A stretch of 64,000 bases of DNA from Ensifer sp. BR816 (GTDB lineage Bacteria; Pseudomonadota; Alphaproteobacteria; Rhizobiales; Rhizobiaceae). The stretch lies in contig NZ_KB905370.1 in the NCBI RefSeq assembly GCF_000378985.1, forward strand, positions 4,338,799-4,402,798. The letters run 5' to 3'. The notes under the pieces were generated by a model. That model ran no database searches, was not told where the DNA came from, and worked only from the letters and a program-made list of their open reading frames with translations. Of this stretch, positions 1 to 64,000 are shown in pieces. Every line of letters starts with the position of its first letter. Position 1 is the stretch's first letter. Both the position numbers and the translations under genes were made by a program.

Positions 1-146
1 TCGGCGATCAGCTTTTCGGCCTGGCTGCGCGAGCAGTAGCCGAGCTTGGAGAGCGCCCGGGCGAGCGTCACGCGCTTTCCGGCGTCGCTGCCGCCGGTTT
101 TCGTTGGGGCGGGTCTCCTGTCTGGCGAGGGGCGGCGCTGCTTCAC
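1..146 (-). CDS. rRNA pseudouridine synthase (RsuA/RluB family), N-terminal part, runs off the left edge
   Basis: A minus-strand reading frame opens with GTG at 146 and is still open at base 1. A GGAG ribosome site lies at 156-159, nine bases before the GTG. After about 20 basic, proline-rich residues it reads GKRVTLARALSKLGYCSRSQ, the start of the S4 RNA-binding domain found at the N-terminus of RsuA/RluB/RluF pseudouridine synthases. These enzymes isomerise a specific uridine in 16S or 23S rRNA. The catalytic domain lies outside the window, so which synthase it is cannot be decided. The basic N-terminal extension is common in rhizobial members (family knowledge). Confidence 0.8.
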   Translation of the reverse strand, partial: MKQRRPSPDRRPAPTKTGGSDAGKRVTLARALSKLGYCSRSQAEKLIA

Positions 147-170
147 CCGTCGATTCTCCGTGGGTATCGT

Positions 171-225
171 ACTCAAAGTGCTACAGCGTCCCGCGTGTGT
201 CGGGAAGGGCATACGGGGCTGTCGT
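171..225 (+). repeat. Degenerate mosaic palindromic repeat (RIME-like), copy 1
   Basis: The stretch CTCAAAGTGCTACAGCGTCC at 172-191 matches the start of the module seen at 4604, 9174 and, inverted, 11575. The right half, expected to end CGCTGTAG, has decayed to GGCTGTCG near 215. It lies between the divergently transcribed pseudouridine synthase and DUF3300 genes. Confidence 0.6.
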
Positions 226-410
226 GGGCTTGGTCATCTGGCACGCCCGGCGTCAAGAGACCAGAGTCAAAAAATCTTTTGATTGCTGCCGCTTCAAGAT
301 CAAGATCACAAGTGGTAGTCTTGCTCCAGACTTGTTTAAGGGGCCGTCTCGGAAAGGCGCAGCTTCTGAAAAGCGGGCCTTCTCCGATGCTTAAGGGGGA
401 GACGTGTATC

Positions 411-1820
411 ATGCACAAGTCCGTTCTGGGGGGCCTTGTCGCCCTGGCAGCCACATCCCTGCTGCAGATTTCGGACTCTTCGTTCTTTTCGACAGCCTTG
501 GCACAGCAGACACCGGCGACGCCCGCGCCGGCCGCGGAGCAGCCGGCAGCGCCGGAGCCGCTGACCGACGACGAGCTCGAGGTGCTGGTCGCCCGCATCG
601 CGCTCTATCCGGACGAGCTGGTGGCGCTGGTCTCGGCCGCGTCGCTCTTCCCCCTGCAGATCATCGAGGCGGAACGCTTCCTCGAGGCCCGCAAGAAGAA
701 CCCCGAGCTGAAGCCGAAGGAAAGCTGGGACGGCAGCGTCATCTCGCTTCTCAACTATCCCGAGATCGTCAAGATGATGAGCGAGGATCTCGAATGGACG
801 CAGAGCTTCGGCGAGGCGATCGCCAACCAGCAGAAAGACGTGCTGATCGCCATCCAGCAATTGCGCGACGAGGCGGTCGCCAAGGATATCATCAAGACGG
901 ATGACAAGATGAAGGTGGTCGAGGAGGGTGACAACATCATCATCCAATCGGCGAGCCCCGAGACCATCTATGTGCCGCAGTACCCGCCGGAAATGCTCTA
1001 CGAACCGGATTACGCGCCGGTGCCGATCGATTATTACGACGAACCCTATCCGGCCTACTGGTATCCGGGCGCGGCCTTCTTCGCCGGCGCCGTGACCGGG
1101 GCGATCTTCGGCGCCATCGTCGACTGGGACGACTGGGGCGTCTGGGGCGGCGACTGGGACGGCGACATCGACGTCGACTGCAACAAGTGCTTCAACAACA
1201 TAGACTTCGACGGCAAGCTCAACTTCAACGACATCGACTGGAAGAACGTCGACCGCAGCAAGCTCAGCTTCGACCGCGACCAGCTCAACAAGTTCGACCG
1301 GACGAACATCAAGAACAATATCAAGGCCAGGGGCGACAACAACCTGCGCAACCGCGCCGCCGAGATCAACCGCGACCGGCCGCAGGCGCGCCCGGGCGGA
1401 GGCGGCGGTGGGCTCACCGATGTGCGCAAGAGCACGCTCGAGGGGCTGAAGGCGCAACCGCGTCGGGAAGCTTCCGCACGGCCCTCCACGCGGCCCGGCG
1501 GCGGACAGGCGGTGGCGAAGGCGAGGGCCGACGGCGGCAAGCCGAGCGTCAACCGGCCCAAGGGCAAGAAGTCCTCTGTCAACCGGCCGGCCGGCAAGAA
1601 GAAAATGGCGGCCAAGGCGCAGAACCGGCCGAGGAAGCCGTCCGGCCTCGGCAACGTCAATTCCGGGCGGCGGGAGATGGCCTCGTCGCGGCGCGGCGGC
1701 CACAGCATGGGCGGCGGCCATCGCGGCGGCGGGCGGCCGCAGATGAGCCGCGGTGGCGGCGGCAGGCCGATGGCCCGCGGCGGCGGTGGCCGTGGCGGCG
1801 GGCGCGGCGGCAGGCGTTAG
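411..1820 (+). CDS. DUF3300 domain secreted protein
   Basis: 469 residues. The ATG at 411 follows an AAGGGGG ribosome site at about 392. Residues 1-33 form a signal peptide ending in a TALAQQ-type cleavage site. The DUF3300 region (about 45-215) carries the family features LVARIALYPDELVALVSAAS and the tyrosine/proline-rich ETIYVPQYPPEMLYEPDY. A short glycine/alanine helix (about 225-240) is followed by an aspartate-rich segment and a long basic Arg/Gly-rich low-complexity tail (about 330-469). The protein is probably periplasmic or surface-associated; function unknown. It is followed 21 bases later by a DUF2950 gene, a pairing that suggests a shared envelope role. Longer in-frame starts upstream lack a signal peptide and were rejected. 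Confidence 0.85.
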   Translation: MHKSVLGGLVALAATSLLQISDSSFFSTALAQQTPATPAPAAEQPAAPEPLTDDELEVLVARIALYPDELVALVSAASLFPLQIIEAERFLEARKKNPELKPKESWDGSVISLLNYPEIVKMMSEDLEWTQSFGEAIANQQKDVLIAIQQLRDEAVAKDIIKTDDKMKVVEEGDNIIIQSASPETIYVPQYPPEMLYEPDYAPVPIDYYDEPYPAYWYPGAAFFAGAVTGAIFGAIVDWDDWGVWGGDWDGDIDVDCNKCFNNIDFDGKLNFNDIDWKNVDRSKLSFDRDQLNKFDRTNIKNNIKARGDNNLRNRAAEINRDRPQARPGGGGGGLTDVRKSTLEGLKAQPRREASARPSTRPGGGQAVAKARADGGKPSVNRPKGKKSSVNRPAGKKKMAAKAQNRPRKPSGLGNVNSGRREMASSRRGGHSMGGGHRGGGRPQMSRGGGGRPMARGGGGRGGGRGGRR

Positions 1821-1841
1821 GCGGGCGAGGGGAGAACGACC

Positions 1842-2792
1842 ATGAGCAAGCTCTTGCATTCGCTTCTGCTGGGATCGGCGGTTGCACTCACGCTCGGCAC
1901 GGCTGCTGTCGACTGGGCGGTCGCCCAGGTGAAGCCGGTGGAAAAAATCGAAGACTATGCCGCGCAGGAGGATCCGCCGGTGTTCGACGATCCGGCCAAG
2001 GCGGTAGAGGCGCTCAAATCGGCGCTTGCCGCCAATGATTTCGACGGCGTGGCAAAGCTGCTGGGGCTCGACGCGGCGAAGCTCAGGACCGGCGAAGACG
2101 CGATGGAGACCTTCGCGCAAATTCGCGAAGGTGCGGCCCGCAATATCCGCGTGCGCGACCTCGACGGACGCAAGATCATCGAGATCGGCGACCGGCTCTG
2201 GCCGCTGCCGTTCCCGATCACCAAGGGCGACGACGGCAAATGGGCCTTCGACACCTTTGTCGGGCTGGAGGAGATCGTCAACCGCCGGGTCGGCGAGAAT
2301 GAGCTGCAGGCGATCGAGACGGTGCGCGCCTATGTCGAGGCGCAGAAGGATTATGCCAGTCAGGATCGCGACGCCGACGGCGTCCTCGAATATGCCCAGA
2401 AGCTGATCAGCACCGAGGGCCAGACGGACGGGCTCTACTGGCCGGCCGACCAGGGCACCGGCGAAAGCCCGGTCGGCGACGCGATCAACGAGGCGGCGCT
2501 GGAAAAGGCGAAGGCCGGCGAGGGCTATTTCGGCTACCGCTACCGCATCCTGACCTCGCAGGGCGACAACATCGCCGGCGGGCGGTACGACTATGTCATC
2601 AACGACAACATGATCGCCGGTTTCGCGCTGATCGCCTGGCCGGTCACCTATGCCGAGACCGGCGTCAAGACCCTCCTCGTCAACCAGCAGGGCATCGTCT
2701 ACGAGCGGGATCTCGGGGCGAGCACCGAGGCGATCGTGCCGTTCATCGACCGCTTCGATCCGGACGACACGTGGACCGTGGTGAAGGACTGA
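1842..2792 (+). CDS. DUF2950 family secreted protein
   Basis: 316 residues with a cleavable signal peptide (MSKLLHSLLLGSAVALTLG, cleavage near WAVAQ). DUF2950 features are visible: a DPAKAVEALKSAL segment near the N-terminus, DGKWAFDTFVGLEEIVNRRVGENE in the middle, then the YVEAQKDYAS and EGYFGYRYRILTSQG blocks and a C-terminal VNQQGIVYERDLG. GGGGAG precedes the ATG by seven bases. It is almost certainly co-transcribed with the DUF3300 gene 21 bases upstream. No enzymatic motif is visible; the envelope location is inferred from the signal peptide. Confidence 0.85.
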   Translation: MSKLLHSLLLGSAVALTLGTAAVDWAVAQVKPVEKIEDYAAQEDPPVFDDPAKAVEALKSALAANDFDGVAKLLGLDAAKLRTGEDAMETFAQIREGAARNIRVRDLDGRKIIEIGDRLWPLPFPITKGDDGKWAFDTFVGLEEIVNRRVGENELQAIETVRAYVEAQKDYASQDRDADGVLEYAQKLISTEGQTDGLYWPADQGTGESPVGDAINEAALEKAKAGEGYFGYRYRILTSQGDNIAGGRYDYVINDNMIAGFALIAWPVTYAETGVKTLLVNQQGIVYERDLGASTEAIVPFIDRFDPDDTWTVVKD

Positions 2793-2861
2793 GCCGGGGC
2801 GGGCATGCAGTGACCCTTACGGGATGACGTTGGGTGCTCCGAGGATCCCGGAGGATGGTCA

Positions 2862-4007
2862 ATGAGCAATCTCGAGGGAAGACGTCCCGTCGCGCCGCAA
2901 CGCTCTGCGCTCGCAAGAGTCACATCCGAGGTTCGGCAAGCGCCGCTGCTTGCGCTCATCGTTTTCGTACCCGTCGTCGTGCTTCTGGAGCGGGTCTCGC
3001 CGGATGCGCATACGCTCTTGTTTCTCCTGTCTGTCGTGGCGATCGTACCCCTGGCGGCGCTGCTGAGCCGGGCGACCGAGGCGGTCGCCACCAGGACGGG
3101 AGACGCGGTCGGCGGCCTGCTCAACGCCACCCTCGGCAATCTGACCGAGCTGGTGATCTCGCTCGCCGCCCTGCAAGCCGGCCAATATCTGCTGGTCAAG
3201 GCCTCGCTTGCCGGCGCGATCGTCACCAACACGCTCTTCATGCTGGGCGGTGCGTTCCTCTTCGGCGGCCTCAAGCATCACGTGCAAGAATTCAACCGGG
3301 TGAATGCACGCTTCCAGGCCTGCCTCCTGTTCCTGGCGACGATCGCCATTCTCGTGCCCTCGCTGATCAGCGAAGTGGATCAGGCACCGGCCGCCGGTTT
3401 CTCCCAGCAGTTGAGCCTGGGGCTCGCAATCCTTCTCATCGCCGTCTATGCGCTCGGCATGCTCTTCTCCCTGAAGACACATAAGGAGCTGTTCGTCAGC
3501 GTCGGCCATGCCGACGCGCACGAGTCATCGTGGCCGCTTTCAGTGAGCGTCGCCGTGTTGATCGTCGTGACGCTGCTGGTCGCGCTGGTCAGCGAGATCT
3601 TCGTCGGTTCGGTCCAGGTCGCGGCCGAGCACCTTGGGATGACGCCGGCCTTCGTCGGTTTCATCGTCGTGGCGCTCGTGGGGGGAGCCGCGGAAATGAC
3701 AACAGCCTTCTCGGCGGCGCGCGGCAATCGCCTCGATCTCAGCGTCGGCATTGCGCTCGGGAGCGCCGCGCAGATCGCCCTTTTCGTGGCGCCCATCCTC
3801 GTGCTCGTCAGCTATTTCGTCGGCCCACAACCGATGTCGCTGCAGTTCTGGCCGGGCGCAGTCACCATGATGCTCGTCGCGACGATGGCCGCGACGCTTC
3901 TCTCCAATGGCGGGCGCGGCGCCTGGTACATGGGCGTCATGGCGCTGGCGGTCTATGCCATTTTCGGGCTGACGCTGTTTCTTCTGCCCCCGGCGGCGCC
4001 GACGTGA
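2862..4007 (+). CDS. Calcium/proton antiporter (CaCA superfamily, Cax/ChaA type)
   Basis: 381 residues, about eleven hydrophobic helices. Both alpha-repeat signatures of the cation/Ca2+ exchanger superfamily are present: GNLTELVISLAAL at about residues 91-103 and GGAAEMTTAF at about 271-280, each with the acidic residue needed for cation binding. Such proteins export Ca2+ (or Na+/K+) in exchange for protons across the inner membrane. The ATG at 2862 follows GGAGG with seven bases of spacing. It starts 69 bases after the DUF2950 gene in the same direction and may have its own promoter. Ion specificity cannot be read from sequence. Confidence 0.88.
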   Translation: MSNLEGRRPVAPQRSALARVTSEVRQAPLLALIVFVPVVVLLERVSPDAHTLLFLLSVVAIVPLAALLSRATEAVATRTGDAVGGLLNATLGNLTELVISLAALQAGQYLLVKASLAGAIVTNTLFMLGGAFLFGGLKHHVQEFNRVNARFQACLLFLATIAILVPSLISEVDQAPAAGFSQQLSLGLAILLIAVYALGMLFSLKTHKELFVSVGHADAHESSWPLSVSVAVLIVVTLLVALVSEIFVGSVQVAAEHLGMTPAFVGFIVVALVGGAAEMTTAFSAARGNRLDLSVGIALGSAAQIALFVAPILVLVSYFVGPQPMSLQFWPGAVTMMLVATMAATLLSNGGRGAWYMGVMALAVYAIFGLTLFLLPPAAPT

Positions 4008-4052
4008 CGGCAACGGGGCGCGATGACCGCGAGCAGGCGGGGGCCGCTGTTG

Positions 4053-4493
4053 TCAATGCCCGGACGGGGGCCGAAAATACAGGCGCTGGATGACCGCCAT
4101 CATCAGGGCCGTTGCCCATCCGAAAATGATCCAGCCATTGATCGCCTCGAAGGTGGCGACCTGGCGCCAGTCCTCGCCAAGGACGATGTCGCCATAGCCG
4201 ACTGTGGTGAAGGTCACGGTCGAGAAGTAGAACGCATCGTCATAGCTCGGGAGAGCTTTCGAAAAGTAGTAGAAGCCCGCCCACAGGCTGACATCGATGA
4301 GAATGGGGACGATCAGATAGATAACCCAGGCCACCGTGACGAATGTCGGGTAGCGGATCAAAAGCTCGCCGCGCTGCCGTTCCGCCCGGCGGAAGGCGCC
4401 GAGGCCGGCGGACATGAAAAACGCCTGTATGACGACGGTTGCAGCGATGAGGCAGCAGGCGAGCGCAAGCCGAAATATCACCGACACCTCCAC
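4053..4493 (-). CDS. Two-helix ion channel protein (Ion_trans_2 / K+ channel pore)
   Basis: 146 residues with three hydrophobic segments. A pore loop reads STVTFTTVGYGDIVLGEDW and contains the potassium selectivity filter TVGYGD; it is followed by a last membrane helix and a short cytoplasmic tail. No regulatory RCK domain is attached, so it would have to work as a bare tetrameric pore. The start is uncertain: GTG at 4493 gives the full frame, while GTG at 4481 has a GGAGG (4487-4491) five bases upstream and may be the true start. It is convergent with the antiporter gene (45-base gap). Confidence 0.75.
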   Translation of the reverse strand: MEVSVIFRLALACCLIAATVVIQAFFMSAGLGAFRRAERQRGELLIRYPTFVTVAWVIYLIVPILIDVSLWAGFYYFSKALPSYDDAFYFSTVTFTTVGYGDIVLGEDWRQVATFEAINGWIIFGWATALMMAVIQRLYFRPPSGH

Positions 4494-4548
4494 CGGATTG
4501 CGAGCCGACCAGAAGGCGCACCTGCCGCCGCCGCCAGCTTGCGGTTGC

Positions 4549-4660
4549 TACTGCATGTTTTTGTCCTGAATCGTACCCGATTCAGGACAAAAACATGCAG
4601 TAACTCAAAGTGCTACAGCGACCTGTGTGTGTCTGATAAGACGCACGGCGCTGTAGTGTA
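4549..4660. repeat. Mosaic palindromic repeat (RIME-like), copy 2, two modules
   Basis: Module A (4549-4602) is a perfect inverted repeat: two 25-base arms around a 4-base loop TACC, the left arm beginning TACTGCATG. Module B (4604-4660) begins CAAAGTGCTACAGCG and has an outer stem CTACAGCG (4613-4620) / CGCTGTAG (4649-4656) with an inner hairpin ending GACGCAC. The same two modules occur in inverse order and orientation at 11524-11623. It sits in the gap between the channel gene and the MarR regulator. Confidence 0.85.
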
Positions 4661-4715
4661 GCAAAGGTCATGCCACCGGTGAACAGGGGACCGAGCCCGC
4701 TCGCCGGCGCATCCC

Positions 4716-5300
4716 TCACAGCGTCGTCGCGGCGCGCGCCGATTGCTCATAGGCGCCGGACAGGAAGCGCAACGCGGCGGCGATTTCCGAAAGGGTTCCT
4801 TCCGAGGGGCGGGCCTTGGCGGTCGAGGCGACGAGCAGGCGCTCGCGGATATGGGCGTAGCGGCCGCAGGCTTCGGCGCCATTTACGGTGATCTGGATCG
4901 TCTTCTCCTTGCCCTGCCTGCCGGTTGTCACCAGGCCCGCCGCCTCGAGCTTGCGGATCGCATAGGTCGCGACATGGGTGTCCTCGATGTCGAGGACCAG
5001 GCAGATGTCGGAAAGCTTCTTTCCGCGGTCGCGGTGGCGGATCGTGTGGAGGATCATGATCTCCATCGGCGAAAGGCCGGGAACGCCGGCCGCCGCCATG
5101 CAGCGCACCATCCAGCGGTGGAAGGCGTGCGAGGCGAGGATCAGGCCGTATTCGACTTCGGAAAGGCCCGGCGACCCGCCTTCGGCAAGGTGAGCCGACG
5201 AAACGATCGGGCCGATGGCGTTGACGCGTTGCAGATGGTCGGGCGGGCCGGTCTCGGCCCAGTCGCGTGTCTCGCGGCTTTGTTCCCGCTTCCTGGTCAT
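4716..5300 (-). CDS. MarR-type winged-helix transcriptional regulator
   Basis: 194 residues. The core (about 55-160) has the MarR fold: a helical segment [20 protein letters not shown], the recognition-helix region [29 protein letters not shown] and a wing [12 protein letters not shown]. The ATG at 5300 faces the hydantoinase gene across 113 bases that contain a near-perfect palindrome at 5336-5358, so it probably regulates that gene and itself, most likely as a repressor relieved by a pathway metabolite (inference). Family members near hydantoinase genes are known in rhizobia, but the ligand is not. Confidence 0.8.
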
Positions 5301-5335
5301 CGGCGCACCCTCTTGCTCAGCCTCAACGACAACAT

Positions 5336-5358
5336 TTTATCGACAAATTGTCAATAAA
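5336..5358. promoter_or_regulatory. Candidate MarR operator between divergent genes
   Basis: A 23-base inverted repeat centred at 5347, core ATCGACAAATTGTCAAT, with one mismatched pair outside the central base. It lies in the 113-base gap between the MarR regulator (minus) and the hydantoinase/oxoprolinase gene (plus), the expected place for an autoregulated operator. Confidence 0.55.
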
Positions 5359-5413
5359 CTGCTCTTATGCGCGCTCATGCTGGACGGCGCCCCGAGGCGA
5401 GAAGGGATTGGAG

Positions 5414-8400
5414 ATGACGGCGATGTGGGACTTCTGGGTGGATCGCGGCGGCACTTTCACCGACGTGATCGGCCGCGACCCTGAAGGGCGCCTGCATGCG
5501 CTGAAGGTCTTGTCCGAAAACCCGGGCGCCTACCGGGACGCGGCCGTTCACGGCATCCGCCTGCATCTCGGTCTTGGCCCCGGCGAGCCGGTGCCCGCAG
5601 GTCTGATCGGCGAAGTCAGGATGGGCACGACGGTCGCCACCAATGCGCTGCTCGAGCGCAAGGGCGAACCGATGGCGCTGATCACGACGCGCGGCTTCCG
5701 CGATGCGCTGAGGATCGGTTACCAGGAGCGCAAGAAGATCTTTGCCACCGAGATCGTCAAGCCGGACGCGCTCTATTCGGACATCGTCGAGCTCGACGAA
5801 CGCGTGCTTGCCGACGGCACGGTCGAAAGGACGCTCGACGAGGCCGAAGCACACCGGGCGTTGGAGGCGCTGAAGGCGAAGGGCTACCGGGCGGTCGCGA
5901 TCGTCTTCATGCATGCCTATCGCTATCCCGAGCACGAGGCGGCGGTCGCCCGCATCGCCCGGCAGATCGGCTTCGAGCAGGTCTCGGTCAGCCACGAGGT
6001 CTCGCCGCTCGTCAAATATGTCGGCCGCGGCGACACGACGGTCATCGACGCCTATCTCTCGCCGGTGCTCGGCCGCTATGTGGCGCAGGTGTCCGAGGAG
6101 CTCGACGTGGCACGCTCCGGCGCCCGGCTGATGTTCATGATGTCTTCGGGAGGCCTGACGGCGGCCGGCCTGTTCCAGGGCAAGGACGCGATCCTGTCCG
6201 GGCCGGCGGGCGGCGTCGTCGGCCTTGCCAGAACCGGCGAGGCGGCAGGCTTCGACCGCGTCATCGGTTTCGACATGGGCGGCACTTCGACCGACGTCGC
6301 CCATTTCGACGGCGAGTACGAGCGCGCTTTCGAGACGGAAGTTGCCGGCGTGCGCGTGCGGGCGCCGATGATGCTGATCCACACGGTCGCCGCCGGCGGC
6401 GGCTCGATCCTCCATTTCGACGGCGAACGCTTCCGCGTCGGCCCGGATTCGGCCGGCGCCAATCCCGGCCCGGCGTGCTACCGCAATGGCGGGCCGCTCG
6501 CCGTCACCGATGCCAATGTCATGCTCGGCAAGCTGATGCCGGAATTCTTCCCGGTGATCTTCGGGCCGGAGCAGAACCTGCCGCTCGACGTCGAGGCGGT
6601 GCGGGCGCGGTTCGCAGTACTCGCGGCCGAGATCGGCGACGGTCGCAGCCCGGAGGACGTCGCCGACGGCTTCATCCGCATTGCGGTTGCCAACATGGTC
6701 GAGGCGATCAAGAAGATTTCCGTGCAGCGCGGTTACGACGTGACGCGCTACGCGCTGAACTGCTTCGGCGGCGCCGGCGGCCAGCACGCCTGCCTCGTCG
6801 CCGACGCGCTCGGCATGACGAGCATCCTGCTGCATCCGATGTCGGGGCTCTTGTCCGCCTACGGCATGGGTCTCGCCGATATCCGCGCGACGCGGCAGAA
6901 GGCGCTCGGCGTGGCGCTCGACGATGCCGCGCCGGCAGCACTTGCCGGACTCGGCGCGGAACTGCAAACGGAATGCCTTGCCGAGCTCGAGGCGCAAGGC
7001 ATCGAGCGCCAGCGCATCCGCACGCATCTGCGCGCCCATATCCGCTATGCCGGCACGGACACGGTGCTCGCCGTCGAGGCGAGATTTCCATCGAATGACG
7101 ATGCGACGCGGCTCCGCGCCGAATTCGAGATGCTGCACAGGCGCCGCTTTGGCTTCATCGCCGAGAACAAGCCGCTGGTGATCGATGCCGCCGAGGTCGA
7201 GACGGTCGGCGGCGGCGCCGCGGAGATGGAGGCGGACGGGCTGGCGACCGCATCCGGCGAGGCAGTCGTTGGCCGGCGAACCCGGTTCTATTCGCAGGGC
7301 GCGTTCCACGACGCGCCGGTGCTGCTGCGCGCCGAATTCTCGCCCGGCCAGCGGCTCGCAGGTCCGGCGATCATCGTCGAAGCCAACCAGACGATCGTCG
7401 TCGAGGACGGTTGGCAGGCAGAACTGACGGCCAAGGACCACATCGTGCTCACGCGCGTCAAACCGCTGCCGGCGCGAACGGCGATCGGCACCAGGGCCGA
7501 CCCGGTGATGCTGGAGATCTTCAACAACCTCTTCATGTCGATCGCCGAGCAGATGGGCGTGACGCTGCAGAACACCGCCTATTCGGTTAACATCAAGGAA
7601 CGGCTCGATTTTTCCTGCGCGGTCTTCGACAGTGAGGGCAACCTCGTCGCCAATGCGCCGCACATGCCGGTGCATCTCGGCTCGATGGATGCGTCCGTCG
7701 CCACCGCGATCCGTGAGAACCCGGTGATCCATCCGGGCGACGTGTTCCTAATCAACGCCCCCTATAACGGCGGCACGCATCTGCCGGACCTGACCGTCTG
7801 CACGCCGGTCTTCGACGACGAGGGCCGGGCGATCCGCTTCTGGGTGGCAAGCCGCGGCCACCATGCGGATATCGGCGGCATTTCGCCGGGTTCGATGTCG
7901 CCGCTCGCCACCAATATCGAGGAGGAAGGCGTCTATATCGACAACTTCAAGCTCATCGATGCCGGCCGCTTCTGCGAAGCCGAGCTTGAAGCGCTGCTCA
8001 CCGGCGCGCGCTATCCGGTGCGCAACATCCTCCAGAACGTCAACGACCTGAAGGCGCAGGTCGCCGCCAACGAGAAGGGTGTGGCGGAGCTCAAGAAGAT
8101 GATCGCCCAGTTCGGCGAAGACGTGGTCGAGGCCTATATGGGCCACGTCCAGGACAATGCCGCCGAAAGCGTGAGGCGCGTGCTCGACCAGCTCCGCGAC
8201 GGCGAATTCTCCTACGAGATGGACCAGGGCTGCCGGGTCGTCGCGAAAATCTCCATCGACCGCGAAAGGCGCGAGGCGACGGTCGACTTCACCGGCACTT
8301 CCGAGCAGCGCGCCGACAATTTCAACGCGCCGGAACCGGTGACGCGGGCGGCGGTGCTCTATGTCTTCCGGGTGCTGGTCGAGGCGGATATTCCGATGAA

Positions 8401-9022
8401 TGCCGGCTGCCTGCGCCCCATCCGCATCGTCATTCCGGAAGGCACGATGCTGACGCCGCGCTATCCGGCGGCGGTCGTCGCCGGCAATGTCGAGGTCAGC
8501 CAGGCGGTGACCAATTGCCTGTTCGGCGCCGTCGAGGCGCAGGCGGCCGCGCAAGGCACGATGAACAACCTGACCTTCGGCAATGCCAGCTACCAGTATT
8601 ACGAGACGATCTGCTCCGGCGCGCCGGCGGGGCCGGGTTACAACGGCGCCGACGCGGTTCACACACACATGACCAATTCGCGCCTCACCGATCCGGAAAT
8701 CCTCGAGACGCGGTTCCCGGTGGTGCTCGAGGATTTTCACATCCGCAAGGGTTCCGGCGGTCGCGGCAAATGGTCGGCGGGCGACGGCACGCAAAGGACG
8801 ATCCGCGCCCGCGAGCAGCTGGACTTTGCGATCCTCTCCGGCCACCGCCGCGTCCAACCCTTCGGGCTCAAGGGCGGCAAACCGGGCGAACTCGGCCGCA
8901 ATTATGTCCGGCGCAACGACGGCCGCATCGACGAACTGCCGGGCTCTGCCCATACCGTCCTGGAGGCGGGTGAGGCCTTCACGGTGGTGACGCCGACCGG
9001 TGGCGGTTACGGGAAGAATTGA
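5414..9022 (+). CDS. 5-oxoprolinase / N-methylhydantoinase HyuA-HyuB fusion
   Basis: 1202 residues, the usual length for single-chain 5-oxoprolinases. Residues 8-180 hold the hydantoinase A N-terminal domain with the phosphate-binding [11 protein letters not shown]; about 200-690 the hydantoinase/oxoprolinase A domain with the second nucleotide loop [13 protein letters not shown] near 285; about 695-1195 the hydantoinase B domain starting PVMLEIFNN. The family hydrolyses the lactam ring of 5-oxoproline or hydantoins using ATP. The start chosen is ATG 5414; ATG 5423 has GGAG at 5410-5413 and is an alternative. It stands alone, facing its likely MarR regulator. Substrate is not certain; the hydantoin racemase at 25966 makes hydantoin-type compounds plausible. 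Confidence 0.88.
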
Positions 9023-9171
9023 GCTGTGACTGCAGGCCGGATCGGAAAAGACGGCGCGTTCTCCGTGGCGGCGGTTCGCCGCCGCGTCGCTTCAAGCGTT
9101 GCCAGCAAAGCCTGCAACAGGTACTCGAACGGCCGGGGCTCCAATTTGCCGGGAGTTGCGTAGGGATCGCA

Positions 9172-9227
9172 ATTCAAAGTGCTACAGCGTCCTTTGTGCG
9201 TCTGATGAGACGCACGGCGCTGTAGTG
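9172..9227. repeat. Mosaic palindromic repeat (RIME-like), copy 3, module B only
   Basis: CAAAGTGCTACAGCGTCC begins at 9175. Outer stem CTACAGCG (9182-9189) / CGCTGTAG (9218-9225); inner stem GTGCGTCT (9196-9203) / AGACGCAC (9208-9215). Both are perfect. It is the best preserved module B in the window. It lies in the 292-base gap 9023-9314 after the hydantoinase gene; no gene is seen in that gap. Confidence 0.85.
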
Positions 9228-9314
9228 GGGACGGTGTAGACATTCTGCATTGGCTGGCAAATGCCACCGCCGACAACTGACCGGCTTGCGCCATGAGCAG
9301 GAATTGGCGAATGT

Positions 9315-10013
9315 TCATTGCATCGGTGCCAGCCCATCAAGCAGGAAGTCGAGGCCCTTCCTGAAAGCGCCGTCCCAATCGTTATCCAACAGCAGACGAG
9401 AGCGTTCGATCGTCGGGTAGTGTTCGCTGAGACGTGTAAGGCGCTGCTGCGCGGCGGCCCTGTCGTCGTCCGAGAGGTCGAAGCTCGCCCGGGTGACGGT
9501 AGCGCCCATCACATAGTTCCAGAGCGACCATATCGCGACGTTCAAATCTGCGTCCGCCACACCGGCCCCGGCCAAGGTCTTGCTCAAGAGTTCCAGGCGA
9601 CCGAGGATGTTCGGGCCGAGCGCCCGGCGCGGCAACAGCAGCGCCGACCAAGGATGTCGCAGCATGATGGCGCGCCAGTCTTCGAGCATATGAACGACTT
9701 CTCCGCGCCAATCTCGAGACTCAGCGATTTGCGGCGGTCCGCGATATTCGAGCACCGAGTCGAGCGCCAGGTCATAAACCTCCTCTTTGTTGGCGACGTG
9801 CCAATACAGGCTCATCGCGCCCGAGCCGAGGCGATCGGCCAGCCGACGCATCGTCAATCCGTCGACTCCCTGGGCGTCCAGCAGTTCGACCGCGGTCGCC
9901 ACGATGCGTTCCAGAGAAAGAGGCGGTTCACTGCGCGACTCCTGCACGGACCGGAGTGACAGACCTTTCCGTTGAGACCGTTTGCTCTGAGCGCCGCTAC
10001 GTTTGGCTGCCAT
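9315..10013 (-). CDS. TetR family transcriptional regulator
   Basis: 232 residues. After a basic 30-residue leader, residues 33-80 form the TetR helix-turn-helix: LERIVATAVELLDAQGVDGL, TMRRLADRLGSGAMSLYWHV. The remainder resembles the TetR_C_1 ligand/dimer domain (WRAIMLRHPWSALLLPRR and WNYVMGATVTRASF). It is divergent from a RidA protein gene; two identical palindromic sites at 10085-10124 lie between them, so it probably represses both. Its inducer is unknown; TetR_C_1 members often bind drugs or other hydrophobic ligands (family knowledge). Confidence 0.87.
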   Translation of the reverse strand: MAAKRSGAQSKRSQRKGLSLRSVQESRSEPPLSLERIVATAVELLDAQGVDGLTMRRLADRLGSGAMSLYWHVANKEEVYDLALDSVLEYRGPPQIAESRDWRGEVVHMLEDWRAIMLRHPWSALLLPRRALGPNILGRLELLSKTLAGAGVADADLNVAIWSLWNYVMGATVTRASFDLSDDDRAAAQQRLTRLSEHYPTIERSRLLLDNDWDGAFRKGLDFLLDGLAPMQ

Positions 10014-10081
10014 CCGTCTTCCTTGCTTATCACGCCGTCGATTTAAGCCGACAATGCGACCAATGTCGATTCTGAATGGTT

Positions 10082-10127
10082 GACTCGTACGATGTACGAT
10101 GCGATTGAATCGTACGCCGTACGAGTC
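10082..10127. promoter_or_regulatory. Tandem TetR operator: two TCGTAC-N3-GTACGA palindromes
   Basis: Perfect 15-base palindromes at 10085-10099 (spacer GAT) and 10110-10124 (spacer GCC), centres 25 bases apart. Flanking bases extend them into one larger inverted repeat bounded by GACTCGTAC and GTACGAGTC. They lie upstream of the TetR gene start (10013) and the RidA gene (10210), and suggest two dimers bound side by side. Confidence 0.7.
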
Positions 10128-10209
10128 ATGCGGCGATGAGTCAAAAGCTCAATCCTGCGGGCCGCGAGGGAACGTTGCTCGCAGTCTTCAGAGCCAAGAG
10201 AAAGAAATC

Positions 10210-10698
10210 ATGTCACGCACCATCAAGCATCTGCTTATCGGAGGGCTAATCACCATGACTATTGGAGTTCCCACTCGGACGACAGCGAATGAGAATGATC
10301 TCAAGCTGACCATCGTCAATCCGCGAAATCTTTACGACCCGACGCCGAATGGCTACAGCACCGCGGTGATTGTGCCCCGCGAAGCCCGATTGGCCTACAT
10401 CTCCGGACAGGGCGGCCAGGACAGCACCGGAGCCTTGTCGCCCGACTTCGCTGTCCAGGTTAAGCAGGCCTACGCAAACTTGCGTGCCGCCCTCGATTCG
10501 CTTGGTGCGAGGCCGGATCAGGTCGCCAAGCTCACGGTTTTCGTGGTCGATCACGATATGTCCAAGCTCGGGGTGCTGACCGAGAACGTCAAGGAAATGT
10601 TCGGCGAGGCGCTGCCGGCGCAGACTCTTATTCCCGTCCCCAAGCTTGCCATCGACCCCATGCTCTTCGAGGTGGAAGCCGTGGTCGTGCTTGACTAG
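10210..10698 (+). CDS. RidA/YjgF-YER057c-UK114 family protein with signal peptide
   Basis: 163 residues. Residues 1-27 look like a signal peptide (KHLLIGGLITMTIGVPTRTTA), which is unusual for RidA proteins, normally cytosolic. The rest is a RidA fold: AYISGQGGQDSTG near the start, VKQAYANLRAALDSLGARPDQVAKLTVFVVD and the C-terminal KLAIDPMLFEVEAVVVLD. The classical RidA catalytic arginine (in the sequence R-x-E near the end) is not obvious; IDPMLFEVE is present instead, so 2-iminoacid deaminase activity is doubtful. It is controlled, by inference, by the divergent TetR regulator through the double palindrome. Confidence 0.8.
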   Translation: MSRTIKHLLIGGLITMTIGVPTRTTANENDLKLTIVNPRNLYDPTPNGYSTAVIVPREARLAYISGQGGQDSTGALSPDFAVQVKQAYANLRAALDSLGARPDQVAKLTVFVVDHDMSKLGVLTENVKEMFGEALPAQTLIPVPKLAIDPMLFEVEAVVVLD

Positions 10699-10791
10699 CG
10701 CGGTGTTTGGGCTCTTGGCTTATACGGCTTAAGGCCGGCTGAGGTTCAGCCGGCTATGCCGGGCAGCTACGGGCGCCGCTCTTGTCTCAGC

Positions 10792-11361
10792 CTATTGAGT
10801 CAAGCGCGCCTCGCTCCAGCCCAGGGCTCGCAGGTCCTCCACCCGCGCGTCGCCATTGTCCGCCAGGATGAATTCATCGATCTGCGGCGGCGGAACGCTG
10901 GTGCCGGACAGCATCGCGTGGATCTGGCCGCGATGGTGCTGGCCATGCAGGAAGACATGGAGGAGGGTATCGGCGACGGTTTCCGTCAGCGTCCTGTCGG
11001 GCCAGGGGATACTGATCCGACTTGATAGCGCCCGCGCCGTCAGGGTTTCGCAGAACGCGATCAGCCAGTCGTCGACGTCCGCCCGCTCGGCGGAGAATTC
11101 TGCGGCCGTCGCGCGGCTGCCCGGCGATGGCGGGCCGGCCAGTTCGCCCCGCAGCGTGTCGATATAGTATCGATCGGCGTCGAGCAGGTGAACCATCGTC
11201 TCCTTGAGCGACGGAAAGAACGACGTCCGGGTCGCTTCCCATTCCCCCGGCGACAGCGCCATGCAGGCGCGATCAAGGCGCGCATTGGCGAGCCGTGCGT
11301 TGCGCGCAAGCTGGCGATAGGGCCGGCAGATGAGATCCGGCAAAGGGGCCACGCCATCCAT
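10792..11361 (-). CDS. DinB family protein
   Basis: 189 residues from the ATG at 11361. DinB/YfiT four-helix bundle signs: the opening ICRPYRQLARNARLANARLD (family pattern of a Tyr/Trp-Asn helix), EWEATRTSFFPSLKETMVHLLDADRYYID with a metal-type histidine, and the second histidine pair in DTLLHVFLHGQHHRGQIHAML. The three-histidine metal site is therefore complete. DinB proteins are putative metal-dependent hydrolases or thiol transferases; the substrate here is unknown. A longer frame to 11433 exists but begins with an atypical basic leader. A 93-base gap separates it from the convergent RidA gene. Confidence 0.82.
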   Translation of the reverse strand: MDGVAPLPDLICRPYRQLARNARLANARLDRACMALSPGEWEATRTSFFPSLKETMVHLLDADRYYIDTLRGELAGPPSPGSRATAAEFSAERADVDDWLIAFCETLTARALSSRISIPWPDRTLTETVADTLLHVFLHGQHHRGQIHAMLSGTSVPPPQIDEFILADNGDARVEDLRALGWSEARLTQ

Positions 11362-11694
11362 CCCTGGTTGCTTCGTCCTTAGGCCTTGGCCTTTGTGGCG
11401 GTTGCAGCGGGTCGTGTCAACGTGAAGACGCATGCGTGCCGCCGCGGTCGGCCTTTGGCGTCAGTCCCCGAAGACCGATTTGCCGGCCTTGCAGGCGGCG
11501 ATGTAATCTGCTCGGCGCCTTCTCTACAGCGCCGCGCGTCCAAACGGACGCGCTAAGGTCGCTGTAGCACTTTGAAATGCTGCATGATTCCTTGAATCGT
11601 TTCCGATTCAAGGAATCATGCAGTAGCCTGCGACAGCTTCGCCACCTCGCGGGCTTAACCCGCCGAACCACGGCCAGGCCGTCCGAGGCGGCGC
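11362..11694. other. Gene-free interval with mosaic repeat
   Basis: Between the DinB gene (which starts at 11361 and reads left) and the 3' end of the AraC regulator. The only recognisable content is the mosaic repeat at 11524-11623. Short frames here cross the repeat and are not credible genes. Confidence 0.6.
11524..11623. repeat. Mosaic palindromic repeat (RIME-like), copy 4, inverted
   Basis: Module B in reverse: CTACAGCG (11524-11531) / CGCTGTAG (11560-11567) with inner GCGTCC / GGACGC, then CACTTTGA, then module A: two perfect 20-base arms (11580-11599 and 11604-11623) beginning CTGCATGATTCC around the loop TTTC. The arm sequence differs from copy 2 but both arms have changed together, which conserves pairing. 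Confidence 0.85.
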
Positions 11695-12678
11695 CTATCT
11701 GCGGGACGAAGGGGAGCGGAGTGTCTGGGAGGGAAGTTCCCCGAAGCGGTTGCGGTAGTCCGTCGCCAGTCGACCCATATGGGTGAATCCCCAGGTGAAC
11801 GCAATGTCCGCGATGCTCTGGCCCGGTCGGGCCTGCATCAGTGCTTCGCGAAACGCCTCCAGCCGTAAATGTTGCAGGTAGTTCATCGGCGTGGTCATCT
11901 TGAACTGGCGAAACCCCTGCTGAAGCGTGCGCGAACTGACACCGCAGGCGACGGCAACCTCGACCAGGGTTATCGGCTTCGACAGGTTGGCCACCATGAA
12001 GTCGATTGCCTTCTTGACATGGCGGGGCACGGGCGAGGCAGCGCGGTGCACGGTCTCCGAAAAGCGATGGGGAAGCGTTTCGAGGATGATGTGCATGAGT
12101 GCTTCACTCAGGCTCGTCAGGGCGAGCGGAGACTTGCGCAGCGGCGCATCCCCGGCCAATCCGGTGTGAAACGTGGCTGCGATGCGCGCGATTGCCGTGC
12201 CTGGTCCCGATGACAGGTCCACCTCAGGCGGGAACTCCAACCTCCCGGAAATCGGCATGCCGACCATGTCGCTCAGATGGCTGTAAAGCGCTGTTCGATC
12301 GATCGCGACGGACAGGTGCTCGCGACCGCTCAGGCACACGGCGGTTATGCGCTTGCTGCCTTCGAGAACCGCGCCCCGCTCGGGCGTCGTGGAAATTGTT
12401 CGGCCTGCCACACGAATGTCCACCCTGCCCTGGCTCGGCACGACGAAGACGAGTTGATCGCCGACGCCATCGCTCTCCGCGAGGAACTGTCCGTCATAGC
12501 GACTGAGTCCGACCGACACCGCTCCGGCGGTTGCCCAGGCACATTTATAGTAGATGCCCTCCTTGGTCGTCGGTCGAACGAGGACCCTCGACGTCCAGCT
12601 CGTCAGCGTGGCCGCGAGGTGATCCGGGTCGCTTCCTTCAAACGAGAAGTAGTCAGGTCGGTCCGCATGATTCCGCAA
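11695..12678 (-). CDS. AraC family transcriptional regulator
   Basis: 327 residues. The C-terminal 100 residues contain both AraC helix-turn-helix motifs: ITLVEVAVACGVSSRTLQQG and SIADIAFTWGFTHMGRLATDYRNRFGE. The N-terminal region resembles the AraC_binding_2 sensor domain (FVVPSQGRVDIRVAGRTI). The start is TTG at 12678: an in-frame TGA lies two codons upstream, and GGAGGA stands nine bases before the TTG, so no ATG start is possible nearby. There is no divergent partner; the next gene upstream is the 3' end of the LysR gene, 215 bases away. Target unknown. Confidence 0.85.
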   Translation of the reverse strand: MRNHADRPDYFSFEGSDPDHLAATLTSWTSRVLVRPTTKEGIYYKCAWATAGAVSVGLSRYDGQFLAESDGVGDQLVFVVPSQGRVDIRVAGRTISTTPERGAVLEGSKRITAVCLSGREHLSVAIDRTALYSHLSDMVGMPISGRLEFPPEVDLSSGPGTAIARIAATFHTGLAGDAPLRKSPLALTSLSEALMHIILETLPHRFSETVHRAASPVPRHVKKAIDFMVANLSKPITLVEVAVACGVSSRTLQQGFRQFKMTTPMNYLQHLRLEAFREALMQARPGQSIADIAFTWGFTHMGRLATDYRNRFGELPSQTLRSPSSRR

Positions 12679-12893
12679 AGCTCATAATCCTCCAGCCGCT
12701 GACTGAACAGGTTTCGGCGCTATTGGCAATGGCGTACAGAAGCAATATTCGATGGAGATTATTTGTCGAGTCGCAGTTTGACCACTGTGTGGCGCTTCAT
12801 CGCGACGGCCGCGTACTGGTCGCACATAGTGGAATCGCCAATGGCTGGGCCGGCCAGGGTCGGCTCATGCCTTTAGAACGCGCCTGAACGGTC

Positions 12894-13772
12894 TCAGCTT
12901 GCCGTTTGAGGATAATCGGTAGAGACACCGAGCAATTTCATGATGGAAACCTTCACCTGCTGCGCGGCCTTGGAGAGGCCATCTTCCCGTTCGACCAACT
13001 GGATACAGCTCTCCGGAAGTTCAGGGAGGCCAACTTCCTTCTGCAGGACAGAGAAGCCGTAGGGCACGAGTCCTTCGGCCATGACCGTTATCGCGGTCCC
13101 GGAACTGACCGCGCTCTTGATCGCCTCGCCGCTTCCTGTGGTCAGGACCTCACGATAGGCGTGACCCTCCCGTTTCAGGGCCGCCTCTGCGGCCGCCCGA
13201 AACGCGCAGCCGTCAGAATAGAAGGCCATCGGCCACGGCTTTTTCCTGTCGACGACGTAATCCCCGGAGGAAACCCAGACCAATTTGGGGCGGCTTAGCA
13301 GAGTCGAGTGGCTCTTCTGATTGGGCAATGTGACGATCGCAAGGTCCAGCTTCCGGGACTCCAGCAATTTCTGAAGCCTGATGCTCATCGCGCAGGTCAC
13401 GTTCAATTCGATGTCGGGAAATGATGTGTCGACAACGCGCATAAGACGGGAGAGAAACGGCTCGCCGTAGTCCTCGGCGATACCGAGGTTTACGCTTCCC
13501 GCCACTCTGCCGCTTCTCATCTTGTCGACGAGAGCATCATGGTGGTCGAGGATGATCTGCGCATGTGGCAGGAGCTCTTTGCCTGCAATACTCAGTTCGA
13601 CCAGATGATAGCTCCGGTTGAAGAGCTTTCGGCCTAGAAGGTCTTCCAAACTTTTGATGCGCAGCGACATGGTGGCCTGTGAGCAGCTAAGCCGTTCGGC
13701 AGCGCGGGAGAAGTTTCTTTCCGTGGCGACCGAGACGAACGACCGCAGCAGTCTCATATCGATATCGACCAT
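12894..13772 (-). CDS. LysR family transcriptional regulator
   Basis: 292 residues from the ATG at 13772 (a TTG at 13787 would add five). N-terminal helix-turn-helix: MRLLRSFVSVATERNFSRAA with SCSQATMSLRIKSLEDLLGRKLFNRS. Residues from about 90 on are the LysR substrate-binding domain (GSVNLGIAEDYGEPFLSRLM, KLDLAIVTLP). It is divergent from the dehydrogenase gene at 13873, with an inverted repeat at 13787-13802 between them, the usual arrangement for a LysR activator of the adjacent catabolic operon (inference). Confidence 0.88.
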   Translation of the reverse strand: MVDIDMRLLRSFVSVATERNFSRAAERLSCSQATMSLRIKSLEDLLGRKLFNRSYHLVELSIAGKELLPHAQIILDHHDALVDKMRSGRVAGSVNLGIAEDYGEPFLSRLMRVVDTSFPDIELNVTCAMSIRLQKLLESRKLDLAIVTLPNQKSHSTLLSRPKLVWVSSGDYVVDRKKPWPMAFYSDGCAFRAAAEAALKREGHAYREVLTTGSGEAIKSAVSSGTAITVMAEGLVPYGFSVLQKEVGLPELPESCIQLVEREDGLSKAAQQVKVSIMKLLGVSTDYPQTAS

Positions 13773-13786
13773 TATAAAGAATCCCA

Positions 13787-13802
13787 ATCATACGCATATG
13801 AT
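13787..13802. promoter_or_regulatory. Candidate LysR binding site
   Basis: ATCATACGCATATGAT, an inverted repeat ATCATA-N4-TATGAT of the T-N11-A type expected for LysR proteins. It lies directly upstream of the LysR start (13772) and 71 bases before the divergent operon. Confidence 0.5.
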
Positions 13803-13872
13803 CTTCTCATTTTACCAATAGCTCGCGCTCCGTCTAGTCTCTCGGCCGACAACTTGGATCCGGGAGGATTGA

Positions 13873-14802
13873 ATGAAGGTCGGCTTTATCGGGCTCGGCA
13901 CCATGGGCGGCAATGCCGCGAAGAACATCATCCGCGCGGGCTTCGAAACCTATGTCTTCGACCTGCGTCGGGATGTGGCAATGGATCATCTTTCCATGGG
14001 CGCGACCTGGGTGGACAGCCCACGCGAGATGATCAGCCGCGTCGACTGCGTCGTCTCGATGGTCTTCGGCCCGTCACATCAGGACGCGGTTCTCAACGGG
14101 CCCGAAGGGCTGCTCCGCGGCGACTGCTTGGGCAAGCTCTGGATCGACATGACGACGTCGTCGCCGCGCTTCATGCGCGAACTCACCAAGCCGTTCGTCG
14201 CGGCTGGCGGCCGGCCGATCGACGCGCCTGTCACGGGTTCCGTCGACGCGGCGATCCGCGGCGACATGCCGATGTTCGTGGGCGGTGAGGACGGGGACGT
14301 CGAGGCCGCACGCCCGGTCATCGAAGCGATGGGCGAGTTGAGAAAGGTCGGCAGATACGGAAACGGCAATGTTGCCAAGCTGGTCAACAACCAGTTGTGG
14401 AAGGTCCACGCGGCGGCGATCGGCGAGGCCATGGTCTGCGCCAAGCAGGCGGGCCTCGAGCCGGATGTCTGGTGGAACGTGATGAAGGGCGGCGCGGCGG
14501 ACAGCTTCGTCATGCAGCATGACGTTCCGTCGATCTTCGCCGGCCACTACGACCCCTCGTTCCCGCTGAAGCTGTGCCTGAAAGATCTCGGGCTGATCAA
14601 GGAACTGCTCGAGGACACCGGCACGCGTTCTGACCTGCTCGATGCCTGCCATGCGCGATTCCGCGAAGCGAGCGACCGTTATGGCCCGGACGCCGGCGAG
14701 ATGACCGTCTGCAAGGTTGTCGAGGATGACGCCGGGGTCGAACTGCGCGTCAAAGGCGACTGGGTGGCGCCTTGGCTGGTTACACACGAGGCGGCCGAGT
14801 AG
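13873..14802 (+). CDS. NAD(P)-dependent beta-hydroxyacid dehydrogenase (HIBADH/GarR family)
   Basis: 309 residues. Rossmann motif GLGTMG at 7-12, the substrate-binding block PIDAPVTGSVDAAIRGDM near 115 (family DAPVSGG), and the catalytic lysine K169 in GNGNVAKLVNNQLW. Family members oxidise 3-hydroxyisobutyrate, tartronate semialdehyde or related 3-hydroxyacids. It is the first gene of a four-gene run (dehydrogenase, binding protein, GMC oxidoreductase, cupin). A GGAGG site lies four bases ahead of the ATG. The exact substrate is unknown; the context suggests an alcohol- or amine-type carbon source. Confidence 0.88.
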   Translation: MKVGFIGLGTMGGNAAKNIIRAGFETYVFDLRRDVAMDHLSMGATWVDSPREMISRVDCVVSMVFGPSHQDAVLNGPEGLLRGDCLGKLWIDMTTSSPRFMRELTKPFVAAGGRPIDAPVTGSVDAAIRGDMPMFVGGEDGDVEAARPVIEAMGELRKVGRYGNGNVAKLVNNQLWKVHAAAIGEAMVCAKQAGLEPDVWWNVMKGGAADSFVMQHDVPSIFAGHYDPSFPLKLCLKDLGLIKELLEDTGTRSDLLDACHARFREASDRYGPDAGEMTVCKVVEDDAGVELRVKGDWVAPWLVTHEAAE

Positions 14803-14823
14803 TCGCTCTCGATCACCAAATCC

Positions 14824-14918
14824 ATGGTCAGGCAGAAGACAGAAGGGCAGCCATCGCTGCCTGACCATGCAGGCAATGTCGGGTGAAAACGCCCGATGGC
14901 TGCCCTCCCGGTCGGGAG
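14824..14918 (+). promoter_or_regulatory. Highly structured leader with interleaved inverted repeats
   Basis: Between the dehydrogenase and the binding-protein gene. ATGGTCAGGCAG (14824-14835) pairs perfectly with CTGCCTGACCAT (14857-14868); GGGCAGCCATCG (14845-14856) pairs perfectly with CGATGGCTGCCC (14894-14905). The two stems interleave, so they form either a pseudoknot or alternative folds. A third hairpin TGCCTG/CAGGCA (14858-14875) and CTCCCG/CGGGAG (14904-14917) follow. No U-run is present. It could be a processing or stabilising element, an attenuator, or a repeat. Confidence 0.55.
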
Positions 14919-14952
14919 ACATAAAAACAAACGAACCAACGGAGTAAGGAAC

Positions 14953-15951
14953 ATGAGGAACACCGTCTTTGGTGCGGCCATTGCCCTGCCATTCGTCGCA
15001 TTCGCCCCCGCCGCCATGGCGGACTGCGGTGAGGTGACCATTGCCAGCATGAACTGGCAGAGCGCCGAAGTGCTCTCCAATATCGACAAGATCATCCTCA
15101 ACGACGGCTATGGCTGCAGCGCGGAAATCGTCGTCGTCGACGCGGCATCGGGAATTACGTCCCAGGCAGAGAAAGGCAAACCCGACATCATTCCGGAAGC
15201 GTGGGTCGATCTCTTTCCCGAGTTGGTGAAGGCCCCGCTCGCTGACGGTCGGGTCGTCGCCCTCGTGCCGTCGCTTTCGGATGGCGGCCAGGCTGGTTGG
15301 TTCATTCCGCGATACATGCTCGAAAAGAACCCGAACCTCAACAAGATCAAGGAAATCCTCGCCCATCCGGAAGCCTTCCCCTCGCCGGAAGATCCGTCGA
15401 AGGGTGCGATCTTCAACGGCCCGACCGGCTGGGGCGGCACGATTGCGACGAACAGCTTAGCGAAGGCCTTCGACGTCGCAGGCAAGGGCTTCACCGTGGT
15501 CGATACCGGCTCGGCAGCCGCGCTCGACAGCTCCATGGCCAAGGCCTATGAGCGCAAGGAGCCCTGGCTCGGATTCTACTGGGAACCGACTTCTCTGCTC
15601 GGCATGTACGACATGGTCCCGGTGGACTTCGGCGTGAAGCACGATGCCGCGGAATGGAAGCGCTGCACCTCGGTCGATACCTGCACAGACCCCAAGCCCA
15701 ACACCTTCCCCAAAGACAATGTTCTGACGCTCGCGTCGAAGTCCTTCATCGAACGAACCGATCCGGCCGCGGTCGAATACCTGAAGGCGCGTAGCTGGAG
15801 CAACAAGACGGTCAACACGCTGATGGCATGGATGACCGAAAACCAGGCAACTGGCGAGGAAGGCGCACGCCATTTCCTTTCGGAGCACCCGGAGATCTGG
15901 ACCAAGTGGGTTTCGCCGGAGGCCGCGGAACAGATCAAATCGTCGCTCTGA
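14953..15951 (+). CDS. Periplasmic binding protein of the glycine betaine/proline (OpuAC/ProX) family
   Basis: 332 residues from the ATG at 14953, preceded by GGAGTAAGGA. Signal peptide 1-23 ([15 protein letters not shown]). The mature part matches the OpuAC domain: [17 protein letters not shown] at the start, [14 protein letters not shown], and a C-terminal AMWMTENQ-like helix reading [20 protein letters not shown]. Such proteins capture quaternary amines for an ABC importer through an aromatic cage (W and Y residues are plentiful: ESW-like [15 protein letters not shown]). No permease or ATPase gene is next to it, so it must use a transporter encoded elsewhere. Confidence 0.85.
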
Positions 15952-16021
15952 TGCGAACGTAGGAGAGCCAGCACACCGTGCTGGCCCTCCATTCGCGCCC
16001 CTATCCCTTTGGAGGATTTCC

Positions 16022-17710
16022 GTGAAGACGTTCCGGGCTGAAGGATACGACTACATCATCGTTGGCGCGGGAACCGCGGGGTGCGTCCTCGCAAGCCGGC
16101 TCAGCGAGGACGAGGGCGCCTCCGTCCTGCTGCTCGAAGCAGGACCGTCCGACCGCAGCTGGATCCTCAGAATGCCTGCAGGTCTGCGCTCGGCATTCAA
16201 GCCGACCAGCACCTATAACTACTGGTTCAAGACCACGCCGCAGCGCCATCTCGACAACCGCGAGATCGACCAGCCGCGCGGCCGCGTTCTCGGCGGTTCG
16301 TCGTCGATCAATGGCATGACCTTCCTCAGAGGCAATCCACGCGATTTCGACGACTGGCGCGACAACGACGGCTGTGCGGGCTGGTCCTTCGCCGACTGTC
16401 TGCCGTACTTCAAGCGCCTCGAACGTCGCGAAGGCGCCGAGGGCCCTTTCAGGTCGTCCGGCGGAATGGTGCCGGTCAAGCGGCAGGAAAATCTGGGCGC
16501 GCTGAACCAGGCGTTCCTCGATGCGGGAAAACAGGCCGGGCTCGAAGAGGTTTCGGACTTCAACGGATTCCGTCAGGAGGGCGTCGGCCGCTTCGAAATG
16601 AGCGTTGGCCGCGGCGTTCGCTCCAGCTCGTCGAATTCGTATCTGCATTCGCAGCCGACCCGGAAGAACCTGCACGTGCACACCGGCTGCCAGGTGCTGA
16701 AGGTCCTGTCCAGGGGCAACCGGGCGATCGGCGTTCGGGTCCGGCGCGGCTCGCAGACGGTCGACGTTTTCGCCGCGCACGAGGTCATCATGTGCTCGGG
16801 GGCTTTCGGCAGTCCTCAGATTCTGATGCTATCCGGGGTCGGACCTGCGGACGATCTGAGAAGGCTGGGAATCCAACCCCTGCTCGACGTTCCGATGTTG
16901 GGGCAGAACCTGCAAGATCACTTCGAGACGCACATCCAGGTCGAATGCGACCTCAAGTACAGCCTCAACCAGTACCTCCGGCTCGACAAGATGGTCACCG
17001 CGGGCCTCCAGTGGTTCGTGTTCAAGGGCGGTGCCGGGGCAGTCAACCAATGCCATGTCGGCGCCTTCCTGCGGAGCGACAGCGCCGTTACGCACCCGAA
17101 TCTTCAGATCCATTTCTTCCCCGTCTTCTTCGGGCCGAACTGGATCCCGGATCCGCGCAGGGGCGGCTATCGCCTGGGCGTCGGCCCGATGCGACCGGAA
17201 AGCCGCGGCTCGGTGCGCCTCCGCTCTTCCGACCCGAACCAGCCTCCTCTGATCGATCCGAACTATCTCGCGACGGAGCGAGACCGGAAGGAGACGCTGC
17301 AGGGTCTCAAGCTCGGCAGGGAAATCCTGGCGCAGCCAGCATTCGCACCCTACCGGAAGCGGGAAGACGCGCCAGGCGACCAATGCCGGGGCGATGCGGC
17401 ATTGGAGGCGTTTATCCGCCAGGATGTCACGAGCTCGTTCCATCCGTGCGGGACCGCGCGGATGGGCCAGGCAGAAGACCCCCGCTCGGTCGTCGATCTC
17501 GATCTTCGCCTCATCGGGGCCGAGGGTCTGCGCGTCGTCGATGCGTCGGTCATCCCCTCGATTCCAAGCGCGAACATCAACGCCACGACCTTCATGATCG
17601 CAGAAAAGGCATCCGACCTCATCCGGGGTCGGAAGCCGCTGCCAGCGATTGAGGTCGCCTATTACAAAGCCCTGACGGAAGGACATCATGACCATGCAGT
17701 CGGATCGTAG
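16022..17710 (+). CDS. GMC family FAD-dependent oxidoreductase (choline dehydrogenase-like)
   Basis: 562 residues, normal for the family. FAD-binding [16 protein letters not shown] at 15-30, the GMC signature [20 protein letters not shown] near 85-105, and the C-terminal active-site block [12 protein letters not shown] followed by [20 protein letters not shown]. These enzymes oxidise alcohols such as choline to aldehydes and pass electrons to the chain. The start is GTG 16022 with GGAGG eight bases before it. It lies between the OpuAC binding protein and a cupin, whose ATG overlaps its end by 23 bases, so all are one operon. Choline is possible but the sequence does not settle the substrate. 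Confidence 0.88.
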
Positions 17711-18017
17711 TTTCGAGACAGATCGGATCCAGCGACATCACGCAACGCCGGACACCAGGAGGATGGTCGGTTCATGGACCAAATGGGAAGCGGACTCCAG
17801 GGAACCCTTCGAGATCCACTACGACCGCGCCGTGTCGTTCTGCGTCATGGAGGGCCGGGCGGAGATCGCGTTCAATGACGGCACCAGGCTCGACGTCCAG
17901 AAGGACGATTTCGTGACGATCCATCCGGACATCAAAGGTGTGTGGACCGTGATCGAGCCGATAACCAACCTCTATAGGGACCATGACACTGGACCGCAGC
18001 GTGAAGCGCTGACCTAA
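17688..18017 (+). CDS. Small cupin-domain protein
   Basis: 109 residues starting at ATG 17688, inside the 3' end of the GMC gene (23-base overlap, so translation is probably coupled). A single cupin barrel is visible: [56 protein letters not shown], similar to the DUF861-type cupins (a G-x-A/E-I-x-F turn and the aspartate-phenylalanine-valine strand). The usual metal-binding histidines of the first cupin motif are mostly absent, so metal catalysis is doubtful; an isomerase, binding or stress role is possible. The pathway is that of its operon neighbours. Confidence 0.75.
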
Positions 18018-18112
18018 AGCGGGATGCGCTCACATGCGTTCGCGCCGCCGCTCAATCTATTTGTTTTTGCCGCATTTGTGCGACGTCACCTGACTGCAAA
18101 ATGCTCTAGTCC
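18017..18112. repeat. Probable dispersed rhizobial intergenic repeat
   Basis: From AAAGCGGGATGCG at 18017 to TGCAAAATGCTCTAG at about 18112. The bounding motifs (CTAGAGCATTTTGCA read on the minus strand, ending CATCCCGCTTT) are recalled from many Sinorhizobium intergenic regions. Only one copy is present here, so repeat status rests on recollection and needs a genome search. Confidence 0.4.
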
Positions 18113-18345
18113 CACCCATCATCGCCCTTACAAGCTCCCCCGCTCTCTTTTCGTTTCCCGAGAGCGGCGCTTGCCTGCCCGCATGGGCAGGCCTTTTTTC
18201 CGTGTCTTTCAGCGGGCCGCACATGAATGATGGCTCTCTGCGCAGTCTGAAATCGAGTCTCGACGAGGGATTCCGCGTGTTCACACCCGGCTCTGCGCCG
18301 ATACCTGCGCCCCTGACTTGGCCGAGCCCTCCATCTGCAGGGGCG
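18018..18345. other. Gene-free interval between convergent units
   Basis: Holds the probable dispersed repeat (18017-18112) and a rho-independent terminator (18173-18199). The rest, up to the 3' end of cheW at 18346, shows nothing recognisable. Confidence 0.6.
18173..18199 (+). terminator. Rho-independent terminator
   Basis: GCCTGCCC (18173-18180), loop GCAT, GGGCAGGC (18185-18192), then C and six T. The stem is a perfect 8 bp. It would end the dehydrogenase/GMC/cupin operon on the plus strand. Confidence 0.85.
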
Positions 18346-18827
18346 CTAGGCCACCTCCAATCCTACATCGACGCCTGCGAACATGTGATCGAGGTCGAGG
18401 AAGCAGACGATCCCCCGCTCGAGCGCGAGGATGCCGTGGGCGTAGGCGGGGTCGAAGTTCGCGCCGAAATCGGGCATCGGCTGGATACGGTTGGCGCCGA
18501 CCGACAGAATGTCCGAGACCTGGTCGACGACCAGGCCGACGACGCCTTGCCCCACTTCGACAACGACGATCGCGCTTCGACTGCTGTCGATCGTCCCGGC
18601 CATGCCGAGGCGCGCCGCGAGGTCGATCACCGGAATGACGGAGCCGCGCAGGTTCATGACGCCGAGCACGTGCGGCGGCGCATGGGGCAGCGGCGTTGCC
18701 GCCGCCCAGCCCCGAATTTCCCGGATCGATGTCGTCTTGATGCAGAACTGCTGGTCGCCAAGATGGAAGGCGATGATTTCCAGTATCGCGTGGGAGGAAA
18801 CCGTCCGCTATGGTCGGCGCTGGACAT
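18346..18827 (-). pseudogene. cheW: cheW, chemotaxis adaptor, with apparent N-terminal frameshift
   Basis: Most of a CheW protein is encoded in one frame: EIIAFHLGDQQFCIKTTSIREIRGWAAATPLPHAPPHVLGVMNLRGSVIPVIDL and onward to the end. In that frame a TAG lies at 18808-18810 with no ATG, GTG or TTG after it until 18669, which would delete the first beta strands. An ATG at 18827 with a strong GGAGG site, overlapping the chemoreceptor stop as TGATG, begins [10 protein letters not shown] in another frame. Restoring one base near 18797-18800 (run TTTCCTCCC) would join the two into a normal CheW of about 160 residues. So either the gene is mutated or one base is missing from the assembly. CheW couples chemoreceptors to CheA. 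Confidence 0.75.
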
Positions 18828-20755
18828 CAGAATTCCTCCCAATCCTGGGCCGCGGCAGCGGTTGCCGTGCCACCAAAGGCACCGGCAATTTTCCGGCCGA
18901 GCGCGCGGGCGGGGGAAGCGACCGGCTTGCTGTCCAAGGTGGCTGGCCGCGCCGCCTGGCGGGTGCCGTCGAGCTTGAACTGGCCGACCAGGTCGCGCAG
19001 TTTCGTCGCTTCCTGGGCAAGCGAGACGGAGGCGGCACTGGATTGCTCCACCATCGCCGCATTCTGCTGCGTCGTCTGGTCCATCTGGTTGACCGCGCTG
19101 TTGATTTCGGCAAGGCCCGTCGACTGTTCCTTGGCCGAGATTTCGATCGATTCCATGTGGGCGTTGATCTCGACGATGAAGCCGCCGATCGTCTTCAGCG
19201 CCTGACCCGTGTCGCGCACCAGTTTGACGCCGCTTTCGACCTCGGTCGTCGAGTTCTGGATCAGGCCCTTGATCTCCTTGGCCGCCTGGGCCGAGCGCTG
19301 GGCGAGCTCGCGCACCTCCTGGGCGACGACGGCGAAGCCCTTGCCGGCATCGCCGGCGCGGGCCGCCTCGACGCCCGCGTTCAGCGCCAGCAGGTTGGTC
19401 TGGAAGGCGATCTCGTCGATGACGCCGATGATGTTGGAGATCTGCTGCGAGCTCTCCTCGATCTTCTTCATCGCCTCTTCGGCGTGGGAAACGACCTCGG
19501 CCGAATGCACCGCCGACTGGTTGGCGCGGCCTGCGACGGCGCGCGCTTCTTCAGTCCGCTTTGCGGAGTTGGAGACGTTCGCGGTAATCTGATCCAGTGC
19601 AGCGGCGGTCTCCTCCAGCGAGGAGGCCTGCTGCTCGGTGCGCTTGGAAAGGTCGTTCGCGCCGGCCGAAATTTCCCGCGTGCCGCTGTCCATGCTCTGC
19701 ACCGAGGCGGCGACGGAGCTGATGGTCTGGCTCAGCTGGTCGACCGTGGCGTTGAAGTCGGTGCGCAGAGGCTCGTATTCGGCAGCGAAGGCGGCGTTGA
19801 TCCGGCAAGCGAGGTCGCCGCTGGCAAGCCGCTTCAATGCATTGCCAAGCGTCGACGTGGCAATGCGCAATTGTTCCGCTTCGCGGGCGACCCGCTCCTG
19901 TTCCGCCTGGCGGTTGCGCTCGGCGGCAGCCCGCATCTCCTCGGACTGCCCCTCCAGTTCGCGCGCCTTCAGCCCATTGTCCTTGAACACCTGGACAGCC
20001 GCGGCCATCTTGCCGATTTCATCGCGGCGCCCGGTTCCCTCGACATCAACGTCGAGATTGCCGCCGGCAAGAACCGCCATCAGGTCGCGAAGCGCGTTGA
20101 TCGGCTTCACGACCCACGCAGTTATTGCGAAATAGGAGGCTGCAAGAACCATGGCGAGACCGCCGACGAGGATCAGCAGTGTATTGTTGCTGGTCGAGGT
20201 CGAAACAGTCGTAAGCTCGGCGCTGGCCTTCAGCACCGCCTGTTCCATGTTCCGGGTCTCGGCGATGATCTTTTCGGCCAGCTCCGGAAAGCCGGATTGG
20301 CATTCGGTCCCGAAGGTCTTGACCGCCGACATCATTTCCATTGCATTGGTCGTCTTCGCCCCTTGGTCGAGGGCGCGCGCGCAGCGCTTTTCCAGGATGT
20401 CCAGGCCGGCTTGCTTGAATTCCGGGATATGCTTGTTCTCGGGGCTCGCCTGAGCGGCGACGTCCATGAATTCCGAGAATGTCTGCTTGGCAAACTTGAA
20501 CTCGGTGTTGGCGAGCTCAACCGCTTTCGGATCGCTCAGCATGATGACGTCGGCGATTGCCGCCCGTGCCCGCTGCAGGGCCCGGCCCGCCGAAGCCATG
20601 TTTTGGGACGCACGCACCTGCCCGACGAGCAGATTCGAATAGGCCGTGTCGATCTTCGTGATCTGTGTTGAGGCGTAGAAGCCGGTTGCCAGCGAAAATA
20701 ATCCGAAGGCTCCGAGAATGAGCAGCATCTTGAGAATAATCGGCCAATTTTTCAT
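18827..20755 (-). CDS. Methyl-accepting chemotaxis protein
   Basis: 642 residues. Membrane helix 1 (about 7-29), a periplasmic ligand domain (about 30-190), membrane helix 2 (about 191-213), a HAMP region ([40 protein letters not shown] follows it), then the methyl-accepting signalling domain with the conserved hairpin tip [20 protein letters not shown] and [20 protein letters not shown]. The C-terminus QDWEEF resembles the xWxxF tether that binds CheR/CheB. Its TGA overlaps the ATG of cheW, so receptor and adaptor are translationally coupled. The ligand is unknown. Confidence 0.93.
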
Positions 20756-21272
20756 GGGTTCGTCCTGAGCGCGGATGAGATGTGAGAGAAACGCCCCTCA
20801 AATCATTCGAGCGGCAGGAACGGCGCGAGGCTGCCTGAGGCAGCGGTGGCGCGGCGTCGCTGCGGCGATCAAACGGCGGCGATGTTTAATAAAATCGTAC
20901 GCTTCCACGGCCTGGGCATCGAAAGTCACGCGATATGGACTGTGCCTGCGGAAATCGGATAGTCGGCCCGCCCGACGGAAACGCCGAGCTCCGTCATCGC
21001 AGACATCTCCACTGGTTTCCGGCGTTCTCTTGGGGCCTGTCGCGCGGCAGGGTCTTCTTCGTCTCAGCAGAAATCCGTCGAATCAGAGCGACGGCCGCGC
21101 TTCGGCGCAAAGCGGCAAACCGCCTGACCGGGGGCGCGCAAAGGCGCCAACCGGGCGAGCGATCAATTTTGTATACAAAATTATACGTAAATGTTGACAA
21201 TTCTGTATTTTGGGATTTCCCTACCCCGTCCGCATCGCGAAAGTGCGCCGGATGCAAAGGATGGGGAGTGAG
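20756..21272. other. Divergent intergenic region with GntR-type operator
   Basis: 517 bases between the chemoreceptor (minus) and the ABC transporter operon (plus). Apart from the palindrome at 21165-21182 and AT-rich promoter-like sequence after it (TTATAC at 21181, TTGACA at 21194, TGTATT at 21204), no feature is seen. Confidence 0.5.
21165..21182. promoter_or_regulatory. Perfect palindrome, candidate GntR/FadR-type operator
   Basis: AATTTTGTATACAAAATT, an 18-base perfect inverted repeat, about 90 bases upstream of the ABC operon and overlapping a likely promoter. TTGTATACAA cores are typical of FadR-type GntR proteins, and such a gene ends this same cluster (26926-27630). Confidence 0.6.
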
Positions 21273-22472
21273 ATGACCAACAGACGCTCGACATTGAAAT
21301 CGCTGGCGCTCGGCGCCGTTTCATTTCTGGCTATCGCGGCGGGAGGAGCCGTTTCCGCGCAGGCTGAGAACAAGGAGCTCAAGATCGGTTTCGTCGGTGT
21401 GACGAGCGGTCCCGCCGCCGCCTGGGGCACGTCGAATGTCCGCTCGATGCAGACGCGTGCCGACTGGCTCAACGAGACGGGCGGCGTGAAGATCGGCGAG
21501 CATACCTACAACATCAGCATCGTCAATTTCGACGACCAGAAGGACCCGAAGCGTGCCATCGCGGGCATGGAAAAGATGGCTCAGGAAGGCATCCACTACG
21601 TTGTCGGACCGAACGTGGACGATGGTGCGGCCGCCGTACGTCCGGTCGCGGAATCCAAGGGGATCATCTATTTCCCCTACGCCTTCCCGAAAGCGCTCTA
21701 TGCGCCGCCGGCCTCGAACGCCGTGCTTGGCATGATCGCCAATTACCAGTCGGGACCGGCCATCTACAAATATCTCAAGGAGAACAAGGGCGTGAAGAAG
21801 GTCGCCTTCATCGCGGCCAATGAATCCGATCCGCTCAGCCAGCGCGACAGCGGCGTCGCTGCGGCCAAGGAGCTCGGGCTCGAGGTGGTCGCGGAGAAAG
21901 ACACCTACCAGAACGACACCCGCGATTTCACGCCGGTGCTCACCCCGATCGTACAGCTGAAGCCGGACCTGCTCGTGCTGTCGGGGGTCGCGCCCGCCAA
22001 CGCGCCGCTTTTGATCCGCGCGGCCCGCGAGCTGGGCTATGAAGGCCTGATCTCGGCCGAAACGGCGCAGGACGCCACCGTGCTGCAGGAGGGCGCGGGC
22101 GAGCTTGCCAACGGCTTCATTTCCGTCGGCGGCGCCTCGACGCCGGAAATCCGCACGCCGGTGATGGAGGAGTTCATCGAACGCTACACCAAGAAGTTCG
22201 GCGAGTACAACGACGAGTCGAACACCAAGGTCTACGCCCTCGAATACATCATCGAAACGCTCAAGGCGAACCCCAAGGCGATCGACAATGTCGACGAGTT
22301 CAAGAAGACCATGGACACCTTCTCGGCGCCCAATCCCTACGCCAAGGACAGCACGCTGAAATATGTCGGTGCAACGTCCTTCGGGCAGAAGCGGCAGCTC
22401 TCCGTTCCGATGGTGGTGACCGAATTCAAGGACGGCGAATTCAAGACGTTGTTCGTCGGCGAAGTCGACTGA
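21273..22472 (+). CDS. Branched-chain amino acid-type ABC transporter, substrate-binding protein
   Basis: 399 residues from ATG 21273. Signal peptide about 1-30 (LALGAVSFLAIAAGGAVSAQA). The mature protein is a Peripla_BP_6 (LivJ-like) binding protein: ELKIGFVGVTSGPAAAWGTS, VNFDDQKDPKRAIAGMEKMAQEG, VVGPNVDDGAAAVRPVAESKG and KPDLLVLSGVAPANAPLLIRAARELG. First gene of a complete five-gene transporter followed by a hydantoin racemase and a GntR regulator. Family substrates range from branched-chain amino acids to amides, urea and aromatic acids; the racemase suggests a hydantoin, ureide or amino-acid derivative (inference). Confidence 0.9.
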   Translation: MTNRRSTLKSLALGAVSFLAIAAGGAVSAQAENKELKIGFVGVTSGPAAAWGTSNVRSMQTRADWLNETGGVKIGEHTYNISIVNFDDQKDPKRAIAGMEKMAQEGIHYVVGPNVDDGAAAVRPVAESKGIIYFPYAFPKALYAPPASNAVLGMIANYQSGPAIYKYLKENKGVKKVAFIAANESDPLSQRDSGVAAAKELGLEVVAEKDTYQNDTRDFTPVLTPIVQLKPDLLVLSGVAPANAPLLIRAARELGYEGLISAETAQDATVLQEGAGELANGFISVGGASTPEIRTPVMEEFIERYTKKFGEYNDESNTKVYALEYIIETLKANPKAIDNVDEFKKTMDTFSAPNPYAKDSTLKYVGATSFGQKRQLSVPMVVTEFKDGEFKTLFVGEVD

Positions 22473-22587
22473 CAGCTGTAGACCCGAAATGCCGGGGCGC
22501 GGCGAGCCCATGTTGGTTGACCGCGCCCGGCAAGCTCAATCGGGCTTCGCAACGATGCCGAAGCTGCACCGGGGCCGGACCGCCGCC

Positions 22588-23454
22588 ATGGAACAGGTAA
22601 TTGCCAACGGACTGTATCTCGGCGCCCAGTACGCACTGATCGCGCTCGGGCTGACGCTGATCTTCGCCCTCATGAATGTGCTCAATTTCGCGCACGGGCA
22701 GATGTATGTGCTCGGCGGCTTTGTGACCTACACGATCTACGGCCAGCTCAAGCTGCCTTTCGTGGTGGCGCTGGTTTGCTCGGGCGTGACGCTTGCGGTG
22801 ATCGGCGGGCTCATGGAGAAATTCCTGTTCCGGCCGGTCGTCCGGCGCAGCAAGCGCGAGGAAAGCACGATGCTGCTGGCGGCGGCGACCGCCTTCTTCC
22901 TCGATGCCGTCATGCTGCTCCTCTTTGGCGAGAAGCAGCGCGGCGTGCCGAAGATCATCAGCGGCGTCTTCGTCTCCGACAGGCTGATCCTGCCCTATGA
23001 CCGCATCCTCGTCGGCGTGCTCGCCATCCTGATGATCGCCGCCTTCATGTTCTTCATGCAATACAGCAAACCGGGACGCGCGATGCGGGCGCTGGCGCAG
23101 GACCGCGTCGCCGCCCAATTGATGGGCGTCAAGGTGGAGCGCTATTCGATGATCGGCTTCGCCTTGGGCGCCATGCTTGCCGGCGTGGTCGGCGGATTGC
23201 TGGTCAGCATCACCGGTGTCAATTCGGGGATCGGCGGACCGATTTCGATCAAGGCCTTCCTGATGGTGATGATCGGCGGCGCCGGCGTCGTCGGCGGCGC
23301 GATCGCCGGCGGCTTCATCCTGGGCATGATGGAATCGGTCGGCCTCACCGTGCTGCGCGAATATGGCGACATCACCTACCTAGTCATCTTCGCGCTGCTG
23401 ATGATCTTCCTGAGCATCCGCCCTCACGGGCTGATGGGAAAGCCGTGGGGCTGA
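22588..23454 (+). CDS. Branched-chain-type ABC transporter permease (LivH family)
   Basis: 288 residues from ATG 22588. About eight membrane helices, opening MEQVIANGLYLGAQYALIAL, typical of LivH. Other family features: NVLNFAHGQMYVLGGFVTY, RPVVRRSKREES and the cytoplasmic-loop ATPase contact GRAMRALAQDRVAAQLMGV. Longer in-frame starts (22489, 22555) add a charged leader not found in the family. Forms the membrane channel with the LivM subunit encoded four bases downstream. Confidence 0.9.
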   Translation: MEQVIANGLYLGAQYALIALGLTLIFALMNVLNFAHGQMYVLGGFVTYTIYGQLKLPFVVALVCSGVTLAVIGGLMEKFLFRPVVRRSKREESTMLLAAATAFFLDAVMLLLFGEKQRGVPKIISGVFVSDRLILPYDRILVGVLAILMIAAFMFFMQYSKPGRAMRALAQDRVAAQLMGVKVERYSMIGFALGAMLAGVVGGLLVSITGVNSGIGGPISIKAFLMVMIGGAGVVGGAIAGGFILGMMESVGLTVLREYGDITYLVIFALLMIFLSIRPHGLMGKPWG

Positions 23455-23458
23455 GCCG

Positions 23459-24451
23459 ATGCGCAAGACTTCGACCAATACCTTGAGGGTCGTCTCGGCA
23501 GCGCTCTTCCTCGTCGCTCTGCTCGTCGCGGTGCCGCTGCTGATCAACGCCACGGGGAGAAGCGATCTTTACTACACGCTGACATCTGTGGCGCTTCTCA
23601 GCATCATCAGCGCCGGCGTGTGGATTACCTTCTATATCGGCCGCATCAACATCGGCCAGGGCGCCTATGCGCTGATGGGAGGCTATGTCTCGGCCATTCT
23701 GGTCATGAATTACGGCATGTCCTTCTGGCTGACCCTTCCATTGGCCGGCCTTTTCTGCGCTGCAGCGAGCGTGCTCATCGGCCTGCCGATCCTGCGCCTG
23801 CGCGGCGTCTATTTCGCGATGGTGACGTTGGTCTTGACGGAAGTCGCCCGTCTTCTCGCCCTTGCCCTGCCGATAACCAACGGCGCCAGCGGCATCGTCA
23901 GCATTCCGCTCCCGACCGGGATCAGCCTGTTCGGCATCACGCTCGTTCCGGATTTCGCGACCCTGGCCAATCCGCGCCTTGCCTTCTACATTGTCGCCGT
24001 TCTGTTGATGGCGCTCTGCTTCCTGGGTCTCTACCGGCTGGCTCATTCCCGCATCGGTCAGCTCTGCCAGTCGCTGCAGCAGAACGAGGAACTCGCCTCG
24101 TCGATCGGCGTCAACATCGCCTATCTGCGCGTCATCGCCTATGCGCTGTCCTCCTTCCTGGGGGGCGTCGGCGGCGCGATGTTCGCGTCGATCTCCCAGT
24201 CGATCTATCCATCGAGCTTCACCGTCGCGGATTCCGTCAACTTCATGCTCAACTGCTTCCTCGGCGGGCTCGGCTACGTGCTGGGGCCGATGCTCGGCAC
24301 GTTCGTTCTCTATTTCGGCTGGGATCTCCTGTTCCAGACCGGGGAATTCCAGCTGCTGATCTTCTCCACCGTCCTGATCGTGCTGATGCTGGTGCTGCCG
24401 AACGGCCTCTTGAGCCTGGCACTTCCGCGCAAGAGGGGGCTTGAGCGATGA
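23459..24451 (+). CDS. Branched-chain-type ABC transporter permease (LivM family)
   Basis: 330 residues, about nine membrane helices. LivM features: GRINIGQGAYALMGGYVSAI, LPILRLRGVYFAMVTLVLTE and the coupling segment RIGQLCQSLQQNEELASSIGVN (the RaIreNe-A motif of the family). It starts 4 bases after the LivH stop and its end overlaps the next ATG (ATGA at 24448-24451), so the operon is tightly coupled. Confidence 0.9.
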   Translation: MRKTSTNTLRVVSAALFLVALLVAVPLLINATGRSDLYYTLTSVALLSIISAGVWITFYIGRINIGQGAYALMGGYVSAILVMNYGMSFWLTLPLAGLFCAAASVLIGLPILRLRGVYFAMVTLVLTEVARLLALALPITNGASGIVSIPLPTGISLFGITLVPDFATLANPRLAFYIVAVLLMALCFLGLYRLAHSRIGQLCQSLQQNEELASSIGVNIAYLRVIAYALSSFLGGVGGAMFASISQSIYPSSFTVADSVNFMLNCFLGGLGYVLGPMLGTFVLYFGWDLLFQTGEFQLLIFSTVLIVLMLVLPNGLLSLALPRKRGLER

Positions 24452-25227
24452 CAGATATCCTGGAGGTCATGGGGCTCACCAAGCGCTTCGGCGGCCTCGT
24501 TGCAGTCAACGATGTCTCCTTCACCGTTCGCGAGCGCGAGATCCTCTCGGTGATCGGGCCGAACGGTGCCGGCAAGTCGACGTTGTTCAAGCTGATCTCG
24601 TCCTTTCTTCGGCCGAGCCATGGCGAGGTGCGCTTCAGAGGTGAGCGCATTTCGGGGCTGGCGCCGCACATCGCTGCCCGCAAGGGGGTCGTGCGAACCT
24701 TCCAGGAGACGACGATCTTCAAGAGCATGACCGTGCGTGACAACGTCGTGACCGCCCATCACCTGCGCTCGCGCGCCAGCCTGGCCGGCTTTTACTTCGG
24801 CAGCGCGGCAGCGCGGAGCGATCTCGACGCCTTCGGCAGTTCGGCCGACGAGATCCTTGTCTTCCTCGGTCTGGATGCGATGAGCGGCGAGGTCGCCAGC
24901 AACCTGCCGCACGGCCACTTGCGCGCGCTCGGAATCGCCATTGCCCTCGCCACCGATCCCGCCGTCATTCTTCTCGACGAACCGTTCGCCGGCATGAACC
25001 ACGACGAGACCAGGCGCGCATTGGAGATCGTCCGCAAGCTCCGCGACCGCGGCATCACCGTGCTTCTTGTCGAGCACGACATGCCGGCGGTGATGAACAT
25101 CTCCGACCGCATCGTGGTGATCAATTTCGGCCAGAAGATCGCCGAAGGCACGCCGGCGGAAATTCAGCAGAATCCCAAGGTCATCGAGGCCTATCTTGGT
25201 GCCGAGGATGAATCGATCGGATTGTAA
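24448..25227 (+). CDS. Branched-chain-type ABC transporter ATPase (LivG family)
   Basis: 259 residues. Walker A GPNGAGKST at 37-45, Walker B VILLDEPFAGMNHDE, and the switch histidine in LLVEHDMPAVM. The signature loop reads NLPHGHLRALGIAIAL, the LivG-type LPxG variant instead of LSGGQ, with glutamine replaced by histidine-leucine. Typical LivG C-terminus with FGQKIAEGTPAEIQQNPKVIEAYLG. Overlaps LivM by four bases. Confidence 0.92.
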   Translation: MTDILEVMGLTKRFGGLVAVNDVSFTVREREILSVIGPNGAGKSTLFKLISSFLRPSHGEVRFRGERISGLAPHIAARKGVVRTFQETTIFKSMTVRDNVVTAHHLRSRASLAGFYFGSAAARSDLDAFGSSADEILVFLGLDAMSGEVASNLPHGHLRALGIAIALATDPAVILLDEPFAGMNHDETRRALEIVRKLRDRGITVLLVEHDMPAVMNISDRIVVINFGQKIAEGTPAEIQQNPKVIEAYLGAEDESIGL

Positions 25228-25231
25228 GCCC

Positions 25232-25954
25232 ATGGAACCGTTGCTGAAATTCGATGACGTCGAGCTCTATTACGACCATGTCTACGCCCTCAAAGGCGTA
25301 TCGATCGAGGTCAACGAAGGCGAGACCGTCGCCCTCATCGGTGCCAACGGCGCCGGCAAGTCGTCGATCCTGCGCGCCATCACCGGCCTCAGGAATATCC
25401 GCAAGGGGGAAATCCGCTACCAGGGCAAGCGCATCGACGGCATTGCCGCGGACGAGATTGTCCGGATGGGAATCTCGATGGTGCCTGAGGCGCGCCGCGT
25501 CTTCCCGTTCATGACGGTGCGCGACAACCTGCTCATGGGGGCCTTCACCCGCAGCGACAAGGCGGAGATCCGGCAGAGCCTGGAGATGGTGCTGACACGC
25601 TTTCCGCGCCTCAAGGAGCGCTACTCGCAACAGGCCGGAACGATGAGCGGCGGCGAGCAGCAGATGCTCGTCATCGGTCGGGCGCTGATGGCACGTCCGC
25701 GGCTGCTGCTGCTCGACGAACCGTCGCTTGGTGTTGCGCCGAAGCTGGTGCAGGACATCGCGCGCTCGATCGTGGCGATCAACCGCGACGAAAAGGTCAG
25801 CGTCCTGCTTGTCGAGCAGAACTCGCGCATGGCGCTCAGGATCTCGCAGCGCGCTTATGCGCTGACGACCGGCAAGGTCGCCCTCAGCGGCAAATCCCCT
25901 GAATTGCTGACCGACGAACGGGTCAGGCATCTTTATCTCGGCGGAGAATACTAG
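25232..25954 (+). CDS. Branched-chain-type ABC transporter ATPase (LivF family)
   Basis: 240 residues from ATG 25232, four bases after the LivG gene. Walker A GANGAGKSS at 37-45, the Q-loop segment MVPEARRVFPFMTVRDNLLMGAF (LivF has PEGRRVFP), signature MSGGEQQML, Walker B LLLLDEPSLG. The C-terminal tail LTDERVRHLYLGG is typical of LivF. Completes the transporter. Confidence 0.92.
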   Translation: MEPLLKFDDVELYYDHVYALKGVSIEVNEGETVALIGANGAGKSSILRAITGLRNIRKGEIRYQGKRIDGIAADEIVRMGISMVPEARRVFPFMTVRDNLLMGAFTRSDKAEIRQSLEMVLTRFPRLKERYSQQAGTMSGGEQQMLVIGRALMARPRLLLLDEPSLGVAPKLVQDIARSIVAINRDEKVSVLLVEQNSRMALRISQRAYALTTGKVALSGKSPELLTDERVRHLYLGGEY

Positions 25955-25965
25955 GCAGCTCCATC

Positions 25966-26700
25966 ATGCGCATCCTCGTCATAAACCCGAACACCACGAA
26001 GTCGATGACCGAAAAGATCGGCAAGGCGGCACAAGCTGCGGCGTCGCCGGCGACAGAGATCGTTGCGGTCAATCCCGAGGACGGTCCGCCCAGCATCGAG
26101 GGCTATTTCGACGAGGTCTTCTCGGTGCCGGGCATCATCGCGGAAATGGCGAAGGCCGGTCCGATGGACGCCTATGTGATCGCCTGTTTCGACGACACGG
26201 GGCTGGACGCGGCGCGCTGTGCCAGCGAAGCTCCCGTCATCGGGATCGGCGAAGCGGCCTTCCATTGCGCGACCCTGGTCGCCGGAAAGTTCAGCGTCGT
26301 CACAACGCTTGCGCGTTCCGTGCCGGCGATCGAGCACAATCTGGTGAAATATGGTCTGGCGTCCCGCTGCGCCCGGGTGCGCGCTTCCGATGTCGCGGTG
26401 CTCGATCTCGAATTGCCGGGATCCGATGCCAACCGCAAGATCTCTGCCGAAATCGGCCGGGCGATTTCCGAGGACAGGGCCGAGGCAATCGTGCTCGGTT
26501 GCGCGGGCATGGCCGATCTCGCCCAGGCACTCTCGCGTGAACATGGCGTACCGGTGATCGACGGCGTTGCCTGCGCCGTAAAACTGGCGGAAGCGGTTTC
26601 GGCACTGGGTCTCAGGACATCGAAGGTGGGCGGCTATGCGGCGCCGCTTGCCAAGCACTTCGCGGGACACTACGCGCCGTTGTCTCCGAAAGCGGGGTGA
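25966..26700 (+). CDS. hyuE: Hydantoin racemase / Asp-Glu racemase family
   Basis: 244 residues, standard for hydantoin racemase. The family opening MRILVINPNTTKSMTEKI is present. The two active-site cysteines are C74 in YVIACFDDTGLDAAR and C179 in IVLGCAGMADL; they swap a proton at the alpha carbon without cofactors. It lies 11 bases after livF and is clearly part of the transporter operon, so the imported compound is probably a chiral hydantoin or amino-acid derivative. No hydantoinase gene is adjacent; the fused HyuAB at 5414 is the only one in the window. Confidence 0.85.
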   Translation: MRILVINPNTTKSMTEKIGKAAQAAASPATEIVAVNPEDGPPSIEGYFDEVFSVPGIIAEMAKAGPMDAYVIACFDDTGLDAARCASEAPVIGIGEAAFHCATLVAGKFSVVTTLARSVPAIEHNLVKYGLASRCARVRASDVAVLDLELPGSDANRKISAEIGRAISEDRAEAIVLGCAGMADLAQALSREHGVPVIDGVACAVKLAEAVSALGLRTSKVGGYAAPLAKHFAGHYAPLSPKAG

Positions 26701-26894
26701 GCAAGTCCGGCGGTTTCGTGTTCCGTAAGAACGCGTCCCGATTGACCGCCAGGCCCGCCCCGTGAGATCAGGGACGGCAGCTGCATGTCGCCCAAGAGTT
26801 GCGCAGTGTTCCTGACCACGACATGCGCAGGAAAAGTCGCAAAGTGCATAAAGGGGGCTTTCTTGCGATGCGCCGTCGAGGGCCCCGTTTGCAC

Positions 26895-26912
26895 GGGGAG
26901 CACAAGCTCCCC
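26895..26912 (+). promoter_or_regulatory. Small hairpin just before the GntR start
   Basis: GGGGAGC (26895-26901), loop ACAA, GCTCCCC (26906-26912), one base before the AGGA ribosome site (26913-26916). It could limit access to the ribosome site or be incidental. Confidence 0.35.
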
Positions 26913-26925
26913 AGGAATGATGAAC

Positions 26926-27630
26926 ATGTTGAAGACCCTAAGACCCGAAAACGACCGCAAGAAGCCAGCGGCGCGCTGGTCGCCGATCTATCACGGCCTT
27001 CGCGATGCAATTGTCAGCCATCGCCTGACCCCGGGCACCAAGCTTCCCGAGGATGAACTGGCCTCGATCTATTCGGTGAGCCGCACGATCATCCGCGCCG
27101 CGCTCCAGGCCCTTGCGCATGACTGGCTGGTTCGGCTGGAGCCCAATCGCGGCGCCTTCGTGGCACAGCCCTCGCCCAAGGAGGCGCGCGAGGTCTTCGA
27201 AGCCCGTGCCTTGGTCGAGCCGAGGGTGGCGGCGCTAGCCGCCACCATTGCCAAAGCAGACGACGTGGAGCTCCTGCGCAGCCACCTCGAGAGGGAGCAT
27301 GAGGCGCTGCATGCCGGGCGCGACAGCGACGCGATCATGCTCTCGGCCATGTTTCATGTCGGCATCGCCGAGATTGCCGATCAATCCGTGCTGACCGGTT
27401 TCGTCCGCGATCTTGTTTCCCACTCCTCGCTGATCATCGCCCTCTATTGGAAGCGCCGGGACACCACCTGCGAAAGCCACGCTCATCATGCGCTGGTCGA
27501 CGCCATCGAGGCGGGCGATCCGTCCAGAGCGGCAGACCTGATGAAGGAGCATCTTTACGATTTGCTTTCGGGGCTCGACCTCGAACGCTCGGAGCGCAAG
27601 CTTGGAAACCTCGCCGATGCCCTGCGCTAA
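26926..27630 (+). CDS. GntR family transcriptional regulator (FadR/FCD subfamily)
   Basis: 234 residues if translation starts at ATG 26926, nine bases after AGGA; ATGs at 26917 and 26920 are alternatives. N-terminal winged helix: GLRDAIVSHRLTPGTKLPEDELASIYSVSRTIIRAALQAL with wing EPNRGAFVAQPS. The C-terminal all-helical FCD domain starts at about residue 95 and carries metal-binding type histidines (REHEALH-like, FHVGIAE, SHAHHALVDAIEAGD). It ends the transporter/racemase cluster and is likely to act at the palindrome 21165-21182; the ligand would then be the transported compound or a breakdown product (inference). Confidence 0.87.
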   Translation: MLKTLRPENDRKKPAARWSPIYHGLRDAIVSHRLTPGTKLPEDELASIYSVSRTIIRAALQALAHDWLVRLEPNRGAFVAQPSPKEAREVFEARALVEPRVAALAATIAKADDVELLRSHLEREHEALHAGRDSDAIMLSAMFHVGIAEIADQSVLTGFVRDLVSHSSLIIALYWKRRDTTCESHAHHALVDAIEAGDPSRAADLMKEHLYDLLSGLDLERSERKLGNLADALR

Positions 27631-27891
27631 CGCTTCCCTTCTCGCCGATCTCCTCCGAATGCCGCGTCGGCGCTGACGGGCCCTGAATGTTTCCCTGAAT
27701 TGGCGGCGATCAAGGCAGGCGTGCGGCCGCAATCTGACAGCGTCCGTTCCTGCGACCCGCCGATTTCCTGAAAGAGCGACGTTTTAGGACACGTTTCGTC
27801 GCTCTGCGGTGAAATGCGCGCGATTTCCGATGGTAGTGTTTCGAGCATCGCTGGATGGGTGCGCGTCACGACGCAAGACGCAGGGAGGCAC

Positions 27892-28521
27892 ATGTCGCAG
27901 GATGGTGGAGGCCGGGTTCTGATCGCAGAGCGAAACCCGTTGGTGATTGCCGCTCTTCGAGCGCTCTTTTCCGAGAATCCCAGTTTTACCATCGTCGAGA
28001 CGGCCCGTTCGTCGGCCGAACTCTGCGAGAAGCTTGCCGTCGTCGAGACCGACTGCGTGCTGCTCAGCTGGCAGCTCGACGATGGCGAGGCGCCCGAGGT
28101 CCTCGCCGATCTCGGCCGGCTCGGGCTCGAGCCGCGGGTCGTTCTCTTCGCCGACACCATCAACGCCTCGGTCGTCAACGAGACGATCCGGCTCGGTGTC
28201 AACGGTCTTTGCTACCAGTTCGAAGATCCCGACATCCTGTTCGCGACGCTGACCGCCGTGATAAAGGGCCGGATCTGCATCCCGTATACGGTGCTCGCGA
28301 AAATCTCCAACACGCCTTTCCAGCAACTCACCTCTCGCGAAAGCGAGCTGCTCGGCATGCTGGCCAATGGCTGGACCAATATTCAGATCGCCGCGCGAAC
28401 CGGCATTTCCGAGAATACCGTGAAATACCACCTCAAGAATCTTTACGACAAGCTCGAAGTGCGCAATCGCGCCATGGCCGTGGCGATTTACACCAAGGAG
28501 CGCCGGCGCAATCCGGGCTGA
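27892..28521 (+). CDS. LuxR/FixJ-type response regulator-like transcription factor
   Basis: 209 residues from ATG 27892, preceded by GGGAGG. The N-terminal half (9-125) is a receiver-like domain (VLIAERNPLVIAALRALFSENPSFTIVETARS) in which the phospho-acceptor position reads VLLSWQLDD, with serine-tryptophan in place of the usual aspartate, so normal phosphorylation is doubtful. Residues 145-205 form a LuxR helix-turn-helix: LTSRESELLGMLANGWTNIQ, IAARTGISENTVKYHLKNLYDKL. It precedes the serine-cycle operon by 330 bases in the same direction and may control it (inference). Confidence 0.85.
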   Translation: MSQDGGGRVLIAERNPLVIAALRALFSENPSFTIVETARSSAELCEKLAVVETDCVLLSWQLDDGEAPEVLADLGRLGLEPRVVLFADTINASVVNETIRLGVNGLCYQFEDPDILFATLTAVIKGRICIPYTVLAKISNTPFQQLTSRESELLGMLANGWTNIQIAARTGISENTVKYHLKNLYDKLEVRNRAMAVAIYTKERRRNPG

Positions 28522-28850
28522 CGCCACGGGCGGCAGATTCTGGCCCTTCGGTTAGGATCACCCTGTCCTGCCCGAAGGCCAGGGCCTGCGCGCGCCATCG
28601 CGGCGTGCCTTGCCACGCCACACCATAGCTTCGGCAAGATCGGCCAGAATCCACCGCCGTTGGCATTGCTACGTGCGGGTAGTCCAGCCCTACCCATTCT
28701 TCCCGCATGACCACCCGTCAGGACCGCACCGGCGCTGCCCGTCCGGCATTGTTTTCTGCCTGAGCGAGTGTTGTGCGGAGAGCAGTCGAACGGCAGCTTT
28801 GGCGCCGAGCAAACGTCCGGCCCGCGGACACTCTATGCATCGGAGGAACC
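28522..28850 (+). promoter_or_regulatory. Structured leader ahead of the serine-cycle operon
   Basis: No gene. GGCGG-CA-GATTCTGGCC (28529-28545) pairs with GGCCAGAATC-CA-CCGCC (28642-28658), 15 pairs around a symmetric CA/CA loop. The same left arm, CTGGCCcTTCGG, can instead pair with CCGAAGGCCAG (28572-28582). The two folds exclude each other, as in attenuators, but no U-run follows. The promoter of the operon is expected in this interval. Confidence 0.45.
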
Positions 28851-30041
28851 ATGCCAGGCTACAATCATCTCTTCATTCCCGGCCCCACGAACATCCCCGA
28901 ACAGGTTCGCCAGGCGATGAACCTGCCGATGGAAGACATGCGTTCCCCGCGCTACCCGGAGCTGACCTTGCCGCTCTTCGCCGACGTCAAGAAGGTCTTC
29001 AAGAACCAGGACGGCCGCGTCTTCATCTATCCGTCGTCCGGCACCGGCGCCTGGGAAGCGGCGATGACCAATGTGCTCTCGCCCGGCGACCGCCTGTTGA
29101 TGAGCCGCTTCGGCCAGTTCTCGCATCTCTGGGTCGATATGGCCGAACGTCTCGGCTTCGAGGTCGATTGCCTCGACAGGGAATGGGGTACGGGCGTACC
29201 GGTCGAGCTCTATGCCGAACGTCTCGCCGCCGACAAGGCGCATGAGATCAAGGCCGTCTTCGTCACGCACAACGAAACCGCGACCGGCGTCACCTCGGAT
29301 GTCGCCGCGGTGCGCGCGGCGCTCGACGCCTGCGGCCATCCGGCGCTGCTCTTCGTCGACGGCGTCTCCTCGATCGGCTCGATCGATTTCCGCCAGGACG
29401 AATGGGGCGTCGATTGCGCCGTGTCCGGTTCGCAGAAGGGCTTCATGCTGCCGGCCGGCCTCGGTTTCCTTTCGGTCAGCCAGAAGGCGCTGGAAGCCGC
29501 CAAGACTGCCCGCCACATGCGCTGCTACTTCTCCTTCGACGACATGATCAAGACGAACGATACCGGCTACTTCCCCTATACGCCGCCGACGCAGCTGCTG
29601 CGCGGCCTCAGAGCTGCGCTCGACCTGATCTTCGAGGAAGGCCTGGAGAATATCTTCGCCCGTCACCACCATCTCGCCAACGGCGTCCGTGCCGGTGTCT
29701 CCGCCTGGGGCCTCAAGCTCTGCGCGACCGAGCCGAAGTGGCATTCCGACACCGTCTCGGCAATCCGCCTGCCGGAAGGCATCGATGGCGCCGAGGTCAT
29801 CCGCCACGCCTACCGCACCTACAATACCTCGCTCGGAAGCGGTCTCAGCAAGGTCGCTGGCAAGGTTTTCCGCATCGGCCACCTGGGATCGCTGAACGAA
29901 GTGATGGTGCTCGGTGCGCTTTCGGCCGCCGAACTGACGCTGCTTGATTGCGGCGTGGCGATCGAGCCCGGTTCCGGCGTCGGCGCCGCGATCAAACAGT
30001 TCCGCTCTGCCGCAGCGACGGCAACCGCCAAGGCGGCCTGA
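28851..30041 (+). CDS. sgaA: Serine-glyoxylate aminotransferase
   Basis: 396 residues, class V aminotransferase. Opening MPGYNHLFIPGPTNIPEQVR is characteristic of serine-glyoxylate transaminases; the PLP lysine is K196 in CAVSGSQKGFMLPAGLGFLS, and the aspartate contacting the cofactor is in ALLFVDGVSSIGS. It converts serine and glyoxylate to hydroxypyruvate and glycine, the entry step of the serine cycle. ATG 28851 follows GGAGG. First of four genes (sgaA, mcl, mtkA, mtkB) separated by 12-20 bases, which together match the methylotroph serine-cycle module for malate cleavage and glyoxylate regeneration. Confidence 0.92.
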   Translation: MPGYNHLFIPGPTNIPEQVRQAMNLPMEDMRSPRYPELTLPLFADVKKVFKNQDGRVFIYPSSGTGAWEAAMTNVLSPGDRLLMSRFGQFSHLWVDMAERLGFEVDCLDREWGTGVPVELYAERLAADKAHEIKAVFVTHNETATGVTSDVAAVRAALDACGHPALLFVDGVSSIGSIDFRQDEWGVDCAVSGSQKGFMLPAGLGFLSVSQKALEAAKTARHMRCYFSFDDMIKTNDTGYFPYTPPTQLLRGLRAALDLIFEEGLENIFARHHHLANGVRAGVSAWGLKLCATEPKWHSDTVSAIRLPEGIDGAEVIRHAYRTYNTSLGSGLSKVAGKVFRIGHLGSLNEVMVLGALSAAELTLLDCGVAIEPGSGVGAAIKQFRSAAATATAKAA

Positions 30042-30061
30042 ACAGAAAACGGGAGGCATTC

Positions 30062-31003
30062 ATGAGCCATACGATAAACCACCTCCGCCGGCTCCGCCTG
30101 CAGCGCAGCGAGCTCGCCGTACCGGGGTCGAACCCCGAGATGATCGAGAAGGCCGCCAATTCCGACGCCGACTACATCTTCCTCGACATCGAGGACGCCG
30201 TGGCGCCGCCGGACAAGGAACGGGCCCGCGCCAATATCGTCGCGGCGCTGAACGAGATCGACTGGCGCGGCCGCGGCAAGACCATCTCGGTCCGCATCAA
30301 TGGCCTCGACACCCACTACATGTACCGCGACGTCGTCGACCTCATGGAACAGGCCGGCGACCGGATCGACACGCTGCTGGTGCCGAAGGTCGGGGTTCCG
30401 GCCGACCTCTACATGGTCGAGGCGATGGTCAACCAGATCGAGACGGCCAAGGGCTACACGACGCGTGTCGGCCTCGAAGCCCTGATCGAGACGGCACTCG
30501 GCATGGCCAACGTCGAAGCGATCGCCTCATTCGGTGGTCGGTTGGAAGCGCTGCATTTCGGCGTTGCCGATTATGCCGCGAGCCTCAAGGCCCGCACCGT
30601 CAATATCGGCGGTCTCAATCCCGATTATCCGGGAGACCAGTGGCATTTCGGCCTGTCGCGCATGACGGTTGCCTGCCGCGCCTATGGCCTGCGCGCCATC
30701 GATGGCCCCTTCGGGGATTTCTCCGATCCCGAAGGCTACAAGGCGGCCGCCCGCCGTGCCGCCGCGCTCGGCATCGAGGGCAAGTGGGCGATCCATCCGA
30801 GCCAGATTGCGCTTGCCAACGAGATCTTCTCCCCGCCGGAAAAGGAGGTCGACCGCGCCCGCCGCATCATCGAGGCGCTGAAGGTCGCCGAAAGCCAGGG
30901 CAAAGGCGCCGCCTCGCTCGACGGCAAGATGATCGACGCCGCTTCCGAGCGCATGGCGCGCAACGTGCTCGCCACGCATGAAGCCATTACGGCCGGCCGC
31001 TGA
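30062..31003 (+). CDS. mcl: L-malyl-CoA lyase (HpcH/HpaI / CitE-like family)
   Basis: 313 residues. Typical CitE-like motifs: RSELAVPGSNPEMIEKA, the metal-binding DADYIFLDIEDAVAPPDKERAR, VRINGLDT and GIEGKWAIHPSQIALANEIF. The enzyme cleaves malyl-CoA to acetyl-CoA and glyoxylate; it can also act on beta-methylmalyl-CoA in related bacteria. ATG 30062 follows GGGAGG. The position between sgaA and the malate-CoA ligase genes supports malyl-CoA lyase rather than citrate lyase beta subunit. Confidence 0.9.
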   Translation: MSHTINHLRRLRLQRSELAVPGSNPEMIEKAANSDADYIFLDIEDAVAPPDKERARANIVAALNEIDWRGRGKTISVRINGLDTHYMYRDVVDLMEQAGDRIDTLLVPKVGVPADLYMVEAMVNQIETAKGYTTRVGLEALIETALGMANVEAIASFGGRLEALHFGVADYAASLKARTVNIGGLNPDYPGDQWHFGLSRMTVACRAYGLRAIDGPFGDFSDPEGYKAAARRAAALGIEGKWAIHPSQIALANEIFSPPEKEVDRARRIIEALKVAESQGKGAASLDGKMIDAASERMARNVLATHEAITAGR

Positions 31004-31015
31004 GAGGAGGAATTC

Positions 31016-32200
31016 ATGGACATCCACGAATACCAGGCGAAGGAACTTCTTTCCCGCTACCAGATTCACGTTCCGCGCGGCGGCCTTGCCTATAGTCCCG
31101 AGCAGGCGGCCTATCGCGCCCGGGAGATCGGCGGCGATCGCTGGATCGTCAAGGCGCAGATCCATTCCGGTGCGCGCGGCAAGGCCGGCGGTGTCAAGCT
31201 CTGCTCGTCCGACCACGAGATCGTCGACGCCGCCGACGCCATGCTCGGCCAGACGTTGGTGACACACCAGACCGGACCGCAGGGAAAGCTGGTCGGCCGC
31301 CTCTATGTCGAGGAGGCGATGGATATCGCGCGCGAGATCTATCTCGGTTTCGTGCTCGACCGCAAATCCGAGCGCATCATGATCGTCGCCTCGTCCTCGG
31401 GCGGCATGGAGATCGAGGAGATCGCCGAGGCCGAACCGGACTCGATCATCCGCGCGACCGTCGATCCCGGTGTCGGCATGCAGGATTTCCAGGCCCGCGA
31501 GATCGCCTTTGGCCTCGGCATCGACAATGCCCTGATCGGCCGTGCCACGCAGACCCTGCTCGGCTGCTATCGCGCCTTCGTCGACTATGACGCCTCGATG
31601 CTGGAGATCAATCCGCTGGTCGTCACGCGCGGCGGCGATCTCGTGGCGCTCGATGCCAAGATGAGCTTCGACGAGAACGCGCTCTACCGGCGCCCGCAGA
31701 TCGCCGAGATGCGCGACAAGAGCCAGGAGGACCAGCGCGAAACCTACGCATCCGATCGTGGCCTCTCCTATGTCGGCCTCGATGGCAATATCGGTTGCAT
31801 CATCAACGGTGCGGGTCTTGCCATGGCGACCATGGACATGATCAAGATCGCCGGCGGAGAGCCTGCGAACTTCCTCGACATCGGCGGCGGTGCCTCGCCC
31901 GACCGGGTGGCGAAGTCCTTCCGTGCCGTGCTGCGCGACAGCAATGTCGAAACGATCCTCGTCAACATCTTCGCCGGCATCAACCGCTGCGACTGGGTGG
32001 CCGAGGGCGTGCTCAAGGCACTGAAGGAGGTCGGCGTACCGGTTCCGCTCGTCGTCCGCCTCTCCGGCACCAACATGGAGGAGGGCCGACGCATCCTCGC
32101 CGAATCCGGCGAAAACATCATCGTCGCGGAAACGCTGGCGGAAGCTGCCGACAAGGCAGTCGCTGCGTGGCGATCGTTCACTGCCGGCAAGGCTGCCTGA
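31016..32200 (+). CDS. mtkA: Malate-CoA ligase (malate thiokinase) beta subunit
   Basis: 394 residues, paralogue of succinyl-CoA synthetase beta. N-terminal ATP-grasp opens [38 protein letters not shown] is the nucleotide-contact lysine region; the C-terminal CoA-ligase domain has [20 protein letters not shown] and [18 protein letters not shown]. Assignment to malate rather than succinate rests on the gene context (12 bases after mcl, 12 before mtkB). With mtkB it makes malyl-CoA from malate, ATP and CoA. Confidence 0.88.
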
Positions 32201-32212
32201 GGAGGCCGAGAC

Positions 32213-33109
32213 ATGTCCATTCTGCTCGACAAGAACACCCGCGTCATCGTCCAGGGCTTCACCGGCAAGATCGGAAGCTTCCACGCCGAGGACATGCAGC
32301 GCTATGGCACCAACGTGGTCGGCGGCGTTACCCCGGGCAAGGGCGGCCAGACCCATCTCGGCGTGCCGGTCTTCAACACCGTCAAGGGCGCGGTGCAGGA
32401 AACCGGTGCCGATGCCTCGATCGTCTTCGTGCCGCCACCCTTTGCGGCCGACTCGATCATGGAGGCGGCGGATGCCGGCATCCGGCTCTGCGTCTGCATC
32501 ACCGACGGCATTCCCTCCCAGGACATGATCAGGGTCAAGCGATACATGCGGCGCTACCGCTTCGAGGATCGCATGACCCTGATCGGGCCGAATTGCGCCG
32601 GGATGATCACGCCCGGCGAGGCGATGATGGGCATCATGCCCGGCTCGATCTACCTGCCCGGCCGCATCGGCATCGTCGGCCGCTCGGGGACGCTCGGCTA
32701 TGAGGCCGCAAGCCAGATGAAGGAGCGCGGCATCGGCGTGTCGACCTCGGTCGGCATCGGCGGCGACCCGGTCAACGGCTCGTCCTTCAAGGACATGCTG
32801 GAGCTGTTCGAGCAGGATCCGAACACCGATGCGGTGCTGATGATCGGCGAGATCGGCGGGCCGCAGGAGGCGGAAGCCGCGCTCTGGGCACGCGACAATA
32901 TGAAGAAGCCGCTAATCGCCTATATCGCCGGGCTCTCAGCCCCGAAAGGGCGTCGCATGGGTCACGCCGGCGCGATCATCTCTGCCTTCGGCGAATCGGC
33001 CCAGGAAAAGGTCGAGATCCTGAAGAGCGCCGGTGTCACCATCGTGCCGACGCCGTCCTCGTTCGGCGAGACGGTCGCGGACGTGCTGTCGGTCATGAAA
33101 GCCGCCTGA
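32213..33109 (+). CDS. mtkB: Malate-CoA ligase (malate thiokinase) alpha subunit
   Basis: 298 residues, paralogue of succinyl-CoA synthetase alpha. CoA-binding N-terminal domain (VIVQGFTGKIGSFHAEDM), the conserved GIVGRSGTLGYEAASQMKE, and the phosphohistidine H251 in APKGRRMGHAGAIIS. Last gene of the sgaA-mcl-mtkA-mtkB operon; followed by a GC-rich hairpin at 33161-33189. Confidence 0.88.
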   Translation: MSILLDKNTRVIVQGFTGKIGSFHAEDMQRYGTNVVGGVTPGKGGQTHLGVPVFNTVKGAVQETGADASIVFVPPPFAADSIMEAADAGIRLCVCITDGIPSQDMIRVKRYMRRYRFEDRMTLIGPNCAGMITPGEAMMGIMPGSIYLPGRIGIVGRSGTLGYEAASQMKERGIGVSTSVGIGGDPVNGSSFKDMLELFEQDPNTDAVLMIGEIGGPQEAEAALWARDNMKKPLIAYIAGLSAPKGRRMGHAGAIISAFGESAQEKVEILKSAGVTIVPTPSSFGETVADVLSVMKAA

Positions 33110-33678
33110 GCGCGAGCGCAACCTCGTGTGCTTGCGGTCCGGCGCTGGCCGGTAAGAGAAGCGAAGCGCGCCCTTGCCGCGCGCTTCGCCACGGCCCTGA
33201 ACGGGGCGACAGTTCCTCACCAAGTGGAACCCGCGCCGTCCTGATCTGCTCCTCGAAGGAATTTGGCAAATTCGGCGCCGGCTCCGATCATTTCGGCAAC
33301 GCGTGTCGTCGTTATCACTCCGCCTGGTGTGCTGACCGCTTGCACGGCCAATCTCGCCCTTGACGCTGATGGAGGCGTGCACGCAGCGAGGGCGAGCAGT
33401 AAGCCGGGGCAGGGCTGGGACGCGAGAACGTTGTGCACCTTCCCCATCCCGATAACGCGACCGCCGATGAGCGGAGGGCCATTAGATCTAGGCATGCGGT
33501 CAGTCTCATTCGGCGGAGGCATGTGTGCGCCTCGATTAGCTGCAAACGGTCCAGGAATGAGCAACAGGCCAGTTCGGTTGCGCGCATGCAGTCTTGGACC
33601 TAAAGTCCTTGTTCGGCACGAGTTCAGGTTTCACTACCCACCGCCATTTTCCACCACAGCTGATAAGGAGCGTTTGCC
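33110..33678. other. Intergenic interval, no supported gene
   Basis: 569 bases. A GC-rich hairpin (33161-33189) follows the serine-cycle operon. Overlapping frames on both strands exist, including a minus-strand one (33217-33564) with a lipobox-like LLLALAAC, but none has both a good ribosome site and a recognisable product. Confidence 0.5.
33161..33189. terminator. GC-rich hairpin after mtkB, possible terminator
   Basis: GCGAAGCGCG (33161-33170) / CGCGCTTCGC (33180-33189), a perfect 10-bp stem with a 9-base loop, 51 bases after the mtkB stop. No T-run follows, so intrinsic termination is uncertain. Confidence 0.5.
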
Positions 33679-33985
33679 ATGAAAACGGACGACAAAGCAC
33701 TGATCAGGAAGCGTGCCTATGAGCTGTGGGAGAGAGCGACCAGAGGGCGACGGGCTGAAGCACTGGTTCGAAGCAGCAGCCGAGATCCAGTCGACGAAGA
33801 TCAACGGTGGCCAGCAGGATGTGGCCGTTGTTGCCCAACCGAACGAACCGGCAGTCGTCGCCAAAGTGAAACGGGCGCCGAAATCCACGACAGTAAAACA
33901 GTCAGAGAGCACCAAGCCGCTGAAAAAGACCATCGCTCCCAAAAAGAGTGGCGGCAAAAAGGGCAAACGGCCGGAAGCCCAATAG
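33679..33985 (+). pseudogene. DUF2934 family small protein, frameshifted
   Basis: ATG 33679 follows AAGGAG and begins KTDDKALIRKRAYELWERA, the DUF2934 N-terminus. That frame then runs out of similarity, while the next frame continues ERPEGDGLKHWFEAAAEI, the second half of the same domain (family pattern R-A-Y-E-L-W-E-x-E-G-R-P-E-G-x-x-x-x-H-W-x-x-A-E-x-E-I), followed by a lysine-rich tail ending at 33985. Comparison with the family pattern suggests about five bases lost near 33739. Restored, it would be about 100 residues. Function unknown. The break could be real or an assembly error. Confidence 0.7.
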
Positions 33986-34036
33986 GTGGCTTAGTCTAGG
34001 ATCGCATAATGTATCGTCGGGAAGCCCGCATAGCGG

Positions 34037-34065
34037 GGCGCCGCCTCCGACTTCGTGGCGGCGCC
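34037..34065. terminator. Hairpin between convergent DUF2934 and rtcB genes
   Basis: GGCGCCGCC (34037-34045) / GGCGGCGCC (34057-34065), perfect 9-bp stem, 11-base loop, 14 bases after the rtcB stop. It could serve both strands; no long T-run on either side. Confidence 0.5.
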
Positions 34066-34079
34066 CTTCGCCCTGACTC

Positions 34080-35501
34080 TCAACCCCGGCGCTTGCCCCG
34101 ACGCCACGGAGCGTTGCTCTGCCAGTCGCCGGCCATGATGGATCCGTAAGGGATCACCTCATCGACCACTTCGGCGAGACCATAGTGCTCGATCTGCGCC
34201 TTCACGGTCGCTGCGTTCTTGTAGGCGCTCGGAAGCTCGGACACGTCGGGCAAGCCGGCGTAGAAGCGCACGTCAAGGCCCTTCGTCTCCTTCTCCATGA
34301 TCGTCGCGATGTTGTTCGGGCTCAGACCGCGAGTGTCGGCGCCATATTCCTCGCGCAGGTGCCTGATATGCGCCGTGCGCGAGAAATTGCGGCCGGCCCC
34401 ATGCGGCGAGAAGCCGAGACCGTTGTCAGCGTTGGAGCCGCGCACGATCAGGATCGGTTCCGCCATGTTCAGCGGAATGATCGTGAGATCGGTCGCATCG
34501 CCTGCCCAGTTGTCGAAAGCGGGCGTCGCACCCTTGCCGTGGTAGAAGAGACCGTCGGATTTCCGGAACACGAAATTGTGCTCGTTCCAGAAACGGTCGC
34601 CGACCTTTGCGGTAAGCTTCTCCGCCGCCATGTCATGGATGGCGAAGTGGTTCTCCTTCGTCCACTGGCGGACCGTCTGCAGGGCCGACCAATAGATTTC
34701 TCCTTCTTCGCTCTCCGCCGGTATCCAGGCGTTTTCCCTCAGCGTTTCCGGGGAAAGCTGCTGGCGAAACCTGTCGGCGAGCTTCATGCCCCTATCATAG
34801 AGCCGCGCGCCAGGCGCACGCGAACCGTGATGGGTGACGAGCGTCGTCTCGCCGGTCGACTTCATTTGTCCAACATAGGCGAAATGGTTGCCGTCGCCCT
34901 GGGTGGCAAAGTGGTCGATGCCGACGCTGACTATCTCCCTGAGAAGCGGATTCTGCTGGAACGCCGAAAGCGTCGCCTCGGAAGGCTTGATCTGTGCACC
35001 GCGAGGGCGTCCACCCGGACCGAAATGCGTCACCGCATGCACGGCATCGAGCAGTGCCTTTGGCGACACCTCCGGGAAGGTCGAGATCGCCATCGAGCAG
35101 CAGATGTCGGCCGAGTGCATGCCGGGATGGATCGCCTCCGAGGCGACTACGCCGCCGACGGGAATCGTGCCAACCGGCCCGGAAGGGCAGGCGTCCGGCA
35201 TGATCGCGGCCGCCCGAACGACAGGTGTGCGGACCAACTCGCGCATGGTGGCGCTGACCTTCTCGATGTTGTCCTGTTCCTGCGTGTTTTCGGCGCGGAT
35301 ATTCATGTGAATGGCCACGTCGTTCCCCGATCGCAGCGGAAGCGTCGGCGCGGGCTGATATCCGCGGGCGGCAGCCAGCGCATCGGCCGTCGAGCCGCCA
35401 TCGCTCAACACCTTGTTGGCTGCTTCAAGCGCCGCGCGAAACCATTTGCCCTGGCTCATGCCGGCATCGATCAAGTCCTGTCCGCTCATTACTCCGGTCA
35501 T
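34080..35501 (-). CDS. rtcB: RNA-splicing ligase RtcB
   Basis: 473 residues. RtcB joins 2',3'-cyclic phosphate (or 3'-phosphate) ends to 5'-hydroxyl ends with GTP and manganese. Visible active-site elements: metal ligands D132 and C135 in HSADICCSM (family DIGCGM, with glycine changed to cysteine), GDGNHF at 202-207, HHGSR at 224-228, and the guanylylated histidine H367 in SPHGAGRNFSR. It is the last gene of the minus-strand unit rsr - five Y-RNA-like units - rtcB, whose activator RtcR is encoded on the other side of rsr. No rtcA cyclase gene is present here. The start used is ATG 35501; ATG 35489 is possible. Confidence 0.93.
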   Translation of the reverse strand: MTGVMSGQDLIDAGMSQGKWFRAALEAANKVLSDGGSTADALAAARGYQPAPTLPLRSGNDVAIHMNIRAENTQEQDNIEKVSATMRELVRTPVVRAAAIMPDACPSGPVGTIPVGGVVASEAIHPGMHSADICCSMAISTFPEVSPKALLDAVHAVTHFGPGGRPRGAQIKPSEATLSAFQQNPLLREIVSVGIDHFATQGDGNHFAYVGQMKSTGETTLVTHHGSRAPGARLYDRGMKLADRFRQQLSPETLRENAWIPAESEEGEIYWSALQTVRQWTKENHFAIHDMAAEKLTAKVGDRFWNEHNFVFRKSDGLFYHGKGATPAFDNWAGDATDLTIIPLNMAEPILIVRGSNADNGLGFSPHGAGRNFSRTAHIRHLREEYGADTRGLSPNNIATIMEKETKGLDVRFYAGLPDVSELPSAYKNAATVKAQIEHYGLAEVVDEVIPYGSIMAGDWQSNAPWRRGKRRG

Positions 35502-35556
35502 TTTCTTATCTGCGTCTGCAGTCCTTCTGTTCCGTTCGTTTCTTCATCGCTTGGGT

Positions 35557-35691
35557 CCCGGCGACGAGTGTTGGCAGGACGCTTTACTGAGCTACGCGTT
35601 CCATCGAACACGGGATGATTTGAACATCCGACCTGCCCGCCTAAGGCTCGACGGGCCGCTCTACCCTGTAGTCCTACCGGCATTCGCCGGG
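35557..35691 (-). ncRNA. Y-RNA-like RNA, unit 5 (next to rtcB)
   Basis: Read on the minus strand from 35691. Outer helix CCCGGCGA (35684-35691) / TCGCCGGG (35557-35564); conserved loop CGAATGCC opposite ACTCGTCG; inner helix GGTAGGAC / GTCCTGCC with one G-U. Inside it is a tRNA-like domain: T arm GGATG-TTCAAAT-CATCC, closed acceptor-like stem CGTGTTC / GAACGCG with loop GATG, then TAGCTCAGTAAAGC, a shortened D arm. The T loop has lost the usual C and G (TTCAAAT). Separated from unit 4 by 33 bases and from rtcB by 55. Same architecture as bacterial Y RNAs of the YrlA type, bound by Ro/Rsr proteins. Confidence 0.8.
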
Positions 35692-35724
35692 CATTGCATT
35701 CCTCAGTTCCCCGGAGGGAACGTC

Positions 35725-35855
35725 GCAGCGGCGACGAGGTGGACGAAACCGGATGGCCCCGCTCGCGACAGAGAGCGCCGCCAAGGGTAGGAGTCGAACC
35801 CAACCAGACCATCCGATGTGGTGAGGCTGTAGTTCCGTCCGGCATTCGCCGCTGC
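35725..35855 (-). ncRNA. Y-RNA-like RNA, unit 4
   Basis: Read from 35855. Outer helix GCAGCGGCGA (35846-35855) / TCGCCGCTGC (35725-35734), a perfect 10 bp and the longest of the five. Conserved loop CGAATGCC opposite ACCTCGTCG; inner helix GGACGGAA / TTTCGTCC with one mismatch. The tRNA-like part has a T arm around GGGTTCGACTCC with one mispair, and a shorter acceptor-like stem CGCTC / GAGCG. No D arm is recognisable. Seven bases separate it from unit 3. Confidence 0.78.
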
Positions 35856-35862
35856 CGTCAAA

Positions 35863-35979
35863 CAGCTTTGCGAGGAAAACTTCCTGCCGTTTCTCCACGA
35901 AGGGAGATGACGGCAGCACAGGCTTCGAACCTGCAACTCCATTCGCGGAGCACCAGCGTCGTTTTCCAGGCATTCGCTG
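35863..35979 (-). ncRNA. Y-RNA-like RNA, unit 3
   Basis: Read from 35979. The outer helix is weak: CAGC / GCTG at the ends with an interrupted GA / TC. The conserved CGAATGCC (5' side) and CCTCG (3' side) remain, and the inner helix GGAAAAC / GTTTTCC is perfect. T arm GCAGG-TTCGAAG-CCTGT; acceptor-like stem CTGCCGT / ACGGCAG, perfect 7 bp, capped by a second hairpin CTCC-CTTCGT-GGAG. No D arm. Seven-base spacers on both sides, the same as between units 1 and 2. The boundary is less certain than for the others because of the weak outer helix. Confidence 0.72.
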
Positions 35980-35986
35980 CCCATTC

Positions 35987-36089
35987 CATGGCGACGAGGT
36001 TTGCGAGAAACACTCTTCCTTGCGGAAGGTGGGATTCGAACCCACGACCCTTGCGGGCTACCGATGGAGTTCCTCACGCATTCGCCATG
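35987..36089 (-). ncRNA. Y-RNA-like RNA, unit 2 (compact)
   Basis: Read from 36089; 103 bases, the shortest. Outer helix CATGGCGA (36082-36089) / TCGCCATG (35987-35994), perfect. Loop CGAATGC opposite ACCTCGTCG; inner helix TGAGGAAC / GTTTCTCG with wobble pairs. T arm GTGGG-TTCGAAT-CCCAC, perfect; acceptor-like stem CTTCC / GGAAG closed by a GCAA tetraloop. No D arm. So the open tRNA acceptor end has become a stable GNRA hairpin. Confidence 0.8.
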
Positions 36090-36096
36090 TATCCGC

Positions 36097-36231
36097 CCGT
36101 GACGACGAGGAGTGGAGAAACGTCCTGCTCTATCCGCTGAGCTACGGGTCCATAAATGGAGGACCCGGCGGGATTCGAACCCGCGACCTGGAGGGTTAAC
36201 AGCCTGTAGTTTCATCCGGCATTCGTCACGG
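36097..36231 (-). ncRNA. Y-RNA-like RNA, unit 1, containing a near-complete circularly permuted tRNA
   Basis: Read from 36231. Outer helix CCGTGACGA (36223-36231) / TCGTCACGG (36097-36105), perfect. Conserved CGAATGCC on the 5' side and CTCCTCG on the 3' side. Inner helix GGATGAAAC / GTTTCTCC with one bulged T. The tRNA part is permuted: T stem GCGGG / CCCGC with loop TTCGAAT (36168-36184), 3' acceptor strand CGGGTCC (36161-36167), discriminator T, encoded CCA (36157-36159), 5-base linker TTTAT, 5' acceptor strand GGACCCG (36145-36151), TA, D arm GCTC-AGCGGATA-GAGC (36127-36142). The acceptor pairs perfectly over 7 bp. The anticodon arm is replaced by the inner and outer helices. Confidence 0.85.
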
Positions 36232-36258
36232 CCCCGCGCCGTTCACGGCGGCGCGGGG
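36232..36258 (-). promoter_or_regulatory. Strong hairpin between rsr and the Y-RNA array
   Basis: CCCCGCGCCG / CGGCGCGGGG, a perfect 10-bp stem with a 7-base loop, 16 bases after the rsr stop and directly abutting unit 1. There is no T-run, so it looks more like an RNase processing or stabilising site that separates the rsr message from the small RNAs than an intrinsic terminator (inference). Confidence 0.6.
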
Positions 36259-36274
36259 AATTGCTTTGTTCGGG

Positions 36275-37831
36275 TCAAAGCTCGATCGCTTCGATACTTT
36301 CCACCCAGGCTTCAGCTCCTGTTCTGTTGGCCGCGAAGGCCGCAATCACAGCATAGACGGCGTCAGAGAAGCCGCCGATGTTCAGCACGTCGTCACGCGT
36401 CGTCGCCTGAGACGTGGCGTAGGGCTGGATATCGAGGCAAACCAGCTTTGCGGCCGGGTTGATCCTCTTGATCCGCGCCCACTCGGTCATCACAGCGGTG
36501 GGCTGACCGCCGCGGCGCGCGTCCACCCAGGACTCGTTGTCCGAGATGAAGACGACGAGATCGACCTTCGCCTTCTCGTTGACAAGCTTCCTGAGCGGCG
36601 CGGAGCAGTTCGTTCCGCCACCGCCGATCGCGGCCAGCTTGCCGGCATTGGTCATCACCGAATCCCGCCGGTTGAGGTCGATGCGCACGACATCGTTCTC
36701 GAACGGCAGCACCCGCGCCTTCGGGTTACGCTGCAGGAAGGCCGCGGTCATCAGACCGGCGACATCGATGCAACGCACCGAGGACGTGGAACCCTTCCGG
36801 TAACCTGTCACCGACGAGCTCATGGAGCCGGATACGTCCGGGCAGAGCACGACATTTCCCTCGATCGCCGGCACATTGGCGATCGCGATATCCATAGCCT
36901 CCTGCAGCGCCTGCCTCACGACATCCGGAACCTGGCTGTCGACCATCCTCCACGCCATCATCAACTGATAGGGGAAGACCTTCGCCCTGCGGATCTCCTC
37001 AGGATCGGAGAGCCGCGCAGCCAGCGTCTCAGCGAACCCATCCACTTCGAACACGCCGTTGCGTGCGAAGGTGTTGAGGTTCTGCCGCACCATCTGCCAG
37101 CCGCCCTTTCGGGCGATCGCGACCCAATGCTCACGGGTGAGCGGCAGGGACGTCAGCAGTTGGAACGGCACGTCCGGCACTGGAGCTCGCTGATCGCGCC
37201 GGAATGCCTCCAGCGATTTCACCAGATCCGGCAGTGCCGCGTGATCATACGGCTTGCCGATCGCCCAGGCGTAGAGCGCCTTACGCTCCTGCGAGGATGG
37301 CTTCGGATGGACCATGCGGATCACATCGGCGAGCGAAGGGTCGTTGCCGACCATCGCACGCAGGATCTGCTCGACGCTTGCGCGCTCGAGCCATGCCTGC
37401 ACGGCCTTCTTCGGCCGCGTGCCGAGCGACTTGCGCCCCGTTGCGCCCGAGCGCATGACCTGAACGAAGCCGCGCAGCATCTTGCCACTTTTCACGACCC
37501 GCGGAAAAGCACGCGCGAAAGCCTCGCTTTGAAGGCTCGAGAGCATCGCCAGCAGCATCACCGGCATGTCCTTCATATAGCCCTTCTCGGCCGCATGGAT
37601 CGCCACTTTGGCAAGGAATTCCGGTTCGACCTGAAGCGCGAGAGCCTTCACCGCATCGAGCTGTTCGGCGCCGTTCGCATAGAAGGTGCCGTTGAACGTG
37701 CCGGTCACGGCATATTGTGCGAGTGTTTCCCGCGCCGACAGTGGATAGGCCGGAGCACCTTCGTGGTTTGTCGCGTCCGTGCCCGGAAGCAGCTTTCCGA
37801 GGTAGGATTTGAAGATTGCCTTGTTGACCAT
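36275..37831 (-). CDS. rsr: Rsr, bacterial Ro60 orthologue (TROVE and vWA domains)
   Basis: 518 residues from ATG 37831 (GAGG seven bases upstream; GTG 37834 is an alternative). Residues about 15-320 form the TROVE HEAT-repeat ring that binds misfolded RNA ends in its hole and Y RNA on its surface (NHEGAPAYPLSARETLAQYAVTGTF, EEIRRAKVFPYQLMMAWR). About 325-515 form a von Willebrand A domain with a complete MIDAS motif D332-x-S334-x-S336 in CPDVSGSMSSS. Ro60 proteins act in RNA quality control with exonucleases. It is the first gene of the RNA-repair unit and follows a sigma-54 promoter; five Y-RNA-like units directly downstream supply its expected partners. Confidence 0.93.
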   Translation of the reverse strand: MVNKAIFKSYLGKLLPGTDATNHEGAPAYPLSARETLAQYAVTGTFNGTFYANGAEQLDAVKALALQVEPEFLAKVAIHAAEKGYMKDMPVMLLAMLSSLQSEAFARAFPRVVKSGKMLRGFVQVMRSGATGRKSLGTRPKKAVQAWLERASVEQILRAMVGNDPSLADVIRMVHPKPSSQERKALYAWAIGKPYDHAALPDLVKSLEAFRRDQRAPVPDVPFQLLTSLPLTREHWVAIARKGGWQMVRQNLNTFARNGVFEVDGFAETLAARLSDPEEIRRAKVFPYQLMMAWRMVDSQVPDVVRQALQEAMDIAIANVPAIEGNVVLCPDVSGSMSSSVTGYRKGSTSSVRCIDVAGLMTAAFLQRNPKARVLPFENDVVRIDLNRRDSVMTNAGKLAAIGGGGTNCSAPLRKLVNEKAKVDLVVFISDNESWVDARRGGQPTAVMTEWARIKRINPAAKLVCLDIQPYATSQATTRDDVLNIGGFSDAVYAVIAAFAANRTGAEAWVESIEAIEL

Positions 37832-37866
37832 CACAGCACCTCTTGATTGGCTTGTGCCAGATAAAT

Positions 37867-37883
37867 TTCAAGAGGCGTGCCAA
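37867..37883 (-). promoter_or_regulatory. Sigma-54 promoter for the rsr / Y-RNA / rtcB unit
   Basis: On the minus strand TTGGCACG-CCTC-TTGAA (37883 to 37867), matching the -24/-12 consensus TTGGCACG-N4-TTGCA except for A in place of C at -12. It ends 35 bases before the rsr ATG. RtcR, the sigma-54 activator known to drive such operons, is encoded divergently next to it. Confidence 0.7.
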
Positions 37884-38040
37884 TTTGGCGAGGCGGCGCC
37901 GAAAAAACTATCCGTTTTCCATATCATGCTGAAATTAAAAGATAAAAAATTACTGAGCAGCGATCATTCGAAGGTTGCGGGACAAGCGTATGAGTGATTA
38001 TCTTAGCTTTTGATATAGCAACTTATATTTTTGGATAATC

Positions 38041-39648
38041 ATGAAGCGACGCGTTGCCATCAGCATTCTCGGGACCACCCTCGACATGGGCAAGCGGGAG
38101 GATCGCTGGAATCGCTGGCGACCAAATGTCGGCCTGTGCCAGCAATCAGGTCTCTTCATCGACCGGCTGGAGCTTATTCACGACAATCATGCCGGGGCCC
38201 TGGCAAGGCGGATCATCGGCGATATCGAAACCGTGTCGCCGGCGACGGAAGTGCGCAGCAACGTCATCAACTTCAAGGATCCTTGGGACTTTTCCGAAGT
38301 CTATACCGGCCTCCGGGACTTTGCCCGCGGCTACGCGTTTGATCCGGACGAAGAGGACTATCTCGTCAATATCACCACCGGGACGCATGTGGCGCAGATC
38401 TGCTGGTTTCTGCTCACCGAAGCCCGCATCATCCCCGGTCGATTGCTTCAGCTCTCGCCGCCCCGGGAACGGGAGCCGGGGGAGGATTTCGCCGGAACGC
38501 ACCGGATCATCGATCTCGATCTCTCCCGCTACGACGAAATCGCCAAGCGCTTCGCCTCCGAACGCGCGGACGCCGCATCCTTCCTGAAGTCGGGGATTTT
38601 AACGCGCAATGCCGCCTTCAACCGGATGATCGACGAGATCGAGCGGGTCGTCATCCGCTCGACGGCGCCTGTGCTCCTGACGGGGCCGACGGGTGCGGGC
38701 AAATCCCAGCTTGCTCGTCGAATCTATGAGCTCAAGAAGAACCAGCGCAAGGTGAGCGGACAGTTCATCGAGGTCAATTGCGCGACCCTGCGCGGCGATC
38801 ACGCGATGTCTGCCCTGTTCGGCCATGTGAAGGGCGCCTTCACGGGTGCAGCCGGCGAACGGGCCGGTCTGCTCAAATCGGCCGACCAGGGCGTGCTGTT
38901 TCTCGACGAGATCGGCGAGCTCGGACTGGATGAGCAGGCGATGTGCCTGCGGGCGATCGAGGAGAAGCGCTTCCTGCCCGTCGGCGCCGACCGCGAGGCA
39001 ACGGCTGATTTCCAATTGCTTGCCGGCACCAACCGCGATCTCGGCGACGAGGTGAGAAAGGGCAGATTCCGCGAGGACCTTTATGCTCGCCTCAATCTTT
39101 GGACCTTCCGACTGCCGGCTCTGCGGGAGCGCAAGGAGGACATAGAGCCCAATATCGAGTTCGAGCTGAGGCGCTATCTGGAGCGCGAGGGACAGAACGT
39201 CACCTTCAACAAGGAAGCACGCGAACGGTATCTTGCTTTCGCCACCAGCCCACAGGCAGTCTGGAGCGCGAATTTCCGGGACTTGTCGGCCTCCATTACG
39301 CGGATGGCCACGCTCGCCCCGCACAGCCGCATCACAATCGATGTCGTCAATGACGAGATCCGCAGGCTGAACGCGTTCTGGCGGCCCCCATCAGACGTTC
39401 CTGATGGTGACTCGATCCTCGAAGAGCTCCTCGGCGCCGGTGGGGCAGCGCGCCTCGATCGTTTTGATGCAGCGCAACTTGCCGCAGTACTTCGCATGTG
39501 TCGGGATCATGCGACGGCGAGTGCCGCCGGCAGAGCGCTTTTCGCAAATTCCCGCCTGGAAAAGAAGAGTAGCAATGATGCCGACCGTCTCGTGAAATAT
39601 CTTGCGCGCTTTGGCTTACGATTCGAGGACGTAACGAAGCGGGACTAG
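38041..39648 (+). CDS. rtcR: RtcR, sigma-54-dependent activator of RNA repair
   Basis: 535 residues. N-terminal CARF-type sensor domain (about 1-180; VAISILGTTLD opening, VNITTGTHVAQICWFLL) that in other bacteria responds to RNA fragments with cyclic phosphate ends. AAA+ domain with Walker A GPTGAGKS at 215-222, the sigma-54 contact loop GAFTGA at 265-270, and Walker B VLFLDE at 285-290. The C-terminal 100 residues would hold the DNA-binding helix-turn-helix. Divergent from rsr, 209 bases apart, with a sigma-54 promoter in the gap. It probably senses tRNA or Y-RNA fragments and switches on the Rsr/Y-RNA/RtcB unit (established for enteric RtcR; inferred here). Confidence 0.92.
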   Translation: MKRRVAISILGTTLDMGKREDRWNRWRPNVGLCQQSGLFIDRLELIHDNHAGALARRIIGDIETVSPATEVRSNVINFKDPWDFSEVYTGLRDFARGYAFDPDEEDYLVNITTGTHVAQICWFLLTEARIIPGRLLQLSPPREREPGEDFAGTHRIIDLDLSRYDEIAKRFASERADAASFLKSGILTRNAAFNRMIDEIERVVIRSTAPVLLTGPTGAGKSQLARRIYELKKNQRKVSGQFIEVNCATLRGDHAMSALFGHVKGAFTGAAGERAGLLKSADQGVLFLDEIGELGLDEQAMCLRAIEEKRFLPVGADREATADFQLLAGTNRDLGDEVRKGRFREDLYARLNLWTFRLPALRERKEDIEPNIEFELRRYLEREGQNVTFNKEARERYLAFATSPQAVWSANFRDLSASITRMATLAPHSRITIDVVNDEIRRLNAFWRPPSDVPDGDSILEELLGAGGAARLDRFDAAQLAAVLRMCRDHATASAAGRALFANSRLEKKSSNDADRLVKYLARFGLRFEDVTKRD

Positions 39649-39693
39649 CAGGAACGCCTCACGTTCTGCGCTTGTACAACAAACGCGGCAGAC

Positions 39694-39724
39694 CCTGGCG
39701 TCAGACTTTGGGGCCGACGCCAGG
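39694..39724 (+). terminator. Hairpin between convergent rtcR and BCCT genes
   Basis: CCTGGCGTC (39694-39702) / GACGCCAGG (39716-39724), perfect 9-bp stem, 13-base loop, then ATTGCTCCTTTT. A plausible terminator for rtcR; the T-run is delayed. Confidence 0.5.
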
Positions 39725-39739
39725 ATTGCTCCTTTTACA

Positions 39740-41323
39740 TCACGACGCCAATTCAGGCGCGACCGTGATGATTGCAGTCGTTCCAGAGACGGCTCCGACG
39801 GCACCCCGCTGCGGGGCTCCCTCTTCGAGTTCGTCCAGAAGCGCGTGCCAAAGGGAGAGGCAAAGCCCGACCATGACCAGCAGGAAGGGCGCGGCCGCGA
39901 TGATCGAAGCGGTCTGAAGCCCCTGCAAGCCGCCCATGACCAGCAGCACCGAGGCGGAGGCTCCCGCCAGCACACCCCAGAGGACGACCACGCCGGGGCG
40001 CGGCTCGAGCGTGCCGCGCGACGAAAGCATGCCCATGACAACCGCGCCTGCATCCGCGCCCGAGATGAAGAAGATCGCGACCAGGAACATGGCGGTCAAC
40101 GATGTCAGCCAGGCGAATGGATATTGTGCGAGCAGGGCAAAGAGCGAGACGGCCGCGCCCTTGTTGTTGACGGCGTCAACGATGCCGCCGGCACCGAACA
40201 GTTCCGAATGGAGCGCGGTGCCGCCCATGATCGTGAACCAGACGAAGGTGACGCCGCTCGGGATCAGGAGCACCCCGATGATGAATTCCCGAATCGTGCG
40301 GCCGCGCGAAATGCGCGCGATGAACACGCCGACGAAGGGTGCCCACGAGACCCACCATGCCCAATAGAAGATGGTCCAGCTCCCGAGCCATTTGCCGTCA
40401 CTGAAGGCCGCGGTGCGGAAGGACATCGTCACGAGGTCGCTGAGGTAGAAGCCGAGCGATTCCGTGAACGTGTTGAATATGAAGATGGTCGGCCCGATGC
40501 AGACGAGGAACAGCAACAGGAGAAGGGCGATGACCATGTTCATGTTCGAGAGGAACTGGATACCCTTGCCCACCCCCGACACTGCCGAGAGAATGAACAG
40601 CACGGTCATGACACCGATGATGGTGAGCGCGATCGTATTGGACTCGCCGGTAGACCAGAGGAAGTTCAAACCGCTGTTGATCTGCTGAGCCCCAAGGCCC
40701 AGCGACGTTGCGGTGCCGAACAGCGTGGCGATGATTGCCAGGACGTCGATCGCCTTGCCGATCGGTCCGCTGGCCGCCTCGCCGAGGATCGGTGTGAAGG
40801 CGGCGGAGATCAGGTTCGATTTGCCTTTGCGGAACGTGAAATAGGCGATCGTCAAACCCACGACCGCGTAGATCGCCCAGGGATGCAGCGCCCAATGGAA
40901 GTAGGAATATTTCATGGCGAGCAGGGCCGCTTCCAGACTTCTCGGCTCGGCTTGCCCATGCGGGGGGCTCTCAAAGTGATAGATGGGTTCGGCAACGCCC
41001 CAGAACATGAGGCCTATTCCCATGCCGACGCTGAACATCATGCATATCCACGAGGCCGTCCGGAACTCGGGACGCTCGTCGTCCTGGCCAAGGCGGATCT
41101 TTCCGAAGCGGCTCACCGCCAGAAACAGGGCGAAAGCCAGGAAGCCGACCGAGGATACGACAAAGCCCCATCCGAAATCCGCGATGATCGTATCCAGCAC
41201 CACCTTGGCAGTCGAAGCGAGGCTTTGGGGGGAGAGCGTCCCCCAGCCGACAAATCCTAATATGAAGATCATGGCCGGCCAAAAAACGGCCGGGTCCACG
41301 TGAATTGACCTTGGTTGTTGCAT
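39740..41323 (-). CDS. BCCT family transporter (betaine/carnitine/choline)
   Basis: 527 residues from ATG 41323, preceded by AAAAGGGG. Twelve membrane helices. BCCT features: SWICMMFSVGMGIGLMFWGVAEPIYHF (glycine-rich helix 3), HWALHPWAIYAVVG, and the signature helix-8 region TIFYWAWWVSWAPFVGVFIARISRGRTIREF with its row of tryptophans forming the quaternary-amine site. Imports betaine, choline or carnitine with a Na+ or H+ gradient. The long N- and C-terminal osmosensing tails are absent. The neighbouring GlxA-type regulators and formaldehyde dehydrogenase fit a role in using quaternary amines as nutrients. Confidence 0.92.
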   Translation of the reverse strand: MQQPRSIHVDPAVFWPAMIFILGFVGWGTLSPQSLASTAKVVLDTIIADFGWGFVVSSVGFLAFALFLAVSRFGKIRLGQDDERPEFRTASWICMMFSVGMGIGLMFWGVAEPIYHFESPPHGQAEPRSLEAALLAMKYSYFHWALHPWAIYAVVGLTIAYFTFRKGKSNLISAAFTPILGEAASGPIGKAIDVLAIIATLFGTATSLGLGAQQINSGLNFLWSTGESNTIALTIIGVMTVLFILSAVSGVGKGIQFLSNMNMVIALLLLLFLVCIGPTIFIFNTFTESLGFYLSDLVTMSFRTAAFSDGKWLGSWTIFYWAWWVSWAPFVGVFIARISRGRTIREFIIGVLLIPSGVTFVWFTIMGGTALHSELFGAGGIVDAVNNKGAAVSLFALLAQYPFAWLTSLTAMFLVAIFFISGADAGAVVMGMLSSRGTLEPRPGVVVLWGVLAGASASVLLVMGGLQGLQTASIIAAAPFLLVMVGLCLSLWHALLDELEEGAPQRGAVGAVSGTTAIITVAPELAS

Positions 41324-41682
41324 CGGTTTCCCCTTTTCGGTTCGTTGGTTCTTGAACCGCTCCCATCCGGCTTTTTCGTTGGATGGTTGTCGCCTCTCAT
41401 AGGCGACTTTCGCGCGACTCAGGCTGCCTTTCAGGCCCTGCGCGCACAACACTCGCTCAGGCAGAAAAGAATGCCAGACGGGCGGCACCGATGCGGTCCG
41501 AGCGGGTGGCAGTATGGAAGGGTGGGTAGGTCCCGGACTACCCGGGCGATCGATCGGATTTCAGCCGGTCATCGGGGCGAAGGGGCTGGAATGTCGCGCA
41601 TATCCTACAGCGCCCGCGTCGTCTCAGCCGCGCGGGATCTCTGCAGACCTTTGAATTTGCGGAACTCGGAAGTGGCCGCGCG
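41324..41682. other. Intergenic interval upstream of the BCCT gene
   Basis: 359 bases. It should contain the promoter of the BCCT gene (minus strand). A decayed trace of mosaic-repeat module B (CTACAGCGCC at about 41607, then CTTTGAATT near 41650) may be present. Nothing else is recognised. Confidence 0.4.
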
Positions 41683-42708
41683 TCAGGCGGCCGACGCACA
41701 TGCGACCGGACGCGTTGACCTCGCCTTGATGCTGCGGCCCCGCGCTTCCTGCGGGGAACACCCAAAGGTTTCGCGGTAGCACTTGGAGAAATGCGAAGCC
41801 GACACGAAGCCACAGGCGATGGCGACTTCCACGACCGGCATTGCCGACTGGACCAACAGCAACTGGGCGCGCTCGAGACGGAGCTTCAGATAGTAGCGCG
41901 CCGGGGAACAGCGCAACTCGTTGCGGAACAGCCGCTCGATCTGGCGGCGCGAGAGCCCGATCGAAGCCGTAAGCTCCTCCACCTGCATCGGCTCGGTCAG
42001 GCTCCGCTCCATTTTTTCGACCAGCTTCATCACAGTGGGATCCTGAACCCCGACGCGTTGGGCGAAGGGAAGGCGCTGCCGCTCCCCCGGATCGCGGACG
42101 CGGTCGACAAGAGCGAGCTCGCAGATGCCGCTCACGACGCTTTCGTCGAAATCGCGGCCGATGATGTGGAGCATCATGTCGAAGGAAGCGGTGCCTCCGG
42201 CACAGGTATAGATGCTGCCGTCGACTTCGAAGATTCCCGTGCTGACGCTCGCCGCACGAAAGCGCTCGATAAATCCGGGATGGTTTTCCCAATGGATCGC
42301 GCATTTCCTCTCGTCGAGCAGCCCGGCTCTCGCCAGGACATGCGCCCCGGTGCACAGACCGGCGACGGCGACGCCGCGATTGCGACACTCGCGCAGCCAT
42401 GCGTCGGCCGCACGGTCGGCGTGGCGCTCGACGTTCTTTCCGCCGCAGATGACCGAGACGGACGGACGCAGCCGGCTGCCGAGATGCTGGCGCTCGACCG
42501 TTACGGAATTGTCGGCTTCGAGCGTGAGGCCGCAGCTGGCGCGGACCTTGCCACCGTCGGAAGAGACGACGCGCCAGGCATAGGCTTCGTAGCCGACCAC
42601 CGCGTTTGCCAACCGCAGGGCCTCGACCGCGGAAGAGAAGGCCAGCATTGTAAAATCTGGCACAAGGTAGAATGCGAACAGACGCTGTTCGGCACTCGTC
42701 ATTTTCAT
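41683..42708 (-). CDS. GlxA family AraC-type transcriptional regulator (DJ-1/PfpI sensor)
   Basis: 341 residues from ATG 42708 (GAGGG six bases upstream). Residues about 8-185 are a class I glutamine amidotransferase-like (DJ-1/PfpI) domain, with the nucleophile-elbow cysteine in VAVAGLCTGAHVLARAGLL. Residues about 230-325 carry two AraC helix-turn-helix motifs (MQVEELTASIGLSRRQIERL and PVVEVAIACGFVSASHFSKC). GlxA-type regulators of this class (GbdR, CdhR) often respond to betaine, carnitine or related metabolites (family knowledge), consistent with the BCCT gene downstream on the same strand. Confidence 0.87.
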   Translation of the reverse strand: MKMTSAEQRLFAFYLVPDFTMLAFSSAVEALRLANAVVGYEAYAWRVVSSDGGKVRASCGLTLEADNSVTVERQHLGSRLRPSVSVICGGKNVERHADRAADAWLRECRNRGVAVAGLCTGAHVLARAGLLDERKCAIHWENHPGFIERFRAASVSTGIFEVDGSIYTCAGGTASFDMMLHIIGRDFDESVVSGICELALVDRVRDPGERQRLPFAQRVGVQDPTVMKLVEKMERSLTEPMQVEELTASIGLSRRQIERLFRNELRCSPARYYLKLRLERAQLLLVQSAMPVVEVAIACGFVSASHFSKCYRETFGCSPQEARGRSIKARSTRPVACASAA

Positions 42709-42848
42709 GCAAGACCCTCCGCTCGACTGCCAGCCGCGCCCTCCAGCGTTGCATGGCATATCTACTCCTCGAAAGGCTTGGAGTATTGACCTCTATTAGA
42801 AATCTGAAAAGAATGATTGCGTCATATCGGCAGTAGAAATGAGACGCC

Positions 42849-43895
42849 ATGCGAATGGATGCCAACAACGTTTCCCCGAGCAGTATCCGGCGTGACCAGA
42901 ACGCGCGTCTGACCGTGGGGTTTGTGCTGGTGCCGCGGTTTACGCTGTGTGCCTTCGCAAACTTTGTTGACGTGTTGCGCCTTGCCGCCGATGAAGGCGA
43001 CCGTAGCCGGCCGATTCAATGTCGATGGAAGGTCGTCGCCCCCGACATGAGAGCGATCACGGCGAGTTGCGGCGTTTCCGTTCAGCCGCAGGAGGTGTTC
43101 GGCAATCCCAGGCTCTTCGACTATATCGTCGTGGTCGGCGGGCTCATGGACGAAATGGACAGGCCCGACGACCGTGTGGAGGGTTTCTTGCGGCAGGCCG
43201 CCTCGGCCGGCGTTCCGCTCGTGGGCCTTTGTACCGGCACCTTCATCCTCCATCGTGCCGGACTGATGGAGGGCTACCGCGGCTGCGTAAGCTGGTTCCA
43301 CCATCAGGATTTTCTTTCGCAGTTCGACGGGCTCAGGCCGGTATCCGACCAGATCTTCGTCGTCGACCGCGACCGCCTGACATGCTCGGGCGGCACGAGC
43401 ACTGCGCATCTGGCCGCGTTCCTGGTCGACAGGCACATCGGCAAGGCCCAATCCACGAAGAGCTTGAACATCATGATGATCAACGGGGCTGAGGACGGCA
43501 AAACACCGCAGCCCGGCCTGACGCTCGACTTCCGGACCACGGATCCTCTCGTCAGGAAAGCGCTTCTGCTGATGCAGCAAAATCTGGACGCGCCACTTTC
43601 CGTCGCCGAGTTGGCGAGACATCTGCAAGTCGGCAAACGCTTGCTCGAAAGGCATTTCAGGGAAGCACTTGGAACCTCGCCGCTGTCGGCGTTCATCGAG
43701 ATGCGGCTCTTGCTCGCGCGCCACATGCTCGAAAACACCGACAAGTCGATTGCGACGATCGCGGCGGAAAGCGGTTTCTGCGATTCATCCCATCTCAGCC
43801 GGATGTTCCGGAGACGCTTCGCGGGCACGCCGCACGTTTTCCGGGCATCCCTGGCGCGTCCGGGACGGGCAGCACGCGGCGAGACTGCCCGCTGA
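42849..43895 (+). CDS. Second GlxA family AraC-type transcriptional regulator
   Basis: 348 residues. Same layout as its divergent neighbour: DJ-1/PfpI-like domain (about 20-200) with VPLVGLCTGTFILHRAGLMEG, then AraC DNA-binding domain (about 230-335) with LSVAELARHLQVGKRLLERH and SIATIAAESGFCDSSHLSRM. The two proteins share clear similarity and probably arose by duplication. It lies upstream of the SerC-SerA fusion gene and might regulate it (inference). The ATG at 42849 has only a weak ribosome site (GAGAC); ATG 42855 is an alternative. Confidence 0.87.
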   Translation: MRMDANNVSPSSIRRDQNARLTVGFVLVPRFTLCAFANFVDVLRLAADEGDRSRPIQCRWKVVAPDMRAITASCGVSVQPQEVFGNPRLFDYIVVVGGLMDEMDRPDDRVEGFLRQAASAGVPLVGLCTGTFILHRAGLMEGYRGCVSWFHHQDFLSQFDGLRPVSDQIFVVDRDRLTCSGGTSTAHLAAFLVDRHIGKAQSTKSLNIMMINGAEDGKTPQPGLTLDFRTTDPLVRKALLLMQQNLDAPLSVAELARHLQVGKRLLERHFREALGTSPLSAFIEMRLLLARHMLENTDKSIATIAAESGFCDSSHLSRMFRRRFAGTPHVFRASLARPGRAARGETAR

Positions 43896-44119
43896 AGCGA
43901 TGGCTTCGCGTCTGGTTGCTGCACCGTCGCGCACTACGCCGTTTTCGCGGCTGCCCCAGCCTCATATCCCGTCGAGGCACTTCTTGATGAGCCTGTAGGA
44001 CCACCGCAGGCGCGCCGATGACGCATTCCGCGTGCTGTTCGACGCATATGAGGTCTTTTTTCGAACGTGTTCGCTTCACTATCAGGCACTTTCCCGTCTC
44101 GAAATCAGATAGGCAGACA

Positions 44120-47095
44120 ATGACGAACATCGCGCATATGCAGGAACAGCGACTGAAGGCCCTCCAACTGACCCGGGATGGCGCGCCACGGTTGCCGTCC
44201 AACCCGTTCTTCGGCGTCGGCCCGATCACAGACGCGACAACGGATGAAGTGGACAGCCGCCTGCGGCGCATCGCCTTCGACGCCTGGATCGAGAAGACCT
44301 ATCGCAAGTTCGACGACAGGGGTAACGACATCGGCGGCTTCACCACCGCCGAAATTTCCCGCAGCATGCACCGCGGCTATCCGGCAGACAAAATCCTGAC
44401 CGACATGATGCGGGCGATCCACCGCTATTTCGGCTTTCCGAAGACGAACCGCATGGCGGTAGGGCTCGGCGGCGGCCACAGCGGCTACACTGTCTGCGTC
44501 CAGCACCTGATGAATGCCAATGACGCCTCCCAGCGCGTCTATGTCGATACGCCGCGGCCGGAAAGCGATCCGTCCAAGGCCGCCGGCTTCTTCCGCCAGT
44601 CCTGGGCCACCCAGCTGATCGAGATGCAGCGCTTCGCCGAAAAGGGCTGCGAGAGCCGCATCCATTTCGCCGCCTCCGAAGGCGTGATCCCGACCGCGGC
44701 CGAGCTCTCCGAACTCGGCGTGTCGATCTTCGTCGGTGTCGGCCACGAGACGACCGGCGCCAACGCCTATACCAGCCGCGAGATCCACGAACTGTTGAGC
44801 TGGATCGACGCCGATCCGAAAAACCGCCATGCGGTGTTCGACGCCACCTCGATGCTCGGCGCCATGCCGTGGGAGCCGGAACTGGTCAGCGCCGTGATGG
44901 CGAAGTGCTGCCTGTTCATGCCGTTCCAGAAGGCGATCGGCGGGGTTTCGGGCTATTTCGTCGCCTCCTTCACGCCGCATGCGCTGGCCCTGATCGAGAA
45001 GAACCAGCACGATCCTGCCTGGGCGATCCCGCGCCAGCTGAAGATCGCGCCGCCGATCGATCCGAGGCAGCCATTTTCGGCCAAGCGCTCCGTCGATGCC
45101 GGACCGTTCTACGATGCCGGCGACGACCGCATGCTCGGCGGCGTCATCAACACCTACAGCGCGCTCGCCTTTGCCGAGACCACCTTCGGCCTCCTGCAGT
45201 CGGAGGCGCGGGTCGGCTCCGTCGTCGAGCTCAACCGCCGTTCTGCCGGCAATCGCCAGGTGATCGACGAGTGGGTCAAGTCGCATCCGCTGCTGTCGCT
45301 GACCGTGACGGATGCCGAGCGGCGCGGCGCGGCGGTGACGCTCTTGAAGGTCGAGGACGACGGCATCACCGATCCCGCCATCCACGCCCGCATCATCGCC
45401 CGTTCGAAGCAGCTGCTTGGCTATGAGGGCATTACCCATCCGAACGGCGAATACGAGCCTGGCCTTGACGCGGCCCGCTACGTCAACGCCTTCCCGGGCA
45501 CGCCCGGCGATTACCGCGCCTGGGTCGGCGGCATCCGTGAGCCGGAAGATGTCGTCGCGCTCTTGGAAAACCTGCAATACGCCTATCTGCGCGCCAAAAT
45601 CGTCGTCCTCGAAGAGGAACTGGCGAAGAACGGCGTCACCTTCGAGGCATCGGCCAAGGCCGGCGGGGCCGTCCGCAAGGACGATCCGGCGCGCGCCTAT
45701 ACGGTGCTGATCGCCGATCTGCTGGGCCTGCGCTTCGGCGCCGACGGCCAGCCGGATCACAGCGAAATCAAGGCCTATATCGAAGATAAGGGCGGCGTCT
45801 TCCATCTCGGGCCGCTCGGCGACAAGTCGGCGCTCGAGAAGGGCCGCATCCACTTCTTCTACCAGCCGAACCTCAGCACCGAGGCGGAGATCCTGCCGCA
45901 AACCGACAAGGGCCAGTACGACGCGCTGATCGCGGCGGCGACCTTCATCCCGAAGGCCTCCGTCTTCCCGCTCGGCGGCGTGCGCATCGGCGCCGGCACC
46001 GGCAACATGGGCTCGGCCTCCTGGGGCGGCGGCAACGGCGAGGGCGGCGAGGCGCCGCTGATGAACACGCCGGGCATCAACAGCCGGGCGACCGCCCAGA
46101 TGGCGATGAAGGCGATCCTCAAGGTCGTTCCCGACCTGCCGGTCGACAAGCTGCACCGGATGGTCGCCGAGGGCGACTTCGACACCGGCCGCCAGCTCAA
46201 GGACTTTCCGACCGCCAAGCTCGAGGGCCGGAAGATCGCCATCCTCGGCTATGGCAATATCGGCCGCGAAGTCGCCAAGCTCGCCAAGGCCTTCGGCATG
46301 AAGGTGGCGATCTACGCCCGCGACCATCACAAGCGCTGGATCGAGGCGGAAGGCTTCGAGCATGCCGCAAGCCCGATTGCGGCGGCGACCGGCGCCGACG
46401 TGCTCTCCGTCCATATCGGCCTCGGCCGCCTGGACGCGGCGACCGGCATCTATTCCAACGCCGGAACCGTCGGTCAGAAGGTGCTCGGCGCGATGAATGA
46501 CGGCGCGGTGCTGGTCAACTACGACCGGGGCGAGGTCGTCGATGCCGCCGCGCTCGACGAAGCGCTGTCGTCCGGCAAGATCGCGTATGCGGCGATCGAC
46601 GCCGACCTTTTCAAGGACGCCGCGACCGGCAAGCTCAGCGGGCCGATGCTTCCCTACCTGCCGCTCGAAGAGCGCCACAAGGGCAAGCTGGAACTGCTGC
46701 CGCACGCCGCCGCCGACACCGACCACCCGTCGCGGGTGACCGGTGCGAAGCAGGCGGTTGACCAGATCTTCGACGTCATCCAGTTCAAGTCGGTCACCAA
46801 CCTCAAGGGCGATCTGCCCGAGGGTTATGTGTCGGCCGGCAGCCGCACGCCTGCGGGCATCGGCAGGGTGACGAAGCAGGTGGTCGCCGAGGCCGGCAGC
46901 AAGGCCGGGCTTCTGGACGAGCTGCGGCAGACCTCGGAAAAGGTTGCGGCGATCCTGGGCGCGCTCTCAGCCATTACCGATCCGGACCATCGCGACCGGA
47001 TCGTCGACCGCTACACCGGCCTGCTGGTCGAAAGTGCCGACCGGCAGCGGGCGCTGCTCGATGAACTCGGCCTCTACGGGCCGGCGGAGGCATAA
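44120..47095 (+). CDS. SerC-SerA-like fusion: class V aminotransferase joined to 2-hydroxyacid dehydrogenase
   Basis: 991 residues from ATG 44120. Residues about 1-500 resemble phosphoserine-type class V aminotransferases, with GLGGGHSGYT and the PLP lysine K271 in LFMPFQKAIGGVSGYF. About 520-640 is a linker-like segment. About 640-900 is an NAD-dependent D-2-hydroxyacid dehydrogenase (3-phosphoglycerate dehydrogenase type): Rossmann GYGNIG at 710-715, catalytic arginine R803 in LVNYDRGEVVD, histidine H862 in ELLPHAAADT (family PHIGGxT). The fusion would join two successive steps of serine metabolism. Single SerC and SerA are usual; this long form is unusual. It lies before a cobalamin riboswitch and formaldehyde dehydrogenase. 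Exact substrates unknown. Confidence 0.85.
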   Translation: MTNIAHMQEQRLKALQLTRDGAPRLPSNPFFGVGPITDATTDEVDSRLRRIAFDAWIEKTYRKFDDRGNDIGGFTTAEISRSMHRGYPADKILTDMMRAIHRYFGFPKTNRMAVGLGGGHSGYTVCVQHLMNANDASQRVYVDTPRPESDPSKAAGFFRQSWATQLIEMQRFAEKGCESRIHFAASEGVIPTAAELSELGVSIFVGVGHETTGANAYTSREIHELLSWIDADPKNRHAVFDATSMLGAMPWEPELVSAVMAKCCLFMPFQKAIGGVSGYFVASFTPHALALIEKNQHDPAWAIPRQLKIAPPIDPRQPFSAKRSVDAGPFYDAGDDRMLGGVINTYSALAFAETTFGLLQSEARVGSVVELNRRSAGNRQVIDEWVKSHPLLSLTVTDAERRGAAVTLLKVEDDGITDPAIHARIIARSKQLLGYEGITHPNGEYEPGLDAARYVNAFPGTPGDYRAWVGGIREPEDVVALLENLQYAYLRAKIVVLEEELAKNGVTFEASAKAGGAVRKDDPARAYTVLIADLLGLRFGADGQPDHSEIKAYIEDKGGVFHLGPLGDKSALEKGRIHFFYQPNLSTEAEILPQTDKGQYDALIAAATFIPKASVFPLGGVRIGAGTGNMGSASWGGGNGEGGEAPLMNTPGINSRATAQMAMKAILKVVPDLPVDKLHRMVAEGDFDTGRQLKDFPTAKLEGRKIAILGYGNIGREVAKLAKAFGMKVAIYARDHHKRWIEAEGFEHAASPIAAATGADVLSVHIGLGRLDAATGIYSNAGTVGQKVLGAMNDGAVLVNYDRGEVVDAAALDEALSSGKIAYAAIDADLFKDAATGKLSGPMLPYLPLEERHKGKLELLPHAAADTDHPSRVTGAKQAVDQIFDVIQFKSVTNLKGDLPEGYVSAGSRTPAGIGRVTKQVVAEAGSKAGLLDELRQTSEKVAAILGALSAITDPDHRDRIVDRYTGLLVESADRQRALLDELGLYGPAEA

Positions 47096-47200
47096 GGTCT
47101 GGTGGCTGCTCGTCGAGCGCCGCCCGGTCTTGACCTTACTCTCTGATGTAGCCGTCACCCGGCTGAGGTGATCGCTGCCAACCTTCCACCACGTTCCAAA

Positions 47201-47233
47201 GGCCGCACCGTCTTACCGGTGCGGCCTTTCGTT
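47201..47233 (+). terminator. Rho-independent terminator after the SerC-SerA fusion
   Basis: GGCCGCACCG (47201-47210), loop TCTTAC, CGGTGCGGCC (47217-47226), then TTTCGTT. A perfect 10-bp stem. It isolates the fusion gene from the riboswitch unit that follows. Confidence 0.85.
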
Positions 47234-47324
47234 CTGCGCCCCAGGAGCGTCACAGCCGATAGACGTGGTGTCGTTGAGCATGTGAAGGATGTCGTATTTC
47301 CGGAGGTCAATCCGCCTGCAGGCG

Positions 47325-47509
47325 TGTTTACCTCAGCGCGTTCAAGGTGGCCATCTCGACATTGTCCGATGGTTAATTGGGAAACCGGTTACAGGCCGGT
47401 GCTGCCCCCGCAACGGTAGCGGAACCAAATCTCGACGAATGCCACTGGCTGCAGCCGGGAAGGTGTCGAGAGCGTCCGAACGGACGGTTCCGAAGCACGG
47501 AAACCAGCC
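47325..47509 (+). promoter_or_regulatory. Cobalamin (B12) riboswitch
   Basis: Conserved cobalamin-aptamer blocks occur in the right order: TTAATTGGGAA (47373-47383), the core CTGCCCCCGCAACGGTA (47402-47418), GCCACTGG (47441-47448), CGGGAAGG (47456-47463) and the closing GGAAACCAGCC (47499-47509). CCATC (47351-47355) can pair with GATGG (47368-47372). The 5' boundary is approximate. The next gene, 242 bases downstream, is fdhA. Such riboswitches normally shut off expression when B12 is abundant. The expression platform is not clear; GGCGGGC / GCCCGCC near 47535-47570 could form part of it. Confidence 0.88.
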
Positions 47510-47751
47510 TTGAACGCAGACTCGACCGATCGCGGCGGGCGATTGAGAGGCGGATGTGGCGTGCCCGCCGGGCTGCTCCGTTCAACTCTCGCTTCCACCC
47601 CATCGGTCCTGCAGAGCGTTTGCGAAGTCCGCTCGGTATGCGCGCGGCTGCAAGCGATTGGCCCGGTCCACGGAGGATCGGGCGGGAGAGGGCGTTCGCG
47701 CGTGGTCGCGGCCGCAAATGATGAGACGTTCAACCCAAGGAGGAGACGGAC

Positions 47752-48942
47752 ATGAGCAGGAACAGAGGCGTCGTCTACATGCGACCCGGCAAGGTGGAAG
47801 TGCGCGACATCGACGACCCAAGGCTGGAAGCACCGGACGGCCGGCGTATCGAGCATGGCGTGATCCTCAAGGTGATTTCCACCAATATCTGCGGATCCGA
47901 TCAGCACATGGTGCGCGGCCGAACGACGGCCATGCCGGGTCTCGTCCTTGGCCACGAGATCACCGGCGAGGTCATCGAAAAGGGCATTGACGTGGAAATG
48001 CTGGAGATCGGCGACATCGTCTCCGTACCCTTCAACGTTGCTTGCGGTCGCTGCCGCTGCTGCAAGTCGCAGGACACCGGTGTCTGCCTGACTGTGAACC
48101 CGGCCCGTGCCGGGGGCGCCTATGGCTATGTCGACATGGGCGGATGGATCGGTGGCCAGGCGCGCTACGTCACGGTGCCCTATGCCGATTTCAACCTCTT
48201 GAAAATTCCCGATCGCGACAAGGCCATGGCGAAAATTCGCGACCTGACGATGCTGTCCGACATTCTGCCGACCGGCTTTCACGGTGCGGTGCAGGCGGGC
48301 GTCGGCGTCGGCTCGACGGTCTATGTGGCAGGCGCCGGTCCGGTTGGCCTTGCCGCGGCCGCTTCCGCCCGCATTCTCGGTGCCGCCGTCGTGATGATCG
48401 GCGACTTCAACAAGGATCGCCTCGCGCATGCCGCCAAGGTCGGCTTCGAGGCCATCGACCTTTCCAAGAGCGATCGGTTGGGCGACATGATCGCCGAGGT
48501 CGTCGGCACCAACGAGGTCGACAGTGCCATCGATGCCGTCGGCTTCGAAGCGCGTGGCCACGCGGGCGGCGAACAGCCGGCAATCGTGCTCAACCAGATG
48601 ATGGAGATCACCCGCGCCGCCGGCTCGATCGGCATCCCGGGGCTCTACGTCACCGAGGATCCCGGCGCCGTCGACGACGCGGCCAAGCATGGCAGCCTGT
48701 CGCTGCGCTTCGGTCTCGGCTGGGCAAAGGCACAGTCCTTCCACACCGGGCAGACGCCGGTGCTGAAGTACAATCGGCAGCTGATGCAGGCGATCCTGCA
48801 TGATCGATTGCCGATCGCCGACATCGTCAACGCGAAGGTCATCTCGCTCGAAGATGCCGCGCAAGGCTATGAGAGCTTCGACCAGGGTGCCGCGACCAAG
48901 TTCGTCCTGGATCCGCACGGCGACCTGATAAAGGCCGCGTAA
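47752..48942 (+). CDS. fdhA: Glutathione-independent formaldehyde dehydrogenase (FdhA)
   Basis: 396 residues, zinc-dependent medium-chain dehydrogenase. Start ATG 47752 after AAGGAGGAG. Catalytic zinc ligands C47 (NICGSDQH) and H68 (VLGHE); structural zinc cysteines C98, C101, C104, C112; NAD loop VAGAGPVGLAAAA near 180. The opening MSRNRGVVYMRPGKVEVRDI and the insertion GYVDMGGWIGGQARYVTVPYAD match the Pseudomonas FdhA group, which oxidises formaldehyde with tightly bound NAD. Demethylation of betaine or sarcosine releases formaldehyde, which would explain its place near the BCCT transporter (inference). Preceded by a cobalamin riboswitch, which is unexpected for this enzyme. Confidence 0.92.
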   Translation: MSRNRGVVYMRPGKVEVRDIDDPRLEAPDGRRIEHGVILKVISTNICGSDQHMVRGRTTAMPGLVLGHEITGEVIEKGIDVEMLEIGDIVSVPFNVACGRCRCCKSQDTGVCLTVNPARAGGAYGYVDMGGWIGGQARYVTVPYADFNLLKIPDRDKAMAKIRDLTMLSDILPTGFHGAVQAGVGVGSTVYVAGAGPVGLAAAASARILGAAVVMIGDFNKDRLAHAAKVGFEAIDLSKSDRLGDMIAEVVGTNEVDSAIDAVGFEARGHAGGEQPAIVLNQMMEITRAAGSIGIPGLYVTEDPGAVDDAAKHGSLSLRFGLGWAKAQSFHTGQTPVLKYNRQLMQAILHDRLPIADIVNAKVISLEDAAQGYESFDQGAATKFVLDPHGDLIKAA

Positions 48943-48992
48943 CCTGGTCATGCGGTCGCCGGCCGACCCGGCGACATTTCATCCGTAATAAG

Positions 48993-49024
48993 CGTACCGC
49001 CTGGAGTTCCCTGCAGGCGGTACG
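48993..49024 (+). terminator. Hairpin after fdhA
   Basis: CGTACCGCCTG (48993-49003) / CAGGCGGTACG (49014-49024), perfect 11-bp stem, 10-base loop, followed by TCGTTTACTG. Likely terminator of fdhA, though the T-run is short. Confidence 0.65.
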
Positions 49025-49194
49025 TCGTTTACTGTTCTAGCCCTGTGTATCCCTGAACTCGGACGTCTCTCCCGAGAAGGTGCAGGTCGCGGTCCAGTCC
49101 ATTGCAAAGATTTCGCAATCAGGCGGGCGGCCGGCCCCTATAAGAAGCGGATTGACGCTTGATCGCTCCTGTAGTTCCCTGTGCTTGGGGAAAC

Positions 49195-49446
49195 ATGAAG
49201 CAGCTAAGAAATCCGTTATATCGAATGTGGGTGCGTCGCGTCTTGGTCAAACGCCAAGGTGGCGTGTGCTGCTATTGTCGCCGTCCCTTTACGAAGAAGG
49301 GTCCGACACGCGCTACCATCGAACACAAGAAAGCGTTGATGGACGGCGGCACTGACGAGATGAGCAACCTTGCCGCCGCTTGCTTTCACTGCAATCAACA
49401 TCGCGGCACGCAGAAGAACCAAGCCAAGCAAAAAGCTCAGGCTTAA
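49195..49446 (+). CDS. Small HNH endonuclease family protein
   Basis: 83 residues from ATG 49195, GGGGAA five bases upstream. Two zinc-finger-like cysteine pairs (CCYC near 24-27 and CFHC near 65-68) frame the HNH core: TIEHKKALMDGGTDEMSNLAAACFHCNQHRG. The histidine, asparagine and final histidine of HNH are all present. It could be a stand-alone nuclease; lone HNH proteins of this size occur in many bacteria and phages, and the cellular role is unknown. It stands alone between fdhA and a convergent MFS gene. Confidence 0.8.
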   Translation: MKQLRNPLYRMWVRRVLVKRQGGVCCYCRRPFTKKGPTRATIEHKKALMDGGTDEMSNLAAACFHCNQHRGTQKNQAKQKAQA

Positions 49447-49497
49447 ATTTCAAACTGAGACACAACCCATCGACGCGGCATCGAACTGATGCCGCGA

Positions 49498-50706
49498 TCA
49501 GACCCGCCGTCTCTCCGCCAGCAGAAACACCGCCAGTACAGAGCACAGCAGGCCAAGCGACGATGGCAGCCCCTGATGTCCGATCAGCTGCATCGCCAGG
49601 CCCGTCGCGGGCGAGCCGACCATGCCGCCGATGCCCCATGCGAATGCGAAGGCGGCGTTGCCGGCGATCAAGGCCTGGCCGCTGAAACGCTCGCCGAGCT
49701 GGATCAGCGCCATGGTGTAGATCCCGAACGAGACCCCGCCCAGGACGAAAACGAGCGGCCAGACGAGCCACGCGTCGAAGATCGACGGCAGCAGCAGGCA
49801 GCCGGCCAGCGACGCCAGGGCACAGAACAACATGGTCCGCCGCGAGCCAAACCGTTCGGCGACGCGCCCGAGCAAAATCTGCAGCACGGCATTGCCGGCG
49901 ATGTAACAGGCGATGAGCGACGCGATGCGCTCCTCGGCGCTGCCGAGCGCGGCGCCATAGACCGCGAACAGGGAAAGCAGGATCTGTTCGAAGGCGGCCG
50001 CGGTGAAAACCGCGAACAACAGGAGCGGCGCCAGGGCGAAGAAGCCGCCGAGCGATATTGCCTCGCCTTCATGCGGCATCCTCGGCAGGCGCGGCACGAC
50101 GGCAAGCACGATCAGGCCGCAGAGGAGAAAGGCCACGATGCCGATCATGAAGGGCGGCCAACCCTCGGTGCCGGTGAGGCCGAGCGACAGCGGGCCGATG
50201 GCGAAGCCGCCCGAAACGATCGACGAATAGAGGCCCATGATGCGGCCTCGGCGCGCCGCGGGCGTAATTGCGATCAGCCAGGTTTCGCTGATCACGGAGA
50301 GCGGGTTGGCGAAGAAGCCAAGCAGGAAGCGCAGCGGCATCCACGCCCACGGGTCCCTGAGCAGCGCAATCGCGATCAAGGTAGCGGCCGCCAGGATCGA
50401 ACACAGGAGAGCAAACCGCGCCCCGCCGAAGCGCCGCGCGAGGCCCGGAATGAAGGGCGCCGAAGCAATGAAACCCAGCGGCGTCATCGCCGCCGACAAA
50501 CCGATCAGGCCGGCGGTCTCTCCCTGCCGTTTCAGGAGGAAGCTGAGCAGCGGATAGGTCAGCCCCTGCGCCACGGCAAACACCGTGACGGTCGCGATGA
50601 TGCCCGCCATCGCAGCCCATGGGGCCGCGTCTTGTCCTGGTGATGTCGTGTCGTGCCTGTGCCGGCGAGCCAGGGCGGCAGGTGGAAACTGGCGATCCGA
50701 TGTCAT
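49498..50706 (-). CDS. Major facilitator superfamily transporter
   Basis: 402 residues from ATG 50706 (GTG 50718 would add four). Twelve hydrophobic helices; the MFS loop motif occurs as PGLARRFGGARFALLCSIL after helix 2 and again as GRVAERFGSRRTMLFCALAS after helix 8. The first-half charge pattern fits a drug or sugar exporter (YfcJ/YcaD-like), but no substrate motif is visible. The next gene on the strand, upstream, is a DUF1127 protein 14 bases away, so the two may be co-transcribed. Confidence 0.88.
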   Translation of the reverse strand: MTSDRQFPPAALARRHRHDTTSPGQDAAPWAAMAGIIATVTVFAVAQGLTYPLLSFLLKRQGETAGLIGLSAAMTPLGFIASAPFIPGLARRFGGARFALLCSILAAATLIAIALLRDPWAWMPLRFLLGFFANPLSVISETWLIAITPAARRGRIMGLYSSIVSGGFAIGPLSLGLTGTEGWPPFMIGIVAFLLCGLIVLAVVPRLPRMPHEGEAISLGGFFALAPLLLFAVFTAAAFEQILLSLFAVYGAALGSAEERIASLIACYIAGNAVLQILLGRVAERFGSRRTMLFCALASLAGCLLLPSIFDAWLVWPLVFVLGGVSFGIYTMALIQLGERFSGQALIAGNAAFAFAWGIGGMVGSPATGLAMQLIGHQGLPSSLGLLCSVLAVFLLAERRRV

Positions 50707-50719
50707 TGCGGCATGCACC

Positions 50720-50962
50720 TTACAGCACTTGCCAGAAAGGCCTGGCGAGCTCTTCCTCGACCTGCCGTCTGGTCATGCCGATGTCGTCGATCAAGTGCGG
50801 ATCGTCGCGAAGCTTTTGCTCGAGCTCTGCGCGAAAACGGTCCCGATCGCGCCACTTCGCGATCATGTCTCTGAGGTTGTAGCGAAAACGCAGCGGGTTC
50901 TCGCGCTTTTCCGGAGGTGCTGTCTCCCGCGGCGCCGAGACAGGATAGGGGGTAGGGCTCAT
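50720..50962 (-). CDS. DUF1127 domain protein
   Basis: 80 residues from ATG 50962, with GGAGG five bases upstream. The C-terminal part reads RYNLRDMIAKWRDRDRFRAELEQKLRDDPHLIDDIGMTRRQVEEELARPFWQ, close to the DUF1127 pattern (helix, arginine-rich turn, L-x-D-I-G-x-x-R-x-x). Small DUF1127 proteins in rhizobia and Agrobacterium bind RNA and affect phosphate and carbon metabolism and small-RNA turnover (family knowledge). The position just upstream of an MFS gene may be incidental. Confidence 0.87.
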   Translation of the reverse strand: MSPTPYPVSAPRETAPPEKRENPLRFRYNLRDMIAKWRDRDRFRAELEQKLRDDPHLIDDIGMTRRQVEEELARPFWQVL

Positions 50963-51097
50963 AATAACCTCCATCGTTTGGGGGCCGGATTGACCCTCGA
51001 CCTGAAAGAGGCCGAATTCTGCGGGATGCGAGCAGCGGCGTACTTAAGGCCTTCCAAAAAGTTCTCAAAAACGTCCAAACGGACTATAGATGCGCCT

Positions 51098-52603
51098 ATG
51101 CAGGGTTCGCGCTTCGCCTTCGGTCCGTTCGTGCTTGATCCAGGTGCGGGAACGCTCCTGCGGAACGATGATCCCGTGGCCGTTGGGTACCGCGGGCTGA
51201 AGCTGCTTGCGGCACTCGTCGGACGGCCGGGCGAAATCCTGGGCAAGGCGGAGTTGATGGACGCGGCCTGGCCGGGCACGGCCGTCGAGGAAGGCAACCT
51301 CACCGTCCAGATCGCGCAACTCAGGAAGCTGCTTGGCCCGACCGCCGATGGTGGTGACTGGATCTCCACGGTTCCGCGCGTCGGCTACCGCTTTACGGGT
51401 GCCGTTAAGCAGCTCGGCGCGAAGCGACAACCCCTGCCGCTGCCAGATAAACCATCGATAGCCGTGCTGCCCTTCGTCAATGTCAGCAACGATCCCGAGC
51501 AGGAATCCTTCGCGGATGGGTTGACCGAAGACCTGATCACCGACCTGTCCAGGAGCTCCGGCCTGTTCGTCATCGCCCGCAACTCGGCCTTCGCCTACAA
51601 AGGCAAGGCGATGGACGTGCGCGGGATCGCCGAGGAGCTTGGCGTGCGCTACCTGCTGGAGGGCAGCGCTAGGCGCGCCGCCGGGCGTGTGCGCATCAAT
51701 GCCCAGCTGGTCGACGCGGCGAGTGGCGATCATCTATGGGCGGAACGCTTCGATCGCAGCCTGGAAGACATATTTGCCGTTCAGGACGAGGTCACCGGCA
51801 AGATCGTGGAGGCGCTGCTAGGCCGGCTGCGCGCACCGCCGCCGCGCAATCGGCCCAAAAATCTCGAGGCCTATGATCTCTGCGTGCGCGCGCGCAAGCT
51901 GATGGATGACTCGCCGCAGACGGCGCGCGAAGCGCATCTTATGCTCATGCGCGCGGTTTCGCTCGATCCGGAATACGCCGAGGCCTATCGCTGGCTTGCC
52001 ATGAACCACTGGATGGGATGGGTCCATTCAGGTGGGCCAACGGAGCCTACCCGCAGCGTTGCCTTGGACCTGGCACGCAAGGCCGTAGCGATCGATCCGA
52101 ACGATGCCGGCAGTCGCTGGATCCTGGCTTACCTTTTTGCCTATGAGCGCCGCTTCGCCGAGGCGGATGCGGAATTCGCCAAGGCGATCGAGCTCGACCC
52201 CAACGAGGCCGACACCTGGGCGGCATTGTCCGACATCGCGGTCCTCGCCGGGCGGGTCGAGGAGGGCCTTGCGCACATCAACAAGGCATTCCGGCTGAAC
52301 CCGTTTCCGGCAAGCTGGTACTATCTGACGCTCGGCCAGGCGCAATATGCGGCCCGGCAATACGAAGCGGCTGTCGAGACACTGCTGAGGGACGAGACCT
52401 ATCGTACAAGCTCACGCCGTTTTCTGGCGGCAAGCCTTGCCCAACTGGGCCGGCTCGACGAGGCGCGGGCGGAGGCCGAACTGTTCCTCGTCGGCAACCC
52501 GCATTTCACAACCCGCCACTGGGCCGCGACGGAGCCGTTCCGCGACGCCCGGACGCTTGAGCACTTCATTGATGGCTTTCGCAAGGCCGGTCTTCCGGAG
52601 TGA
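51098..52603 (+). CDS. Winged-helix (OmpR/CadC-type) regulator with TolB-like and TPR domains
   Basis: 501 residues if started at ATG 51098 (ATG 51027 is an alternative). Residues 1-100 are an OmpR-type winged helix: FAFGPFVLDPGAGTLLRND, LVGRPGEILGKAELMDAAWPG, WISTVPRVGYRF. Residues 110-235 resemble the TolB-like domain of adenylate-cyclase-type regulators (KPSIAVLPFVNVSNDPEQESFADGLTEDLITDLSR). From about 240 on, tetratricopeptide repeats (AEADAEFAKAIELDPNEADTWAALSDIAVLAGR). No membrane helix, unlike CadC. It stands alone, divergent from the DUF1127 gene. Target genes unknown. Confidence 0.85.
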   Translation: MQGSRFAFGPFVLDPGAGTLLRNDDPVAVGYRGLKLLAALVGRPGEILGKAELMDAAWPGTAVEEGNLTVQIAQLRKLLGPTADGGDWISTVPRVGYRFTGAVKQLGAKRQPLPLPDKPSIAVLPFVNVSNDPEQESFADGLTEDLITDLSRSSGLFVIARNSAFAYKGKAMDVRGIAEELGVRYLLEGSARRAAGRVRINAQLVDAASGDHLWAERFDRSLEDIFAVQDEVTGKIVEALLGRLRAPPPRNRPKNLEAYDLCVRARKLMDDSPQTAREAHLMLMRAVSLDPEYAEAYRWLAMNHWMGWVHSGGPTEPTRSVALDLARKAVAIDPNDAGSRWILAYLFAYERRFAEADAEFAKAIELDPNEADTWAALSDIAVLAGRVEEGLAHINKAFRLNPFPASWYYLTLGQAQYAARQYEAAVETLLRDETYRTSSRRFLAASLAQLGRLDEARAEAELFLVGNPHFTTRHWAATEPFRDARTLEHFIDGFRKAGLPE

Positions 52604-52661
52604 CGCGCCGGCGTGCCTTCCCAACGGCTGTTCGTTGCGAAGGCTGCCGGCGCGCGGGTAA

Positions 52662-53462
52662 TCACTCCGCAGCCTCGACGAAGCGGTGGCGCTCGTAGAG
52701 GAACTTCAGCACCGCTTCGCGGCATTTCAGGTAGGTGCGATCGGAGGCGAGATCGATGCGCCGGCGCGGGCGGGCGAGCGGCACGTCGAGGATTTCGCCA
52801 ATTCGCGCAGACGGGCCGTTGGTCATCATCACGATGCGGTCGGAAAGCAGGACCGCTTCGTCGACGTCATGGGTGATCATCAGCACCGTGTTGCCGAGGG
52901 TCGCGTGGATCTGCATGACCTGGTCCTGCAGATGCGCGCGGGTCAGCGCATCCAGAGCGCCAAAGGGTTCGTCGAGAAGCAGAACCTTCGGTTCCATGGA
53001 AAGCGCCCGGGCGATGCCGACGCGCTGCTTCATGCCGCCGGAGACTTCCGCAGGGCGCTTGTCGGCGGCATGCGCCATCTGCACCAGTTCGAGGTTGCGC
53101 ATGGTCCACTCATGCCGTTCCTGCCTGTTGCGGGTCGCCGAGAACACCTTGTCGACGGCGAGCCGGACGTTTTCGTAGACCGTCAGCCACGGCAGCAGCG
53201 AGTGGTTCTGGAAGACGACGCCGCGGTCCGGTCCCGGCTCGTCGGCGACCTTGTCGTCGAGCAGCACGACGCCGCTCGTCGCCTGCGTCAACCCGGCGAC
53301 GATGTTGAGCAGGGTCGACTTGCCGCAGCCGGAGTGGCCGATGATCGAGATGAACTCGCCCTTGTCGACGGAGAGGGAGACCTCCTTCAGCACTTCGGTG
53401 CGTTTGCCGCCGCGTTCGAAGGTCTTGTCGATGAGTTCAAGCGAGAGATAGCTCTTGGTCAT
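52662..53462 (-). CDS. nrtC: Nitrate/nitrite-type ABC transporter ATPase
   Basis: 266 residues, NrtD/SsuB-type ATPase. Walker A GHSGCGKST near 44-52, Q-loop VVFQNHSLLPWLTVYENV, signature VSGGMKQRVGIARAL, Walker B VLLLDEPFGALDALTRAHLQ, switch histidine ITHDVDEAVLLSD. Third gene of the minus-strand operon (binding protein, permease, ATPase), 14 bases after the permease. The operon is preceded by a sigma-54 promoter, typical of nitrogen-regulated nitrate uptake. Cyanate or taurine transport is less likely given the binding protein. Confidence 0.88.
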   Translation of the reverse strand: MTKSYLSLELIDKTFERGGKRTEVLKEVSLSVDKGEFISIIGHSGCGKSTLLNIVAGLTQATSGVVLLDDKVADEPGPDRGVVFQNHSLLPWLTVYENVRLAVDKVFSATRNRQERHEWTMRNLELVQMAHAADKRPAEVSGGMKQRVGIARALSMEPKVLLLDEPFGALDALTRAHLQDQVMQIHATLGNTVLMITHDVDEAVLLSDRIVMMTNGPSARIGEILDVPLARPRRRIDLASDRTYLKCREAVLKFLYERHRFVEAAE

Positions 53463-53476
53463 TGGTTTCTCCTTCT

Positions 53477-54370
53477 TCAGCCGTTCGCGGTGCCGCGGGT
53501 GATCGCGCGGCCGATCAGCGCGATAAGCCGGTCGAGGAGGAAGCCGACGATGCCGACATAGATCAGCGCCACGATGATGTCGCTGATCAGCGACGAGTTC
53601 CAGGCGTCCCAGATGAAGAAGCCGATGCCGACGCCACCGATCAGCATCTCCGCGGCGACGATCGCCAGCCAGGAAAGGCCGATGCCGATCCTTAGGCCCG
53701 TGAAGATGTAGGGGGCTGCAGCCGGCAGCATGATCTTGGCGAAATATTCGAGGCCGTTCAGCCGCAGCACCCGGGCGACGTTCTGGTAGTCCTGCGGAAT
53801 GTTGCGGATGCCGACCGCCGTATTGATGATGATCGGCCAGATCGCCGTGATGAAGATGACGAAGATCGCCGAGGGGGTACCGTCCTGGAAGGCGGCGAGC
53901 GAAAGCGGCAGCCAGGCGAGCGGCGGCACGGTGCGCAGCACCTGGAAGATCGGATCGAGGCCGCGCATGGCAAGCGCGCTCTGGCCGACCAGCGTTCCGA
54001 GCGCCACGCCGACCGCGGCGGCCATGGCATAGCCGAGCGCGACGCGCTGCAGGCTGGCGAAGACGTGCCAGAACAGGCCCTGGTCGACGCCCTGGCCGTT
54101 GTAGAAGGGATGCGCGATCAGCTCCCAGCTCTCCTCGAGCACGCGAGTCGGGGCGGGCAGGCTCGACTCGGGCGACGAGCAGGCAATCTGCCAGGCGAGG
54201 ATGAAGAGCGACAGCGTGACGAGCAGCGGCAAGAGATTCGTTGCGGCCGTGGCAACGAGGCGCGGCAGGCGGCTGTCGTTGCCCGGCCCTGCCGTGCGCT
54301 CGAGGGCGATGACATTGGCCGACGGCTGCGGCGGCGCTTGCGGTTTGAGCATGAGATTTGTGACGGACAT
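53477..54370 (-). CDS. nrtB: Nitrate-type ABC transporter permease
   Basis: 297 residues from ATG 54370 (AGGAGA six bases upstream). Six membrane helices after a cytoplasmic N-terminus; the coupling motif EAA reads NVARVLRLNGLEYFAKIMLPAAAPYIFTGLRIGIGLSWLAIVAAEML, typical of NrtB/SsuC permeases. The upstream frame runs on into the binding-protein gene in a shifted reading and has no similarity. Works with the binding protein and ATPase encoded on each side. Confidence 0.9.
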   Translation of the reverse strand: MSVTNLMLKPQAPPQPSANVIALERTAGPGNDSRLPRLVATAATNLLPLLVTLSLFILAWQIACSSPESSLPAPTRVLEESWELIAHPFYNGQGVDQGLFWHVFASLQRVALGYAMAAAVGVALGTLVGQSALAMRGLDPIFQVLRTVPPLAWLPLSLAAFQDGTPSAIFVIFITAIWPIIINTAVGIRNIPQDYQNVARVLRLNGLEYFAKIMLPAAAPYIFTGLRIGIGLSWLAIVAAEMLIGGVGIGFFIWDAWNSSLISDIIVALIYVGIVGFLLDRLIALIGRAITRGTANG

Positions 54371-54465
54371 GCCGTTCTCCTGGGGGTTCGGGTCTAGAGC
54401 GCCCTGCGACTTAGGCAAACATGCGGTGGGGCGGCCGGGTTGGGGACCCGACCGCTCTTGCGGCA

Positions 54466-55764
54466 TCACGCGATGCGGCTGATCGCCAGGCTCTTCAGAT
54501 AGGCCTCGGGATTGGCGGCATCGAAGACCTTGCCGTCGAAGAAGGTCTCCGGACCGCGCGACGTGGACGCCGGGATGTCGGCGATGCCGAGGTCCTTCGC
54601 CGCCTCGCGCCAGATGTCCTCGCGATTGACCTTGGCGATCAGCCCCTTGATGTCCGTATCGGGTGCGAGCTTGCCCCAGCGGATGTTCTCGGTGAGGAAC
54701 CAGGCGTCGTGGCTCTGGAAGGGGTAGGAGGCGTGGTCGCGCCAGAACTTCATGAAGTGCGGGCTGTTCTCGACGACCTTGCCGTTGCCGTAGTCGTATT
54801 CGCCCTTCAATCGGTCGACGATGTCCTTCGGCGGCACGTTGAACCAGCTCCGCTTGCCGACGATCTTGGCGAGCTCGTCCTTGTTGGCCATGTCGTCGCA
54901 CCATTGCGCGGCTTCCTCGACGGCCATGACCAGCGCCTTCGCCGCATGCGGGTTCTTCTCGACCCAATCGGCGCGCATCGCGAAGGATTTTTCTGGATGC
55001 TTGGCCCAGAGCTCGGCGGTGTTGACGGCCGTATAGCCGATCTTCTGGTTGACGAGCTGCTCGTTCCAGGGCTCGCCGACGCAGAAACAGTCCATGGTGC
55101 CGACCTTCATGTTGGCGACCATCTGCGGCGGCGGGACGACGATCGTCTCGACATCCTTGTCCGGGTCGATGCCGCCGGCGGCGAGCCAGTAGCGGATCCA
55201 GAGGTCGTGCGTGCCGCCGGGAAAGGTCATCGCGACCTTGGCGGGGGCTCCGCCGGCCTTCTTCTTCGCGAAGGCGTCCTTGAGCACCGAGGCGTCCAGG
55301 CCGACTTTCAGATCGGAGTAGGCCGCGCCGACCGAAATGCCCTGGGCATCGAGGTTGAGGCGGGTGAGGATCGCCATCGGCAGCGGCTGGTTGTTCTGCG
55401 TCACCTTGCCGGTCGAGATGAGGTAGGGCATCGGTGTCAGGATATGGGCGCCGTCGATGCCGGCGCCGGCCGAGCCGAGCACCAGGTTGTCGCGGGTCGT
55501 GCCCCAGGAGGCCTGCTTGACGACCTCGACTTCGGTCATGCCGTGTTTGTCGAAGAAGCCCTTTTCCTTGGCGATGATGAGCGGTGCGGAATCGGTCAGG
55601 GCGATGAAGCCGAGAACGGCCTTGGTGGTTTCCGGACCGGCCCCTTGGGCAAAGGCTCCGGAGGGCAGTAGCGTCCTGGCCGCCCCGACCATGGCGGCCG
55701 TCGCGGTCGTCTTCAACAGGCTGCGGCGTGTCAAGCCGCCGATTGAGATCCTGGTCATGCGCAT
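54466..55764 (-). CDS. nrtA: Nitrate-type ABC transporter periplasmic binding protein
   Basis: 432 residues from ATG 55764, preceded by GAGGGAA. A twin-arginine signal (GLTRRSLLKTTATAAMVGAA) indicates export by the Tat system. The mature part matches NrtA/CynA proteins: KAVLGFIALTDSAPLIIAKEKGFFDKHGM, SWGTTRDNLVLGSAGAGIDGAHILTPMPYLIS, MDCFCVGEPWNEQLV, and WAKHPEKSFAMRADWVEKNP. NrtA binds nitrate and nitrite. First gene of nrtABC; a consensus sigma-54 promoter lies at 55945-55959, pointing to NtrC control by nitrogen limitation (inference). Confidence 0.9.
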   Translation of the reverse strand: MRMTRISIGGLTRRSLLKTTATAAMVGAARTLLPSGAFAQGAGPETTKAVLGFIALTDSAPLIIAKEKGFFDKHGMTEVEVVKQASWGTTRDNLVLGSAGAGIDGAHILTPMPYLISTGKVTQNNQPLPMAILTRLNLDAQGISVGAAYSDLKVGLDASVLKDAFAKKKAGGAPAKVAMTFPGGTHDLWIRYWLAAGGIDPDKDVETIVVPPPQMVANMKVGTMDCFCVGEPWNEQLVNQKIGYTAVNTAELWAKHPEKSFAMRADWVEKNPHAAKALVMAVEEAAQWCDDMANKDELAKIVGKRSWFNVPPKDIVDRLKGEYDYGNGKVVENSPHFMKFWRDHASYPFQSHDAWFLTENIRWGKLAPDTDIKGLIAKVNREDIWREAAKDLGIADIPASTSRGPETFFDGKVFDAANPEAYLKSLAISRIA

Positions 55765-56454
55765 GTTCCCTCGAATTGTTGGCCGGTCGACACCGACAAA
55801 AAAACGCCGCGCGGAAGTTGCGCTCCGGGGACTGGGAGGGTTCCCACACGGAGGCAAAGACCTTGCGACGCCGGTGTCTTCGGCAGGCGCTTCAGGCACC
55901 TGAGCTCGCCTCAAATCACCGTTGACCGAGGCAAACAATGAAACGCAAGCGCCGTGCCAGATTTGAAATAGCTTGTTATGTTGTTGAATTTTCGAGACAA
56001 AAACAGTTTTCCGCCGGCTGCCTATAAAGTGGACATTAGCTTTCAGTGATGAACTATTGTGCACTGCGGAATCCGGTTGGAATTCCATGCCGCTTAGACG
56101 GGCAGCACGGAACGACGACGGAGACTGGTAGATCCCGCCGGGCTCGGCTGCTGAAGCCTGTCCGGGCAACTGTCTCCCGGGTCGTGTCTTGAATGCCGCG
56201 CATCAGCCTGTATTCGCAATGTCTCTTTTAGAGATCAACGTAATACAATGAATATGCAAAGTTTATTTCTCGCGCGTACGTGATTTTTATCTCAAGAAAA
56301 TCATAATAAGCTAATACAATTTCACCGAATATACTGAAGTTAGGATCAGTAAACTCAATATGTTATTTGAAGAATCCTTTCATACCGTTTGCCACAAATC
56401 AGAACATTTGTTAGATGTGCTGCGCTTTTGTGACAGATCATGGGAGGTGACAGT
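55765..56454. other. Divergent intergenic region, AT-rich on the right
   Basis: 690 bases between nrtA (minus) and the LysM protein gene (plus). Left part: sigma-54 promoter for nrtABC. From about 56210 to 56440 the sequence is strikingly AT-rich compared with the rest of the window and holds no frame of note; it should carry the promoter of the LysM gene. No rhizobial tts box could be recognised by eye. Confidence 0.55.
55945..55959 (-). promoter_or_regulatory. Sigma-54 promoter for nrtABC
   Basis: Read on the minus strand from 55959: TGGCACG-GCGC-TTGC, an exact match to the -24/-12 consensus with correct spacing. It lies about 180 bases before the nrtA ATG. The NtrC sites expected further upstream were not clear to the eye. 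Confidence 0.8.
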
Positions 56455-59400
56455 ATGGGGATTCTCGACTTCAATCGTCTTATGCGCACAACGCTTCATC
56501 GCGCGACGGCTGCACTCCACGATCCAAAAGCGAGCCAATTTTCCGACGCCGTAAAAAAAGCCAGGCAGCCATCCGTGCCGCAGGGCAATCCTGAAAAGGA
56601 GCAGGATGGTCGCGTCGACCATAAGATCAAGAAAGACGAGACGCTTTCCGGCATTGCGCCGCTCTATGAACAGAGTGTTCCCGATATACTGCTGACGAAC
56701 CCGACCATCCGCAATCCCGACGTGATTGATGAAGGCGGGTCTTTGCGGATCTTGAGCGAAGAGCGGCGCACGAGCCTTGAAAGCATCGCCGAGCTTCAAG
56801 CCGACGCTGACAAGGCGACAAGTCCCGCTGAAAAGGATGAAAAGACCAAGGCGCTGAAGCTCGCGGTCCAGACGGATCTGCAATCCGCCGGCAAGAACCA
56901 GGCCTATACGCCCGATAAGCTCAAGACCTCTCTCGATCAGCGCGAGGCGGATCTCATCACGCTCGGACCAAATACCGACGAATACAAGAAGCTCGTGCAG
57001 AGTGAGCGGAAGACGGTCGAGAGCAACCTGAATGCGGTTTTTGAGCCGATCAGCAAGCTGGTGACCGCAGCTCAGAAGAATTCCGCGGAATGGGGGAAGG
57101 TTCAAACCGAACTTACCGACCAGTTCGCAAAACTCGCGAAGGGTGCCCCCGACGGCGGCGAAGCCGCGATCAACAGCGCCCGCGAAACGCTGAAAACCTT
57201 TGGCCCGGCCGACAAGGGCTTTGTCGAGGCGCTCGATGCCAGCGGGCAAGAGATTCTCGTCAATAGACCCGCCAAACGCGTGCAAGACGCGTTCCGCGAA
57301 GGCAAGAACGACTTCAAGGGTTTCGACGGAGAGGACGCCACACAGTTCAAGAAAGAGGACGGTGCCGCCCGAGCCGCCAAGGTCCTCAACGAGGTGACCA
57401 AGAACGTCACCGACGAAACCGCGGTCCTGATTGTTCAACAGGCAAATCAACCGATCGAGGCGTTCGGAAACAAGGACACAAAAGTGCTGGATGTCATCCA
57501 GCAGACGATCGGTCAGCAAACGGCCATCAATTCCGGTGCACTTCCCGACAGCCTGGCAGGTCGCTACGTCAATCCGGAAACCAATCTGTGGCGGACTCTG
57601 GCGCAGCACGACATGTTTGCGAATTATTCCGAAGCGCTTGGCAGGATCTCGAAGGCGCCCGGCGGAGCCAAGCTCATCGATGACAGCGCCAAGTCGATCG
57701 CCAAGGCCGTAAAAGATACGACGGACAAGACGTTTGCGGATTGGGAAGCCAAGCTTCCCGAAAAAGCGAGGACGTTTTCGCTGGAAGACAAGAAGAAGAT
57801 CGGCAAGGAAATCGGCATCCCCTATCCGGAGGTCAAACCTGTCGACCCTGAGGCGGCTGGCGAACCGTTTAGGAAAGCCGTTGCAGGTGGCAACGATCCG
57901 ACCCTGAGCCTCGCGGTCGTCAAGGAGCTCAACAAATCCGGCAACACCAGCGGCGCGAATGCGGTCTTCGATGCCGTGATCAAGGGCACCGACGACCTGA
58001 CCAAGAACAGCCAGAATGTCGTGGGCGACTTCGCCAAGGATCATCTCGTCGTCGCCAATGACTGGAAATCGTCGCTCTCGGCCAAACAGCTGACCGACGG
58101 CCTCAACGATTCGATCGCCAGCAACAAGGGCAGCAAGGACAAGATGGATGAACAGGGTGCGCGGATCTTCCGCACCCTGAGCGCGCTGCATGCGGCCGAA
58201 GACGGGCTGAAGGACCTGAAAGGGCTCGACGGCCTCGATCGCTACAAGAAGGCGACCAACGGCCTGGAACAGGACGAGAAAAGTCAGTTCGCGGTGAGCA
58301 ACAGCGAGCAGGCCTGGACGGAAATGGGCAAGGCGTACATCGAGGCAACCGCAAAGCCGGAAACCGAACCGGTTCCTGCTGCACCAACCTTGTACTGGTC
58401 TGGCCGGGCGGTCATCGGCATGCACAGAACGGTCGCCGCCTATGAGGCGCTTGGCGGCAACAAGGCGTACAAGCCGCCGACGCCCGGCAGTATCGACACG
58501 GCTTCGCGCATGAGCCCCGGACAGTTCGATCCGAAGCTGGCACAAAATTCATCCTTGTTGCTCAACGGGCCGAACGCCGCGACTGATCCGAAAGCGCGCA
58601 AGGCTGCCATCGAAAGTCTCAGCAAGGCGTTCGACGGATCCAAGTTCGACCCGCGTGCCGGGATCACGACGGCGTCGGGCTTCGGCAAGGGTCTGGCAGG
58701 GGTTCAAGGCCTCCTCTATCTCGGAAGTGCGAAGGACAATTTCGCCACACCCGGCCTGCTTACGCAGTCTTTCGGCGTCTGGCTGACGGCGGGGATCGCC
58801 CAGGAGGCAGCGCAATTGACCGCGGGCGGCGTTCGTTCGCTCATCGAACGGGGCACGGTGGCAAAGGGCGGCTTCCTGGACAAGGCGACGCGTTTTGCCG
58901 AAGTCAGCGGCACGTCGAAGTGGGGTTGGTTCTCCAAGTATTTCGACCGCGCCGGCGGAGCGTTGATGGTCGCCTATACCCTCGACTATGCGGCGAAGGG
59001 CAAATGGGCAAACTCGGCCTTTGCGGCGACGACGACCGTCGGGACGTTCCTGTCGCTGATGAAGTCGCCGAAGGCCGGTCTGTGGGGCGCCGGACTCGCC
59101 GTGGTCGGTATCGTCGGCGAGGCCATTTATAACCAGTATCGACGCAGCGAGGCCGCAAATTACTACGAGGGGCCGACCGAGAGATTTCTCATCAAGGCCG
59201 GATTTCCGCAGAACGCGGCGAAGGAACTTTCAAATCACGACGGCGATGGAAACAGCGTCGGTTCAATCATCGAGCCTCTTGCCAAGGAACTGGGCATGAC
59301 GCCCCAGGCCCTGACCGAAAGCCTGCGAGGAACCAAGGACATGGCGAAGCTGCGAGAATTCGTGGCGGGCGTCCATCAAACCAAGCCGGATGACAAGGGG

Positions 59401-59547
59401 AATTATCCGATGACGGCTCCAAAACGGCTCGAACCGTTGGAGATGCCGGATGGCGGAACGGTTCCGCGTGATCCGTCATTTGGTCGCCCGCGGACGATTC
59501 CGGAACTGGCCGAATGGACACGTCAGAATCTTATTCTGACGAGCTGA
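56455..59547 (+). CDS. Large LysM-domain protein, possible type III secretion substrate (protein 1)
   Basis: 1030 residues from ATG 56455, with GGGAGGTG five bases upstream. Residues 54-100 form a LysM-like domain (KIKKDETLSGIAPLYEQSVPDILL). The middle is a long, charged, mostly helical region rich in Lys, Asp and Ala. About 795-910 contain hydrophobic glycine/alanine-rich segments (YTLDYAAKGKWANSAFAATT, GLWGAGLAVVGIVGEAIYNQ), then NHDGDGNSVGS near 926, an EF-hand-like acidic loop. No signal peptide. The end of a second giant LysM protein faces it 55 bases away, with matching architecture, and type III secretion genes follow. Secretion by that system is inference. Confidence 0.75.
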   Translation: MGILDFNRLMRTTLHRATAALHDPKASQFSDAVKKARQPSVPQGNPEKEQDGRVDHKIKKDETLSGIAPLYEQSVPDILLTNPTIRNPDVIDEGGSLRILSEERRTSLESIAELQADADKATSPAEKDEKTKALKLAVQTDLQSAGKNQAYTPDKLKTSLDQREADLITLGPNTDEYKKLVQSERKTVESNLNAVFEPISKLVTAAQKNSAEWGKVQTELTDQFAKLAKGAPDGGEAAINSARETLKTFGPADKGFVEALDASGQEILVNRPAKRVQDAFREGKNDFKGFDGEDATQFKKEDGAARAAKVLNEVTKNVTDETAVLIVQQANQPIEAFGNKDTKVLDVIQQTIGQQTAINSGALPDSLAGRYVNPETNLWRTLAQHDMFANYSEALGRISKAPGGAKLIDDSAKSIAKAVKDTTDKTFADWEAKLPEKARTFSLEDKKKIGKEIGIPYPEVKPVDPEAAGEPFRKAVAGGNDPTLSLAVVKELNKSGNTSGANAVFDAVIKGTDDLTKNSQNVVGDFAKDHLVVANDWKSSLSAKQLTDGLNDSIASNKGSKDKMDEQGARIFRTLSALHAAEDGLKDLKGLDGLDRYKKATNGLEQDEKSQFAVSNSEQAWTEMGKAYIEATAKPETEPVPAAPTLYWSGRAVIGMHRTVAAYEALGGNKAYKPPTPGSIDTASRMSPGQFDPKLAQNSSLLLNGPNAATDPKARKAAIESLSKAFDGSKFDPRAGITTASGFGKGLAGVQGLLYLGSAKDNFATPGLLTQSFGVWLTAGIAQEAAQLTAGGVRSLIERGTVAKGGFLDKATRFAEVSGTSKWGWFSKYFDRAGGALMVAYTLDYAAKGKWANSAFAATTTVGTFLSLMKSPKAGLWGAGLAVVGIVGEAIYNQYRRSEAANYYEGPTERFLIKAGFPQNAAKELSNHDGDGNSVGSIIEPLAKELGMTPQALTESLRGTKDMAKLREFVAGVHQTKPDDKGNYPMTAPKRLEPLEMPDGGTVPRDPSFGRPRTIPELAEWTRQNLILTS

Positions 59548-59596
59548 TGCTGTCTTTGTCCCCGACGCCGCCCGGCCGTTGCGCGCGGGCGGCGTC
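59521..59596. terminator. Two inverted repeats between convergent large genes
   Basis: CGTCAGAAT-CTT-ATTCTGACG (59521-59541) overlaps the last codons of protein 1; then GACGCCGCCCG (59564-59574) / CGGGCGGCGTC (59586-59596), a perfect 11-bp stem with an 11-base loop. The second hairpin lies between the two stop codons and probably serves both strands. Confidence 0.65.
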
Positions 59597-59602
59597 CGCG
59601 CG

Positions 59603-62600
59603 TCAGGCGACCGGGACGGCGATGCCGAGTTCGGAGAGTGCCACATCGATCTGCTTGGCCGAGGCGGGGGCGGCATCGCCGTTTCGGATCTTGTCGGCGA
59701 GGCTCGGTATATAGACCTGGCCGCTGACATAGCGCTCGTTCAGACGCTGCGCGTCGGTATAGCTCTGGTCCGAACCGGCGGTTGCCGGCAGTTTCGACGG
59801 GTCGCCGCCGATCTCGTCGAGTGTGTGGTGCAGATTGTCGCGCAGTTTCTCCAGCCCTTCCTTCGGAATGCCGTTCAGCCAGTCGATGAAGCGCTGGCGG
59901 TCGGTCGGCTGGTCGAGGCGATAGCCCTTCAGCTCCGCATATCTGGCGAGGATCGGCACCGGGCTGTGGCCATCGCCGCTCTGGTCGACGAGCGCGCCGG
60001 CTGCCGTTTCGTTGAGGTCGGAATGGGCGAGGAACCGCTTCGATGTGTCGGTCATGTATCTGTTCGAATCGCGGGTGTCGGCGACGATCATCTGGCCGAT
60101 CACCGCGGCGCCGACGATGACGAGGCCGGCCGGGCCGAACATCGAGCCGGTGCCGAGTGCTGCCATGATCGTCCCGCCCGCCGCGGCGGCCGAAAGGCTT
60201 CCCATCAGCGGGTCGCCGGCCTTGAAATAGTCGAAGGCGACCCAAGCATCGAAGCCGCCGCTCAGTGCCCCGAGAAATTTCACCGCCGGCCGGCTGCTGC
60301 TGCCGAAATGCTTGACGGCGGCAGAGTCGGAGTTGAGGTGGTCCATGCCGCCGAGGATCTCCACCGTTCGCTGGCCGAGCCCGACCGCATCGATCACCAC
60401 CTTGAGATTGTTTCTGAGCGTCGGGTTGGTCTGGGCTGCCGTCGCGGAATTTGCGACGCTCGCCCCTGTCGCGGCCAGGCCGATCAGGCGCAGCATCTGG
60501 CCCGGCCCGGTGGTGTTGGCGAAGGACCGGACGCCCCTCGAGCTTTTGAGCTCGTTCAGGTCGTCGTTGAGGGCAGCCATCTTCGCTCGGGATTGCTCGA
60601 CCGTTTCGCCCGGCTCGGGCAAGGACTTGCCGACCGCATCGATCGCCCGGTCCATGTCGGCCTTGGGAATGCCGAGCATCTGCGCGAGCCTGCCCTCTTT
60701 CAGCGCTTCCAGGCTGGCCTTGGCCTTGCCGAGGGCCGCCGGTCCGCCGGACTGCAGCTCGGTGAAGGACGGCAGGACCTTGTGGCGGATGATCTGGGTC
60801 GTCGCCTCTTCGGCGAGCTTGCGGCCCCGGTCGGTCAGGCGTGCCTGGTAGCCCATCAGATTCAAAACGGCCGGACTGTCGAGCAGCGCCGGGTTCTTCT
60901 TCATCGCGATCTCGACGGCCATCGCGGACTTCTCGTCCGACAGGATCTTGCCGATCTCATCGTCGACGGCCTGTCGCTGCGACGCCAGTTCCGGCGGCAG
61001 GTTGCCGAGCGCCGTCAGCTGCCGCAGCAATTTCTCGCCGCTCGCGGCGATGTTGTCCTCGAGGCGCTGTTCAGTCTCCGCCCACTGAGGGCCCTTTTCC
61101 TTCTTGTAGTCTTCGATCGCCTTGGTGAGCTGTTCGGGCGTCATGGTCCAGCCGTGATTGGACACCAGCCACTGCAGCTCCTGCATATGGGCCGAATAGG
61201 CGACGACGTCCTGGTTGACCTTGGCGGAGGCATATTGCTTGACATGCGGAACGACGTTCTGGACGACGAAATCCGGTGAAGCCGGCGCACTCTCGGCGGC
61301 AATGGCGATCGGATAGTCGAGGCGGGAGCCATTGGCGATCGCCATCGGTATGGAGTTCGGGTGGTATCCGCCGATCTTGGCAAAACGCTCGACAACCGCA
61401 TCGGCGCTCGGGCTGCCGCCGATGCGGTCGATGATCGTCATCAGGTTCGCCTGGCCGTTCATTCCGATCAGGTCGCCGCCGACTTTTTCCTGCTTCCGGC
61501 CGTTTGCCGCTTCGATCACCGGCATGGCGGACGAGACGAGTTCGACGGCCAGGCGCGGATCGGCGTCGGCTGTCAGCCGCTCGAGATTGCCCATCGTCGT
61601 CGCGGCATCGCCCTGATCGCTCAAAGGTTGTTCCGGCTGATAATCGGCGAGCGGCTTCGATGCCCAGTTCGCCGCCTTGTCGATCAGAGCCTTCGCATAC
61701 TCGGAGTGCAGCAGGACGCGCTGGACCTCCGGTGTTGCCGAGCCAAAGGCCGAGGCGAGCTCTTCGAACGCCTTGTCTGGTCCGCCGGCGGCATTTGCCG
61801 TGTCGATGATGTCGCGTGCCTTGTGCTCGACATCGGCGCCGGCATGCGTCGACGGGCGCAAGCTGATATTCAGCGCCTTCGCCACCTCTTCGATCGCCAT
61901 CCGACCGGGCGCCGCATCCGTCCAGTCGCGATCGTAGAGGCGCTGCAGCGTCTCGGACCGCTCCTTCTCCGGCAGCGTCTCGACAAAGCTTCTGACGTCC
62001 TTGGCGACCTTGTCGGTTTCCGCCTGATAATCGATCTGCGGATCGTCGGAATACTGGATCCGGTTGCCGCGATCATAGATCTCGTCCGCCAGCACGGCCT
62101 CCGCGTCCGTCTTCAGGCCGCGTTCCTCGATTGCTGCCTTCACGGCGTAGCCGGCGGGGCCTGCATCGAGCCAGTCGTTGTTCATCAGCCGCAGGGCTGC
62201 GGCCTGTCGCTCCGCCTTCGGCACGTTGTCGAGATAGGCTCCGACATCGCGCTGCATGTCATTGCCTTCCGCGATGTAGTCGATCTTCGAAGGGTCGTCT
62301 GCATAGGCGAGCTTGTTGCCGCGGCCGTAGAGATCGTTGATGAAGGCGGCCTCTCCCTCGGGCACGCCCTTGCCGTCGACGGGCCCCTGCGCGACGAGCT
62401 CGGGCGAGGCGAGCGGAACGATCACCACCTCGTTCGGGTCGACCCCCGCCGTGTTCTCAGTCAACTTGATACGGTTGGTTGCGACGAGATCGTCGAAATT
62501 GACATGGTTCTCCCTGGCGATCTCCCAGAGACTGTCGCCCTTTTCGACGACGATTGTCTTTTCCGTCGCCGGATCGATTGTCTTCGGCCCACCCGCCGCG

Positions 62601-62728
62601 GCCCGTTCGCGCACGGCCTGGTTGACCTGCTCGACGAAGAACCGTCGCTGTTCTTCGGAAACGGCAATGGCGCGGTCGCCCCCGGCGTCGTAGCGGCGCT
62701 TGCCGTCGATATCGATGCGATAGGACAT
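59603..62728 (-). CDS. Large LysM-domain protein, possible type III secretion substrate (protein 2)
   Basis: 1041 residues from ATG 62728, AAGGAG nine bases upstream. LysM domain at 57-106 (KTIVVEKGDSLWEIARENHV, ATNRIKLTENTAGVDPNEVV). Repeated segments of similar pattern follow (LYGRGNKLAYADDPSKIDYIAEGND and IYDRGNRIQYSDDPQIDYQAETD, about 60 residues apart), then a long helical region. About 830-960 matches the C-terminal block of protein 1: FDYFKAGDPLMGSLSAAAAG, GLVIVGAAVIGQMIVADTRD, then VDQSGDGHSPVPIL. No signal peptide. It lies 190 bases upstream of nothing on its own strand except sctT, whose stop is at 62919. Confidence 0.75.
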   Translation of the reverse strand: MSYRIDIDGKRRYDAGGDRAIAVSEEQRRFFVEQVNQAVRERAAAGGPKTIDPATEKTIVVEKGDSLWEIARENHVNFDDLVATNRIKLTENTAGVDPNEVVIVPLASPELVAQGPVDGKGVPEGEAAFINDLYGRGNKLAYADDPSKIDYIAEGNDMQRDVGAYLDNVPKAERQAAALRLMNNDWLDAGPAGYAVKAAIEERGLKTDAEAVLADEIYDRGNRIQYSDDPQIDYQAETDKVAKDVRSFVETLPEKERSETLQRLYDRDWTDAAPGRMAIEEVAKALNISLRPSTHAGADVEHKARDIIDTANAAGGPDKAFEELASAFGSATPEVQRVLLHSEYAKALIDKAANWASKPLADYQPEQPLSDQGDAATTMGNLERLTADADPRLAVELVSSAMPVIEAANGRKQEKVGGDLIGMNGQANLMTIIDRIGGSPSADAVVERFAKIGGYHPNSIPMAIANGSRLDYPIAIAAESAPASPDFVVQNVVPHVKQYASAKVNQDVVAYSAHMQELQWLVSNHGWTMTPEQLTKAIEDYKKEKGPQWAETEQRLEDNIAASGEKLLRQLTALGNLPPELASQRQAVDDEIGKILSDEKSAMAVEIAMKKNPALLDSPAVLNLMGYQARLTDRGRKLAEEATTQIIRHKVLPSFTELQSGGPAALGKAKASLEALKEGRLAQMLGIPKADMDRAIDAVGKSLPEPGETVEQSRAKMAALNDDLNELKSSRGVRSFANTTGPGQMLRLIGLAATGASVANSATAAQTNPTLRNNLKVVIDAVGLGQRTVEILGGMDHLNSDSAAVKHFGSSSRPAVKFLGALSGGFDAWVAFDYFKAGDPLMGSLSAAAAGGTIMAALGTGSMFGPAGLVIVGAAVIGQMIVADTRDSNRYMTDTSKRFLAHSDLNETAAGALVDQSGDGHSPVPILARYAELKGYRLDQPTDRQRFIDWLNGIPKEGLEKLRDNLHHTLDEIGGDPSKLPATAGSDQSYTDAQRLNERYVSGQVYIPSLADKIRNGDAAPASAKQIDVALSELGIAVPVA

Positions 62729-62918
62729 GGGTGGGAACTCCTTGGCTCTCTGCGGCACGCAAGGCGTGCACATCCGGCGGAAAGGCGCGGGAAACGAAGA
62801 ATGGTCTTGCAAATCAAGACGATGGTCGATTTGCGCGCGAGCGCGTGCGGGCCACTATGGCGGGCCTGCTTGAAGCTTTGATGACAGGAAAGGTTTTCGA
62901 GGCGCCTGCGAAAAGCTC

Positions 62919-63740
62919 TTAGCGCGGTGCTGTTTCGCGCAGGCCGCGCAACATTGCCGGCGCGTCCCTCAGAACGGCGAACTCCGCAACCATGTATTGC
63001 AGGAGGTAGTTGAGATAGAGCAAGATCAGGATGGCAAAGAGCAGGTTCTTGATCGCCAGCGACAGGTCGAAGACATGGAGCTGCGGCGACATGCGCGACA
63101 GATAGGCAAGCATCAGGTCGGCAATGAGCAAGGCAAGCACGATCGGCGCGATCAGCAGGACGCCGATCTGCATGACCCGGTCGAGAATGGCGAGCACGGC
63201 CTCGGCCGAGCCGGAACCAAGGGCCGGCGCGAAGCTGGTGACGGGCCAGACCTCATAACTTCGGTAATAGGTGTCGGCGAGCAGCGAAAAACCGCCCGAC
63301 TTGAAGAACAGCGCGACCAGCGCCAGGACGAACAGGGTTCCGGCGATGCTGGTTTCGGTCGCCTGCAGAGGGTCGACGAGCTGCGCCGATGTCGAGCCGC
63401 GTTGCAGGTCGACGAGATCGCCGGCGACTTCGGCGGCCCAGAAGGGAATGCCGAGCACCACGCCCATGATGATGCCGAGGACGACCTCCTTGAGGATTAG
63501 GCCGGTCATCACCACGGTCGAGAGGCTTTGCCCCTCGGCGAGGGTCGCGGTGAAACTGGGTATCAGCGGCAGGGCGATGGCGATTGCCACGCCCGAGCGG
63601 ATCAGCCCCGTGAGCCCGAGCCGGACGAAGGCCGGGGTGATGACGATCATGCCAAGGGCGCGGGCCATCGCGACCGCCGTGCCGGCGAGCACCGGATAGA
63701 TGAGGTCGAACAGCGATTGCGTGGCGGAAAGAAAATCCAC
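62919..63740 (-). CDS. sctT: Type III secretion export apparatus protein SctT
   Basis: 273 residues, about six to seven membrane helices, FliR/YscT/HrcT family. The sequence GDLVDLQRGSTSAQLVDPLQATETS near 110 resembles the SctT pattern (D-N-Q-R-G-A) more than FliR (Q-M-G-L), and SRMSPQLHVFDLSLAIKNLLF near 215 matches the conserved F-x-P-Q-x-x-V-F of the family. SctT is part of the export gate with SctR and SctS. It follows sctS by 9 bases on the same strand. Assignment to a secretion system rather than the flagellum also rests on the neighbouring non-flagellar genes; FliR remains possible. Confidence 0.8.
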   Translation of the reverse strand: MDFLSATQSLFDLIYPVLAGTAVAMARALGMIVITPAFVRLGLTGLIRSGVAIAIALPLIPSFTATLAEGQSLSTVVMTGLILKEVVLGIIMGVVLGIPFWAAEVAGDLVDLQRGSTSAQLVDPLQATETSIAGTLFVLALVALFFKSGGFSLLADTYYRSYEVWPVTSFAPALGSGSAEAVLAILDRVMQIGVLLIAPIVLALLIADLMLAYLSRMSPQLHVFDLSLAIKNLLFAILILLYLNYLLQYMVAEFAVLRDAPAMLRGLRETAPR

Positions 63741-63749
63741 GCCGCTCTC

Positions 63750-63992
63750 CTACCGCGTCAAGGCCGGAAAGATGTCGAGCGTGTTGCTGGCGAAATTGGC
63801 GACCTGGACGGCGAGCATCGGCCCGAGCACGACCAGGGCCAGCATGACGGCGACCAGCTTGACCGCCTGCGGAAGCGTCTGGTCCTGGATCTGGGTGAGC
63901 GCCTGGATGAGACCGACGCTGATGCCGATGACGATCGCAATCGCCAGCGCCGGGGCGGAGGCGATCAGCACGGTCAACATCGCTTTCTGCAT
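63750..63992 (-). CDS. sctS: Type III secretion export apparatus protein SctS
   Basis: 80 residues, two membrane helices, FliQ/YscS/HrcS family. The central polar turn ALTQIQDQTLPQAVKLVAVMLAL is the conserved family signature (Q-A-x-T-Q-I-Q-x-x-T-L-x-x-x-x-K). ATG 63992 is eight bases from the right edge, so upstream partners (sctR and others) lie outside. The sctR-sctS-sctT order is standard in type III systems. Confidence 0.83.
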   Translation of the reverse strand: MQKAMLTVLIASAPALAIAIVIGISVGLIQALTQIQDQTLPQAVKLVAVMLALVVLGPMLAVQVANFASNTLDIFPALTR

Positions 63993-64000
63993 CTGCGCGA

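Follow-up and report, generated by a model that had tools for sequence, protein, structure and literature searches.

A tandem array of Y RNAs with different tRNA-like heads between the rsr and rtcB genes of Ensifer sp. BR816

The interval between the rsr and rtcB genes of Ensifer sp. BR816 holds a tandem array of five small RNA units, of which four are complete bacterial Y RNAs and one, unit C, has a decayed Rsr-binding stem. We have little doubt that the units are Rsr-associated Y RNAs whose heads mimic tRNA. The interpretation that we favor, with a probability of about one half, is that they make up a set of adaptors for Rsr that differ in their tRNA-like heads. The window referred to below is the whole stretch of DNA analysed (64,000 nucleotides from contig NZ_KB905370.1); its features of interest, in window positions, are the following.

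38041..39648, plus strand: rtcR, sigma-54-dependent activator (NCBIfam NF038308, 814.7 bits against a cut-off of 650; Pfam RtcR, 1.5e-78)
37868..37882, minus strand: sigma-54-like promoter site TGGCACGCCTCTTGA, 48 bp upstream of rsr
36275..37834, minus strand: rsr, divergent Ro60/TROVE protein (Pfam vWA_Ro60, 6e-19)
36232..36258, minus strand: GC-rich hairpin of 12 bp, between the rsr stop and unit A; similar hairpins at other loci
36097..36231, minus strand: unit A, YrlA-type Y RNA (Rfam RF02553, 61.6 bits, E 1.8e-13; covariation; tRNA match)
36184-36168, minus strand: T-arm of unit A
36167-36145, minus strand: closed acceptor of unit A with NCCA and linker
36142-36127, minus strand: D-arm of unit A
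35987..36089, minus strand: unit B, Y RNA with variable-arm hairpin, T-arm and short closed acceptor (RF02553, 33.3 bits)
35863..35979, minus strand: unit C, degenerate Y unit with variable-arm hairpin, T-arm and long closed acceptor (covariation)
35725..35855, minus strand: unit D, Y RNA with an elbow-only head of T-arm and D-arm-like hairpin (covariation; no Rfam match)
35557..35691, minus strand: unit E, Y RNA with a D-loop-opened tRNA body as its head (covariation; RF02553, 35.3 bits)
35661-35658 and 35592-35589, minus strand: D-stem halves of unit E
35656-35635, minus strand: anticodon-position hairpin of unit E (22 nt)
35629-35613, minus strand: T-arm of unit E
35612-35595, minus strand: closed acceptor of unit E
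34080..35501, minus strand: rtcB, RNA ligase (Pfam RtcB, 1.6e-27)

On the minus strand the order is rsr, a gap of 773 nt, and rtcB. The preliminary description of this DNA had recognized Y-RNA-like RNAs within an rsr-rtcB RNA-repair locus and placed them between the genes for Ro60 and RtcB. Both statements agree with the Rfam YrlA matches and with the Pfam, NCBIfam and PDB matches of the neighboring genes, rsr lying directly upstream of the array and rtcB downstream. The Rsr protein is distant from those studied so far: its TROVE match falls marginally under the Pfam cut-off, the NCBIfam Rsr model gives 91 bits against a cut-off of 900, and the top PDB match is the Rsr structure 2nvo (8.5e-25). 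The RtcB family has a single match genome-wide; RtcA (RTC family) has none at E≤0.001 in the whole genome. The 12-bp hairpin on the 5' side of unit A is perhaps a processing or insulating element; terminator-like sites show no enrichment (4, versus 4.0 in shuffles). A leader, AGAAGGACTGCAGACGCAGA, lies directly before the rtcB start (35509-35528, minus strand) and is found in the same or nearly the same form at other loci. Elsewhere, the window contains a cobalamin riboswitch (47328-47526, plus strand; 95 bits).

Units A, B, D and E share the motifs CGAATG and CTCGTCG and an inner helix. Their outer helices measure 9, 8, 10 and 8 bp, respectively, with the CGA/TCG pairs counted in, in line with the 8-10 bp initially given for units 1, 2, 4 and 5. 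The letters CGAANG/TNGTYG match the Rfam consensus, and the combination of 5' CGAANG and 3' TNGTYG in the outer helix is what we take to be the Ro60 binding site. Both motifs are present in A, B, D and E and not in C, where the outer stem is a 4-bp CAGC/GCTG helix and the 3' TNGTYG is missing. When the comparison is extended to other loci, the two motifs occur together in 36/36 class D units, 2/2 of class B, 22/34 of class E and 0/8 of class C, as well as in 32 of the 35 class A matches, one unit split in two being among these. A strict rule demanding the motif plus a helix of at least 4 bp finds four units in the region, compared with 0/2000 dinucleotide shuffles holding any. The same rule finds no further unit elsewhere in the window on either strand, and a single one in total over 20 whole-window shuffles. 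As for the tRNA-like domain (T-arm, D-arm and closed acceptor), A and E have all its elements, E in another permutation; D is without an acceptor, and B and C are without a D-arm, the variable arm, T-arm and acceptor being present. The original idea that all five units share every feature thus applies to A, B and E, and has to be given up for C, with its short stem and missing motif, and for D.

A search of the window with the YrlA covariance model RF02553, as the preliminary description had proposed, gave a mixed answer: A, E and B are matched with the scores listed above, all below the cut-off of 69, and C and D are unmatched. Units of relatives do exceed this cut-off (L028, 74.8 bits; L012, 72.7; L202, 95.1). 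When well-known genomes were searched as controls, 6 of 14 gave a match at E≤0.001, and in a sample of the taxonomic class none of 289 genomes has a match above the cut-off. Taken alone, scores of 33-35 bits such as those of B and E therefore carry little weight. It is the motifs, position and covariation that argue for B and E being Y RNAs.

The proposal that pairing is kept by compensating changes is well supported. Changes were counted on hand-written structures. In class E (34 sequences), 95.8% of the cells are paired and 22 pairs show double changes, against 8.3 (sd 1.8) in shuffled alignments; in the stem at the anticodon position double changes occur at 7/7 pairs. The corresponding values are 98.1% and 7 against 1.6 for class D (36 sequences), and 98.5% and 11 against 3.8 for class A (36 sequences, 33 distinct; this alignment, A3, omits L023 and takes two units from L008). 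For each of A, D and E, the observed paired cells and double-change pairs were reached by 0/500 shuffles; the number of further pair types in class D was reached by 4/500. Support from homologous loci, by which the preliminary description had wanted its proposal judged, therefore exists for these three classes, and it recurs in a second E set made up of 17 E-model matches from 16 loci, all beside rsr and with no row or locus in common with the training set. Here the count of pairs was 29, compared with 18.6 (sd 1.9) in shuffles, and the covariation score 0.500, compared with 0.162; the alignment of this set (A6) was fitted to the E model and counts all rows, including the near-copies L188, L189 and L190 and three (L191, L192 and L039) that by eye look like other head types forced on the E model. 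The covariation of class II heads, for which there are few sequences, is weak: double-change pairs amount to 2 against 1.0 (reached by 76/500 shuffles) in one case and 5 against 3.4 (46/500) in another.

The compensating changes also bear on the notion that these are ordinary tRNA remnants or a degenerate tRNA cluster rather than Y RNAs. The T-arm and D-arm matches to tRNA are indeed strong. However, ARAGORN detects no tRNA in the window, the outer and inner helices with the Y motifs show both conservation and covariation, and the permuted order has been kept as well; we consider this notion highly improbable. Folding energy is of limited help. The z-scores of single units are -2.74 (A), -3.72 (B), -3.78 (D) and -4.92 (E), but the lowest-energy fold of A contains the T-arm, acceptor, D-arm and outer helix without the inner helix, and the YrlA of control record L201 folds no better than shuffles (z -0.47), which makes folding energy alone a poor test.

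In circularly permuted tRNA genes, the 3' half precedes the 5' half and the two are linked through the acceptor ends. The heads in the window are likewise built with the 3' half first and the acceptor ends joined; they differ in being embedded in a Y RNA stem, in the lack of a canonical anticodon arm and in belonging to a bacterial host. In unit A the elements run in the order variable region, T-arm, acceptor 3' strand, NCCA, linker, acceptor 5' strand, UA and D-arm, so that the head is a tRNA with the Y stem substituted for the anticodon arm. CCA follows the acceptor in 30/36 class A units. Compared with the 48 tRNAs of the same genome, the class A 5' half scores best with the four tRNA-Arg (42, 41, 38 and 36; median 20), and the 3' half with tRNA-Pro(GGG) (41) followed by tRNA-Arg(CCU) (40). 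Class B matches tRNA-Ser(UGA) first (42; median 21) and tRNA-Pro(GGG) at 41, with all four tRNA-Ser among the top six; by this measure, the B head seems to resemble the 3' half of tRNA-Ser. The same comparison gives no clear isotype for the heads of C, D and E, whose tRNA identity looks weak or absent. The C head follows the plan of B with a long acceptor hairpin. None of the 8 class C units has the 3' motif, and CGAATG is kept in the window's unit alone. The variable arm, T-arm and acceptor are nevertheless retained in this class (35863-35979, minus strand, plus 7 relatives) despite the decayed Rsr site, as if the head might work without Rsr. In D, a T-arm is followed by a D-arm-like hairpin and the acceptor is missing; 4 of the 5 D-arm pairs of the class are invariant, and its T-loop varies at one position only.

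The E head appears to be a class I tRNA body opened in the D-loop. Its acceptor-D linker is TA in 31/34 sequences, its T-loop TTCAAAT or TTCAAGT in 22/34, and its variable region spans 5 nt in 34/34 (alignment columns). The compensating changes in two sequence sets point to a second permutation of the tRNA fold. A true anticodon arm being defined as 17 nt with a 7-nt loop and U33, the hairpin at the anticodon position departs from it throughout the class: it measures 20-24 nt in 33/34 sequences and 14 nt in one, and none of the 34 hairpins has a 7-nt loop when contiguous stems are counted. In the second E unit of L020, a 7-nt loop with T in the second place, on a 7-bp stem, can be drawn if one A-T pair is opened. 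The idea that class E is a faithful mimic of the anticodon arm was dismissed, the canonical length being found in 0/34. In the window the hairpin consists of 7 bp and an 8-nt loop and is therefore altered but still open; the stems of relatives are often extended to 8-10 bp.

A canonical anticodon arm is missing from every head in the window. On these grounds, the Y RNAs would probably stay uncut, unlike the tRNAs that they imitate, and repair of anticodon-loop cleavage inside them seems unlikely; the roles that remain are those of a competitor resistant to cutting and of an adaptor. One could envision the former as a decoy, whose head titrates tRNA-cutting nucleases or tRNA-binding toxins and protects tRNA while RtcB carries out repair. 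The diversity of heads would fit a diversity of nucleases. Many anticodon nucleases, however, read the anticodon arm itself, the very part that is missing or altered here, and an Rsr-binding stem would be superfluous in a simple decoy. In the available text of the Salmonella operon study, Hughes et al. saw no fragments of YrlA and put forward the idea of a competitive nuclease inhibitor (PMC7790460). On balance the decoy interpretation strikes us as rather unlikely.

The adaptor interpretation draws on the organization of related loci. An Rsr scan yielded 36 relative loci, one of which (L031) lacks rtcB in its contig; the remaining 35 were compared together with the window. The rsr-rtcB gap ranges from 524 to 1209 nt in all 36. 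Units were assigned by class-wise nhmmer, the label being that of the best single-sequence match. An A or A2 unit comes first in 36/36 loci (many second-place units with the label A2 score 22-33 bits and are doubtful members of class A), D is found in 36/36, E in 26 and F in 18; classes B, B8, J, I, G, H and C each occur in fewer loci than F. In the 26 loci where D and E occur together, D comes first 25 times (the exception is L036), and F is last in all 18 loci that hold it. There are 3 units in 7 loci, 4 in 2, 5 in 14, 6 in 7, 7 in 4 and 8 in 2, one of the sevens (L023) being a six in which a split class A unit was counted twice. Five is the commonest array size and hence ordinary. The preliminary description had regarded a five-member array as unusual; this does not survive the comparison, in which 36/36 loci hold 3-8 units and arrays recur outside the family. 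It had also reported that the first four units lie exactly 7 bases apart, and A-B, B-C and C-D are indeed separated by 7 nt each (D-E by 33 nt). This regularity is a property of the window: where the first two units are adjacent, the first gap is 7 nt in 3/22 loci and 8-39 nt in the other 19, and exact spacing was discarded as a constraint.

Classes F, G and H of relatives have no T-loop head, and no such unit occurs in the window. Taken together with the loss of the Rsr site in C, they show that a unit may lack either of its ends. The coexistence of headless units, the presence of two E units in 8 loci and the tRNA-like modification of YrlA (PMC8394870, available text) would be understandable if the heads merely aided folding, modification and resistance to decay, the units being redundant gates of Rsr that drifted apart after duplication. 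Drift is difficult to reconcile with class-specific heads and a layout kept across genera, D being universal among the loci; with the near-invariant D-arm pairs and T-loop of class D; or with the retention of the class C head after its Rsr site was lost. We judge an explanation by stability and drift alone unlikely.

In several respects the array resembles known systems. The YrlA RNA of Salmonella (RF02553) has, like unit A, an outer helix with the Rsr-site motifs, an inner helix, a circularly permuted head with T-arm, closed acceptor and D-arm, and a position beside rsr and rtcB. Its permutation relative to tRNA is described for structure 6CU1 (PMC11472068, available text); Rsr binds to its stem and PNPase to its tRNA-like domain, in which DusA and TruB introduce modifications (PMC8394870). 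The window differs in having five units with unlike heads: in E the opening of the tRNA lies in the D-loop and a hairpin still occupies the place of the anticodon arm, B and C have a variable arm, and D is without an acceptor. YrlB (RF02565) and other Y RNAs that lack a tRNA-like head have the Rsr-site stem and compare with F, G and H of relatives; the window has no headless unit. The rsr-yrlBA-rtcBA operon with RtcR shares with the window rsr, Y RNAs, rtcB, a divergent rtcR and a sigma-54-like site. In contrast, the window's genome has no RtcA match, and its Y RNAs outnumber the two described and named in Salmonella (PMC9879122, available text). The 2020 study of the Salmonella operon, as far as its available text goes, left the roles of Rsr and the Y RNAs aside (PMC7790460).

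The literature examined (titles and abstract openings among the matches listed, with subscription papers mostly outside) contained neither arrays of 3-8 Y RNAs with different heads nor a head opened in the D-loop. A survey by Chen et al. in 2014 reportedly found Y RNAs near Ro60 in more than 250 species, at least one per species being tRNA-like; it may mention multi-RNA loci. YrlA, its permutation, its modification and its tethering of PNPase are thus already known; the multi-head arrays and the D-loop-opened head appear, within the literature examined, to be new.

The Salmonella-type locus itself might be richer than described. The control record OR851267.1 (L201) is enterobacterial, was deposited as a Salmonella Kentucky phage contig and is probably host DNA. 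It has Rfam matches to YrlB (105.5 bits) and YrlA (70.9 bits), both above the cut-offs, and an extra YrlA match of 31.7 bits, below the cut-off, between yrlA and rtcB (924-1037). With the E model this third stretch scores 36.8 bits, more than the YrlA of the record does (24.3). It folds (922-1040) with outer and inner stems, an anticodon-position hairpin, a T-arm and a closed acceptor (z -2.92; 2/200 shuffles equally good). Positions 690-1050 have an identical copy in OR845705; searches of the E. coli and plasmid collections gave no match. The Salmonella-type rsr-yrlBA-rtcB locus thus probably holds a third Y RNA that has not been named.

The locus is both widespread and patchy. The class D model finds matches in 24/394 genomes of the family; scores exceed 75 bits in 20 of these, and the other 4 (49-56 bits) perhaps belong to other classes. 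Such patchiness indicates that the locus is dispensable. Similar DNA is present on 49 plasmid records, 45 of them from Rhizobium and 12 with at least 80% query coverage. Patchiness and plasmid carriage are also what one might expect of decoys. The class E model matches 4/33 genomes of the genus at E≤0.001, three strongly (147.8, 141.8 and 130.1 bits) and the fourth, G699, at 32.4 bits with neither rsr nor rtcB nearby. At E≤1e-6, low scores counted, it matches 26/297 genomes of the order and 21/398 of the phylum; the order and phylum loci examined are those other than L171, L173, L175, L178, L179 and L180. Among 34 E-model or related loci, an rsr of at least 51.9% identity is found in 26, one of 22% in L177, and none in seven; L168, L169, L174, L176, L197, L198 and L200 have neither an rsr nor an rtcB match nearby. 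Arrays with several heads can be discerned by eye at the distant loci L038, L039, L067 and L068 and, outside the taxonomic class, at L170 and L172. R1 matches in the taxonomic-class sample (51/289 genomes at E≤0.001, 47 of the 51 with a best score below 45 bits) were excluded from the Y RNA counts.

Some distant loci have features of their own. In L187 (1811-3129) a Tpt1/KptA RNA 2'-phosphotransferase gene (Pfam 1.3e-50) comes directly after the Y RNA array and is followed by an RtcB gene (Pfam 1.9e-68), which adds an extra tRNA-repair enzyme to such loci. Other tRNA-like small units, with a GCGGGCCGG / ATGCCCGC stem, lie upstream of a distant Ro60-like gene (25-26% identity) in L071 (1300-2240) and L070 (1000-1760); in L071 two units match YrlA below the cut-off (44.9 and 39.9 bits), and one stretch barely attains that of the nematode sbRNA family RF01656 (38.2 versus 38). 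Myxococcus phage Mx1 (L203, 3001-5705) encodes an Rsr of 46.6% identity, near which are tRNA-Gly and peptidyl-tRNA hydrolase genes; this stretch has no YrlA match at E≤0.01.

Of the features of an RtcR-type repair operon, rtcB, a divergent rtcR and a sigma-54-type promoter (by sequence match) are all present here, and the rtcA cyclase gene has no match in the genome at E≤0.001. In 36/37 loci rsr is preceded, at a distance of 47-60 bp, by a site that fits TGGYAY...TTGA, none being recognized by this pattern in L023, and rtcR is divergent from the operon in all 37. Sigma-54-like sites are no rarer in the window than expected by chance (57 found, 64.5 expected), and the evidence for the promoter is accordingly its conservation across loci. 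RtcR is present in 6/6 genomes checked. The Salmonella operon is under RtcR control and responds to damaged tRNA (PMC7790460, PMC9879122; available text); by analogy, the same control and response would apply to the operon in the window. In the available text of a later study, tRNA fragments bind the CARF domain of E. coli RtcR and are insufficient for RtcR activation in vitro (PMC9650030). The conserved site and the divergent rtcR suggest that the array is induced together with rsr and rtcB after tRNA damage.

From these elements we would assemble the adaptor interpretation as follows. Upon tRNA damage, the Y RNAs would be transcribed with rsr and rtcB from the RtcR/sigma-54 promoter and presumably processed to single RNAs. 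In complete units the outer helix with its CGAATG / CTCGTCG internal loop would bind the Rsr ring, and the inner helix would hold up a head imitating part of a tRNA: an Arg-like body without anticodon arm, a Ser-like 3' half, an elbow, or a whole body with an altered hairpin at the anticodon position. With heads that differ, Rsr could be loaded with different adaptors. Each might bring a tRNA-recognizing enzyme (PNPase, RNase P, modification enzymes or RtcB) to the damaged tRNA held by Rsr or, alternatively, its head might occupy such an enzyme. It is tempting to speculate, and we offer it tentatively, that the adaptors, each of them lacking a canonical anticodon loop, are exchangeable and each mimics another kind of tRNA, letting one Ro60 ring sort, hold or shield different damaged tRNAs ahead of repair or decay.

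If so, the D-loop-opened head of E would provide, alongside YrlA, a second design for a permuted tRNA mimic. The E-model match in OR851267 hints at an unnamed third Y RNA in the Salmonella-type operon. A series of Y RNAs that differ in the head module and stand beside one Rsr lends itself to a direct comparison of the partners of each head. Rows of 3-8 unlike Y RNAs may let the repair system handle different tRNAs.
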